Of a DNA stretch of 38,373 nt, positions 1-38,373 are shown piece after piece. Both the position numbers and the translations under genes were made by a program. The notes under the pieces are model-generated. The model had not been told where the DNA came from. It saw only the letters and a program-made list of their open reading frames with translations, and did no database searches. Source of the DNA: an uncultured Cetobacterium sp. (GTDB lineage Bacteria > Fusobacteriota > Fusobacteriia > Fusobacteriales > Fusobacteriaceae); NCBI RefSeq assembly GCF_945952365.1, contig NZ_CAMFHX010000025.1, positions 1 to 38,373 of the forward strand, read 5' to 3'. Within the stretch, counting starts at the first letter, position 1; the number at the start of each line of letters is the position of its first letter.

Positions 1-51
1 ACCTGCCTTACAAGCAGGGGGTCACTGGTTCAAGTCCAGTTGTTTCCACCA
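1..51 (+). tRNA. tRNA-Val (UAC), 3' part
   Basis: Only the 3' part lies in the window. The anticodon arm CCTGC/GCAGG closes a seven-base loop CTTACAA with anticodon TAC (Val). It is followed by a TTCAAGT T-loop with ACTGG/CCAGT stem and an encoded CCA end. The D-arm and 5' acceptor strand are outside the window. It is the first visible member of a + strand tRNA cluster. Confidence 0.9.
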
Positions 52-61
52 TATAATTAAT

Positions 62-138
62 GGGGGTGTAGCTCAGTTGGTTAGAGCGCATGCCTGTCAC
101 GCATGAGGTCGCGAGTTCGACCCTCGTCACTCCCGCCA
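62..138 (+). tRNA. tRNA-Asp (GUC)
   Basis: A full cloverleaf. The acceptor GGGGGTG pairs with CACTCCC (one G-U), the anticodon stem CATGC/GCATG holds loop CTGTCAC with anticodon GTC, and the CCA end is encoded. It lies 10 bases after tRNA-Val. Confidence 0.96.
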
Positions 139-160
139 TTAATTTTTTAAATTGAATAAA

Positions 161-236
<76 letters not shown>

Positions 237-238
237 CT

Positions 239-321
239 GCGAGGGTGGCGGAATTGGCAGACGCACCAGACTTAGGATCTGGCGTTTCGACGTGAGGGTT
301 CAAGTCCCTCCTCTCGCACCA
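239..321 (+). tRNA. tRNA-Leu (UAG)
   Basis: A class II tRNA with a long variable arm after the anticodon stem CCAGA/TCTGG. The loop CTTAGGA gives anticodon TAG (Leu). The acceptor GCGAGGG pairs with CTCTCGC and CCA is encoded. It is only two bases from tRNA-Thr, so the two are surely processed from one transcript. Confidence 0.96.
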
Positions 322-338
322 TTTATAAGACATTTAAC

Positions 339-366
339 AGTAGACTTCAAAGAAGTCTACTTTTTT
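339..366 (+). terminator. Intrinsic terminator of the tRNA cluster
   Basis: A 10-bp perfect stem AGTAGACTTC/GAAGTCTACT with an AAA loop, followed by a run of T. It ends the Val-Asp-Thr-Leu transcript. Confidence 0.92.
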
Positions 367-386
367 ATTACCCAAATGTTAATTGC

Positions 387-415
387 TTGAAAACTCTATA
401 TCTCTATGGTACAAT
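387..415 (+). promoter_or_regulatory. Sigma70-type promoter for the maf-mreB run
   Basis: TTGAAA (387-392), a 17-base spacer, and TACAAT (410-415). It lies between the tRNA terminator and the first gene of the + strand run, so it probably drives the membrane protein, maf, mreB and onward. Confidence 0.8.
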
Positions 416-449
416 ATTATGAAAAAAGTTTAATAAAAAAGGTGCATGA

Positions 450-1208
450 ATGAAAAATATAAAGATGTTATTTAGTTTTAAAGTTATATACATTGTTTCA
501 TTGATTTACTTTTTTTTAGGTTATTTTTATCCGAATTTTTTACAAATAAATAATGTTTATTCATACATAACAGAGTATTTGGGGATGTATGAAAAAATGT
601 TGTGGATTTTTCTGATAGGATATGGATTCTTGTTATTTATGAAAAACCCTAATAAAAGAGTAGTTTTAAAAGTAAGGCTGATTTTTATGGTGATTTTAGG
701 GGCAGCAACAGGATATCTTTATTTGATAAATAGCTTAAAGGAATTGGGTGAAATATCGGTTGAAAGGGTTCAAGAACATGTTATTCAAATGGGGCTTTTA
801 AATATAAATCTAGGATATATTGAGTTATATACATTCTTAAAAATATTTCCATATGTAAGGATTGATATTTTTATAGGTTGCTTAATTTTTATAATTTTCA
901 TATCTGTTATTATAATTTGTGGAAAGATGATAAGAAAAACAATTTTATCTGTAATTAATCTTTTTAAAAGGCATATAGCTAAAAAGAAAGAGGAAAAGAG
1001 ATTAAAAGAAGAAAGTATTAGACTCGAAAAACAAGCTAAGTTAGAAAAAGATATATACGACGAGATATGTAATATTCAAAAAATATATCAAGAAAAAGAT
1101 AGTTTAGAAGTGATAGAAAGGGAAGAAAGTGATGATATTAGCGTCAAAATCTCCGAGACGGAAAGAGATATTACAGCAACTGGGATTTCAGTTGAAGATA
1201 CAAACTAA
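450..1208 (+). CDS. Membrane protein of unknown function, four predicted TM segments
   Basis: I do not recognise this 252-residue protein. Hydrophobic stretches near residues 10-28, 50-65, 75-93 and 137-157 suggest four membrane helices. The C-terminal third (about 170-252) is a highly charged Lys/Glu-rich segment with coiled-coil character, presumably cytoplasmic. The start ATG follows GGTG at 441-444, and the gene is the first after the promoter at 387-415. Its 3' end overlaps maf by 77 bases in another frame, which is unusually long. The last ~25 residues may therefore be a read-on tail left by a lost stop or a frameshift rather than conserved sequence. Placement ahead of maf and mreB hints at an envelope or division role, but that is inference only. 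Confidence 0.75.
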   Translation: MKNIKMLFSFKVIYIVSLIYFFLGYFYPNFLQINNVYSYITEYLGMYEKMLWIFLIGYGFLLFMKNPNKRVVLKVRLIFMVILGAATGYLYLINSLKELGEISVERVQEHVIQMGLLNINLGYIELYTFLKIFPYVRIDIFIGCLIFIIFISVIIICGKMIRKTILSVINLFKRHIAKKKEEKRLKEESIRLEKQAKLEKDIYDEICNIQKIYQEKDSLEVIEREESDDISVKISETERDITATGISVEDTN

Positions 1209-1710
1209 GGATATAGAAGAAGTTAGTGATAAAGAGAGTGTTATAGATCAAATAAAAGATATTTCAAGAAAAAAAGTTATAGCTGTAGCAGAAGAGAATG
1301 TAGATGAATATGTTGTTGGTGCAGATACAGTTGTAGAGATAGATGGAATAGTTTTGGGAAAGCCTCAAAATGAAAATGATGCCGAAAAGATGTTGAAGTT
1401 ACTTTCAGGAAGAGAGCATAGAGTTATTACAGCATACTCAATTATAAATTTAGAAAAAAATATAGATATAACTCACTCTGTAGAGAGTAGAGTATATTTT
1501 AAAAATATAACTGAAGAAGAGATAAAATGGTATATAAATAGTAGAGAACCGATGGATAAAGCTGGATCTTATGGGATTCAAGGATTAGGGTCTATTTTTG
1601 TAGATAAGATAGATGGAGATTTCTTTGCAATTATGGGGTTTCCAATAAATCATTTTATAAAAACTTTAAACAATTTAGGAATAACAATAGAAAGTTTAAA
1701 TAAAATATAA
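1132..1710 (+). CDS. maf: Maf-family nucleotide pyrophosphatase
   Basis: Maf proteins hydrolyse non-canonical or modified NTPs (dTTP, UTP, m7GTP, depending on subclass) and have been linked to cell division. The N-terminus carries the signature MILASKSPRR. GADTVV and GKPQN match the conserved core motifs, and an AGSYGIQG-type stretch lies near residue 145. The length (about 192 residues) is normal. I chose ATG at 1132 rather than the GTG just before it at 1129, because Maf proteins usually begin M-I/L-L-A-S and GGGAAG lies just upstream. The start lies inside the preceding gene. mreB follows 20 bases downstream; a maf-mre arrangement is known in other bacteria. Confidence 0.93.
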   Translation: MILASKSPRRKEILQQLGFQLKIQTKDIEEVSDKESVIDQIKDISRKKVIAVAEENVDEYVVGADTVVEIDGIVLGKPQNENDAEKMLKLLSGREHRVITAYSIINLEKNIDITHSVESRVYFKNITEEEIKWYINSREPMDKAGSYGIQGLGSIFVDKIDGDFFAIMGFPINHFIKTLNNLGITIESLNKI

Positions 1711-1730
1711 ATTAATTTAAGGAGAGTTAT

Positions 1731-2777
1731 ATGAAAAAAATATTTGGAAAAGTTTTGGGAATATTTTCAGATGATTTAGGAATAGATTTAGGGACTTCAA
1801 ACACTTTGATATGTGTAAAGAATAAAGGGATTATAATGAATGCTCCATCAGTTGTAGCTATAAATACTAAAACAAAAGAGATTTTTGAAGTTGGAGATAA
1901 AGCTAAACAGATGATAGGAAGAACTCCACATACAGTTGAAGCTATAAGACCATTAAAAAATGGAGTAATTGCAGATTATGAGATAACAGAAAAGATGCTA
2001 AGAGAGTTCTATAAAATTGTAAATAGAGGAAAAAGTTTATCGAGCCCAAGAGTTATTATTTGTGTACCAGCAGGAGTAACACAAGTTGAAAAAAGAGCTG
2101 TTATGGATGTTACAAGAGAAGCTGGAGCAAGAGAGGCTTACTTAATAGAGGAGCCAATGGCAGCAGCTATAGGAATTGGATTAAATATATTTGAGCCAGA
2201 AGGAAATATGGTTGTAGATATCGGTGGTGGAACGACAGAGATTGGAGTTATATCATTAGGTGGAATTGTAAAAACATCATCTTTAAAGATAGCTGGAGAT
2301 AAATTTGATACTTTAATAATAGATTACATCAGACAGAAACATAATCTATTTATAGGAGAGAAAACAGCTGAGGAGATAAAGATAGCTGTTGGAGCTGTAA
2401 CTGATTTAGAAGAGGATATCTTTATAGAGATAAGTGGAAGAAATGCATTAAGTGGACTACCAAAAAATGTAAAGGTTTATTCGTCAGAGATAGCTGAGGC
2501 ATTAGAAGAGGCAATTGTTTTAGTTATAGAGGAGATTAAAGGAATATTAGAAAAAACTCCACCAGAGTTATCTTCAGATATAAAGAGAAAAGGGATTTAC
2601 TTAGCTGGAGGAGGAGCACTTTTAAGAGGTGTTGATAAAAGAATAGCAGAAAGTTTAAGTTTAGAGGTGACAGTAGCAGAAGATCCTTTAAATGCAGTTG
2701 TAAATGGTATCCAACAACTTTTAAAAGAGTTTGATAAGTATAAAAGAGTTTTAATTTCACCAGAAAGTGATTATTAA
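1731..2777 (+). CDS. mreB: Rod-shape-determining protein MreB
   Basis: A bacterial actin homologue that polymerises along the membrane and directs lateral wall synthesis. The 348 residues show the actin-fold nucleotide motifs: phosphate-1 DLGTSNTL near residue 18, phosphate-2 VVDIGGGTTEIGV near 162, and the adenosine motif LAGGGALLRGV near 290. The start follows AAGGAG with good spacing. The usual partners mreC and mreD do not follow; instead a secreted protein of unknown function comes 12 bases later. Mbl-type paralogues look alike, so mreB versus mbl cannot be decided from this alone. Confidence 0.95.
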   Translation: MKKIFGKVLGIFSDDLGIDLGTSNTLICVKNKGIIMNAPSVVAINTKTKEIFEVGDKAKQMIGRTPHTVEAIRPLKNGVIADYEITEKMLREFYKIVNRGKSLSSPRVIICVPAGVTQVEKRAVMDVTREAGAREAYLIEEPMAAAIGIGLNIFEPEGNMVVDIGGGTTEIGVISLGGIVKTSSLKIAGDKFDTLIIDYIRQKHNLFIGEKTAEEIKIAVGAVTDLEEDIFIEISGRNALSGLPKNVKVYSSEIAEALEEAIVLVIEEIKGILEKTPPELSSDIKRKGIYLAGGGALLRGVDKRIAESLSLEVTVAEDPLNAVVNGIQQLLKEFDKYKRVLISPESDY

Positions 2778-2789
2778 AAAGAGGGGCTT

Positions 2790-4298
2790 ATGAAAAAAGT
2801 CGTACTATTACTTTTATTGATAACTTCAATATTGAGAGCGGACTATCTCATCACCAATGGTGAGATAGCTCTTTTTTATGATGGACAAAATAATATTTTA
2901 AAAAATATTAAAAGTAAAAATGAAAATGAAAGAGATATCCTATCAAATTTACAACTTTTGTTAATAAAAGATTATAAAGTTTATAGAGCTAGAAATTATT
3001 ATACAGAGACAAAGTTTATAAATGGTAAAAATATTTTTTATATGAAATATTTTTTAGATAATCAAGAGATTGAAACGTATGTTGTTTTATCTAATAAAAA
3101 TAAAGAAAAGTTATATATTTATACAAATTTAGATAAAGTGAATTGGAAAACACCTTATAAGCTGGTTTATAAATTTTCACCATTAATAAAAGATATGAAT
3201 ATTGAAAATAAAGAAAACTATTATAAGTATGGAGCTTTAAATATATCTAAGGATAATAATTCAGAGTTATTAGTTGCAACAGAAAGAAATTTTGAAAATT
3301 TTAAAGTGAAAATACTTCAAACAACACTATTTAAAGAGCTAGATGAAAGAGTTTACTTACTTAAAAATATTTCTAATGATAAAAAATATGATCTTTTAGA
3401 AATAAATTTTTCTAAAGAAAATCCTAAATTTTCTTATCAGAATTTTAATGAAATTTTAAGTGAAGAGATACAGTTTTGGAAAAAATTTGAAGAGAGATAT
3501 TACTTCTTAAGAAGAAATGTAATTAATCAGATAAAAAACTTTTATCTAATTTCATCGAGTAATTATGCTCAAAATAGCTTGATTATGAACATGAGTAGAG
3601 TAGAGTATATAAGACAATTGAAAGTCCTGTATTTAAATGTTATATTAGATAGAAATGCAGTGATTCCTAAATTTAATTTTAATAAATATGATTATATTCA
3701 AAATGTTTATTCGTATTATTATAATTTAAAATTATTAAGTATAAAAGGAAAAGAGCTTGATAAGAAAGTTATACTTGATAATATAGAGAAAATTCGTAAA
3801 GATATTGAGGAGTCATATAGAAGCATTTTAAATAAAGAGGGCGAATGGCTAGATAATAGTATTTTATTCTATGAATTTTTATCAGAATTAGAAAAATTAA
3901 ATTTGATTCAATTAATCTATAAAGATTCTTTTTTGATAAAAGAGGAGATAGTTTTAAAAGTAAGAAACGAAATTTTAAACAACGATGGAAATATAAAAAA
4001 ATATGATTATATAAAATATTTAAATATTTTAGAAAAAGTTGACAAAGAAAGAAATATTAGTTATTTATTGAAAAAAACTGATAACTCTTTTGAGGTTCTA
4101 CAAAATGATGAGAAAATCAATAAAATTGCAAGCTTAGAGTTAGCACTATTACTTTATAAAAACGGTTATTTAGTGGAAAGTGATAAGTTGTTTTATAAAG
4201 TGGATTATTTCATTAATTTTAAAGAAGATTATAATCAATTGCAACTAGATGAGATATTTTTATATTTAGAAAATATTCATTATAGGGGATTAATATGA
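2790..4298 (+). CDS. Secreted protein of unknown function, possibly a divergent GH15-like fold
   Basis: This 502-residue protein begins with a signal peptide (MKK, a hydrophobic run, probable cleavage near Ala17), so it is exported. I do not recognise a named family. The N-terminal ~230 residues look beta-rich, and the opening pattern ITNGEIALFYDGQNNILKNI resembles the start of the N-terminal beta-domain of GH15-type glucoamylases. From about residue 225 (EIQFWKKFEERY) it is helical, as an (alpha/alpha)6 barrel would be. I cannot point to the catalytic Glu pair, so an enzymatic role is not claimed. Its ATG lies 12 bases after mreB, and its stop overlaps the scpB start (ATGA). A terminator-like hairpin lies within codons ~18-30. 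Confidence 0.75.
   Translation: MKKVVLLLLLITSILRADYLITNGEIALFYDGQNNILKNIKSKNENERDILSNLQLLLIKDYKVYRARNYYTETKFINGKNIFYMKYFLDNQEIETYVVLSNKNKEKLYIYTNLDKVNWKTPYKLVYKFSPLIKDMNIENKENYYKYGALNISKDNNSELLVATERNFENFKVKILQTTLFKELDERVYLLKNISNDKKYDLLEINFSKENPKFSYQNFNEILSEEIQFWKKFEERYYFLRRNVINQIKNFYLISSSNYAQNSLIMNMSRVEYIRQLKVLYLNVILDRNAVIPKFNFNKYDYIQNVYSYYYNLKLLSIKGKELDKKVILDNIEKIRKDIEESYRSILNKEGEWLDNSILFYEFLSELEKLNLIQLIYKDSFLIKEEIVLKVRNEILNNDGNIKKYDYIKYLNILEKVDKERNISYLLKKTDNSFEVLQNDEKINKIASLELALLLYKNGYLVESDKLFYKVDYFINFKEDYNQLQLDEIFLYLENIHYRGLI
2843..2877 (+). terminator. Terminator-like hairpin inside the 5' end of the gene after mreB
   Basis: CTATCTCA (2843-2850) pairs with TGAGATAG (2861-2868), with CC/GG adding pairs inside the loop. 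CTC and six T follow (2872-2877). It has the form of an intrinsic terminator but lies in coding sequence about 65 bases past the mreB stop. It could trim transcription after mreB when the next gene is poorly translated. Confidence 0.45.
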
Positions 4299-4846
4299 TA
4301 GGTAACAGTAGCATTGGCATAAAAGAACAAATCGAATCGATACTTTTATTAGGTGGAGAAGAGATAAAAATAAGAGATTTGAGTAAATTTTTCTCTATTT
4401 CAGTAGAGAAAGTTTTAGAAATATTAGAAGTACTAAAAATCGAGCGTTTTAATACAGGAATAAATTTAGAGATAGATCAAGAGGTCGTTTATCTAATAAC
4501 AAATCCTAGATGTGGAGAGATGGTTAATTTATATTTTAAACAAGATGTAAAACCTAAAAAACTTTCAAACGCAGCACTAGAAACGTTATCTATAATTGCT
4601 TATCGTCAACCCGTAACAAAAAGTGAGATTGAAGCGGTAAGAGGAGTATCAACAGATAGAGTTATTCAAACATTAGAAGAAAGAAAATTTGTAAGAGTAT
4701 GTGGAAAAAAAGAGGCGATAGGGAAACCAAATTTATATAAAGTAACTGATAAGTTTTTAAGTTACTTAGGAATCTCAACAGTGGAAGAACTACCACAATA
4801 TGAAATAATGAAGGAGAGATTAAATGGAACCGATGAGAATAAATAA
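4295..4846 (+). CDS. scpB: Segregation and condensation protein B
   Basis: ScpB is the winged-helix kleisin partner of ScpA and SMC in chromosome condensation. The 183 residues show the family core LSNAALETLSIIAYRQPVTK followed by EIEAVRGVSTDRVIQTLEER and the C-terminal winged-helix segment GKPNLYKVTDKFLSYLGI. The length is typical. The start overlaps the upstream stop by four bases, suggesting translational coupling. scpA and smc are not in the window. The 3' end overlaps the pseudouridine synthase by 23 bases, a common scpB-rluB arrangement. Confidence 0.95.
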   Translation: MIGNSSIGIKEQIESILLLGGEEIKIRDLSKFFSISVEKVLEILEVLKIERFNTGINLEIDQEVVYLITNPRCGEMVNLYFKQDVKPKKLSNAALETLSIIAYRQPVTKSEIEAVRGVSTDRVIQTLEERKFVRVCGKKEAIGKPNLYKVTDKFLSYLGISTVEELPQYEIMKERLNGTDENK

Positions 4847-5537
4847 GTATCTAGCTCAAAATGGATACGCGTCAAGAAGAGATATAGACAAACTTATTGA
4901 AAATGGAGATATAAAAGTAAATGGAAAGGATACAACACCTGGACAGAAAGTTACTGATGCAGATAAGATATACATAAAAGGAAAACTATTTGAAAAACCA
5001 AAATCTGAAGGTAAAGTTTACTTCCTACTAAATAAACCAAAAGGTGTATTAAGTGCTTCAAAAGATGATAGAGGAAGAAAAACAGTAACAGATTTAATAG
5101 ATTCAAAAGAGAGATTATATCCAATTGGAAGATTAGATGCGGATACAGAGGGTGCTATAATTTTAACTAACGACGGAGATATCTTCAATAAGGTTATTCA
5201 TCCAAAAGGTGAAGTTTACAAGGAATACTTCGCAATTGTAAAGGGTGAGATTAGAGATAAAGACCTTTCAAGATTAGCAAAAGGAATAATTTTAGAGGAT
5301 GGCCCTACTTTACCAGCTAAAACAAAGATATTAAAAAGGGCTGGAGGAAAGAGTGAAGTTATAATTGCGATAAGAGAAGGAAAAAATCGTCAAGTTAGAA
5401 GAATGTTTGATGCAGTTAAGCATGCTGTAATGTACTTAAGAAGAGATGCTATTGGAAAGATAAATCTAGGAGATTTAGAATCAGGAAAATATAGAAAGTT
5501 AACATCACAAGAGATAAAATATTTAAAATCATTATAG
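4824..5537 (+). CDS. rluB: RsuA/RluB-family rRNA pseudouridine synthase
   Basis: Converts a specific uridine in rRNA to pseudouridine. An S4 RNA-binding domain spans residues ~4-50 (MRINKYLAQNGYASRR). The catalytic domain has LLNKPKG near 69-74 and the signature GRLDADTEG with catalytic Asp105. The 237-residue length suits RluB/RsuA of Gram-positive type; which rRNA site it modifies cannot be read from sequence. AAGGAGAG lies about six bases before the ATG at 4824, which favours this start over the in-frame ATG at 4833. Confidence 0.93.
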   Translation: MEPMRINKYLAQNGYASRRDIDKLIENGDIKVNGKDTTPGQKVTDADKIYIKGKLFEKPKSEGKVYFLLNKPKGVLSASKDDRGRKTVTDLIDSKERLYPIGRLDADTEGAIILTNDGDIFNKVIHPKGEVYKEYFAIVKGEIRDKDLSRLAKGIILEDGPTLPAKTKILKRAGGKSEVIIAIREGKNRQVRRMFDAVKHAVMYLRRDAIGKINLGDLESGKYRKLTSQEIKYLKSL

Positions 5538-5556
5538 AAATACAGGAGGAAAATAG

Positions 5557-5847
5557 ATGTCTTTAACAAAAGAAGAGGTTCTTAATGTAGCTAAATTAGC
5601 GAGATTAGAATTTAATGAAGAGGAGATTGTAAGATTCCAAGCAGACCTAAATAACATTTTAGATTATATAGATGTTTTAGGAGAGATAAATACTGATGAT
5701 GTACAACCATTAGTGCAAGTTCATGAAACTGGAGTGAAATTGAGAGAGGATGTTGTAAAAGAATCTTTAACATCACAAGAGGCTATGAAAAATGCACCTG
5801 CTTCAGAAGATGGAGCACTAATAGTACCAAAGGTAGTTGGAGAATAA
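5557..5847 (+). CDS. gatC: Asp/Glu-tRNA amidotransferase subunit C
   Basis: GatC is the small scaffold subunit that links GatA and GatB in the amidotransferase making Gln-tRNAGln and/or Asn-tRNAAsn from misacylated tRNA. The 96 residues match the family: VLNVAKLARLEFNEEE near the start, and LREDVV before the C-terminal PKVVGE. It has a strong AGGAGG site. It is followed by gatA after 18 bases, the classic gatCAB order, and a complete heterotrimer is encoded here. Its presence suggests the organism makes Gln-tRNA and/or Asn-tRNA indirectly. Confidence 0.96.
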   Translation: MSLTKEEVLNVAKLARLEFNEEEIVRFQADLNNILDYIDVLGEINTDDVQPLVQVHETGVKLREDVVKESLTSQEAMKNAPASEDGALIVPKVVGE

Positions 5848-5865
5848 TATAAGGAGGATTTTTCT

Positions 5866-7311
5866 GTGAAAAAAATATATGAGTTAACAGCTTTTGAAAT
5901 AAAAGAAAAAATATTAAATAGAGAGCTAACATCTGAAGAGGTTGTTACAGCTATTTTTGATAGAATAGAAGAAACTGATAAAGAGATTGGAAGTTTTGTA
6001 TCTTTAAGAAAAGAGAAAGCTTTAGAAGAAGCTAGAGAAGTTGATAGAAAAATACAAAATGGTGAAAAAGTAGGAAGTTTAGCTGGAGTTCCAGTAGCTA
6101 TAAAAGATAATATGGTTTCTATAGGAGAGCCATCTCAATCAGCATCAAAAATTTTAGAAGGATATGAAGGTATCTATGATGCTACAGTTGTAAAAAAATT
6201 AAAAGATGCAGATGCTATAATAATTGGAAAAACAAATATGGATGAGTTTGCAATGGGATCGACTACTACTACATCAACATATGAAAGAACTACAAAAAAT
6301 CCATGGGATTTAGAAAGAGTTCCAGGAGGAAGTAGCGGGGGAGGAGCAACTTCAGTTGCTGCAAATCAATGTTTTATCTCTTTAGGTTCTGATACGGGTG
6401 GAAGTATTAGACAACCAGCAGCATTTTGTGGAGTAGTTGGATTAAAACCAACATACGGAAGAATTTCAAGATATGGTCTTATGGCCTTTGCATCATCATT
6501 AGATCAAATTGGACCATTTGCAAAAACAGTAAAAGATGTAGCTTTAAGTTTAAATGTACTTTCTGGAGCAGATGATTATGATTCTACAGTTGAAGATATT
6601 GAGGTTCCAAATTATCTAGATTATTTAACTGGAGATATTAAAGGAATGAAGATTGGAGTTCCGAAAGAATACTTTATAGAGGGACTAAATCCAGGAGTAA
6701 AAAAGGTTGTAGACGAAGCTTTAGAAACATTTAAATCACTAGGTGCAGAGATTGTAGAGATATCATTACCTCATACAAAATATGCAGCACCAACATACTA
6801 TGTATTAGCACCAGCAGAAGCAAGTTCTAACTTAGCAAGATTTGATGGAATAAGATATGGTCATAGAACAACAGAAGCAACTAATATAGATGAGTTATAC
6901 ATTAAATCAAGAAGTGAAGGATTTGGAGACGAAGTTAAGAGAAGAATAATGGTAGGAACTTATGTTCTAAGTGCTGGATTCTTTGATGCATACTTTAAGA
7001 AAGCTCAAAAAGTTAGAAGATTAATTAAGAATGATTTTGATAAGGCTTTTGAACAAGTGGATATTATATTTACACCAGTAACGCCAGGACCTGCTTTTAG
7101 ATTAGACGCTAAAAAATCACCAGTAGAGTTATACTTAGAGGATATCTTTACAATACCAGCAAACTTAGCAGGAATTCCAGGAATCTCAATTCCAGCAGGA
7201 ATGACTGAAGGATTGCCAGTTGGAATCCAACTATTAGGAAAAGCATTTGGAGAAAAAGATATCTTAAAAGCAGGAGATGCTTTTGAAAAAGCGATAAAGG
7301 AGAGAGTGTAA
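5866..7311 (+). CDS. gatA: Asp/Glu-tRNA amidotransferase subunit A
   Basis: The amidase subunit, which releases ammonia from glutamine for transfer to the tRNA-bound acid. The amidase-signature Ser-cisSer-Lys triad is visible as Lys80 (AIKDN), Ser156 (PGGSSGG) and Ser180 (GSDTGGS). The 481-residue length is normal. It starts with GTG after AAGGAGG. Its stop TAA shares its last base with the gatB ATG, indicating tight coupling. Confidence 0.97.
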   Translation: MKKIYELTAFEIKEKILNRELTSEEVVTAIFDRIEETDKEIGSFVSLRKEKALEEAREVDRKIQNGEKVGSLAGVPVAIKDNMVSIGEPSQSASKILEGYEGIYDATVVKKLKDADAIIIGKTNMDEFAMGSTTTTSTYERTTKNPWDLERVPGGSSGGGATSVAANQCFISLGSDTGGSIRQPAAFCGVVGLKPTYGRISRYGLMAFASSLDQIGPFAKTVKDVALSLNVLSGADDYDSTVEDIEVPNYLDYLTGDIKGMKIGVPKEYFIEGLNPGVKKVVDEALETFKSLGAEIVEISLPHTKYAAPTYYVLAPAEASSNLARFDGIRYGHRTTEATNIDELYIKSRSEGFGDEVKRRIMVGTYVLSAGFFDAYFKKAQKVRRLIKNDFDKAFEQVDIIFTPVTPGPAFRLDAKKSPVELYLEDIFTIPANLAGIPGISIPAGMTEGLPVGIQLLGKAFGEKDILKAGDAFEKAIKERV

Positions 7312-8756
7312 TGGCGAGACAATGGGAATCTGTAATAGGACTTGAAGTACACCTTCAATTAAAAACAGGAACAAAAGTGTGGTGTGGATGTAGTGCTGAT
7401 TACGATAATTCACCAACAAATACACATACATGTCCAATATGTTTAGGGCATCCAGGAGCGTTACCAAAATTAAATAAAACAGTAGTAGAGTACGCTATAA
7501 AAGCAGCGTTAGCTTTAAACTGTAACATCAATAATATAAGTGGATTCGATAGAAAAAACTATTTCTATCCAGATACACCTAAAAATTATCAAATAACTCA
7601 ATTTGAAAAACCTTACTGTGAAAAGGGACATTTAGATGTTAAACTAAATTCAGGAAGAGAGTTAAGAGTTGGGATTACAAGAATTCAAATAGAGGAAGAT
7701 GCTGGAAAATCAATCCATGCAGGATCTGAGTCATTAATAAACTTTAACAGAGCTTCAATGCCTTTATTAGAGATTATATCTGAACCAGATTTAAGAACCT
7801 CTGAAGAAGCTTACGAATACTTAAACCTTTTAAAAAGTACAATAAAGTATACTGGAATAAGTGATGTTTCAATGGAATTAGGATCTTTAAGATGTGACGC
7901 TAATATATCTGTTATGGAAAAAGGAAGTAAAGTTTTTGGAACAAGAGTAGAAGTAAAAAACTTAAACTCATTTAAAGCAGTTGCAAGAGCAATAGACTAT
8001 GAAATTGGAAGACAGATTGAAGCTATTGAAAATGGTGAGACAATAGATCAAGAAACTAGATCTTGGGATGACGAAGCTCAAGTAACAAGAATCATGAGAA
8101 GTAAAGAGGATGCAATGGATTATAGATACTTTGCAGAGCCTGATTTACCAAGACTTGTTATTAAAGATTCAGAAATTGAAAGAGTAAAAGAGTTAATGCC
8201 TGAATCAAAAACAGCTAAGTTAAAAAGATTCGAAGAGGTTTATGGATTACCAGAATATGATGCAAATATCTTAACTGATGAGATTGAATTAGCAGATTAT
8301 TTTGAAAGAGTAGTTTCAGTAACTAATAATCCTAAATTATCTTCAAACTGGATAATGACAGAAGTTTTAAGAGATTTAAAAGAAAGTGGTAAAACAATAG
8401 AGGAATCAAAGATTTCATCTGAAGATTTAGGAAAAATAATAAATTTAATTCAAAAAGATGTAATTTCTTCAAAGATAGCTAAAGAGTTATTTACTATAAA
8501 ATTAAATGATAGTAGAGACCCAGAGGTTATAGTAAAAGAAGAAGGAATGATACAGGTTGTTGACTTAGGAGAGATTGAAGGAATAGTAGATCAAGTTTTA
8601 GCAGAGAATCCTAAGATGGTTGAGGACTTTAAAAACTCTGACGAAGGAAGAAGACCAAGAGTTTTAAAAGGTTTAATAGGACAGGTTATGAAACTATCAA
8701 AAGGAAAAGCAAATCCAAAGATAGTAACAGACCTAATGGAATCGAAATTAAAATAG
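7311..8756 (+). CDS. gatB: Asp/Glu-tRNA amidotransferase subunit B
   Basis: The kinase and tRNA-binding subunit: it phosphorylates the misacylated Glu or Asp and accepts ammonia channelled from GatA. The start MARQWESVIGLEVHLQL is the family signature. The zinc-site cysteines appear in CGCSADYDN and TCPICLGHPG. A helical YqeY-like tail (GKANPKIVTDLM) ends the protein. The 481-residue length is typical. It completes the gatCAB unit; the next gene starts 11 bases later, so it may be co-transcribed. Confidence 0.97.
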   Translation: MARQWESVIGLEVHLQLKTGTKVWCGCSADYDNSPTNTHTCPICLGHPGALPKLNKTVVEYAIKAALALNCNINNISGFDRKNYFYPDTPKNYQITQFEKPYCEKGHLDVKLNSGRELRVGITRIQIEEDAGKSIHAGSESLINFNRASMPLLEIISEPDLRTSEEAYEYLNLLKSTIKYTGISDVSMELGSLRCDANISVMEKGSKVFGTRVEVKNLNSFKAVARAIDYEIGRQIEAIENGETIDQETRSWDDEAQVTRIMRSKEDAMDYRYFAEPDLPRLVIKDSEIERVKELMPESKTAKLKRFEEVYGLPEYDANILTDEIELADYFERVVSVTNNPKLSSNWIMTEVLRDLKESGKTIEESKISSEDLGKIINLIQKDVISSKIAKELFTIKLNDSRDPEVIVKEEGMIQVVDLGEIEGIVDQVLAENPKMVEDFKNSDEGRRPRVLKGLIGQVMKLSKGKANPKIVTDLMESKLK

Positions 8757-8767
8757 GTGGTTTATAG

Positions 8768-9952
8768 ATGAAAAAAAGCAAATTGATCTCTTTAGGGATT
8801 ATGGTATTTGGGCTTACTTTTTTAACACAACCAGCATCAGCGGTTAGTAAAACAGTGAAGCAAAAATATGAAAACATAATACCAATGAGTGTTCACGTAA
8901 ATATAATGAACAACGAAGCTGAGCCAGAATATTTAAACTATGTTTTTATAAAGAGTGTTGATGCTCCAATAAGACAGGATTCGTCAATTTATTCGAAAGA
9001 GATTGTAAGATTTCCATTTAATACGAAATTAAAGGTGTTGGAAAAAGTTGAATCAAACGGAAATGAGTGGTACAAAGTAGAGTTGAAAGATAGCAATGGA
9101 AATAAAGTAAATGGATATATTTCAGCAATGCTAGTAACATTAAGACAATTTAGATTTGAAGAGATGAATAGTAGAGTACACAAGTTATCTGAATTCTTAC
9201 AAACAGAATCTGGAAAAGGAAAAGAACTAGTATCGATAAATACCTATGTTCCAAACCCAAGTAATCAGAATATGAATAGAGCGAAAGATAAATATGGTGT
9301 TTCAGCAGATCAAAATGCTAGAGCAACTTATAATGGAGAAACAATTCATATTCCTGACAGGTCATTGATGTCAATTGAATCTACTAGTGGAAACGATGTA
9401 TTTGTAAATGCTTTATCGATAAAAGAAAAGCCTTTAAAAGTGAGTAGGAATGTTATAACTAGATACCCAGCAGTAAACGCAAACTTTAGAAAGACTATCG
9501 TAATAGATTTAGAAAATGAAAATCAAGGTATTTTCCAAAAGAATGCTGATGGTAGATGGGAGCTTATATCTTATACATTAAATAAAACAGGAATGGAGAG
9601 TACTCTTGGATTTGAAACTCCTAGAGGCTATTTTATAGTTCCAGTTTTAAAATATGAGATGGGATATAGAGATGAATATAATAATGCAGCTGGAATGGCA
9701 AAATATGCAATTCGTTTCTCAGGTGGAGGATATATTCATGGAACACCAATTAACTTTGAGGAAAATATCAATAGAGATTTCTTCTTAAGAGAAAAAGATG
9801 GAACATTAGGAACGGTCGAAGGAACAAGAAAGTGTATTAGAAATATGGAATCACATATAAAGTTCTTGTTTGACTGGGTAACTAATGGAAAAGTTAATAG
9901 AAAATCAAATGAACAAAGACCAGACGAAAATGTCATGGTTATAGTGTTTTAA
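8768..9952 (+). CDS. Exported SH3b and L,D-transpeptidase-like (YkuD) protein with altered active-site motif
   Basis: A signal peptide (MKKSKLISLG..., A-x-A at 23-25) exports the protein. Residues ~58-125 read as a bacterial SH3 domain (PIRQDSSIYSKEIVRF, then NEWYKVEL and GYIS). From ~240 the sequence resembles a YkuD/L,D-transpeptidase domain: KTIVIDLENENQGIFQ, TPRGYFIVP, then IHGTPIN with His324 and GTRKCIRN with Cys356. The family usually shows S/T-H-G-C-x-N/R, but here the residues before Cys are T-R-K, and the His-to-Cys distance (32) is longer than usual. It may be an active variant or a wall-binding relative. AGGTGG precedes the start, and a terminator follows directly. Confidence 0.8.
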   Translation: MKKSKLISLGIMVFGLTFLTQPASAVSKTVKQKYENIIPMSVHVNIMNNEAEPEYLNYVFIKSVDAPIRQDSSIYSKEIVRFPFNTKLKVLEKVESNGNEWYKVELKDSNGNKVNGYISAMLVTLRQFRFEEMNSRVHKLSEFLQTESGKGKELVSINTYVPNPSNQNMNRAKDKYGVSADQNARATYNGETIHIPDRSLMSIESTSGNDVFVNALSIKEKPLKVSRNVITRYPAVNANFRKTIVIDLENENQGIFQKNADGRWELISYTLNKTGMESTLGFETPRGYFIVPVLKYEMGYRDEYNNAAGMAKYAIRFSGGGYIHGTPINFEENINRDFFLREKDGTLGTVEGTRKCIRNMESHIKFLFDWVTNGKVNRKSNEQRPDENVMVIVF

Positions 9953-9956
9953 TTGA

Positions 9957-9982
9957 GGGTGGGCCTGAGCTCACCCTTTTTT
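9957..9982 (+). terminator. Intrinsic terminator after the transpeptidase-like gene
   Basis: GGGTGGGC pairs with GCTCACCC (8 bp, one G-U) around a CTGA loop and is followed by six T. It closes the first long + strand run. Confidence 0.92.
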
Positions 9983-10009
9983 ATAAGAATAGCATAACTT
10001 CTTATTCTA

Positions 10010-10018
10010 TGCTATAAT
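10010..10018 (+). promoter_or_regulatory. Extended -10 promoter for the acyltransferase-hprK run
   Basis: TGC followed by TATAAT (10013-10018), a TGn extended -10 element. No good -35 lies at 16-18 bases, which is normal for extended -10 promoters. It sits between the terminator and the next start codon. Confidence 0.65.
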
Positions 10019-10054
10019 AAATCTGCGAAACTAATTGGATAGGTGATAAAACAA

Positions 10055-10930
10055 ATGTACAAACTTCAGTATTTTATATTTAAAGTTGTTAGACATCTTT
10101 TATTGTTATGTCCTGAGAAAACAAGATTTAAGTTTGCAGAAAATTTAGGAGTTTTAGGCTATTATCTTATAAAAAAAAGAAGATGGATAGCATTAGCAAA
10201 CTTAAAACTAGCTTTTCCAGATAAAACTTTTGAAGAGAGAAGAAAAATTGCAATTGAGTCATACAAAATAATGGCAAAAGCTTTTATCTCAACATTATGG
10301 TTTGAAGATTATTTGAAAACTAATGTAGCTCTTGAAGATTTTCAAAGAGTGACAGAGTTAAAGCAAAGTAGAGGTGGGCTAGCTGTAGCGTTAATTCATA
10401 TGGGAAATATGGAAGCTAATTTAAAGGCCGGAGAGAAGTATAAAACTGTAACTGTAGCCAAAGCTCAGAGAAATCCTTACATTGACAAATTTATAACAGA
10501 ATCTAGACAAAAATTGAATGTAACACTGTTAAAAAAGTCGAAGCAAACTTCAAGAGAGCTATTAGAAGAGATAGAGAATCAAAATATGGTAGCTTTGTTT
10601 ACTGATCATAGAGACAAAGGTGCAACTGTAAGATTTTTTGGAGAGGAAACAGTTTCACCAACTGGGATTGTAAATGTAGCTTTAAAGCATAACTTACCAC
10701 TTGTAATCGGGTATAATGTTATGCATGGAGATAATACTTGTACAACTTATTTTACAAAAGAGATTGAACTTGTAAGAAGTAACTCATTTAAAGATGACGT
10801 AAAAGCAAATACACAGATAGTGATAGATACTATTGAAGGTATAATTAAAAATCATCCAAATCAATGGATGTGGTTCCATGATAGATGGAAATTATCTAAA
10901 AAAATAAAAAAAGAAGATATAAATAGTTAA
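10055..10930 (+). CDS. LpxL/HtrB-family lipid A acyltransferase
   Basis: A membrane-anchored enzyme of the lysophospholipid/lipid A acyltransferase family, which adds a secondary acyl chain to lipid A. The protein has the HX4E catalytic motif (His115-Glu120 in LIHMGNME), a hydrophobic N-terminus (residues 5-19) and the late motif PNQWMWFHDRWK, a good family signature. The length, 291 residues, is typical. I prefer ATG at 10055 to the in-frame GTG at 10043, because AGGTGA at 10041-10046 is then a well-spaced ribosome site. The gene implies an outer membrane with lipid A. Which acyl chain it adds is not readable. Confidence 0.88.
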   Translation: MYKLQYFIFKVVRHLLLLCPEKTRFKFAENLGVLGYYLIKKRRWIALANLKLAFPDKTFEERRKIAIESYKIMAKAFISTLWFEDYLKTNVALEDFQRVTELKQSRGGLAVALIHMGNMEANLKAGEKYKTVTVAKAQRNPYIDKFITESRQKLNVTLLKKSKQTSRELLEEIENQNMVALFTDHRDKGATVRFFGEETVSPTGIVNVALKHNLPLVIGYNVMHGDNTCTTYFTKEIELVRSNSFKDDVKANTQIVIDTIEGIIKNHPNQWMWFHDRWKLSKKIKKEDINS

Positions 10931-10942
10931 TTAGGAGGAAAA

Positions 10943-11638
10943 ATGTTATTAGGAATAATTGGAGCGATGCACGAGGAAGTAATACAACTGAAAGAGGTTA
11001 TGAATCTTGTAGAAACTAGAGAGATTGGTGGATATCAATTTTTCAAAGGAACGCTTTTAAATAAAGAGATTGTTTTAGTTGAATGTGGAATAGGAAAAGT
11101 TAATGCTGCAATATGTTCAACTTTATTAATTCAAGAGTTCAATGTAGATAAAATACTATTTACAGGAGTTGCTGGAGGATTAAATCCTGAGATAAACATT
11201 GGAGATATTGTTGTATCTACAGATTTAATAGAACATGATTTCGACTGTACAGCTTTTGGATATGAGCATGGAGTAATTCCAAGAATGGAGAATTCAAAGT
11301 TTAAATCAGATGAGGAGTTAACAGCTTTAGCAAAAAGAGTAGCAGAGGAAAACTTTGGTAAAGAGAGAGTATTCGTAGGAACTATAGTAAGTGGAGATAC
11401 TTTTGTTGCTTCAAATGAAAAGATAAACTGGTTAAGAGAAACATTTACTGGAGAGTGTACAGAGATGGAAGGAGCTTCAGTAGCTCATGTTTGTCAAGTT
11501 TTAAACAAGCCATTTGTAATTATAAGATCAATATCAGACAAGGCTAATCATGATGCAAATATGAATTTTGATGAGTTTGTTAAGTTAGCTGCACAAAATT
11601 CTAAAATAATAATAGAAGGAATGTTAACAGCATTATAA
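10943..11638 (+). CDS. mtnN: 5'-methylthioadenosine/S-adenosylhomocysteine nucleosidase
   Basis: Cleaves adenine from MTA and SAH, clearing methylation and polyamine by-products and supplying the AI-2 precursor in organisms with LuxS. The start GIIGAMHEEV contains Glu12. The substrate motif TEMEGASVAHVC has Met175-Glu176, and SISDKAN has the general acid Asp199. The length (231) matches E. coli Pfs closely. It has a strong AGGAGG site, 12 bases after the acyltransferase. Confidence 0.97.
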   Translation: MLLGIIGAMHEEVIQLKEVMNLVETREIGGYQFFKGTLLNKEIVLVECGIGKVNAAICSTLLIQEFNVDKILFTGVAGGLNPEINIGDIVVSTDLIEHDFDCTAFGYEHGVIPRMENSKFKSDEELTALAKRVAEENFGKERVFVGTIVSGDTFVASNEKINWLRETFTGECTEMEGASVAHVCQVLNKPFVIIRSISDKANHDANMNFDEFVKLAAQNSKIIIEGMLTAL

Positions 11639-11661
11639 TTTAGTAAGGGGGATATAAATTT

Positions 11662-12906
11662 ATGAATATTGAAAAATTATTAGAAGAGCTGTATTCATAT
11701 TCACTTCATGGAATAAAACTGGGATTAAAAAATATTGAGGATATTTGTAAAGCTATGAATAATCCCCAAATGAATTATAAAACAATACATGTAGCTGGAA
11801 CTAACGGAAAAGGATCTACATCAACAACTATAGAAACTGTTTTAATAGAATCTGGAAGTAAAGTTGGAAAATATACGTCACCCCATATACTTAGATTTAA
11901 TGAGAGAATATCTGTAAATGGAATAGAGATAACAGATGAAGAGATAGCATACTACTATTCTTATATAAAAAATATTGTTAAGGAGTTAGAAATAACTCCT
12001 ACTTTCTTTGAAGTTACAACGGCAATGATGTTTAAATATTTTTCGGATAAAAAAGTTGATTATGCAGTAATCGAAGTTGGTATGGGTGGAAGATTTGATG
12101 CAACAAACGTTATAAAGGGTGACATCTGTGTGATAACAAATGTAAGTTTAGATCACACTGATTTTTTAGGAAAAACAATATATGATATAACTTGTGAAAA
12201 GGCAGGGATAATAAAACCTGATTCTAAAGTCTTTATAGGGTCTTCTGACGCTGATTTTATAAAAGGAATCGAGGAAAAGAGTAAAACTTATACAAATGTT
12301 TTAGAAAAATACAGATTAGCAAAGTATTATTTAGATTTTAAAAACTTTAAAACAGTGATAGATATAGAGGGTGAAAGATTTATTTTCTCTTTATTTGGAG
12401 ATTATCAGTATAAGAATTTTTTATGTGCTTATGAAGTATTAAAAGAGTTGAAAATTCCTGTTAAAACTATAAAAAAAGCTGTTGAAAAAGTAAAATGGCA
12501 GTGTAGATTTGAAGTTATCTCTTCTCAGGATAAAGTTTTGATTTTAGATGGAGCTCATAACGAAGATGGAATGAAGACACTTTGTGATACATTGAGATTG
12601 GGTTATGAAAAGGATGAGATAGTAGCTGTTGTTTCTATTTTAAAAGATAAAGATTATACAAAAATTCTAAAAATTTTAGAACCTTGTGTAAAAAAGATAA
12701 TCTTTACATCTCTAGCTGAAAATAAAAGAGGACAAACTGGTTTTGAACTTTATGAAGGTTCAAATAAAGTTGATAAAGAATATCGTGAAGATATATTTGA
12801 AGCGTATGAATTAGCTAAAGAATATAATAGTAAAGCAATTTTATTCTGTGGTTCTTTTTATCTGTTAAGTAAATTCAAAGAGGATGTACTAAAAAATGAA
12901 AAGTAA
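11662..12906 (+). CDS. folC: Folylpolyglutamate synthase / dihydrofolate synthase
   Basis: A Mur-ligase-family enzyme that adds glutamate to dihydropteroate and/or folates. The ATP loop AGTNGKGS is near residue 45. SPHILRFNERISVNG, EVGMGGRFDATN, and NVSLDHTDFLG with EKAGIIKP follow in family order, and LDGAHNEDGM marks the C-terminal domain. The length (414) is normal. Whether it does both reactions cannot be told. Its end overlaps the next small gene by 11 bases. Confidence 0.96.
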   Translation: MNIEKLLEELYSYSLHGIKLGLKNIEDICKAMNNPQMNYKTIHVAGTNGKGSTSTTIETVLIESGSKVGKYTSPHILRFNERISVNGIEITDEEIAYYYSYIKNIVKELEITPTFFEVTTAMMFKYFSDKKVDYAVIEVGMGGRFDATNVIKGDICVITNVSLDHTDFLGKTIYDITCEKAGIIKPDSKVFIGSSDADFIKGIEEKSKTYTNVLEKYRLAKYYLDFKNFKTVIDIEGERFIFSLFGDYQYKNFLCAYEVLKELKIPVKTIKKAVEKVKWQCRFEVISSQDKVLILDGAHNEDGMKTLCDTLRLGYEKDEIVAVVSILKDKDYTKILKILEPCVKKIIFTSLAENKRGQTGFELYEGSNKVDKEYREDIFEAYELAKEYNSKAILFCGSFYLLSKFKEDVLKNEK

Positions 12907-13084
12907 GGGGTTATTTAAAATTTTGATACTAGTTATAATTTTAATAATTAGCTATTTTTTATATAAACAGATTATGGTTTTAAAATTTGAGTATATGAAA
13001 CGTGAACAAAAAAAAGAGATGTTTTTAGAGAAAATAGATAAAACTTACAAAGAGAGAGAAAGTGAGTTTTATAAAGCTAACTAG
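12896..13084 (+). CDS. Small single-TM membrane protein of unknown function
   Basis: A 62-residue protein with one hydrophobic helix (about residues 7-24) and a charged Lys/Glu-rich tail (about 30-62) likely to be helical. The layout resembles short bitopic division proteins of the FtsL/DivIC type, but I see no diagnostic motif and do not assign it. It overlaps folC by 11 bases and lies 11 bases before hprK, so it is very probably translated as part of the same operon. Confidence 0.7.
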   Translation: MKSKGLFKILILVIILIISYFLYKQIMVLKFEYMKREQKKEMFLEKIDKTYKERESEFYKAN

Positions 13085-13095
13085 GGGAGTTTAAA

Positions 13096-15024
13096 ATGGA
13101 AAGAATAAAAAAGAGAAAGTTTCCAAAAGTTAAAGATTTAGCGGATGCTTTAGGCTTAGTACCTCTTTTAGATGTGAATATGGAATCAGAGATAACGACT
13201 CAGAGTGTATATAGAGTTGGTTATGAGTTAAATGGTTTTTTTTCAGAAGGAGAAGATCTTTTAATAAATGTTAATGTTTTAGGAAGAAAAGAGATTTCCT
13301 ACTTAGGGCAAATGGATATAGAGAAGCGAAGTGAAATTTTAAACAGATATATGAGTCATCCCTTTCCTGCACTTGTTGTAACTATGGAAAATGAAACTGT
13401 TGATGAGATTGTAAGCATAGCTAAAATATATGGAAAGCCAGTGTTGAAATCAAATAATAAAACAATTGAATTTATTAGAAATGCAAAGTTTTATCTGCAA
13501 AAAGTTTTAGCTGAAGAGATACTAATAGATGAATATATACTTTTAGATGTCTATGGTGTTGGATTACTATTGACAGGGTATGAGGATGCAAGATTAGGTG
13601 CAACAGTAGAACTGCTTGAAAGAGGTCATAAGTTTATAACTGACACTCGTCTAAAAATTAGAAATATAGCAGATAGATTTATATTGGGTTCTAATACAGC
13701 TGATAAAGAGAATGGAGATAGTCATTTCTATCTTTTTGGAAAAGATGGCAATGATATAGATGTAACAACACACTTTGGTATAAAAAGTACAAGAAAAGAG
13801 AAAAAAATAAATCTGTTGATAGAGTTAGAAAAGTGGGACGAAAAAAAATTCTATGATAGATTAGGATTAGATGAACTTCACGAAGAGTTTTTAGGATTTA
13901 AAATTCCAAAAGTAACTCTTCCTGTAAGAAAAGGAAGAAATCTAGCAATAATAATTGAAACAGCAGCAATAAATTATAGATTGAAAAAAACAGGGGTAAA
14001 TTCAGCTGAATATTTTTGGAAAGAATCTAAGAAGCTGATAGAAGAGAATAGAGAAAATAAAAAGAGAGGTTTAGTTGTGAATGATAAAACAAGTATGCCA
14101 GTAAGATATGTAAAATCAAGATTCAGTTTGAATGTGTTAAATGGAGAGGAGTATCTAGATACAAGGTACATAACGACAACAGGAGTGTATAGACCTTCGT
14201 TGGCTTTAACTGGATATTTTGATATGTATGGGGAAGAAGGTTATAAAGGATTACAACTTTTTACAGATACAGAGTTTAAGTATTTAGAAAGTATTTCTGT
14301 AGAGAATAGAGAGAAAAATCTTGAAAGATATTTGAAAGAGGATTTTCCTGCAATAATAATATCTGGAGTAAAAGATATTCCAAGTTATTTTTTAGATAAA
14401 ATTATTGAGAAAAATATAATTTTATTAGAAACTAAATTAGATAGACCAAGTCATGTAGTAGCAACATTCAGTGCGTATTTAGAAAACTACTTTGCACCTT
14501 CAGCATCGGTTCATGGGGTCTTTGTAGAACTTTATGGATTTGGTGTATTACTAACTGGAAAAAGTGGTATAGGTAAAAGTGAAACGGCTTTAGAATTGAT
14601 ACACAGGGGTCATAGATTGATAGCAGATGACTCTGTTAGATTTGAAAAAGGGGTCATAGGAGATATCACAGGAAGAGCTTCTAAATTGCCATATTTTATG
14701 GAGATTCGTGGACTTGGAATAATAGATGTAAAAGCCTTATATGGAGTGGGAGCAGTAAGGATAAGTAAGAGGCTTGACATAATAATTGAATTGCAAGAGT
14801 TAAAAAGTGAAGACTATTTAACAGCGATGGATTATCAAGAATCGACAGAGATGCTATTAGGAAATGAAATCCCTAAGATAAAGTTATATATATCTTCAGG
14901 AAGAAATGCAGCAGCTATGGTGGAAATAGCAGTTATGAATTTAATGGCAAAAAGAATGGGGTATAATTCGGAAGAGGTTTATTTAAAAGAGTTGAAAAAT
15001 AAAAACTATAGAGAAAATAATTAA
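13096..15024 (+). CDS. hprK: Double-length HPr kinase/phosphorylase: degenerate N-half fused to intact C-half
   Basis: HprK phosphorylates HPr of the sugar PTS on a serine and removes the phosphate, linking glycolytic state to carbon control. Normal HprK has about 310 residues; this protein has 642 and contains two full copies. The C-terminal copy (~330-642) is intact: catalytic His473 (SVHG), P-loop G488-S495 (GKSGIGKS), LIADD, and the signature MEIRGLGIIDV with Glu536. The N-terminal copy (~1-320) aligns throughout (DVYGVGLLLTG, LLERGH, IPKVTLPVRKGRN). Its P-loop is replaced by GYEDARLGA (161-169), the His position is Glu146, and the E-x-R-G signature is gone. It is probably a regulatory or structural pseudo-kinase half. 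Confidence 0.93.
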   Translation: MERIKKRKFPKVKDLADALGLVPLLDVNMESEITTQSVYRVGYELNGFFSEGEDLLINVNVLGRKEISYLGQMDIEKRSEILNRYMSHPFPALVVTMENETVDEIVSIAKIYGKPVLKSNNKTIEFIRNAKFYLQKVLAEEILIDEYILLDVYGVGLLLTGYEDARLGATVELLERGHKFITDTRLKIRNIADRFILGSNTADKENGDSHFYLFGKDGNDIDVTTHFGIKSTRKEKKINLLIELEKWDEKKFYDRLGLDELHEEFLGFKIPKVTLPVRKGRNLAIIIETAAINYRLKKTGVNSAEYFWKESKKLIEENRENKKRGLVVNDKTSMPVRYVKSRFSLNVLNGEEYLDTRYITTTGVYRPSLALTGYFDMYGEEGYKGLQLFTDTEFKYLESISVENREKNLERYLKEDFPAIIISGVKDIPSYFLDKIIEKNIILLETKLDRPSHVVATFSAYLENYFAPSASVHGVFVELYGFGVLLTGKSGIGKSETALELIHRGHRLIADDSVRFEKGVIGDITGRASKLPYFMEIRGLGIIDVKALYGVGAVRISKRLDIIIELQELKSEDYLTAMDYQESTEMLLGNEIPKIKLYISSGRNAAAMVEIAVMNLMAKRMGYNSEEVYLKELKNKNYRENN

Positions 15025-15041
15025 TAATCGGGGGATTTAAA

Positions 15042-15941
15042 TTGAGAAGAAAAAAAATTAAAGTTTTAATAGAATATATTTATATCTATATTGGAACTCT
15101 GATAGCTTCAGTCGGGATAAATGGGTTTCTAGTTCCATCGAATTTAGCACCTGGAGGAGCAACAGGGCTTTCAATTTTAATAAATTATATAACAGGGATT
15201 CCTGTTGGGACTTTAATATTTGCAATAAATATACCACTTTTTTTAATAGGGGTAAAGATATTTGGAAAATCATATGGAGCAAAAACATTAGCGGGGATAT
15301 CATTTATATCTCTGAATGTTGAACTAGTAAAAAAAGTTGTACCTGAAATAGATAAAATAATTGACTTTAGTAATCCTAGTAATATTTTCTTAGGGACTCT
15401 TTATGGAGGATTACTTATGGGAATAGGACTAGGAACAGTTATAAAAAATGGTGGAACAACTGGTGGAAGTGATATAATATCTGGAATTTTAAATAAATAC
15501 TTTAGAATACCTATAGGACAGGCTTTAATAATGATAGACTCAGCAGTTGTGTTAGTTGCAGCATATATATTTGGAGCAGAAAAAGCTTTGTATGCTCTTA
15601 TAAATCTATATATGACTGGAGTAGTAATAAATAAGATGATTAATGGTCTTGGAGATGCTAAGATGGCATACATAGTTACATCTGAAGTTGAAAAGGTTAG
15701 AAAGTTAATAGTTGAAGATTTAGGAAAAACAGGTAACTACTATGAAGCAGAGGCTTTATATTCAAAAAGTAAAAGAGATGTTATAACAACAGTGCTAAGA
15801 AATAGAGAGATATTTTTATTAAAAGAGTTGATTGCAGAAGTAGATAAAGAAGCGTTTGTAGTTGTATCTGATGTACATGAAGTACTAGGAAGAGGCTATA
15901 CGTTTGATACAGAAAATGTGAAAAAAAGAAAGGGAAAGTAA
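15042..15941 (+). CDS. YitT-family membrane protein (DUF161 plus DUF2179)
   Basis: A 299-residue integral membrane protein. GINGFLVPSNLAPGGATGLSI and GTVIKNGGTTGGSDIIS are the two glycine-rich repeats of the YitT family, each within predicted helices. The cytosolic C-terminal domain (about 215-290, ending HEVLGRGYTF) matches DUF2179. The biochemical function of this family is not settled. It starts with TTG after GGGGGA. Its stop shares a base with the nrnA ATG (TAATG), so the two are coupled. Confidence 0.9.
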   Translation: MRRKKIKVLIEYIYIYIGTLIASVGINGFLVPSNLAPGGATGLSILINYITGIPVGTLIFAINIPLFLIGVKIFGKSYGAKTLAGISFISLNVELVKKVVPEIDKIIDFSNPSNIFLGTLYGGLLMGIGLGTVIKNGGTTGGSDIISGILNKYFRIPIGQALIMIDSAVVLVAAYIFGAEKALYALINLYMTGVVINKMINGLGDAKMAYIVTSEVEKVRKLIVEDLGKTGNYYEAEALYSKSKRDVITTVLRNREIFLLKELIAEVDKEAFVVVSDVHEVLGRGYTFDTENVKKRKGK

Positions 15942-16882
15942 TGATTGAAATTAAAGATAAGATAGAACAAAGTAGTAATATAATTATAGCTGGACATATA
16001 AATCCAGATGGAGATACAGTAGGGGCAGGATTAGCTCTTTTACTTGGGTTAGAAAATAAATATCCAAATAAAAGAATAGATTTTGTATTACAAGATTCAG
16101 TTCCAAAGAATATATCATTTTTAAAAGGAACAGAAAAAATAAAAAAAATAGAGGATATTGTTAATCCAAATTATGATTTAGCTATTTTTGTTGATTCAGC
16201 TACTGTTGAAAGAGTAGGAAAAGTAGAGAGATTAATTGGTGATGCATTTAAAATAAATATTGATCATCATATAAGTAATCCAAAGTATGGAGATATAAAT
16301 ATAGTAGAAGATATTTCTTCGACATCAGAGTTAATGCATTCGATTTTAAAAGGGTTAGATATTGAAATAACATTGGAGATGGGAGAAGCAATTTACTTAG
16401 GGTTAGTAAATGACACTGGAAATTTTGCACATAGCAATGTGACAAATAAAACATTCTTAGTGGCATCAGAGTTGATGAGATTAGGTGTAAATAATAATAA
16501 AATAGTAAATGATTTCTTTAAAACAAAATCTTTACAAAGAATGAAAGTTTTAGGAAAAGCTTTAAGTGAGATGAAGTTTATTCAAGATAAAAATCTTATG
16601 TATTTTAACTTATCATATGAAGGACTAAAAAATTTAGATGCAATTAAAGATGATACTGAAGGGGTTGTAGAAGAGCTTCTTAACTATAGTGATAGTGAAG
16701 TTTCTCTGTTTTTAAGAGAGGATGAAACAGGTAAAATAAAGGGAAGTATGAGAAGTAAGCACGATATAGATGTGAATAAAATAGCTGGAATTTTTGGTGG
16801 AGGCGGACATATAAAAGCTGCTGGATTCACAACAGAACTTTCACCAGATGAGATTCTAAAAAGAGTAGTAGAAAATTTATAA
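15941..16882 (+). CDS. nrnA: DHH-family phosphoesterase (NrnA-like oligoribonuclease / pAp phosphatase)
   Basis: Degrades very short RNA and/or dephosphorylates pAp. Motifs are in family order: GHINPDGDTVGAG (metal-binding His and Asps), VDSATVERVG, NIDHHISN (the DHH motif) and the C-terminal DHHA1 element GGGGHIKAAGF. The 313-residue length is typical. Substrate preference (nanoRNA, pAp or cyclic dinucleotide products) is not distinguishable. It follows yitT with a one-base overlap. Confidence 0.93.
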   Translation: MIEIKDKIEQSSNIIIAGHINPDGDTVGAGLALLLGLENKYPNKRIDFVLQDSVPKNISFLKGTEKIKKIEDIVNPNYDLAIFVDSATVERVGKVERLIGDAFKINIDHHISNPKYGDINIVEDISSTSELMHSILKGLDIEITLEMGEAIYLGLVNDTGNFAHSNVTNKTFLVASELMRLGVNNNKIVNDFFKTKSLQRMKVLGKALSEMKFIQDKNLMYFNLSYEGLKNLDAIKDDTEGVVEELLNYSDSEVSLFLREDETGKIKGSMRSKHDIDVNKIAGIFGGGGHIKAAGFTTELSPDEILKRVVENL

Positions 16883-16897
16883 ATAGTGTTGTATAAT
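16869..16897 (+). promoter_or_regulatory. Possible promoter for sepF
   Basis: TAGAAA (16869-16874), a 17-base spacer and a perfect TATAAT (16892-16897), overlapping the end of nrnA. The -35 is weak. It would give sepF a supply independent of the upstream run. Confidence 0.45.
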
Positions 16898-16922
16898 TTT
16901 ATAAAAAAGAAGGGGGTTAAAA

Positions 16923-17243
16923 ATGGCAGATTTTGATATAATTTTTTTAAAACCAACTAGATTCGAAGATTGTTTGAAGTGTGTAGAGCACATAAAAGCA
17001 GAGAAAATAGTTCATATAAATTTATGTGATTTAGATTCAGAAAAATCACAGAGAGTTTTAGACTTTATTAGTGGAGCGGTGCATATCCAAGAGGGACAAA
17101 TTATTAATCCAGGAGATAAGATATATTGTTCGATTCCGAAAAATAAAAGTTATCAAATAGAGTATAAAGAGTTGACAAATAATATAACAAATCCTAGATT
17201 TGATGAAGAAGAAGAGATAATACCAAGATATAATAGAAGGTAG
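16923..17243 (+). CDS. sepF: Cell division protein SepF
   Basis: SepF binds membrane and FtsZ and aligns Z-ring filaments. This 106-residue protein matches the SepF core: FLKPTRFEDCLKCVEHIKAEKIVHINLCDLD, then RVLDFISGAVHIQEG and KIYCSIPK. It lacks the long N-terminal amphipathic region and linker of Firmicutes SepF, beginning almost at the core domain. An acidic/basic tail (DEEEEIIPRYNRR) follows. The start has GGGGG just upstream. A bidirectional terminator follows the stop. Confidence 0.85.
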   Translation: MADFDIIFLKPTRFEDCLKCVEHIKAEKIVHINLCDLDSEKSQRVLDFISGAVHIQEGQIINPGDKIYCSIPKNKSYQIEYKELTNNITNPRFDEEEEIIPRYNRR

Positions 17244-17246
17244 TAA

Positions 17247-17274
17247 AAAAGGGACCAAATAGATGGTCCCTTTT
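17247..17274. terminator. Bidirectional terminator between sepF and the 5S gene
   Basis: GGGACCA pairs with TGGTCCC around AATAGA, with TTTT on the + strand side and a run of A (T on the - strand) on the other. It can stop sepF transcripts from the left and 5S transcripts from the right. Confidence 0.88.
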
Positions 17275-17320
17275 CTCATTTAGATATTTTTAGTTTTTTA
17301 TTTAATCAGCCAATAAAAAA

Positions 17321-17438
17321 GCTTGGCAACTACCTATCCTTCCAGGGGGCTGCCCCCCAAGTACTTTCGGCGTTTACGGGCTTAACTTCCAGGTTCGAAA
17401 TGTAACTGGGTGTACCTCCGTAGCTATCGTTACCAAGC
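17321..17438 (-). rRNA. rrf: 5S ribosomal RNA, solitary copy
   Basis: Read on the - strand the gene starts GCTTGG and ends CCAAGC, forming helix I. It has the conserved GAACCTGGAAGTTAAGC region of 5S loops B-C and the G-rich GGGGGGCAGCCCCC arm. The length is 118 bases. No 16S, 23S or tRNA lies next to it; its neighbours are sepF (convergent) and clpB (upstream, same strand). It has its own promoter at 17445-17473. Confidence 0.93.
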
Positions 17439-17444
17439 TATATA

Positions 17445-17473
17445 ATAATAACATTTTTTTTAGAAAAAGTCAA
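17445..17473 (-). promoter_or_regulatory. Dedicated promoter of the 5S gene
   Basis: On the - strand: TTGACT (17473-17468), a 17-base spacer ending TGT, then TATTAT (17450-17445). This makes it both a -35/-10 and an extended -10 promoter. A start seven bases downstream falls at 17438, the first base of the mature 5S. Confidence 0.85.
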
Positions 17474-17474
17474 T

Positions 17475-17504
17475 AAAAAAAATGGGCAATAAACCCATTT
17501 TTTT
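17475..17504 (-). terminator. Terminator of clpB
   Basis: ATGGG/CCCAT extended by flanking A and T runs, with a seven-base loop. On the - strand it is followed by at least seven T. It insulates clpB from the 5S promoter, whose -35 begins directly after it. Confidence 0.85.
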
Positions 17505-17515
17505 CAGGATAAAAC

Positions 17516-20080
17516 TTATATAACTTTGAAAGTGATTTTCTCGTTATTAAATCCTACTTCTATAGTCTCACGCTCTTTAATTTCACCTTTTAAAATTATT
17601 TTAGCAATCTCAGTTTCAAGATACTTTTGTATATATCTTCTAAGTGGTCTTGCTCCAAACTGTGGATCATAAGCAGTTTTAGCTAAAAATTCAGCAGCAG
17701 AATCAGTTATTCTAAAGTTGATTTTTCTATCTTTTAATTTATTTTCAAGATTTACTAAAAGTTGACGAACAATATTTTTAATCTCTTCAATTCCAAGACC
17801 TTTAAATATTATTGTTTCATCTATTCTATTTAGAAACTCGGGTCTAAAATTAGATAGCATCATTTGATTTATTTTTTCTCTAGTATGAGAGTTTAAAGTA
17901 GGGTCTTCTAAAATTAAATGGCTACCGATATTAGATGTCATAATAATTAGAGTATTTTTAAAATCTACAACTTTACCTTGACCATCAGTTAATCTACCAT
18001 CATCTAAAACTTGAAGTAGAATATTGAAAGTATCAGGATGAGCTTTTTCAATTTCATCAAATAGTATAACAGAGTAAGGTTTTCTTCTAACAGCTTCTGT
18101 TAACTGTCCACCCTCTTCATATCCAACATATCCTGGAGGAGCACCAATCAATCTAGTTACAGAGAATTTATCCATATATTCACTCATATCAATTCGAAGT
18201 ACATTTTCCTCATCGTCAAACAGGAAATATGCAAGAGATTTAGCTAGATATGTTTTACCAACTCCAGTAGGGCCTAAAAACACAAATGAACCGATAGGTC
18301 TATTTGGGTCTTTCAATCCTGCACGCGCTCTTAGAATTGTCTCAGAAACAGCTTTTACAGCTTCTGTTTGCCCAACAACTTTAGCATTTAAATTATCTTC
18401 TAAACTTAAAAGTTTCTCTTTTTCACTTTCCATCAATTTAGAAAGAGGAATCCCTGTCCACTTAGAAATAATTTCAGAAATCTCTTCAACCCCTACTTCT
18501 TGTTTAACAAGTTTATTGCTAGGAGATTCCTCTAAACGTTTTTGTTCTTCAATCAATTCTTTTTCAAGAGTTGCAAGTTTTCCATATTTTAATTCAGCTA
18601 GTTTGTTTAAATCATATTTTCTCTCAGCTTCAAGAATTTCAAGCTTTACTTTTTCAATTTCAGATTTAATATCTTTAACCTTATTTAAGTCTTGTTTTTC
18701 ATTTTCCCATTGTGCTTTTAAAATTGATTTATTTTGAATTAGATTTGAAAGCTCCTTTTCTAAAATTTCAAGTCTTTCTTTAGAATAAGGATCAGTTTCT
18801 TTTTTCAACGCTTCCTTTTCAATTTCAAGCTGCATAACTTTTCTAGTTAATTGATCTAACTCTTCAGGCATAGAATCCATTTCAGTTCTAATCATAGCTG
18901 CAGCTTCATCAATTAAATCGATAGCTTTATCAGGAAGTTGTCTATCTGGAATATATCTATTACTTAAAACAGCAGCCTCTACAATAGCACCATCTGCAAT
19001 TCTAATTCCGTGATAAACCTCAAATTTTTCTTTAATTCCTCTCAGTATAGAAATCGTATCTTCAACAGTGGGCTCATTGACCATAACTATTTGGAAACGT
19101 CTTTCAAGAGCTGGATCCTTTTCAATATACTTTCTGTACTCGTCTAAAGTAGTAGCTCCTATTACTCGAATCTCTCCTCTAGCAAGCATAGGTTTTAAAA
19201 GATTTCCAGCGTCCATAGCTCCATCAGATTTTCCAGCTCCAACAATAGTATGAATCTCATCAATAAATAATATAATTTCACCATTAGAATCTTCAACCTC
19301 TTTTAAAACAGCTTTTAGACGCTCTTCAAACTCACCTCTAAATTTAGCTCCAGCAATAAGAGATCCCATATCTAAAGAGAAAACTTTTTTATTTTTTAAA
19401 GAATCAGGGACATCACCATTTAGAATTCTTTGAGCAAATCCCTCTGCGATAGCTGTTTTACCAACTCCAGGCTCACCAATAAGAACAGGATTATTTTTAG
19501 TCCTTCTAGATATAATTTGAATAGTTCTTCGAATTTCGCTATCTCTTCCAATGATAGGGTCGATTTTTCCTTTTCTAGCTAATTCAACGAGGTCTCGTCC
19601 ATATTTTTCTAAAACTTCATATTTAACTTCAGGATTAGGAGAATCTACCTTTTTATTTCCTCTAATCTCTAAAATAGTACTTTTAAATAACGAGGGATTG
19701 ATACCTAAGTTATTTAAGAAAGATGTTTTATCTAAAAGTGCTAAAAAGATATGTTCAACACTTATATACGAGTCTCCCATAGATTGCATTAACTTTTGAG
19801 CTTCAACAAGAATCTCGTTAGTTTTTGTATCTACTCCAATTGAAGAGGATGTACCAGAGACTTTTGGCAATCTGTTACAAAGTGCTTCTAATGAGTTTTG
19901 TAAAGAGTTTGTATCAAGTCCCATCTTAGTTAGAACTCTTACGATAAGTCCTTCTTTATGAGCAATAAGAGCTAAAGCTAGAAGTTCTGGCTTTATACTC
20001 TGTTGCATATAAGTTTGTGCAAGGGTTTGTGCATCAGTCAATGCTAGCATTGAATTTTCTGTAAAATTGTTTGGATTCAT
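17516..20080 (-). CDS. clpB: ATP-dependent disaggregase ClpB
   Basis: A Hsp100 chaperone that, with DnaK, pulls apart protein aggregates. Order in the 854 residues: an N-terminal Clp repeat domain (~1-145), NBD1 with Walker A GEPGVGKT (202-209), a long middle coiled-coil domain (~395-525), and NBD2 with Walker A GPTGVGKT (603-610). [11 protein letters not shown] and the C-terminal [11 protein letters not shown] follow. The middle domain and length mark it as ClpB rather than ClpA or ClpC. The start has GAGGTGAT upstream. A 100-residue Cys-rich gene lies 29 bases before it on the same strand with no promoter between, so they probably share a transcript. I saw no CIRCE operator upstream. Confidence 0.98.
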
Positions 20081-20109
20081 AAGATCACCTCATAATTATA
20101 AAATTTTGC

Positions 20110-20412
20110 TTATTTTAAGCTGATTATTTTATCCTCTTCTCCAATATCTTTAAGATGATTATTTCTAACAATCTCAATAACCTCCATCATTTTTTTCTGA
20201 ACGTGGTCATATCCGACATCTTTTATATGGGGAAGGATACAGTCAGAGCAATCTTTAACTCCTCCCGCAGTATGTTTATACTTACCTCCACACTCATTTC
20301 CTAGCATATAAAGTGGGCAGTAACAGAATAAGCAGTTAAAGTTCTCTGTATTCTCCATTTTATGACATGGAAAAAATTCACAGTTTTTATTTTGATTAAA
20401 TTTGTAGTTCAT
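20110..20412 (-). CDS. Small cysteine-rich protein (Cys-rich small domain, PF04071-like)
   Basis: This 100-residue protein has eight cysteines in its first 58 residues (11, 16, 27, 30, 32, 41, 55, 58). The pattern CEFFPCH, then NCLFCYCPLY, CGG and KDCSDC is that of the cysteine-rich small domain family, likely a metal site. The function is not established; some members occur near cobalamin genes, but none are here. A GGGAGG site precedes the ATG, and a good promoter lies at 20449-20477. clpB follows 29 bases downstream, so the two are likely co-transcribed. Confidence 0.85.
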   Translation of the reverse strand: MNYKFNQNKNCEFFPCHKMENTENFNCLFCYCPLYMLGNECGGKYKHTAGGVKDCSDCILPHIKDVGYDHVQKKMMEVIEIVRNNHLKDIGEEDKIISLK

Positions 20413-20448
20413 AAATAACCTCCCAAAATTTTTAAAATCTATAATTTA

Positions 20449-20477
20449 AATATACTACTGTAGGAAGATTAAATCAA
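20449..20477 (-). promoter_or_regulatory. Promoter of the Cys-rich gene and clpB
   Basis: On the - strand: TTGATT (20477-20472), a 17-base spacer, TATATT (20454-20449). It is the nearest promoter upstream of clpB. No CIRCE inverted repeat (TTAGCACTC/GAGTGCTAA) is visible around it. Confidence 0.75.
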
Positions 20478-20488
20478 GTGAATAAAAT

Positions 20489-20520
20489 AAAAAAATGGTC
20501 CAAATTTAAAATTTAGACCA
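20489..20520 (-). terminator. Terminator of the nucleoside transporter / DUF1385 operon
   Basis: TGGTC-T-AAATTT pairs with AAATTT-G-GACCA (12 bp with a G-U), followed on the - strand by seven T. It lies downstream of the DUF1385 gene and just upstream of the clpB promoter. Confidence 0.85.
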
Positions 20521-20544
20521 TTAAAAAATAATACATATATTTTA

Positions 20545-21453
20545 TTAATAAACCTCAGTAGCATTTTCAACAGGTTCGTTTAAAACTGCTTTTATTGCTA
20601 CAATAGCAACTTCGAGCTGATCAAGATCAGGTTCTTTAGTTGTAATCTTTTGTAGAGCCATTCCAGGAGCCGCAATCATTCTAACAAAGATATTATCTAG
20701 ATGATTACTTGTATATCTTTGAAGTTCGTAAGATATTCCTGCAATTAAAGGCATAAATAAAACTCTTAAAACTACTTTTGTAAGTAATTTTGTAGCAAAA
20801 CTACTTGGTGGAGGTAAAATAAAATCTAAACCAGTGAAAACTATAATAGCAATAAACATAACTATTAAAAGGAAACTAGTTCCACATCTAGGGTGTAGTG
20901 TTGTAAATTTTTTAGCATTTTCAGCTGTTAACTCTAGATGTTGCTCATAGGCATAGATTGATTTATGCTCAGCACCATGATATTGAAAAACTCTTTGAAT
21001 ATCTTTTGAGAACGAGATTAAGAAGATATAAAGAACAAAGAATGCAAGTCTTAATCCAGCTTCTAAAAGATTGCTATAAATTTTGTTATCTTTAAATAAA
21101 AAACTACTTATAATAGAGGGAAGAACAATAAAAAGACCAATTCCCAAAGCTAAAGAAACAATGGTAGTCATTACAGCCTCTTTTTGAGACAGTTGCTCTT
21201 CTTCAACCTCAGCTTGATTAGCTGAGAAGGTAAGCTCTTTAACTCCTAAAACTAATGAATCAAAAAGAGTTATAGCACCTCTAAGAAAAGGAATCGTAGA
21301 AAGTTTATTTCTACTTTTAGATATTTTTGTTTTCTTGTAAACAATATCACCATTGGGTTTTCTAACAGCTGTAGCTAAAAGGTCAGCATTTCTCATCATA
21401 ACCCCTTCTATAACTGCTTGTCCACCTACGCTTGAAAATTTCTCTTTACTCAT
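20545..21453 (-). CDS. DUF1385 family membrane protein (YqhQ-like)
   Basis: About 302 residues. The N-terminus SSVGGQAVIEGVMMRN is the hallmark of the DUF1385 family, and the motifs FQYHGAEHKSIYAYE and TLHPRCGTSFL contain the conserved His, Glu and Cys proposed to bind metal. Four or so hydrophobic helices lie between and after them. The molecular role is not known with confidence. I prefer the ATG at 21453 to the upstream GTG codons (21462, 21459), because GGTGGTGA then serves as the ribosome site. It follows the permease gene after about 20 bases and seems to be the last gene of that operon. Confidence 0.87.
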   Translation of the reverse strand: MSKEKFSSVGGQAVIEGVMMRNADLLATAVRKPNGDIVYKKTKISKSRNKLSTIPFLRGAITLFDSLVLGVKELTFSANQAEVEEEQLSQKEAVMTTIVSLALGIGLFIVLPSIISSFLFKDNKIYSNLLEAGLRLAFFVLYIFLISFSKDIQRVFQYHGAEHKSIYAYEQHLELTAENAKKFTTLHPRCGTSFLLIVMFIAIIVFTGLDFILPPPSSFATKLLTKVVLRVLFMPLIAGISYELQRYTSNHLDNIFVRMIAAPGMALQKITTKEPDLDQLEVAIVAIKAVLNEPVENATEVY

Positions 21454-21472
21454 TGTCACCACCCGTAATCAA

Positions 21473-22354
21473 TTAGATTGTATTTTTGTCATAAGGTTTT
21501 CCAGCAGCACTTGGTGCAACTGCTTTACCAACCACTCCAGCAAGAGCTAAAAGTGTTAGTAAGTACGGTATCATTTGGATAAATTGTGGTGGAATAAATG
21601 TAACATATTGTTGAATTACTGTTTGTGCAGCATCAGCAAATCCAAATAATAAACTAGCAAATAAAACTCCTTTTGGCTTCCACTTACCAAAAACAAGTGC
21701 AGCTAAAGCTATAAATCCTCTTCCAGCTGACATCTCTTTAGAGAATTGGCTAAGAGCTCCAATTGATAGGTATGTTCCACCAAGACCGGCAAAAACTCCA
21801 GACATGATAACACCAAAGTATCTGATTTTAGCAACACTGATACCAACAGTATCTGCAGCTAAAGGGTACTCTCCAACTGCTCTCATTCTAAGACCAGTAA
21901 CTGTTTTGTAAAGGAAGTAACCAGACCAGATAGCTAAACCATATATCATATATGTTAACAGAGAGAAATTAAATAGTAATGGTATTCTAGTTGCAGAAGG
22001 ACTGTTTGATGCTTGTTCAAATAGAACTCTTAACATGAATATTGTAAATCCAGAAGCGAAAAGATTTATCGCAACTCCAGATACAGTTTGATTTCCTCTA
22101 TACTTGATACTGATTATAGCATGAACTAGAGCAATCAGTCCACCAGATATCGCACCAGCTAAAATTCCTAGAACCCAACTTCCAGTATAATATGAAACAA
22201 CTGCAGAAGAGAAAGCACCAATAAGCATCATCCCTTCAAGACCAATATTAACAACTCCACAAACTTCTGAGAACATTCCACCAATTGCTGTAATAAGAAT
22301 TGGAGCAGCCTGCCTGATTGTGGCTAAAATTAAACTTAAAATAATACTTACCAT
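21473..22354 (-). CDS. nupQ: ABC transporter permease, nucleoside/BMP type (second permease)
   Basis: An integral membrane permease of the class that imports nucleosides or related ligands (NupQ/YufQ-like, paired with a BmpA/NupN-type binding protein). The 293 residues have many hydrophobic helices and the family opening TAIGGMFSEVCGVVNIGLEGMM in pieces, then MRAVGEYPLAADTVGI, the cytoplasmic coupling loop. The ATG shares a base with the stop of the first permease. The substrate is inferred from family only; simple sugars or purine derivatives are alternatives. Confidence 0.88.
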   Translation of the reverse strand: MVSIILSLILATIRQAAPILITAIGGMFSEVCGVVNIGLEGMMLIGAFSSAVVSYYTGSWVLGILAGAISGGLIALVHAIISIKYRGNQTVSGVAINLFASGFTIFMLRVLFEQASNSPSATRIPLLFNFSLLTYMIYGLAIWSGYFLYKTVTGLRMRAVGEYPLAADTVGISVAKIRYFGVIMSGVFAGLGGTYLSIGALSQFSKEMSAGRGFIALAALVFGKWKPKGVLFASLLFGFADAAQTVIQQYVTFIPPQFIQMIPYLLTLLALAGVVGKAVAPSAAGKPYDKNTI

Positions 22355-23445
22355 TATTCAGCTCCTCCTTTTGAACCTTTTTTCTCTAACCAAGATCTAA
22401 TCATATTTTCAGCAGCAATTAATAAAATTATAATAGCTTGAATCATAATAACCATTTGGCTAGGAATAGATGTGTTAAATTGCATAGCTCTTCCACCCAC
22501 TCTAAGAGCAGCAAATAGGATTGCAGCTAGTAAAGCTCCGATAGGTGTATTTTTTCCAAGAAGAGCAACAGCTATTCCATCAAATCCATAAGTAGCAGTT
22601 AAACCAGTTTTATAAGCGTATTGTCCAACTCCTCCTAAAACTCTTTCTACTCCTCCAAGTCCAGCTAAGAAACCAGAGATTCCTAAAGTTAAAAGGATTA
22701 TTTTTTTTACGTTGATACCGTTATTTTCAGCAGCCGTAGGGTTGAATCCAACAGCTTTAATATGGTATCCAAGAACTGTTTTTTCAAGTACAAACCAAAC
22801 CACGAAAACAGCAACTAAAGCGATAATAAATCCATAGTTTAAAGGAACTCTTACATCTAAAAGTTTTCCTAATCTAGCTGATGCGATAACCGCAGGAGTT
22901 TGTGGATTGATTCCAGGTGCTTTAAGCGGATAGTTTAAACAGTATTGTTCAAAACTAACAGCAATATAGTTAAGCATGATAGTAGAGATTACTTCATGAA
23001 CTCCAAGCTTAGCTTTTAACCAACCAGCAACAGCAGCCCATAAGAATCCAGCTAAACCTCCAATAATTAATATAACGAATACGTTACTTATAAATACATT
23101 AGCAACAAATCCACCAACAGCAGCAGCAGCAAGTCCAGCCATAGTCATCTGTCCTTGAGCACCGATATTAAACATACCACCTTTGAATGCAACTAAAACT
23201 GATAATCCTGTAAAGATAAGAGGTGTTGCCTCTAAAAGTGTTCTAGCTATTGGTGTAAGACCATCAAAAGCTCCTGTAAATAGATAATAATATGCTTTTG
23301 TAGGACTTTCTCCCATGTATAAAATTATACCTGCTCCAATAAGTAGTGCTAAGATAACAGCAACTACAGGAACAAGGGCATTTAAAATATTTTTATTTTT
23401 AATCAAGTTTACCACCCGCCATAAGTATTCCAATTTTTTCTTCAT
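22354..23445 (-). CDS. nupP: ABC transporter permease, nucleoside/BMP type (first permease)
   Basis: The partner permease (NupP/YufP-like), up to 363 residues, with about eight to ten helices. Diagnostic stretches are LLEATPLIFTGLSVLVAFKGGMFNIGAQGQ and the coupling loop KAVGFNPTAAENNGI, in family positions. The start is uncertain: ATG at 23445 overlaps the ATPase gene by 47 bases and has only a weak ribosome site. A TTG at 23406, preceded by GGGTGG and yielding a protein beginning MIKNKNILN, fits the usual start of the family better. The longest form is given. Confidence 0.87.
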   Translation of the reverse strand: MKKKLEYLWRVVNLIKNKNILNALVPVVAVILALLIGAGIILYMGESPTKAYYYLFTGAFDGLTPIARTLLEATPLIFTGLSVLVAFKGGMFNIGAQGQMTMAGLAAAAVGGFVANVFISNVFVILIIGGLAGFLWAAVAGWLKAKLGVHEVISTIMLNYIAVSFEQYCLNYPLKAPGINPQTPAVIASARLGKLLDVRVPLNYGFIIALVAVFVVWFVLEKTVLGYHIKAVGFNPTAAENNGINVKKIILLTLGISGFLAGLGGVERVLGGVGQYAYKTGLTATYGFDGIAVALLGKNTPIGALLAAILFAALRVGGRAMQFNTSIPSQMVIMIQAIIILLIAAENMIRSWLEKKGSKGGAE

Positions 23446-24919
23446 TTGCTTCTTCTCTTGAAAGAATTCCAGTTATTTTTCCCGCACACATAACTGCAAT
23501 ATTATCTGAAAGATTTAAAATTTCAGATAGTTCTGATGAAACAACCATAACTGCTTTACCTTTTTCTTTTTCATTAAGAATAAGTTTATGAATTGATTCA
23601 ATAGCTCCAATATCTACCCCTCTAGTTGGTTGTCCAGCTATAATAAGGTTGTTGTTTTTCTTTTCTAACTCTCTAGCAACGATAATCTTTTGTTGATTTC
23701 CTCCAGATAATCTACCAAAAGCTGTATCGACACTTCTAGGTCTAACATCATATTTTTCCATGAACATCTCTGCATCTTTTCTTAATTTGAAGAAATTAAG
23801 TAAACCAAATTTTGAATATTCATCTCTTTCAAGACCAAGAGCAAAGTTTTCCATAACACTAAATTGTGAGATAGCAGCTCTTTTATGTCTATCTTCAGGA
23901 ATATGAGCTAGTCCAAGTAAAGATATTTTTCTAGGAGTTTTTCTTTTTAAAATAACATTGTCAAGGATCATCTCTCCTGAACAAGTTTCTTTTAATCCTG
24001 TTAAAGCTTCAACAAGTTCAGTTTGTCCACTTCCCTCAACTCCAGCAATACCAAGAACCTCTCCCTTTCTGATTTGGAATGAAGCGTTTTCCACTTTCAT
24101 AACCCCAAGGTGGTCTTTAACACTAACATTTTTTACAGATAAAACAGTTTCTCCAATTTCAACCTCGGGTCTTTCTGTTGTAAATAGTACGGCTCTTCCA
24201 ACCATTGCGTTGGCAATCTTCTCTTTAGTTGCATCTTCAGTGGCAAAATTAGCAATATCTGCTCCTCTTCTAATAACTGTTATGTTATTAGAGATATCAA
24301 GAACTTCTTGAAGTTTGTGAGAGATAAAGATAATAGTTTTTCCCTCGGCGATTAAGTTGTCCATGATTTTATAAAGCTCTTTAATCTCTTGTGGAGTTAA
24401 AACAGCTGTAGGCTCATCGAAAACTAAAAGGTTTGCACCTTTGAAAAGAATTTTTAGAATTTCAACTCTTTGTTGCATTCCGATAGAAAGATCAGATACT
24501 AAAGCATCTGGATCAATAGCTAACCCATATTTTTTTGAAACCTCGATAACATCTTGTCTAGCTTTATTAATGTCTAAAGATAGACCTTTCTTAGGTTCAA
24601 CACCTAAAATCATATTTTCAGCAACAGTTAAAGTTGGAACAAGCATAAAATGTTGATAAACCATTCCAATTCCTAACTCAGCAGCTTTACTAGGTGAATC
24701 TATTTGTACTTCCTTCCCGTGGTAAAATATTTTACCAGAAGTTGGAGTATAAAGACCATTTAACATTTTCATAAGTGTTGACTTACCTGCTCCATTTTCA
24801 CCAACAATAGCGTGTTTTTCACCTTTTAAGATTTTTAAAGTGATATCGTCGTTTGCGATAACTTTTCCATCTAAGAAAGTTTTTCTGATGTGTTGCATTT
24901 CTAAGATATAATTATTCAC
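23399..24919 (-). CDS. nupO: ABC transporter ATPase, nucleoside/BMP type (duplicated ATP-binding cassette)
   Basis: A 506-residue ATPase with two ABC domains in tandem, as in NupO/YufO and RbsA. The first has Walker A GENGAGKST and signature LSIGMQQRVEIL. The second has the usual degenerate Walker A GVEGSGQTE and LSGGNQQK. It drives the two permeases encoded downstream. It starts with GTG after GGGAGG. It is the first gene of the operon, directly behind a near-consensus promoter. No substrate-binding lipoprotein gene adjoins it, so that partner must be elsewhere. Confidence 0.93.
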   Translation of the reverse strand: MNNYILEMQHIRKTFLDGKVIANDDITLKILKGEKHAIVGENGAGKSTLMKMLNGLYTPTSGKIFYHGKEVQIDSPSKAAELGIGMVYQHFMLVPTLTVAENMILGVEPKKGLSLDINKARQDVIEVSKKYGLAIDPDALVSDLSIGMQQRVEILKILFKGANLLVFDEPTAVLTPQEIKELYKIMDNLIAEGKTIIFISHKLQEVLDISNNITVIRRGADIANFATEDATKEKIANAMVGRAVLFTTERPEVEIGETVLSVKNVSVKDHLGVMKVENASFQIRKGEVLGIAGVEGSGQTELVEALTGLKETCSGEMILDNVILKRKTPRKISLLGLAHIPEDRHKRAAISQFSVMENFALGLERDEYSKFGLLNFFKLRKDAEMFMEKYDVRPRSVDTAFGRLSGGNQQKIIVARELEKKNNNLIIAGQPTRGVDIGAIESIHKLILNEKEKGKAVMVVSSELSEILNLSDNIAVMCAGKITGILSREEANEEKIGILMAGGKLD

Positions 24920-24975
24920 TTAGAATCCTCCCTAAATTTATTTCAATATTACGTTGTAAAAAATAACCTTTTAAA

Positions 24976-25004
24976 ATTATATTATGTTATATAAAAGTAG
25001 TCAA
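24976..25004 (-). promoter_or_regulatory. Promoter of the nucleoside ABC transporter operon
   Basis: On the - strand: TTGACT (25004-24999), a 17-base spacer, TATAAT (24981-24976). It begins seven bases after the stop codon of the upstream phosphatase gene and leaves a leader of about 50 bases. Confidence 0.88.
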
Positions 25005-25010
25005 CTTTTT

Positions 25011-26522
25011 TTATTCTTCTCTCTTGATTACAACGAACGTTATATCATCATTTTGTTCGCAACCGTTTTGGAAGTTGTTAACTTCAGATAGTAATTTTTG
25101 TTTAATATCTTTGGCAGATAAAGATGAAGTTTGAAGTAAGATATCTTTTAAACGTTCTATTCCAAATAGCTCTTTGTTACTATTTTCAGCTTCACTAATT
25201 CCATCAGTATAGTAGATAACAACATCCCCAACATTTAATTTTATTTCACCTTGTTTGTAATTATAATCATCTAAAAATCCAATTGCCACTCCTTTAACAG
25301 AGTGAGTTTCAATTAGATTAGTTTGGCTGTTATAAACAACTAATGGGTTGTGACCAGCATTTGAATAAGTTAAAATTTTCGTATCATAATCATATTTACT
25401 ATGCATCATAGTTATAAACATATCCTCTGTTATATCAGGATAAATAAGTTTATTAAGTTTTTGAACGTTACAACGAGGCTCTTCTCCTTGAAGCTCAAGT
25501 GTTTTTAAAACTGAACGTCCTAAAGCCATAAGAAAGGCTGCTGGAACACCTTTACCACTAACGTCTGCAATAGTTATACTAAATGTTTTTTCATTTAAAA
25601 GAGAGTAGTCGTAGTAATCTCCACCAATCTCTTTTGCAGGTTCGAAGAAAGTTGCCACATCCAATCCTAAAACTTTTTTAATTTTTTTAGGTATTATTCG
25701 TTTCTGAATTCTAGAGGCGACTTCAAGTTCTTGAGACATTCTTTCTTTTATAACTAAGTCAGAATAAATTTGAGCATTATTAATAGCTATCGCAACTTGT
25801 ATAGTAAGTGCAGAGATAGTTTCCTCATCACTCTTGATAAGTTTAGATTTATCCTCTATTATAAAGATAACTCCAAGTTCTTTCCCTTTTACAGTAAGAG
25901 GGGATGCAATTATTTTTTCATCAGGAGTGATAGAGAAACCTTTTAAAATTTCACTATAAACTTTTTTATAATCTTTACGAGTGAACTGAGATAAAACTTC
26001 TTCAGGATAACTTAACTCTCCTTTAAACTGGATATCTCCTTTTATTCTTTTATTTAAAAGTCTTCCACCCTCCCATAAGTAAAGAGAGATTCTTTTGGCT
26101 CCTGTTAAAACAAAATAAGCGTCAAGTATCGTAGATATGATTTTATCTAACTCCATAATTGAAAGCACAGTTCTTGAAAGAGAATTTATATTTGATAAAC
26201 TCGCAACTCTTTGCTCTAGAACTTGATTACTGTATTCAAGTTGTTTAGATTTTGTAAGCAGAGATTCGTATGTAACTTCAAGTTCTTTTTTGTATTCTCT
26301 TAGTTCTTCAATAGAGTTATCTAGTTCTAAATCTTGTTTTGTAATTGCTGTTGTAGCTCTTTCGTAATCATTTTTTAAATCTTCTGATATATCTGTAAGA
26401 AATTCTTTGCTTACGAAACTTTTTAAAATCTTGCTTGTTTCTTCAAAGTTTTTCTTTTCAATTTTCTTAAATATTAAAAAGAAAACGAAAAATAGAATAA
26501 TAAAAGAGAAGTAGGTAATCAA
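25011..26522 (-). CDS. Membrane-anchored PP2C/SpoIIE-type serine phosphatase with GAF domain
   Basis: A 503-residue signalling protein. One N-terminal helix (~3-20) anchors it, and a coiled coil covers ~65-118. A GAF-like sensor spans ~125-260 (LSRTVLSIMELDKIISTILDAY onward in pieces). The C-terminal ~270-503 is an RsbU/SpoIIE phosphatase. The metal-binding acidic residues are present: IGGDYYDY, IADVSGKGVPAAF, YYTDGISEAE and NDDITFVV, so it should be active. Such enzymes usually dephosphorylate an anti-sigma antagonist; no kinase or antagonist gene is nearby. It starts with TTG directly after the lipoprotein stop, with GGGAGG inside that gene. It is the last gene of the rapZ-uvrC operon. Confidence 0.88.
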   Translation of the reverse strand: MITYFSFIILFFVFFLIFKKIEKKNFEETSKILKSFVSKEFLTDISEDLKNDYERATTAITKQDLELDNSIEELREYKKELEVTYESLLTKSKQLEYSNQVLEQRVASLSNINSLSRTVLSIMELDKIISTILDAYFVLTGAKRISLYLWEGGRLLNKRIKGDIQFKGELSYPEEVLSQFTRKDYKKVYSEILKGFSITPDEKIIASPLTVKGKELGVIFIIEDKSKLIKSDEETISALTIQVAIAINNAQIYSDLVIKERMSQELEVASRIQKRIIPKKIKKVLGLDVATFFEPAKEIGGDYYDYSLLNEKTFSITIADVSGKGVPAAFLMALGRSVLKTLELQGEEPRCNVQKLNKLIYPDITEDMFITMMHSKYDYDTKILTYSNAGHNPLVVYNSQTNLIETHSVKGVAIGFLDDYNYKQGEIKLNVGDVVIYYTDGISEAENSNKELFGIERLKDILLQTSSLSAKDIKQKLLSEVNNFQNGCEQNDDITFVVIKREE

Positions 26523-27455
26523 TTATTTAGCCTCCCATGTAGAGAATCTATTTTCAAGAGATTCTGTAGAATTATTTTCTATTTTCTTTGTTCTTTCCCA
26601 AGATGCTAAATTAGAAACTGAGTTTGAGTTAGCTAGTAACTTTTTTAAATCATCAAGGGAAGTCGGTGTAACTATATTAGATGTAAACTCATAGTCATCA
26701 GTAGATAGATGTTTTTTATTGTTACCTACAAATAAAACTAAAGAGTTAGGTAAGACTACAAATCCAGAGTTAGTATTTGAGTTTTGGAAAATAACGGATT
26801 TATCATCTAAATTATTTATATTTGCAGTTACATTTGGAATAAAAATAATTTTTTTATTCTTACCGATTGAATCAAAATAAACAAAGTTTTTCTTAATTGA
26901 GTTTATATTTTCAATTAAAGATTTTCTATTTAGTAAAATATCTTCCATCAATAAACTTTTATCTAACTCTGTATAAAGAAACTCAGAGTTGTAAAGAGCT
27001 TCGTTGTCTGTAAGTTTTAATAGTAAAAAGTATTGTCTGTTTAATAACTTTTGAATCTCTCCAGCTTCAGTAGGAACATTTATATTGAAGCTGTTTAAAT
27101 AATTTTTTTCATCTGGATTTAAATCTTCAACTATTTTCATTCCAAGAATCTCTTTGTCTAACCAACCTGTGTTGAATAAGTCGTTGAAATCTATATTCAT
27201 GTCCTCTGTAATTAGAAGATTAAAACTATTTTTTTGAACACTGTTAAGATTTTCTAAAGAAGTATTTAGATTTTTAAAGAAATTAATTTTTTCATTATAG
27301 TTGCTAGGATACTCTAAAGAAACTAAGTTAAAATTATGTTTTCCTTCAGGAATAGAGCTTTTGAATGTAATGTGTTGACTGTGATCTTTTCTAGCAGAAA
27401 ATTGTGAACAACCAACAAGTGTAATTAAAGAAAAAAGTAAAAGAATTTTTTTCAT
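26523..27455 (-). CDS. Lipoprotein of unknown function
   Basis: A 310-residue protein with a lipoprotein signal peptide: MKKILLLFSLITLVGC, lipobox L-V-G-C with Cys16. The mature part is Asn- and Ser-rich without motifs I recognise; DLKKLLANSNSVSNLASWE near the end looks helical. It lies four bases after uvrC and abuts the phosphatase start (TAATTG). A joint role with the phosphatase, for example as an envelope sensor, is possible but only inferred from position. Confidence 0.78.
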   Translation of the reverse strand: MKKILLLFSLITLVGCSQFSARKDHSQHITFKSSIPEGKHNFNLVSLEYPSNYNEKINFFKNLNTSLENLNSVQKNSFNLLITEDMNIDFNDLFNTGWLDKEILGMKIVEDLNPDEKNYLNSFNINVPTEAGEIQKLLNRQYFLLLKLTDNEALYNSEFLYTELDKSLLMEDILLNRKSLIENINSIKKNFVYFDSIGKNKKIIFIPNVTANINNLDDKSVIFQNSNTNSGFVVLPNSLVLFVGNNKKHLSTDDYEFTSNIVTPTSLDDLKKLLANSNSVSNLASWERTKKIENNSTESLENRFSTWEAK

Positions 27456-27459
27456 AATG

Positions 27460-29229
27460 TTAAATCATCTCCTTTATTTTTAAGGCTAGTTGTTTAGGAA
27501 TAACTTTTTCTAATTCCTCTAAAGTTGCATTTTGAATTTGTTTTACAGAACCAAATGTTTTTAAAAGAGCCTCTTTTCTTTTTGGTCCGATACCAGGGAT
27601 ACTATCCAATTGACTAGATATAACCCTTTTGTTTCTAAGCAGTCTATGATAAGTTACTCCAAATCTATGAGCTTCATCTCTAACTCTTTGTAAAATTTTT
27701 AGTGCTTCATCACTTTTTGAAAAGATATATGCAGTATTTTCGGTGTATTTATAAATTTCCTCTTCTTTTTTAGCAATACTTAAAAGTTCTGATATACCAC
27801 CCTTTCCAATCCCTTCAAGAATTTCACCAACCGCATTGATTTGTCCGAGCCCACCATCGATTAAAATAACATCTGGAAACTCTTCAAGAGGTAGTTTTGA
27901 ATAACGTCTTTCAATAACTTCTCTCATCATAGCAAAATCATCTGGGGTATCTTTACATGTTATTTTAAATTTTCTATAAAGTTTTTTAGCTTTTTTACCC
28001 TCCACAGATACACTCATAGATGCGACAGCATCTTTTCCCGAAATATTTGAGATATCGAAACACTCAATTTTGAATGGGAAACGCTTTAGATTAAGTTTTG
28101 TATATAAATCACTTAATCCTTTTTCAACGATAGATTTCTTATTGTAAAAATTCTCAATATCTTTTTTTAAGTTTAATAACCCCATCTCTAAAATCTCTCT
28201 TCTACGAGATTTGATTTTAGGGAAAAATAGAGAAACTTTATGTGTGCAGATTGCTTCAAAGATATAACCTATATTTTTTTCTAAATGAGCCATAGATTCC
28301 TCAAAAATTATATTTTTAGGTATAGGATATTTAGAATAATAGCTCATAATAGTATCTTCGATAATATCGTCAAAAATAGTATTTTCTAAATTTATAGAGT
28401 GAAAGTTTTTCCCTAAGATTTTTCCCTCTCTTACATTTAAGACACATAGAAAAACTTTATTGTCTTCAAGAACAAATGTGAAGATATCTTCGTCGATAGA
28501 TGAAGCAGCTTCAGTTATCTGCTTTTGTATATTGTTTTCAATCTCTTTTTTTTGCTCTCTGAACATGATAGCTTTTTCAAACTCCATATTTTCAGCAGCA
28601 ACAGCCATATTTTTTTCTAATTTTTGAATGATGGATATTGTATTTCCTTTTAAAATCTCTTTTGCATCTGAAATATTTTCGTTGTATTGGATGAAAATAT
28701 CTTTGTACTTACAAGGTCCATTGCAAAGCTTCATATAAAATTTGAGACAAGGACGAGGATAGACTTTTTCCATATCTCGATTACAATCTCTTATTTTATA
28801 AAGTTTAGAGAGAGTAGATTTTAAATTCCAAGCACCAAAAGGAAATGGACCAAAGTAATCACCTAGATTTTGATTTAATTTTTTTGTTGTTCGAACAATT
28901 GAAATTTTTGGGAATTTTTCAGCAGTAATTAAAATATAGGGATAAGTTTTTTCATCCTTTAAGTTGATATTATATTTTGGAGAATATCTTTTAATCAGGT
29001 TATTTTCTAAAATTAAAGCATCAATTTCAGAGTTACAAATAATGAAATCAATATCGTCGATGTTTTTAACAAGTTCTTTAGTTTTTTCATCTGAATGCTC
29101 TCTGTTGAAATATGAGCTAACTCTTTTTGAAAGATTTTTAGCCTTTCCAACATATATAATTTTAGAATTATTTTTCATCAGATATACTCCTGGGTTATCA
29201 GGAATCTCTTTATTAAAAACAGTAATCAT
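27460..29229 (-). CDS. uvrC: UvrABC excinuclease subunit C
   Basis: Makes the two incisions in nucleotide excision repair together with UvrB. Order in the 589 residues: GIY-YIG nuclease (NPGVYLMKNNSKIIYVGKAKNLSKRVSSYF in pieces, residues ~12-45), the UVR motif that binds UvrB (~200-235), and the RNase H-like endonuclease region with CFDISNISGKDAVASM and VILIDGGLGQINA. The C-terminus has two helix-hairpin-helix motifs (SIPGIGPKRKEALLKTFGS). All are intact. It starts four bases after rapZ. Confidence 0.97.
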   Translation of the reverse strand: MITVFNKEIPDNPGVYLMKNNSKIIYVGKAKNLSKRVSSYFNREHSDEKTKELVKNIDDIDFIICNSEIDALILENNLIKRYSPKYNINLKDEKTYPYILITAEKFPKISIVRTTKKLNQNLGDYFGPFPFGAWNLKSTLSKLYKIRDCNRDMEKVYPRPCLKFYMKLCNGPCKYKDIFIQYNENISDAKEILKGNTISIIQKLEKNMAVAAENMEFEKAIMFREQKKEIENNIQKQITEAASSIDEDIFTFVLEDNKVFLCVLNVREGKILGKNFHSINLENTIFDDIIEDTIMSYYSKYPIPKNIIFEESMAHLEKNIGYIFEAICTHKVSLFFPKIKSRRREILEMGLLNLKKDIENFYNKKSIVEKGLSDLYTKLNLKRFPFKIECFDISNISGKDAVASMSVSVEGKKAKKLYRKFKITCKDTPDDFAMMREVIERRYSKLPLEEFPDVILIDGGLGQINAVGEILEGIGKGGISELLSIAKKEEEIYKYTENTAYIFSKSDEALKILQRVRDEAHRFGVTYHRLLRNKRVISSQLDSIPGIGPKRKEALLKTFGSVKQIQNATLEELEKVIPKQLALKIKEMI

Positions 29230-29233
29230 AGCT

Positions 29234-30103
29234 TTACCAGTTTCCTCTCTCTTTCTCTCTATGTATAGAGTAGATGTTAATATCGTCTAAACTATTTAAA
29301 TCTTTTTGAAGTCTTCTGACAAATGAAACAGAACGATGTTTCCCTCCACTACATCCAATTCCGATAGTAAGATGTCTTTTTTCATCTTTAATGTACCCTG
29401 GAATAAGGAAAGTAATTAAATCCAAAATTTTAGAGTATAAGACTTGTGCTGATTCAAAACTCATAACATAATCGTAGACATCATCATTAAAACCAGTTTT
29501 TTCACGTAAATTTTCTAAATAATAGGGATTTGGTAAAGTTCTCACATCAAATATCATATCTGCATCAATTGGAACACCGTGCTTAAAACCAAAAGATTGT
29601 AGGTGAATATTTAAAAGGATATTTTTAGAAAAAGATGCTACTGCCATCTCTATTTTTCTAGACAGCTCTTTAGCTGTTAAGAAACTAGTATCGACAATCA
29701 TATTAGCTTTATCTTTTATATCCTCCATAAGATAGATTTCATCTTCAATACTTTGTAATAAAGTATCTTTAGTTAAAGGGTGTTTTCTTCTTGTAAGGTT
29801 GTATCTATTTAAAATTGACTGAGTTGATGCTTCTAAGAAAATTATTTTATAGTCAATATCAAGATTATCAATCTCGTTAAAAAAAGTATCAAAATCATTT
29901 GCGTCAATTATTGTTCTGATATCAAGACCTAGTGCAATTCTTTTGACATTATTATCCCTGCTAGAATTTTGTAGATCCTTTAAAATTAACCCAGCAAACC
30001 TAAAAGGGATATTATCCATTGTAAAAAATCCTAAATCTTCTAAAGTTTTTAAACCTGTTGACTTTCCAGAGCCACTAAGTCCAGTTAAAATAATCAACTC
30101 CAT
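29234..30103 (-). CDS. rapZ: RapZ/YvcJ-family nucleotide-binding protein
   Basis: A P-loop protein; in E. coli RapZ guides RNase E to the sRNA GlmZ and so controls GlmS, while in Firmicutes YvcJ has a less clear role. Walker A GLSGSGKS is at residues 8-15, and FFTMDNIPF, RRKHPL and the C-terminal IGIGCSGGKHRSVSFV are all family signatures. The length (289) is normal. It is the first gene of a tight operon with uvrC, a lipoprotein and a phosphatase. Confidence 0.95.
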   Translation of the reverse strand: MELIILTGLSGSGKSTGLKTLEDLGFFTMDNIPFRFAGLILKDLQNSSRDNNVKRIALGLDIRTIIDANDFDTFFNEIDNLDIDYKIIFLEASTQSILNRYNLTRRKHPLTKDTLLQSIEDEIYLMEDIKDKANMIVDTSFLTAKELSRKIEMAVASFSKNILLNIHLQSFGFKHGVPIDADMIFDVRTLPNPYYLENLREKTGFNDDVYDYVMSFESAQVLYSKILDLITFLIPGYIKDEKRHLTIGIGCSGGKHRSVSFVRRLQKDLNSLDDINIYSIHREKERGNW

Positions 30104-30131
30104 TATAATTCCTCCAAATATAGTTTACTTT

Positions 30132-30137
30132 ATTATA
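30132..30137 (-). promoter_or_regulatory. Possible -10 element for the rapZ operon
   Basis: TATAAT on the - strand about 30 bases before the rapZ ATG. No convincing -35 is found at 16-18 bases, so the call rests on the -10 and on the terminator lying just upstream. Confidence 0.35.
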
Positions 30138-30170
30138 CAATAATCTAAATTAAAATTATATAAAAAAATA

Positions 30171-30198
30171 AAAAATGGATAGGTGAATAACCTATCCA
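30171..30198 (-). terminator. Terminator of the GrdX-like gene
   Basis: TGGATAGGT pairs with ACCTATCCA around a five-base loop, followed on the - strand by a T run. It separates the GrdX-like gene from the rapZ operon. Confidence 0.88.
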
Positions 30199-30209
30199 AA
30201 AATAAAAAA

Positions 30210-30593
30210 TTAAAGTAAATTTATTTTAGAAATACTGTCTCTTATAAGATTTAAATCAACAAATCTAAATTCTTCTAAAGAGATGTCTGATTGCTGATCT
30301 TTAGGAGTGAAAGAAACCTTTTTTATTATATCCAAAACTCCAAGAATTATTTTAATAGAGTGAGAGTTGTCCTCAATCTGTTTATTTGTAATTAAGATTG
30401 ATTTGAAGGGGTTATCTTGGTTTTCTAAGTTGTATAGAATAGGGTCACTTAGAAGTCTGTGTCCTTCAAGACATTTTTTCTCGATGTAACTTAATACTTC
30501 GTTGATATTATGGTTCTCTAAGTAAATTACATTATCTGTTTCTTTGAAGAAATTAAATACTTTATTGTTGTTTGTAATGATTTTATAATCCAT
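30210..30593 (-). CDS. GrdX-like protein of unknown function
   Basis: A 127-residue soluble protein. The pattern MDYKIITNNNKVF, then VLSYIEKKCLEGHRLLSDPI, NPFKSILITN and finally FRFVDLNLIRDSI follows the layout I associate with GrdX family proteins, found beside glycine reductase genes in Clostridia. No glycine reductase genes are in this window, so the role here is open. An open frame runs further upstream to 30686, but the ATG at 30593 has a clear GGGAGG ten bases before it and a promoter at 30634-30662, so the shorter form is chosen. Confidence 0.72.
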   Translation of the reverse strand: MDYKIITNNNKVFNFFKETDNVIYLENHNINEVLSYIEKKCLEGHRLLSDPILYNLENQDNPFKSILITNKQIEDNSHSIKIILGVLDIIKKVSFTPKDQQSDISLEEFRFVDLNLIRDSISKINLL

Positions 30594-30633
30594 AAAAAAC
30601 CTCCCGCTTTTTGAAATACATTTTTCAGTAGTA

Positions 30634-30662
30634 ATATTACAACGTAAACGGCAATATATCAA
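30634..30662 (-). promoter_or_regulatory. Promoter of the GrdX-like gene
   Basis: On the - strand: TTGATA (30662-30657), a 17-base spacer, TAATAT (30639-30634). It is back to back with the carAB promoter, the two -35 boxes being only 17 bases apart. The palindrome GTAATATTAC (30631-30640) covers its -10. Confidence 0.75.
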
Positions 30663-30679
30663 GAGTAAAAAAATAAAAA

Positions 30680-30708
30680 TTGACAAGTTTTTAATTTTAG
30701 TATATACT
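30680..30708 (+). promoter_or_regulatory. Promoter of the carAB leader
   Basis: A consensus TTGACA (30680-30685), a 17-base spacer, TATACT (30703-30708). Transcription should begin near 30715, giving a leader of about 220 bases before carA. Confidence 0.88.
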
Positions 30709-30740
30709 TTTTCTCAGAGCAAAAAAAAGGAGGGTGAAAT

Positions 30741-30923
30741 ATGGTTTACAAAAACGACAGAAGAGTTAGACAAAAACAGAAAAACTATTTGTTGCTTTTA
30801 GATTTATTTATTTCATTTTCTAATAATTTATTTATATTTTTTAATTTTTTAGTTTTTAATTTTAATATTAATATAGACAGGGAATATGATTTTCATATTC
30901 CTTTTTTTATGCAAAAAATTTAG
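30741..30923 (+). CDS. Putative leader peptide of carAB
   Basis: A 60-codon ORF with a strong ribosome site (GGAGGGTG, six or so bases before ATG), about 25 bases from the predicted transcript start. The first ~15 codons are basic (DRRVRQKQK). Codons 16-45 (30786-30875) are about two-thirds U. Codons ~47-54 run through the terminator hairpin, and the TAG at 30921-30923 touches the carA ribosome site. The product is low-complexity and probably not itself functional. The ORF looks like a device for coupling translation to transcription, as in the E. coli pyrBI leader. Confidence 0.6.
   Translation: MVYKNDRRVRQKQKNYLLLLDLFISFSNNLFIFFNFLVFNFNINIDREYDFHIPFFMQKI
30881..30908 (+). terminator. Attenuator (intrinsic terminator) in front of carA
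   Basis: GGAATATGA (30881-30889) pairs with TCATATTCC (30893-30901) around a TTT loop, followed by seven T. It lies inside the leader ORF and 26 bases before the carA ATG, so it must be overcome for carAB expression. A ribosome translating the leader across this stretch would block the hairpin. Confidence 0.85.
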
Positions 30924-30933
30924 GAGGTAAAAA

Positions 30934-31986
30934 ATGAAGGGGAAGTTAATTCTTGAAAACGGAATGAGTTTCGATGGAAAAATTTTTGGAGAGCTGGGGG
31001 AAAGTGTAGGAGAACTTGTTTTTAACACAGGAATGACAGGTTACCAAGAATTACTAACAGATCCATCATACTATGGGCAAATTGTTGTTATGACTTATCC
31101 GATGGTAGGAAACTACGGAATTAATTTAGAGGATATGGAATCGGATGGAATAAAGTTAAAAGGGTTTATCATCAAAGAGGATGCAAAACTTCCAAATAAC
31201 TTTAGATGTGAAATGACTTTAGATGGGTTTTTAAGACAGTATAAAGTTGTCGGATTTAAAGGGGTAGATACAAGACACCTTACTAAAATCATAAGAGAAG
31301 AGGGAGCTATGAAAGCTCTAATAACATCAAAAGATTTAACTCAAAAAGAGATTGATGAGCATTTTGCAAAATTTAGTAATAAAGATGCAGTAGAGCAAGT
31401 TAGTACTAAAGAAAAGTATGAGATTCCAGGACCAGGAAAAAGAGTTGGGGTAATAGATTTTGGAGTTAAGAAAAATATACTTAGATCTTTTGAAGCTAGA
31501 GGAATTCACCAAATTGTTTTCCCTTGGAATGTAACAGCTGAAGAGTTACTATCTCATGATTTAGATGCAGTCTTTTTATCAAATGGACCAGGGGATCCTG
31601 CAGAGTTAACTGAAGTTATTAATGAGATTAAAAAACTAGTAGGGAAATTACCAATTGTTGGAATATGTTTAGGACATCAACTATTAGCTTGGGCTTTAGG
31701 TGGAACTACAAAAAAATTAAAATACGGACATAGAGGATGTAATCATCCAGTAAAAGATTTAGAGAAAAACAGAATATTCATAACTTCTCAAAATCATGGA
31801 TACGTTGTAGATAAAGTACCTGATTCAATGAAAGTTACACATATAAACTTAAATGATAATTCAATAGAGGGAATGAGAAGTGAAGAGCACAGAATACTAT
31901 GTGTTCAATATCACCCAGAGGCGTGGCCAGGACCAGCTGATTCAGAATATTTATTTGATGATTTCTTAGCAGTAATAGAGGGATAA
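30934..31986 (+). CDS. carA: Carbamoyl-phosphate synthase small (glutaminase) subunit
   Basis: Hydrolyses glutamine and passes ammonia to CarB for carbamoyl phosphate, the precursor of pyrimidines and arginine. The N-terminal CPSase domain has FNTGMTGYQELLTDPSY. The class I amidotransferase domain has FLSNGPGDP, the nucleophile in VGICLGHQ and the His-Glu pair in QYHPEAWPGP. The 350-residue length is typical. It has a strong GGAGG site overlapping the leader stop. It sits behind the attenuator and is followed by carB after 42 bases. Confidence 0.98.
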   Translation: MKGKLILENGMSFDGKIFGELGESVGELVFNTGMTGYQELLTDPSYYGQIVVMTYPMVGNYGINLEDMESDGIKLKGFIIKEDAKLPNNFRCEMTLDGFLRQYKVVGFKGVDTRHLTKIIREEGAMKALITSKDLTQKEIDEHFAKFSNKDAVEQVSTKEKYEIPGPGKRVGVIDFGVKKNILRSFEARGIHQIVFPWNVTAEELLSHDLDAVFLSNGPGDPAELTEVINEIKKLVGKLPIVGICLGHQLLAWALGGTTKKLKYGHRGCNHPVKDLEKNRIFITSQNHGYVVDKVPDSMKVTHINLNDNSIEGMRSEEHRILCVQYHPEAWPGPADSEYLFDDFLAVIEG

Positions 31987-32028
31987 AATTTTAAGATTTT
32001 TAGTAGAGTTTTCAGGAGGCGTATATAA

Positions 32029-35000
32029 ATGTTAGATAAATCGATAAAAAAGACACTGGTAATAGGATCAGGACCAATCATAATAGGTCAAGCAGCAGAG
32101 TTTGACTATTCGGGAACACAAGCATGTGAAACATTAAAAAAAGAGGGGATTGAAGTTGTATTAATAAACTCAAACCCAGCGACAATAATGACTGATAAAG
32201 CTGTTGCAGACAGAATATATATAGAGCCAATCACAGCAGAGTTTGTTGAAAAGGTAATCGCTAAAGAGAGACCTGATTCAATACTAGCTGGAATGGGGGG
32301 ACAAACAGCATTAAATATGGCTGTTGAATTAAACGATAAAGGAATCCTTGAGAAGTATGGAGTGAGAGTTATCGGAACGTCTATCGAATCTATAAAAAGA
32401 GGAGAGGATAGAGAGTTATTTAGAGAGGCAATGGATAAAATAGGTGAACCAACTATTGAAAGTAGAATAGTTGAAGATCTAGAAACAGGATTTAGAGTAG
32501 CTAAAGAGATTGGTTATCCAGTTGTTGTAAGACCTGCTTACACTTTAGGAGGAAGCGGTGGAGGAATTGCAGATAATCCTCAAGAGTTAGAAGATATTTT
32601 ACTAAAAGGTTTAAAATTATCAAGAGTTGGACAAGTTCTAATTGAAAAATCAATCTTAGGTTGGAAAGAGGTTGAGTATGAAGTAATTAGAGATAAAGAT
32701 GGAAACTGTATTACAGTTTGTAATATGGAGAATATCGATCCAGTTGGAATACATACTGGAGATTCGATAGTTGTAGCTCCGTCACAAACGTTATCTGATA
32801 GAGAGTATCAAATGTTAAGAACATCAGCTTTAAAAATAATAAATGAAATTGGAGTTGTAGGAGGATGTAATGTACAGTTCGCTCTACACCCAAAATCTTT
32901 CCAATACGCAATAATTGAGATCAATCCAAGAGTTTCAAGATCTTCTGCACTAGCTTCAAAAGCTACAGGATATCCGATAGCTAGAGTTGCTACAAGATTA
33001 TCTTTAGGATATACGTTAGATGAAGTTGTAAACGAAGTTACTGGAAAAACATTTGCATGTTTTGAACCAGCATTAGACTATATAGTTGTAAAAATTCCTA
33101 AGTGGCCATTTGATAAATTCAAAAAAGCTAATAAGAGATTAGGAACAAAAATGATGGCAACTGGAGAAGTTATGGCGATTGGAAATAACTTCGAAGCAGC
33201 ATTCTTAAAAGGTTTAAGATCTTTAGAGATTGGAACATATAACTTAGAGCATCCAGTAGTTAAAAAGATGTCTATGGAAGAGTTGAAAGAGATTGTTGTA
33301 AGACCTGATGATGAAAGAATCTTCGTTGTTGCAGAGATGTTAAGAAGAGGATATGTAAAAGAGAAGTTACAAAAGCTAACAGGAATTGATAAGTTCTTCA
33401 TGGAAAAATTAGAGTGGCTTGTAAGACAAGAGGAGCTAATGAAGAAAATGGAACTTAAAGATTTAGATGGTAAGTTCTTAAAAAATGTAAAGAAAAAAGG
33501 CTTCTCGGATAAAGGTATTGCTCAACTATTAAATGTAACTGAGCAAGATATAGCTAGAAAGAGAAGAGATTATGGAATAAAGCCAGTTTATAAAATGGTT
33601 GATACGTGTGCAGGAGAGTTCGCAGCAGATTCATCATACTTCTACTCAACTTATGATCAATTTGATGAAGTTGACGTAACTGATAATAAAAAAGTAATAG
33701 TTATTGGATCAGGACCAATTAGAATAGGTCAAGGAATTGAGTTTGACTACTGTACAGTTCATTCGATAAAAACTTTAAGAAATATGGGAATTGAAAGTAT
33801 CATTATAAATAACAATCCTGAAACTGTTTCAACAGATTTCTCGACAGCTGATAGATTATACTTCGAGCCTTTAGTAACAGAGGATGTTATGAATATAATT
33901 GATAAAGAGAAGCCAGCAGGAGTAATTATTCAATTCGGAGGGCAAACGGCAATAAAGTTAGCTAATGACCTTAGAGATAGAGGAGTTACGATTTTAGGAA
34001 CTTCGGCTGAAATGGTAGACGCAGCAGAAGATAGAGAAAAGTTTGAAGATATAATGGAAAAGTTAGATATAAAGAGACCTAAAGGAAGAGCTGTATGGGA
34101 AGTAGAAGCAGGAAAGAAAATAGCTGCTGAAGTTCAATATCCAGTTTTAGTAAGACCATCTTACGTTTTAGGTGGACAAGGAATGGAGATATGTCATGAT
34201 GAGTATAACCTTGTTAACTACTTAAAAGCTTCATTTGAAAGAGACCCTGAAAATCCAGTACTAATAGATAAATATTTAAATGGAATCGAAGTAGAAGTAG
34301 ATGCAATCTGTGATGGAGATGATATTTTAATACCAGGAGTTATGGAACATTTAGAAAGAGCAGGAATTCACTCTGGAGATTCGATAACAATATATCCTCC
34401 ACAAAATTTATATGAGGGAACAGAGCAAAAGATTGAAGAGATTACTAGAAAAATAGCGAAAGAGCTAAAAATTAAAGGTATGATGAATATTCAGTTTATA
34501 GCTTATGAAAATGAGCTTTATGTAATTGAGGTTAACCCAAGATCATCAAGAACAGTTCCTTATATAGCAAAAATATCAGGTGTACCTGTGATTGATATAG
34601 CAACAAAAGTAATTATGGGTCAAAAATTAAAGGATTTAAGTTTTGGAACTGGAATCTACAAAAAACCATCAGTTGTTGCGGTTAAAGTACCTGTATTCTC
34701 AACAGAAAAGTTATCAGGAGTAGAGGTTTCATTAGGACCAGAGATGAAATCTACAGGAGAAGTTTTAGGAGTTGGACATACAGCGGATGAAGCAATCTTC
34801 AAAGGTCTTTTAGGAGGGGGAAGAGTTCAAAACGTAAGAAACAGAAAGGTTCTTCTAACAATAAGAGACAAAGATAAAGATGAATTCTTACCAGTTGTAA
34901 AATCACTAAGAGATTTAGGATGTCAACTGTTTGCAACAGAGGGAACTCAAAAATATCTATCTGAAAATGGAATTGAAGCAACAGCAGTAAGAAAAATAAA

Positions 35001-35235
35001 TGAAGAGTCTCCTAATATCTTAGATTTATTAAAAAATAGAGAAGTAGATTTATTAATAAATACTCCAACAAAAGCAAATGATGCTCAAAGAGATGGATTC
35101 AAAATAAGAAGAACAGCAATAGAATACGGAGTAGAAGTATTAACTTCGATAGATACATTAAATGCAATAATAAAAGTTCAAGAGTTAAATGTAGATAAGA
35201 TGGATTTAGATATATTTGATATTGCCCAAATATAA
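32029..35235 (+). CDS. carB: Carbamoyl-phosphate synthase large subunit
   Basis: Makes carbamoyl phosphate from bicarbonate, ammonia and two ATP. The 1068 residues show the internal duplication: [19 protein letters not shown] at the start and [17 protein letters not shown] near 560. Each opens a pre-ATP-grasp plus ATP-grasp half ([20 protein letters not shown] and [20 protein letters not shown] in pieces). The C-terminal ~935-1068 is the MGS-like allosteric domain, which binds UMP or ornithine in E. coli. Length and motifs are complete. It has an AGGAGG site. No terminator is visible after the stop; the next promoter follows within six bases. Confidence 0.98.
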
Positions 35236-35240
35236 ATATA

Positions 35241-35269
35241 TTGACAAAATTTTTGAAAAGTTATACACT
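35241..35269 (+). promoter_or_regulatory. Promoter of the riboswitch / P-type ATPase transcript
   Basis: TTGACA (35241-35246), a 17-base spacer, TACACT (35264-35269). The start would be near 35276, giving a leader of about 215 bases that holds the riboswitch and its terminator. Confidence 0.82.
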
Positions 35270-35284
35270 TGAGAAAAGAATAAT

Positions 35285-35376
35285 TTAGTAATATACTCAA
35301 AGGGAGTAGTCAAAAGTATAATATCAACATCTCGATTGTAAAAAATCTGGTATTATACACCTAAAAATGGTGACAA
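35285..35376 (+). promoter_or_regulatory. Probable yybP-ykoY class (Mn2+) riboswitch aptamer
   Basis: The leader contains AAAGGGAGTAG (35299-35309), very close to the conserved AAAGGGGAGUAG element of yybP-ykoY riboswitches. A long helix follows, GTATAATATC (35316-35325) with GGTATTATAC (35349-35358), and then CACC/GGTG. A strong terminator follows at once, and the downstream gene is a P-type cation ATPase. The same riboswitch class precedes the Lactococcus yoaB P-type ATPase. In known cases Mn2+ binding prevents terminator formation. Boundaries are approximate and the fold was not computed. Confidence 0.78.
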
Positions 35377-35419
35377 GACTTTTAGTGTAGGTTTTAACCT
35401 ACACTGAAAGTCTTTTTTT
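35377..35419 (+). terminator. Riboswitch expression-platform terminator
   Basis: A 15-bp stem (35377-35391 with 35398-35412, one G-U) around TTTTAA, followed by seven T. It lies 71 bases before the ATPase start, so it can only make sense as a conditional terminator for that gene. Confidence 0.92.
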
Positions 35420-35489
35420 ATTTTTAAAATGAAAATAGAGTTAGAGCTAGTAAAATAATTTAAAATAGAAGAGGTTTAAGGAGGTTTTT

Positions 35490-36974
35490 ATGAGAGAGTT
35501 TTATTCTAAAGGTAAAGATGAGATAATGGGATATTTTGATACATCTGAACAGGGATTGAAAGTCAAAGATTTAGAAAAATTAAGAGAGGAGTATGGTGAG
35601 AATCAATTAAATAGTAAGGAAAAGAAAAGCGCTTTTATAGTTTTTTTAGAGCAATTTAAAGATTTTCTAGTTATTATTCTTTTAGTAGCTGCGGCGATAT
35701 CTTTTATTTCAGGAAATAAAGAGAGTACGATAGTTATTTTAGCAGTTATTACAATGAATGCTACTTTGGGTACGGTTCAACATGTAAAAGCTGAAAAGTC
35801 ATTGGAAAGTTTGAAAAAAATGTCATCACCTAAAGCAAGAGTTATAAGAGATGGTCAAAAACAAGAGATTGATTCGAGTGAACTATTACCAGGTGATATT
35901 GTTCTTATAGAAGCTGGAGATGTCGTTCCAAGTGATGCTAGAGTGTTAGAATCGTATTCGCTTATGGTAAATGAAAGTTCTTTAACAGGAGAATCTGAAA
36001 GTGTTGAGAAAATTTCAGAGGTGATAGATGAGAGTGATTTAACTGTCGGAGATCAAAAAAATATGGTTTTCTCTGGAAGTTTAGTGACTTATGGTAGAGC
36101 AAAGTTATTAGTAACATCGATAGGAATGAAAACTGAATTGGGGAAAATTGCAGCTTTGTTAGATGAGACAGAGGATGCAATGACACCGCTACAGAAATCG
36201 TTAGAAAAATTTGGACATAAACTGTCGATAGCAATAATAGTTTTATGTATCGTTGTGTTCTTTATGAGTGTTGCCAGAGGAGTTAGTACACTTGAAGCGT
36301 TGATGTTTGCAGTAGCTTTAGCAGTAGCGGCTATTCCAGAAGCTTTAGGTTCTATTGTAACAATAGTTTTAGCGATAGGAACTCAAAAGATGGCAAAAGA
36401 GAATGCGATTATAAAAAAATTACACTCAGTTGAGTCTTTAGGGTGTGTATCTGTAATATGCTCTGATAAAACAGGGACTCTTACTCAAAATAAAATGACT
36501 GTAAAAAATCTATTTGTAGATGGAAAAGTTGTGGATGCAGAAAGTATAAAGATAGAGTCAAAAATTGAGATGGGATTACTGAGAGCTGCAATACTTTGTA
36601 GTGATGCTGTAAATGTAAATGGACAAGAGATTGGGGATCCGACAGAGATTGCACTTGTAAATATAGGTCATAAATACAATATGGTTGAAACAGATATCAG
36701 AAAAGAGTATTTAAGACTAAAAGAGTTGCCGTTTGATTCAGATAGAAAAATGATGAGTACTTTAAATAGAATCGAGGGTAGAGACTATCTTATAACAAAA
36801 GGAGCTCCGGATATTATAATTGATAAAGCTAAATATATATTGAGAGAAAATGGAGATATAGATTTAGTAGAGGCGAAAGATATAGAGAGTATAAAGGCGG
36901 CGAATATAAAATTTGCTGAATCGGGACTTAGAGTTTTAGCTTTTGGAATGAAAGAGATTGGTGTTAGAATTTGA
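35490..36974 (+). CDS. P-type ATPase, N-terminal part (actuator, M1-M4, phosphorylation site)
   Basis: The 494-residue first part of the interrupted ATPase. It has a cation-ATPase N-terminal domain (~1-65) and the actuator domain with SSLTGESESV. M3-M4 carries the ion-site segment AAIPEALGSIVT, a PEAL variant rather than the PEGLP of classic Ca2+ pumps. The phosphorylation motif is DKTGTLT with Asp326, and the nucleotide-binding domain follows to KGAPD. The start has a strong AAGGAGG. The last four residues (GVRI) are in the wrong frame. Confidence 0.85.
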   Translation: MREFYSKGKDEIMGYFDTSEQGLKVKDLEKLREEYGENQLNSKEKKSAFIVFLEQFKDFLVIILLVAAAISFISGNKESTIVILAVITMNATLGTVQHVKAEKSLESLKKMSSPKARVIRDGQKQEIDSSELLPGDIVLIEAGDVVPSDARVLESYSLMVNESSLTGESESVEKISEVIDESDLTVGDQKNMVFSGSLVTYGRAKLLVTSIGMKTELGKIAALLDETEDAMTPLQKSLEKFGHKLSIAIIVLCIVVFFMSVARGVSTLEALMFAVALAVAAIPEALGSIVTIVLAIGTQKMAKENAIIKKLHSVESLGCVSVICSDKTGTLTQNKMTVKNLFVDGKVVDAESIKIESKIEMGLLRAAILCSDAVNVNGQEIGDPTEIALVNIGHKYNMVETDIRKEYLRLKELPFDSDRKMMSTLNRIEGRDYLITKGAPDIIIDKAKYILRENGDIDLVEAKDIESIKAANIKFAESGLRVLAFGMKEIGVRI

Positions 36975-38085
36975 AGATGAAAACGAATTTATATTTATTG
37001 GTTTGATAAGTATGATTGATCCTCCGAGAGAGGAATCTAAAGAAGCTGTTCAAAACTGTATAAGAGCTGGAATAAAACCGGTTATGATAACAGGAGATTA
37101 TAAGGTTACAGCTAAAGCGATAGCAAAAGAGATCGGAATTTATAAAGATGGAGATGAAACATTAAATGGCTCTGAAGTTGAAAAGATGACAGATGAGGAG
37201 TTGCTACAACATGTTGAAAGAATCTCTGTATATGCAAGAGTATCACCAGAACATAAGATAAGAATAGTTTCAGCTTGGCAAAAGTTAGGTAAGATTTGTG
37301 CGATGACAGGGGATGGTGTGAATGATGCTCCGGCTCTGAAAAAAGCTGATGTAGGAATAGCTATGGGAATAACAGGAACAGAGGTTTCTAAAGATGCGGC
37401 TTCGATGATTTTAACTGATGATAACTTCTCAACTATAGTAAAATCAGTTGTAACAGGAAGAAATCTTTATGCAAATATAAAAAATTCGATAAGATTTTTA
37501 CTATCTGGAAATACAGCTGGAATTTTAGCGGTATTTTATGCTTCGTTGATGGGGTTACCAGTGATATTTGCACCAGTACATCTTCTGTTTATAAACCTTT
37601 TAACGGATAGTTTACCAGCGATAGCGATTGGGATGGAACCGTCACAAGGAAACGTTTTAGATGAAAAGCCAAGAGAAGCTAATGCACCGTTGTTAGATAA
37701 ACAACTATCGAGTAGAATTCTAATGGAAGGTACTTTGATTGCAGTTGTGACGATGATTGCGTTCTATTTAGGATTTGCTAAAGGAGATGCAGGATTAGGA
37801 AGTACAATGGCGTTTTCTACACTGTGTTTGGGTAGATTGTTCCATGGATTTAACTGTAGAGGAAATGGATCGGTATTAAAATTAGGATTGACGAAAAATA
37901 TGTTTAGTATATATGCATTCCTATTAGGAGCAGCGTTATTATATGTTGTATTAATTGTTCCGGCATTTCATGATATGTTTGCAGTTTCGGATTTAACTTT
38001 AATGAATTTCTTAGAAATGACAGTACTGGCATTTGCACCAACGTTGATAATACAAGTTCTGAAATATATAAAATATGATAGATAG
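36958..38085 (+). CDS. P-type ATPase, C-terminal part (hinge, M5-M10)
   Basis: The rest of the ATPase, readable from 36958 but with no convincing ribosome site of its own, so probably not a separate gene. It has IDPPRE, MITGDYKVTAKAIA and the hinge motif MTGDGVNDAPALKKADVGIAM in pieces. The M5-M6 segment NLLTDSLPAIAIGMEP carries ion-binding Asn and Asp, and four further C-terminal helices end at YIKYDR. If the frame is truly broken, neither piece alone can pump ions. Confidence 0.8.
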   Translation: MVLEFEDENEFIFIGLISMIDPPREESKEAVQNCIRAGIKPVMITGDYKVTAKAIAKEIGIYKDGDETLNGSEVEKMTDEELLQHVERISVYARVSPEHKIRIVSAWQKLGKICAMTGDGVNDAPALKKADVGIAMGITGTEVSKDAASMILTDDNFSTIVKSVVTGRNLYANIKNSIRFLLSGNTAGILAVFYASLMGLPVIFAPVHLLFINLLTDSLPAIAIGMEPSQGNVLDEKPREANAPLLDKQLSSRILMEGTLIAVVTMIAFYLGFAKGDAGLGSTMAFSTLCLGRLFHGFNCRGNGSVLKLGLTKNMFSIYAFLLGAALLYVVLIVPAFHDMFAVSDLTLMNFLEMTVLAFAPTLIIQVLKYIKYDR

Positions 38086-38090
38086 AAAAA

Positions 38091-38114
38091 GTCACCTTTA
38101 GGGTGATTTTTTTT
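38091..38114 (+). terminator. Terminator after the P-type ATPase
   Basis: TCACC pairs with GGTGA around a short CTTTAG-type loop and is followed by nine T. It ends the last + strand transcript. Confidence 0.85.
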
Positions 38115-38123
38115 TCTATTGAA

Positions 38124-38150
38124 ATAAAAAAAACACTCGTTAAGAGTGTT
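38124..38150 (-). terminator. Terminator of the Glu-Ala-Met tRNA cluster
   Basis: AACACTC pairs with GAGTGTT around a five-base loop; on the - strand it is followed by a T run. It lies 12 bases after the tRNA-Met 3' end. Confidence 0.88.
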
Positions 38151-38162
38151 TAAAGTTCTAAA

Positions 38163-38239
38163 TGGTGCCTAGAAAAGGATTCGAACCTTCGACCGCCCGG
38201 GTATGAACCGGGTGCTCTAGCCAACTGAGCTATCTAGGC
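38163..38239 (-). tRNA. tRNA-Met (CAU), elongator type
   Basis: On the - strand the acceptor GCCTAGA pairs with TCTAGGC, and the anticodon stem CCCGG/CCGGG holds loop TTCATAC with anticodon CAT. CCA is encoded. The G1-C72 pair argues against the initiator tRNA, and the GGTTCATACCC context is like elongator tRNA-Met. An Ile2 (lysidine) tRNA cannot be fully excluded. Confidence 0.88.
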
Positions 38240-38242
38240 AAA

Positions 38243-38318
38243 TGGTGGAGATAAGCGGAGTCGAACCGCTGACCTACGCAGTGCAAGTGCGTCGCTCTCC
38301 CAACTGAGCTATATCCCC
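38243..38318 (-). tRNA. tRNA-Ala (UGC)
   Basis: On the - strand the acceptor GGGGATA pairs with TATCTCC (one mismatch-tolerant G-U), and the anticodon stem ACGCA/TGCGT closes loop CTTGCAC with anticodon TGC. CCA is encoded. It is three bases from tRNA-Met. Confidence 0.96.
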
Positions 38319-38320
38319 AA

Positions 38321-38373
38321 TGGTACCCCGTAGGGGAATCGAACCCCTGTTTATAGAGTGAAAATCTATTGTC
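38321..38373 (-). tRNA. tRNA-Glu (UUC), 3' part
   Basis: Only the 3' part is in the window. The anticodon stem ATAGA/TCTAT closes loop TTTTCAC with anticodon TTC (Glu), followed by a GTTCGAT T-loop with AGGGG/CCCCT stem and encoded CCA. The D-arm lies beyond the window. Confidence 0.9.

What the first reader, a model, noticed from the sequence alone, without database searches (positions are those of the whole stretch)
13096..15024. HPr kinase built from two tandem copies, the first a pseudo-kinase
HprK is normally about 310 residues and forms hexamers. Here 642 residues hold two full copies. The second is intact (His473, P-loop 488-495, Glu536). The first keeps the fold-defining sequence but has GYEDARLGA in place of the P-loop, Glu146 in place of the catalytic His, and no E-x-R-G signature. 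Fusing a dead copy to a live one would force a fixed pairing in the hexamer and could create a new regulatory or HPr-binding surface for the kinase/phosphorylase balance.
Basis: partly seen in the sequence, partly recalled or inferred. Interest (0 to 1): 0.75.

Follow-up and report, generated by a model that had tools for sequence, protein, structure and literature searches.

The report
Kinase with active site split between copies
Fusobacteria carry a sugar-control kinase made of two fused copies in which each copy has lost what the other kept, so the seemingly dead first copy most likely still supplies half of the working active site.

Summary
Window 13096-15024 (Cetobacterium) is one 642-aa frame with two full HPr kinase/phosphorylase (HprK) copies, 28% identical. 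The tandem in Fusobacterium nucleatum is already in print (Comas 2008, PMC2405797).

The first copy lacks the catalytic core (His140, P-loop, Asp179, ExRG). The "intact" second copy lacks the tail (W237, R245, G247, K3-loop P266), and the first copy keeps that tail. In 64 of 64 full-length tandems, copy 2 keeps all nine core residues scored and copy 1 keeps all three tail residues scored.

In canonical HprK hexamers these tail elements come from the neighbouring subunit. The best reading is therefore an obligate composite active site: core from copy 2, Arg-loop, K3-loop and C-terminal helix from copy 1.

One reduced genome has a 269-aa version that deletes both N-domains and most of copy 1's core, and keeps copy 1's tail plus copy 2's core. 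The matching HPr keeps Ser46 in 68 of 68 kinase-bearing genomes and has Asn in 20 of 20 kinase-less genomes that keep that HPr (at least two losses).

Not shown: coordinates of the composite site, oligomeric state, or activity.

The parts
13096..15024 (+). hprK tandem gene, 642 aa, two fused HPr kinase/phosphorylase copies
   Evidence: TIGR00679 499 bits over the whole protein
13096..14061 (+). copy 1 (residues 1-322): full HprK fold, degenerate catalytic core, conserved tail
   Evidence: PF02603 and PF07475; AF2 model pLDDT 87.3 aligns to 1ko7 Z 26.4, rmsd 3.2, 283 aligned
13513..13815 (+). copy 1 degenerate core (residues 140-240)
   Evidence: identity to canonical consensus 0.315 against 0.545 for copy 2; copy 2 higher in 64 of 64
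13576..13602 (+). GYEDARLGA in place of the P-loop (residues 161-169)
   Evidence: P-loop G160, S162, E163 kept in 0 of 64 copy-1 sequences
13816..14055 (+). copy 1 conserved tail (residues 241-320): flexible loop, K3-loop, C-terminal helices; proposed trans half of the active site
   Evidence: identity 0.529 against 0.255 for copy 2; copy 1 higher in 64 of 64
13858..13860 (+). Arg255 = canonical Arg245, the loop residue that reaches the neighbouring subunit's site
   Evidence: Arg in 64 of 64 copy-1, 4 of 64 copy-2, 105 of 105 canonical sequences
13921..13938 (+). PVRKGR, K3-loop of copy 1 (residues 276-281 = canonical 266-271)
   Evidence: P266: 64 of 64 copy 1, 0 of 64 copy 2, 105 of 105 canonical
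14062..15021 (+). copy 2 (residues 323-642): intact catalytic core, degenerate tail
   Evidence: model residues 333-634 align to 1ko7 Z 25.3, rmsd 2.7
14497..14781 (+). copy 2 catalytic core (residues 468-562): His473, P-loop 488-495, Asp511/Asp512, Glu536-x-Arg538-Gly539
   Evidence: all nine core residues scored are kept in 64 of 64
14782..15021 (+). copy 2 degenerate tail (residues 563-642): YLTAMD for YDRLG, YISSGR for PVRPGR
   Evidence: W237 0 of 64, R245 4 of 64, G247 5 of 64, P266 0 of 64

Best explanation
This is the HPr(Ser46) kinase/phosphorylase of Fusobacteriota, duplicated and fused in or before the common ancestor of the sampled species. Its two copies have since degenerated reciprocally. 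Copy 2 supplies the cis half of the active site (His140, P-loop, Asp178/179, ExRG). Copy 1 has lost these but supplies the trans half, which in canonical hexamers comes from the neighbouring subunit: the Arg245 loop, the K3-loop tied to phosphorylase activity, and the C-terminal helix that touches HPr. The working site is thus copy-2 core plus copy-1 tail. The mirror site (copy-1 core plus copy-2 tail) is dead twice over. Three chains would make a pseudo-hexamer with three live sites instead of six. The substrate is the second HPr of these genomes (GLHARPS...NGKSIMGLM), at Ser46. SHOWN: the reciprocal residue pattern, its phylum-wide conservation, the natural short form, and the co-loss with Ser46. 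INFERRED: the physical composite site, the three-chain assembly, and both enzyme activities.
For: (1) phmmer joins one canonical HprK (1ko7) to copy 2 for residues 7-226 and to copy 1 for residues 220-305; 1jb1 and 2qmh split the same way. (2) 64 of 64 tandems: copy 2 closer to canonical in the core, copy 1 closer in the tail; copy 2 keeps all 9 scored core residues and copy 1 all 3 scored tail residues, while copy 1 keeps at most 2 of 6 core and copy 2 at most 1 of 3 tail residues. Of 51 canonical-conserved columns, core: 16 kept by copy 2 only, 0 by copy 1 only; tail: 6 kept by copy 1 only, 0 by copy 2 only; Fisher p 1.3e-5, columns treated as independent. The switch lies inside one folded domain, about residues 221-231. 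(3) Literature: HPr contacts two adjacent subunits, the catalytic site of one and the C-terminal helix and Arg245 loop of the other; an adjacent subunit's K3-loop occupies the site between P-loop and K3-loop (PMC9399212, passages); HPr binds where two subunits overlap in a hexamer with 3-fold and 2-fold axes (PMC9138534, passages). (4) Short form in G067 (269 aa): no N-domains, most of copy 1's core deleted, copy 1's R245, G247, P266, G270, R271 and copy 2's His, P-loop, DD, ExRG kept; same neighbours MtnN and NrnA. (5) Second HPr: Ser46 in 68 of 68 kinase-bearing genomes, Asn in 20 of 20 kinase-less genomes with an orthologue; at least two losses on an NrnA tree. (6) Copies 1 and 2 are each one clade, so the split is old.
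Against: No coordinates were available, so the cross-subunit geometry rests on published descriptions read as passages, not on a measured distance in this protein. No oligomer was predicted. Some kinases in the family might work without the tail, and copy 1's tail could be kept for packing or allostery rather than catalysis. Four of 64 copy-2 sequences carry an Arg at column 245 (L040, L041, L042, L044), though each keeps only one of the three tail residues scored. The canonical sets were partly chosen by core motifs, which makes core columns look more conserved than a blind sample would. The short form is one genome at 88% completeness. HPr co-loss counts are not independent events.
Confidence: 0.78

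Rival explanations
1. Copy 2 alone is the enzyme, perhaps kinase only. Copy 1 is a structural or allosteric pseudo-kinase whose tail is conserved for hexamer packing, as the first reader broadly proposed.
For: Copy 1 keeps the whole HprK fold (Z 26.4 to 1ko7) and structural glycines (G148, G150, G155, G193, G218 in 64 of 64). A proposed allosteric N-terminal domain is described for plant PDRP (PMC9138534, passage).
Against: It does not explain why copy 2 lost the residues that act in trans while copy 1 kept those very residues, nor why the 269-aa short form drops most of copy 1's core and N-domain but keeps its Arg, K3-loop and helix.
Confidence: 0.14
2. Division of labour: copy 2 is the kinase, and copy 1's tail is needed only for the phosphorylase reaction, so the fusion tunes the kinase/phosphorylase balance. 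(A special case of the composite site, so its probability overlaps with the main one.)
For: The K3-loop (266-271) is the element tied to dephosphorylation, and V267F is in the kinase conformation (PMC9399212 and PMC9138534, passages). Copy 2's K3-loop is YISSGR against PVRKGR in copy 1.
Against: Arg245 and the C-terminal helix are described as general HPr contacts, not only phosphorylase elements.
Confidence: 0.3
3. Copy 1 is a decaying relic with no function, or the fusion is an assembly or gene-model artefact.
For: Copy 1's core is variable (pairwise identity 0.455 among 43 tandems against 0.718 for copy 2's core).
Against: Copy 1's tail is more conserved (0.613) than copy 2's (0.473); 64 of 64 keep R245, G247 and P266; uninterrupted frames in 64 genomes.
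Confidence: 0.01

Closest known systems
Tandem HPrK of Fusobacterium nucleatum (Comas et al. 2008, PMC2405797)
   Same: A fusion of two HPrK domains in tandem, reported as the single exception in 222 genomes; surely the same gene family.
   Different: In the section and passages read (section 7 whole; passages) nothing is said on which residues each copy keeps.
Canonical HprK/P hexamers (L. casei 1jb1/1kkl/1kkm, S. xylosus 1ko7, M. pneumoniae 1knx)
   Same: Same fold for both copies (Z 25.4 for copy 2 to 1kkl; Z 26.4 for copy 1 to 1ko7). Taken together the two copies carry the conserved active-site residues of a canonical chain.
   Different: The canonical enzyme is about 310 aa and each subunit gives both halves. 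Here each copy gives one half.
Plant PDRP / bacterial PPSR (pyruvate phosphate dikinase regulatory protein)
   Same: A bifunctional P-loop kinase/phosphorylase; in the maize protein the two domains of a chain share a fold and one is catalytic (PMC9138534, passage).
   Different: [quoted passage not shown] no reciprocal loss is described in that passage. Not compared by sequence here.
Tandem-fused archaeal tRNA splicing endonuclease (recalled, from no call)
   Same: Fused repeats of a homo-oligomeric enzyme in which the repeats share out catalytic and structural roles.
   Different: Unrelated fold and reaction; an analogy of principle only.

Membership tests
HPr(Ser) kinase/phosphorylase (TIGR00679, PF02603 + PF07475) | N-terminal and C-terminal HprK domains by profile | tested here: met
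   Both copies over the Pfam cut-offs; whole protein 499 bits, copy 2 290 bits over the TIGR00679 cut-off of 240, copy 1 alone 216 bits, under it
HPr(Ser) kinase/phosphorylase (TIGR00679, PF02603 + PF07475) | Catalytic core: His140, P-loop GxxGxGKS, Asp178/179, ExRG | tested here: met
   Met by copy 2 (64 of 64); not met by copy 1
HPr(Ser) kinase/phosphorylase (TIGR00679, PF02603 + PF07475) | Tail: Arg245 loop, K3-loop PVRPGRN, C-terminal helix | tested here: met
   Met by copy 1 (R245, G247, P266 in 64 of 64); not met by copy 2. Met for the chain only as a whole
HPr(Ser) kinase/phosphorylase (TIGR00679, PF02603 + PF07475) | HprK fold | tested here: met
   AF2 models: copy 2 Z 25.3 to 1ko7, copy 1 Z 26.4 to 1ko7
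HPr(Ser) kinase/phosphorylase (TIGR00679, PF02603 + PF07475) | A substrate HPr with Ser46 in the same genome | tested here: met
   Own genome: L072/L350 HPr NGKSIMGLM; 68 of 68 kinase-bearing genomes checked
HPr(Ser) kinase/phosphorylase (TIGR00679, PF02603 + PF07475) | Homo-hexamer, six equal sites | not testable with these tools
   No multimer prediction or coordinates; a tandem chain cannot form a strict homo-hexamer of single copies
HPr(Ser) kinase/phosphorylase (TIGR00679, PF02603 + PF07475) | Kinase and phosphorylase activity on HPr | not testable with these tools
   Needs assay
Pseudokinase with no part in catalysis (copy 1) | Loss of nucleotide-binding and catalytic residues | tested here: met
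   His140, G160, S162, E163 in 0 of 64; Lys161 in 39 of 64
Pseudokinase with no part in catalysis (copy 1) | No conserved catalytic element left | tested here: not met
   Trans elements R245, G247, P266 kept in 64 of 64

The most novel reading that the evidence does not exclude
A bacterial protein kinase whose active site has been permanently divided between two fused paralogous domains by reciprocal loss. It would give a three-chain pseudo-hexamer with three live and three doubly dead sites, in which the apparent pseudo-kinase carries the elements that bind HPr and drive dephosphorylation. One lineage has trimmed it further to a 269-aa minimal enzyme made of little more than the two retained halves.
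Probability: 0.6. Interest if true: 0.82.

Novelty: new variant of a known kind. Interest (0 to 1): 0.72.

Why it matters
Homo-oligomeric enzymes with sites at subunit borders are expected to be able to split cis and trans roles after duplication, but clean, phylum-wide, residue-level cases in protein kinases would be rare (own knowledge, not searched). Here the split can be read off the sequence and is supported by a natural minimal version and by co-loss of the substrate serine. It makes two open points testable: whether HprK needs the neighbour's Arg245 and K3-loop for the kinase step, the phosphorylase step or both, and whether all six sites of the hexamer are needed for regulation. It also warns against reading "pseudokinase" from missing P-loops alone, and against calling copy 2 an intact HprK. 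The own genome has no CcpA over the curated cut-off, so what P-Ser-HPr controls here is itself open.

Tried and rejected
Gene-model error: rejected by 64 uninterrupted frames. The five other phylum genomes with PF07475: G012, G060, G061 cut by contig ends, G056 broken into separate frames, G067 the short form.

Relic copy 1: rejected by tail conservation.

Tandems outside the phylum: none among 127 non-phylum genomes with a PF07475 match at E 1e-20. G148 has two separate genes and G171 a split single copy at a contig end; one search's list of matches was cut by length, its table of genomes with a match was not. None among 76 of the 80 best genome-contig loci, all single-copy frames of at most 400 aa; the other 4 are Fusobacteriota. 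That scan used core patterns and keeps the best 80 only.

Model-based proof of the composite site: not possible. The AF2 models give no coordinates or PAE to scripts, and single-chain prediction cannot build the three-chain assembly. EMBO J 2001 and PNAS 2002 structure papers are not held. PMC8004850 and PMC11204831 (passages) gave nothing on cross-subunit residues.

Clade relation of copies 1 and 2 to each other: the quick tree makes each one clade (99, 98) but its root is a midpoint, so whether they are sisters is not shown.

Results against: four copy-2 sequences have Arg at column 245; two kinase-less genomes (G076, G081) carry a third HPr paralogue with Ser at that place (KSVLG), and the ptsI-linked HPr keeps KSLL in many genomes with or without the kinase, so only the second HPr tracks the kinase. 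I class L282, L284, L296 and L297 as not orthologous to the second HPr by sequence and left them out of the 20. Nine of 29 kinase-less genomes have no second HPr orthologue; one of 69 kinase-bearing genomes (G060) gave no HPr hit. Dropped canonical: L103 (no frame with my P-loop and ExRG patterns); the 29 unnamed and 76 named canonicals were kept by core patterns, so core conservation among canonicals is biased upward, tail conservation is not. The losses tree lacks G064, G082 and G091 (no match or no locus) and is one gene.

Not in print: ten searches of the open-licence library found the tandem only in PMC2405797; most subscription papers and all supplements are outside this.

Full report
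What is there. Window 13096-15024 (+) is a single 642-aa frame in a genome whose nearest named relative is Cetobacterium (L164, 94% identity). It lies between folC (11662-12906), with a 62-aa frame at 12896-13084 in between, and a YitT-family membrane protein and a DHH phosphoesterase. Both halves carry PF02603 and PF07475; the halves are 28% identical. The tandem arrangement is known: Comas et al. 2008 name Fusobacterium nucleatum as the one exception among 222 genomes, with two HPrK domains in tandem (PMC2405797; passages; section 7).

How widespread. PF07475 was found in 69 of 98 phylum-rank genomes. Sixty-four have a full-length tandem frame (600 aa or more), including a genome related only at class level (G097). 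Four are cut or broken, and one (G067) is short. Outside the phylum, 0 of 127 genomes with a match have a tandem, and 76 named loci of the 80 fetched are single-copy. On a quick tree of 85 rows copy 1 and copy 2 each form one clade (SH-aLRT 99 and 98), so the duplication precedes the sampled species.

The reciprocal pattern. The lead was a phmmer search against solved structures. One canonical chain, 1ko7, matched copy 2 over its residues 7-226 and copy 1 over its residues 220-305, and the L. casei chains 1jb1 and 2qmh split the same way. I aligned 64 copy-1, 64 copy-2 and 105 canonical sequences and numbered columns on a Lacticaseibacillus protein whose His140, P-loop 155-162, Asp178/179, Glu204 and Arg245 fall at the published numbers. 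Over core residues 135-230, identity to the canonical consensus is 0.315 for copy 1 and 0.545 for copy 2, copy 2 higher in 64 of 64. Over tail residues 231-310 it is 0.529 and 0.255, copy 1 higher in 64 of 64. Copy 2 keeps H140, G155, G160, K161, S162, D178, D179, E204 and R206 in 64 of 64, and copy 1 keeps R245, G247 and P266 in 64 of 64. Copy 1 keeps at most two of six core residues (none in 44, one in 19, two in 1) and copy 2 at most one of three tail residues (none in 55, one in 9). Of 51 columns at least 90% identical in canonicals, the core has 16 kept by copy 2 only and none by copy 1 only; the tail has 6 kept by copy 1 only and none by copy 2 only (Fisher p 1.3e-5; columns share one history, so this is descriptive). 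The crossover falls near residues 221-231, inside one folded domain, not at a domain border. Four N-domain columns are also shared out: P38 and Q55 stay in copy 2, G39 and G58 in copy 1.

Why this points to one composite site. In canonical hexamers HPr touches two adjacent subunits: the catalytic site of one, and the C-terminal helix and the flexible-loop Arg245 of the other. An adjacent subunit's K3-loop occupies the site between P-loop and K3-loop, and residues 266-271 are tied to dephosphorylation (PMC9399212, passages). HPr binds where two subunits overlap in a hexamer with a 3-fold axis and three 2-fold axes (PMC9138534, passages). Copy 2 therefore keeps what acts in cis and copy 1 what acts in trans. 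I infer that copy 1 donates its tail to copy 2's core, and that the mirror site is dead on both counts. If so the pairing between copies is mutual, as across a 2-fold axis, and a three-chain particle has three live sites. I did not see coordinates.

A natural minimal version. G067, a 1.2 Mb relative at 88% completeness, has a 269-aa protein (L069:1612-2421) with no PF02603 match and two PF07475 stretches. Aligned to tandems it lacks both N-domains and most of copy 1's core; it keeps a first strand pair, then copy 1's R64 (=R245), G66, P77 (=P266), G81 and R82, then copy 2's H132, P-loop 147-154, D170/D171 and E196-x-R198-G199, and a short degenerate tail. It sits between MtnN and NrnA homologues like the window gene and its genome's second HPr keeps Ser46.

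Substrate. The own genome has two HPr genes. One (L073) lies beside an EI gene; the other (L350:5147-5416) follows a second EI-like gene and carries GLHARPS and NGKSIMGLM. This second HPr has Ser at position 46 in 68 of 68 kinase-bearing genomes where it was found (60 NGKSIM, 7 NGRSIM, 1 DAKSIM) and Asn in 20 of 20 kinase-less genomes that have an orthologue. On an NrnA tree the kinase-less genomes fall in two groups, separated by kinase-bearing G087-G090 and G067. Asn46 occurs in both groups, so the change probably happened twice. The ptsI-linked HPr keeps its Ser in many genomes regardless, and G076 and G081 have a third paralogue with Ser, so only the second HPr tracks the kinase.

Folds. 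AF2 on 43 tandems: pLDDT 83.4, pTM 0.71; copy 2 aligns to 1kkl with Z 25.4 and to 1ko7 with Z 25.3. Copy 1 alone: pLDDT 87.3, Z 26.4, rmsd 3.2, 283 aligned to 1ko7. Both copies keep the HprK fold, so the losses are of residues, not of structure.

Verdict. The interpretation moves from "dead copy fused to a live copy" to "one active site divided between two fused copies". The tandem is known; the reciprocal split, the short form and the HPr co-loss did not appear in ten literature searches of the held library. It is a new variant of a known kind, with a mechanism that simple assays could settle.

Noticed in passing
L350:3384-5416 (G000:C9): A second EI-like gene directly followed by the second HPr, then an IspH-like gene and an S1-domain protein (the last two names from reading the sequence, no family search): a separate phosphotransfer pair that looks like the one under HprK control.
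   Followed up: partly
G000 whole genome: No CcpA over the curated cut-off (best 166.8 bits against 442) despite HprK and Ser46-HPr, so the target of P-Ser-HPr is open.
   Followed up: no
window 12896-13084: 62-aa frame with a hydrophobic start between folC and hprK, overlapping the end of folC; no Pfam match at 0.01. Small or SPOR-like genes sit at a similar place in G097 and G067.
   Followed up: no
window 13096-15024, N-domains: Canonical N-domain residues are shared out too: P38 and Q55 kept in copy 2 only, G39 and G58 in copy 1 only; may mark an N-domain interface.
   Followed up: no
L274-L295 (kinase-less genomes): Ser46 to Asn in the second HPr in both kinase-less groups, never Ala or another residue in the 20 orthologues; Asn may serve a purpose.
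   Followed up: partly
G056:C33 (L068): Tandem hprK broken into separate frames in a 62%-complete genome; sequencing error or true decay not decided.
   Followed up: no
L062, L065, L066, L067 (genus g25): Most diverged tandems: copy-1 tail reads ERLG and GRS instead of DRLG and GRN (seen in L065 and L067) but keeps R245, G247 and P266.
   Followed up: partly

What the first reader, a model, noticed from the sequence alone, without database searches (positions are those of the whole stretch)
30703..30933. pyrBI-like attenuator in front of carAB: leader ORF, U-rich tract and terminator overlap
A consensus promoter is followed by a well-initiated 60-codon ORF. Thirty of its codons (30786-30875) are about 64% U, and it then reads straight through an intrinsic terminator (30881-30908) and stops in the carA ribosome site. 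This is the layout of E. coli pyrBI. There, low UTP makes RNA polymerase pause in U-rich RNA so the leading ribosome catches up and breaks the terminator. carAB supplies pyrimidines, so a UTP sensor makes sense. I know of no such device described in Fusobacteria, but could not search. The three early Arg codons (AGA AGA x AGA) allow a competing idea of arginine-tRNA sensing, yet I see no alternative hairpin set for that.
Basis: partly seen in the sequence, partly recalled or inferred. Interest (0 to 1): 0.78.

Follow-up and report, generated by a model that had tools for sequence, protein, structure and literature searches.

The report
UTP-sensing attenuator before Fusobacterial carAB
The RNA leader in front of this bacterium's pyrimidine genes carries a small, extremely U-rich reading frame running into a transcription stop signal, a layout that should switch the genes on when the building block UTP is scarce; it recurs across nearly the whole Fusobacterium family, although that phylum is thought to keep its ribosomes uncoupled from transcription.

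Summary
The window (a Cetobacterium-type Fusobacteriaceae genome) has promoter, Shine-Dalgarno (SD), 60-codon leader ORF, 64% U tract, and an intrinsic terminator read through by the ORF, which stops inside the carA SD. The layout matches E. coli pyrL closely (ORF stop +44 vs +46 nt from hairpin base; hairpin to gene 30 nt in both) but is far more U-rich. The device precedes 55 of 65 Fusobacteriaceae carA copies and 38 of 40 pyrB copies examined. Most exceptions are informative: argJ-linked carA, the PyrR-encoding genus, a genome without pyrB, pyrB inside a car operon. In Cetobacterium it also precedes a dicarboxylate/amino-acid symporter. Peptides drift while the open frame, U tract and hairpin persist; the Arg codons are not conserved. 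Best reading: pyrBI-type, UTP-sensing attenuation, the main control of de novo pyrimidine synthesis in this family. New: the leader SD pairs with a segment of its own U tract, with covariation, not seen in E. coli pyrL. Fusobacteria are classed as runaway-transcription bacteria, so a coupling-dependent switch there is unexpected. UTP response, dependence on translation and the helix's role are inferred; no wet data exist here, and I found no prior report in the papers searched.

The parts
30680..30708 (+). Sigma-70-type promoter TTGACA-17-TATACT; transcript start inferred near 30716
   Evidence: promoters of 9-12/12 with 16-17 nt spacers lie 29-46 nt before most genus representatives' leader ORFs
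30728..30733 (+). Leader Shine-Dalgarno AGGAGG
30741..30923 (+). Leader ORF, 60 codons, reads through the terminator and stops inside the carA SD
30786..30875 (+). U-rich tract, 64% U, proposed UTP-dependent pausing zone
30729..30741 (+). [quoted passage not shown]
30809..30821 (+). 3' arm of SD helix (anti-SD, UAUUUCAUUUUCU) inside the U tract
30879..30908 (+). Intrinsic terminator (attenuator): 11-bp stem 30879-30903 plus U run
30922..30927 (+). carA Shine-Dalgarno, overlapped by the leader stop codon 30921-30923
30934..31986 (+). carA, carbamoyl-phosphate synthase small subunit
32029..35235 (+). carB, carbamoyl-phosphate synthase large subunit

Best explanation
This is a pyrBI-type, UTP-sensing transcription attenuator. 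When UTP is plentiful, RNA polymerase crosses the U-rich tract quickly, outruns the first ribosome on the leader ORF, the terminator folds and carAB is not transcribed. When UTP is scarce, polymerase slows at the many U steps, the ribosome loaded on the leader catches up, sits over the 5' arm of the hairpin and lets polymerase through. The leader SD pairs with a segment of the same U tract; the likeliest role is to restrict leader translation to a ribosome that loads before that segment emerges, so that the leader is silent on finished RNAs. Shown here by sequence: the anatomy, its conservation, the drifting peptide, its confinement to pyrimidine units plus one symporter, absence of PyrR where it occurs (within the genomes searched), and the SD helix with covariation. 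Inferred: UTP response, need for translation, direction of regulation, and the helix's role.
For: Anatomy nearly superimposable on E. coli pyrL. Device at 55/65 carA and 38/40 pyrB copies. Absent from five argJ-linked carA copies (L139-L142, L146), from the two carA copies of the PyrR genus g3, the only genus there with PyrR over cut-off, next to PyrR-type RNA elements, and from pyrB copies downstream of carB. Only 30 nt lie between terminator and carA, too little for a second promoter. U profile rises from 28% to 55% toward the hairpin; the leader's U content is off the scale of 1,488 congener genes. Leader pN/pS mostly 0.4-1.2 against 0.02-0.05 in carA for the more distant pairs, with leader pS about 0.14 against 0.5, so selection acts on nucleotides rather than the peptide. 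In the congener the two device-bearing units carA-carB and pyrB-K-D-F-C-E cover the whole UMP pathway. A toy kinetic model with polymerase faster than the ribosome gives near-zero readthrough at full UTP and 27-91% when U steps are four times slower (illustrative only).
Against: No expression data. Fusobacteria are classed at phylum level as runaway-transcription bacteria (PMC13323073), and terminators in the congener sit a median 5-7 nt after stop codons, so a ribosome does not normally disarm terminators there; the model needs the U tract to slow polymerase enough. Most g4 and g5 leaders stop at or inside the 5' arm rather than reading through it. In the toy model the SD gate hardly changes readthrough. 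One genus (g12) lacks the device at carA without explanation.
Confidence: 0.77

Rival explanations
1. A regulator (protein or ligand) binds the leader RNA and switches the SD helix or the terminator; the U-rich ORF is secondary or works through SD access only.
For: The SD helix is a covarying RNA structure. Clostridial carA leaders join a PyrR-loop-like hairpin to a leader-ORF SD, so SD-gated attenuators of this sort may exist.
Against: PyrR is absent from the device-bearing genomes; no Rfam family hits the leader; apart from SD, helix and terminator no conserved motif across genera was seen; SD pairing alone does not require about 90 nt of 60% U.
Confidence: 0.12
2. The leader ORF encodes a functional small basic/hydrophobic (membrane) protein with its own terminator; carA is expressed by constant readthrough.
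For: Peptides are Lys-rich then Phe/Leu/Ile-rich; ordinary genes in this genome also end close to terminators.
Against: No sequence conservation between genera and relaxed pN/pS within the genus; no Pfam or NCBIfam match; the ORF is confined to pyrimidine units and one symporter.
Confidence: 0.05
3. Ribosome stalling at early Arg codons senses arginyl-tRNA (arginine attenuation).
For: Three AGA codons near the start in the window; carbamoyl phosphate also feeds arginine; the genome has argG.
Against: Arg replaced by Lys in congeners and no Arg cluster elsewhere; pyrB carries the same device; argJ-linked carA lacks it; no alternative antiterminator hairpin; a stall there would favour termination, the wrong direction.
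Confidence: 0.02
4. A general elongation-speed or other-NTP sensor (for example ATP or ppGpp) rather than UTP.
For: A is the second base of the tract; the mechanism in principle reads polymerase speed from any cause.
Against: U is 58 of 90 and A 25 of 90 in 30786-30875, C and G nearly absent; the target genes make UMP.
Confidence: 0.04

Closest known systems
E. coli/Salmonella pyrBI (pyrL) attenuator
   Same: Leader ORF reads through an intrinsic terminator and stops just before the gene; U-containing tract before the hairpin; stop +46 vs +44 nt from hairpin base; hairpin-to-gene 30 nt in both
   Different: U60 28% in E. coli vs 60% here; no U run at the promoter start (in E. coli that start also supports UTP-controlled reiterative initiation, from memory); covarying SD helix here, no such signal in E. 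coli (z -0.56); controls carAB and pyrB-K-D-F-C-E, and a symporter in Cetobacterium; predicted runaway-transcription host
E. coli rph-pyrE attenuator (from memory)
   Same: UTP-dependent coupling of a translated upstream ORF to a terminator
   Different: There the upstream ORF is a full gene (rph), not a dedicated leader
PyrR-dependent attenuation of Bacillota pyr operons
   Same: Same pathway, same logic (terminate when UMP/UTP is high)
   Different: Needs PyrR and its RNA site; within this family found only in genus g3, whose carA lacks the leader device
Amino-acid leader-peptide attenuators (trp, his)
   Same: Ribosome position decides a terminator
   Different: No codon run for a regulating amino acid and no alternative antiterminator hairpin

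Membership tests
pyrBI-type UTP-sensing attenuator | Translated leader ORF with SD, extending into or past an intrinsic terminator upstream of a pyrimidine gene | tested here: met
   sequence only, translation itself not measured
pyrBI-type UTP-sensing attenuator | U-rich tract ahead of the terminator | tested here: met
pyrBI-type UTP-sensing attenuator | Peptide sequence itself not important | tested here: met
   drift across genera and relaxed pN/pS
pyrBI-type UTP-sensing attenuator | Downstream genes make pyrimidines | tested here: met
   carA, carB, pyrB, K, D, F, E named by family models; pyrC by an amidohydrolase match and position
pyrBI-type UTP-sensing attenuator | UTP-dependent pausing and readthrough that requires leader translation | not testable with these tools
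   needs in vitro and reporter assays
E. coli pyrBI in the narrow sense | UTP-controlled reiterative initiation at a U run at the transcript start | tested here: not met
   inferred start AGAGCAAAAAAAA has no early U run; defining feature taken from memory
PyrR attenuation | pyrR gene in the genome | tested here: not met
   over cut-off only in G014-G016; none in 24 other Fusobacteriales
PyrR attenuation | PyrR RNA element in the leader | tested here: not met
   no Rfam hit in the window leader, L001 or L163; hits in g3
Arginine leader-peptide attenuator | Conserved Arg codon cluster | tested here: not met

The most novel reading that the evidence does not exclude
A two-key UTP sensor adapted to a runaway-transcription phylum: the U tract both slows RNA polymerase so a lagging ribosome can catch up, and carries an anti-SD that closes the leader's ribosome site once it emerges, so leader translation itself depends on polymerase speed. 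It would run the whole de novo pyrimidine pathway and a precursor symporter without any dedicated protein regulator.
Probability: 0.3. Interest if true: 0.85.

Novelty: new variant of a known kind. Interest (0 to 1): 0.72.

Why it matters
Pyrimidine attenuation by ribosome-polymerase coupling is known to me only from enteric bacteria. Finding it as the apparent main pyrimidine switch of a deep-branching, medically relevant family, in a phylum classed as uncoupled, makes a long-standing question testable: can a metabolite-tuned pause restore coupling where polymerase normally outruns the ribosome? It also predicts a ready-made uracil-responsive expression control for Fusobacterium genetics, and the covarying SD helix is a layer not seen in the E. 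coli model.

Tried and rejected
Arginine-tRNA attenuation: rejected. PyrR or known riboswitch: rejected. Functional small protein: disfavoured. SD gate as the UTP sensor: a toy simulation did not show that it sharpens the switch, so I demoted it to a post-decision lock. Whole-leader folding of the window gave no significant structure (z -0.72); the SD helix emerged only from comparison. U-richness is explained mostly by amino-acid choice, with only modest extra synonymous bias (z 0.9-2.5). RNAalifold found no consensus helix in the over-diverged g4 sets or pyrB_g5. My first read of minus-strand loci was mis-oriented and corrected. The terminator script missed two leaders (L025, L116) that one search shows. 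Literature searches found no report of this device in Fusobacteria; the library holds open-licence papers only. The F. nucleatum term-seq paper does not mention carA, pyrB or attenuation in its main text; its tables were not available.

Full report
OBSERVATION. The window is contig C25 of a 2.5-Mb genome whose close relatives are named Cetobacterium. The claimed parts are all present: a near-consensus promoter at 30680-30708, an AGGAGG and a 60-codon ORF 30741-30923, 64.4% U in 30786-30875, an 11-bp terminator hairpin 30879-30903 with a U run, and a TAG stop inside the carA SD. carA and carB are confirmed by family models. The leader peptide matches no family.

COMPARISON WITH E. COLI. The pyrL leader of MG1655 was fetched and measured by the same script: leader stop 46 nt past the hairpin base, hairpin 30 nt before pyrB, 29 codons before the hairpin. 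The window gives 44 nt, 30 nt and 45 codons. U in the last 60 nt before the hairpin is 28% in E. coli and 60% here.

CONSERVATION. The carA protein was found in all 61 family genomes searched (a few hits are weak or partial). Upstream regions of 65 carA copies were read and scored: 53 pass the script and two more (L025, L116) are clear by eye, so 55. These have an SD, a leader ORF of 32-71 codons, a U-rich tract and a terminator mostly 16-80 nt before carA; genus representatives also have a promoter. Of the ten without it, five have the ArgJ C-terminus directly upstream (L139-L142, L146; family match run on two of them, the other three by sequence similarity), one (L145) lies in a genome without pyrB, two (L143, L144) are in genus g3, the only one with PyrR over the family cut-off and with PyrR-type RNA elements next to it (two above gathering, one just below), and two (genus g12) are unexplained. 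Outside the family, 15 of 16 carA copies lack it; one (L216) has a device-like leader further upstream, and none of the 24 genomes searched there has PyrR.

THE REGULON. pyrB was located in 56 of 61 genomes. Forty pyrB upstream regions were scored: 38 carry the device, including the window's own genome (L163); the two without it lie downstream of carB. In the congener G008 the operon is pyrB-K-D-F-C-E (pyrC by an amidohydrolase match and position). A scan of all 1,570 genes on the 1.75-Mb replicon of G008 for terminator plus SD-led ORF running into it put carA first by U content, with pyrB fifth and a sodium:dicarboxylate symporter-family gene fourth; second and third look like ends of ordinary genes. 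The symporter's device is conserved in Cetobacterium, including the window's genome (L339), and in one g11 genome, but no leader ORF of this kind was found before the six more distant homologues. An importer of aspartate or orotate would fit the pathway, but its substrate is not established.

SELECTION. Among seven equal-length Cetobacterium leaders, the more distant pairs have pN/pS mostly 0.4-1.2 while carA has 0.02-0.05; leader synonymous divergence is about 0.14 where carA has 0.5. Nucleotides, not the peptide, are constrained. Across 20 genus-gene representatives the frame is open to the hairpin with joint P about 1e-35 against dinucleotide shuffles, and U rises from 28% to 55% toward the hairpin. 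The leader's U content over 90 nt is not reached by any of 1,488 congener genes at 63%. The Arg codons of the window are Lys in congeners and no Arg cluster recurs.

A NEW LAYER: THE SD HELIX. The leader SD is complementary to a segment of its own U tract. Over 20 genus-gene groups the mean z is -0.98 (SE 0.14) against dinucleotide shuffles, and -1.43 and -1.04 against swaps with other genera. Sliding the 15-nt window shows the signal only over the SD. 500 ordinary genes give +0.12 (SE 0.04), and E. coli pyrL -0.56. The symporter leaders, not used in finding the effect, gave z of -1.7 to -3.4 in nine of ten. On their alignment the helix has 5 of 14 pairs with changes on both sides, 92% of cells paired against 61-70% when slid, and a covariation score reached by 0 of 500 shuffles (related sequences, so this is not a probability). 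In Cetobacterium carA it is 94.5% paired, its variation being one-sided changes and a few mismatches. In the window it is 30729-30741 with 30809-30821 and is part of the predicted minimum-energy fold, though that fold as a whole is not significant.

MECHANISM AND THE COUPLING PARADOX. A recent study classes Fusobacteria with runaway transcription (PMC13323073). In G008 the median stop-to-stem distance is 5-7 nt, a spacing at which a coupled ribosome should disarm terminators: in E. coli moving the stop codon to 5 nt before a terminator cut its efficiency from about 90% to below 10% (PMC4824070). So by default the leader should terminate, and a long U tract may be what lets a ribosome catch up when UTP is low. 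A toy simulation with polymerase at 60-80 nt/s and ribosome at 45 nt/s gives 0.1-2.4% readthrough at full U speed and 27-91% at one quarter, with lower sensitivity if the tract had genome-average U. In that model the SD gate barely alters readthrough, so I favour the helix as a lock that silences the leader after the decision. These numbers illustrate feasibility and are not evidence of function.

VERDICT. Works like pyrBI attenuation: likely (0.77). Member of the pyrBI-type class: all sequence-level features met, the functional features not testable here; the initiation-slippage part of E. coli pyrBI is not present. Novelty: new variant of a known kind, with a broad regulon and an SD helix not seen in the E. 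coli model. I did not find it described, within the limits of an open-licence library.

Noticed in passing
L050, L056, L059-L061, L063, L066, L073, L075, L085, L092 (Clostridia), within about 330 bp upstream of carA: A PyrR-loop-like hairpin (TTGGTCCWGNGAGGCCAGAAAGGAG) carries on its 3' side the SD of a small leader ORF that in most cases runs into a strong terminator before carA; PyrR is encoded in all 8 such genomes tested. PyrR might gate leader translation there.
   Followed up: partly
window 35490-36974 and 36958-38085: A cation P-type ATPase is split into two overlapping frames; a related 868-aa ORF follows carB intact in congener G008. Real frameshift or assembly error not resolved.
   Followed up: no
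L332-L342, G000:C1:137280-138614 (L339): A sodium:dicarboxylate symporter-family gene shares the pyrimidine device; its substrate (aspartate, orotate or other) is unknown.
   Followed up: partly
L014-L016 with L133-L135, and L115 with L116: Some genomes (G024, G025, G027; G036) carry two carA copies, both behind a device with different leader peptides.
   Followed up: no
L216 (G079, same order, family f4): A device-like leader with terminator ends about 140 nt upstream of carA outside the Fusobacteriaceae, with a possible second promoter in between.
   Followed up: no
L046: A MAG labelled Clostridia lacks PyrR and has a fusobacterial-type U-rich leader before carA; possibly mislabelled.
   Followed up: no
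G008 replicon C4: Ordinary genes end a median 5-7 nt before their terminator stems, the signature expected for runaway transcription.
   Followed up: yes
L114, L121 (genus g12): carA without the device, without PyrR over cut-off and without argJ recognised upstream; its control is unknown.
   Followed up: no
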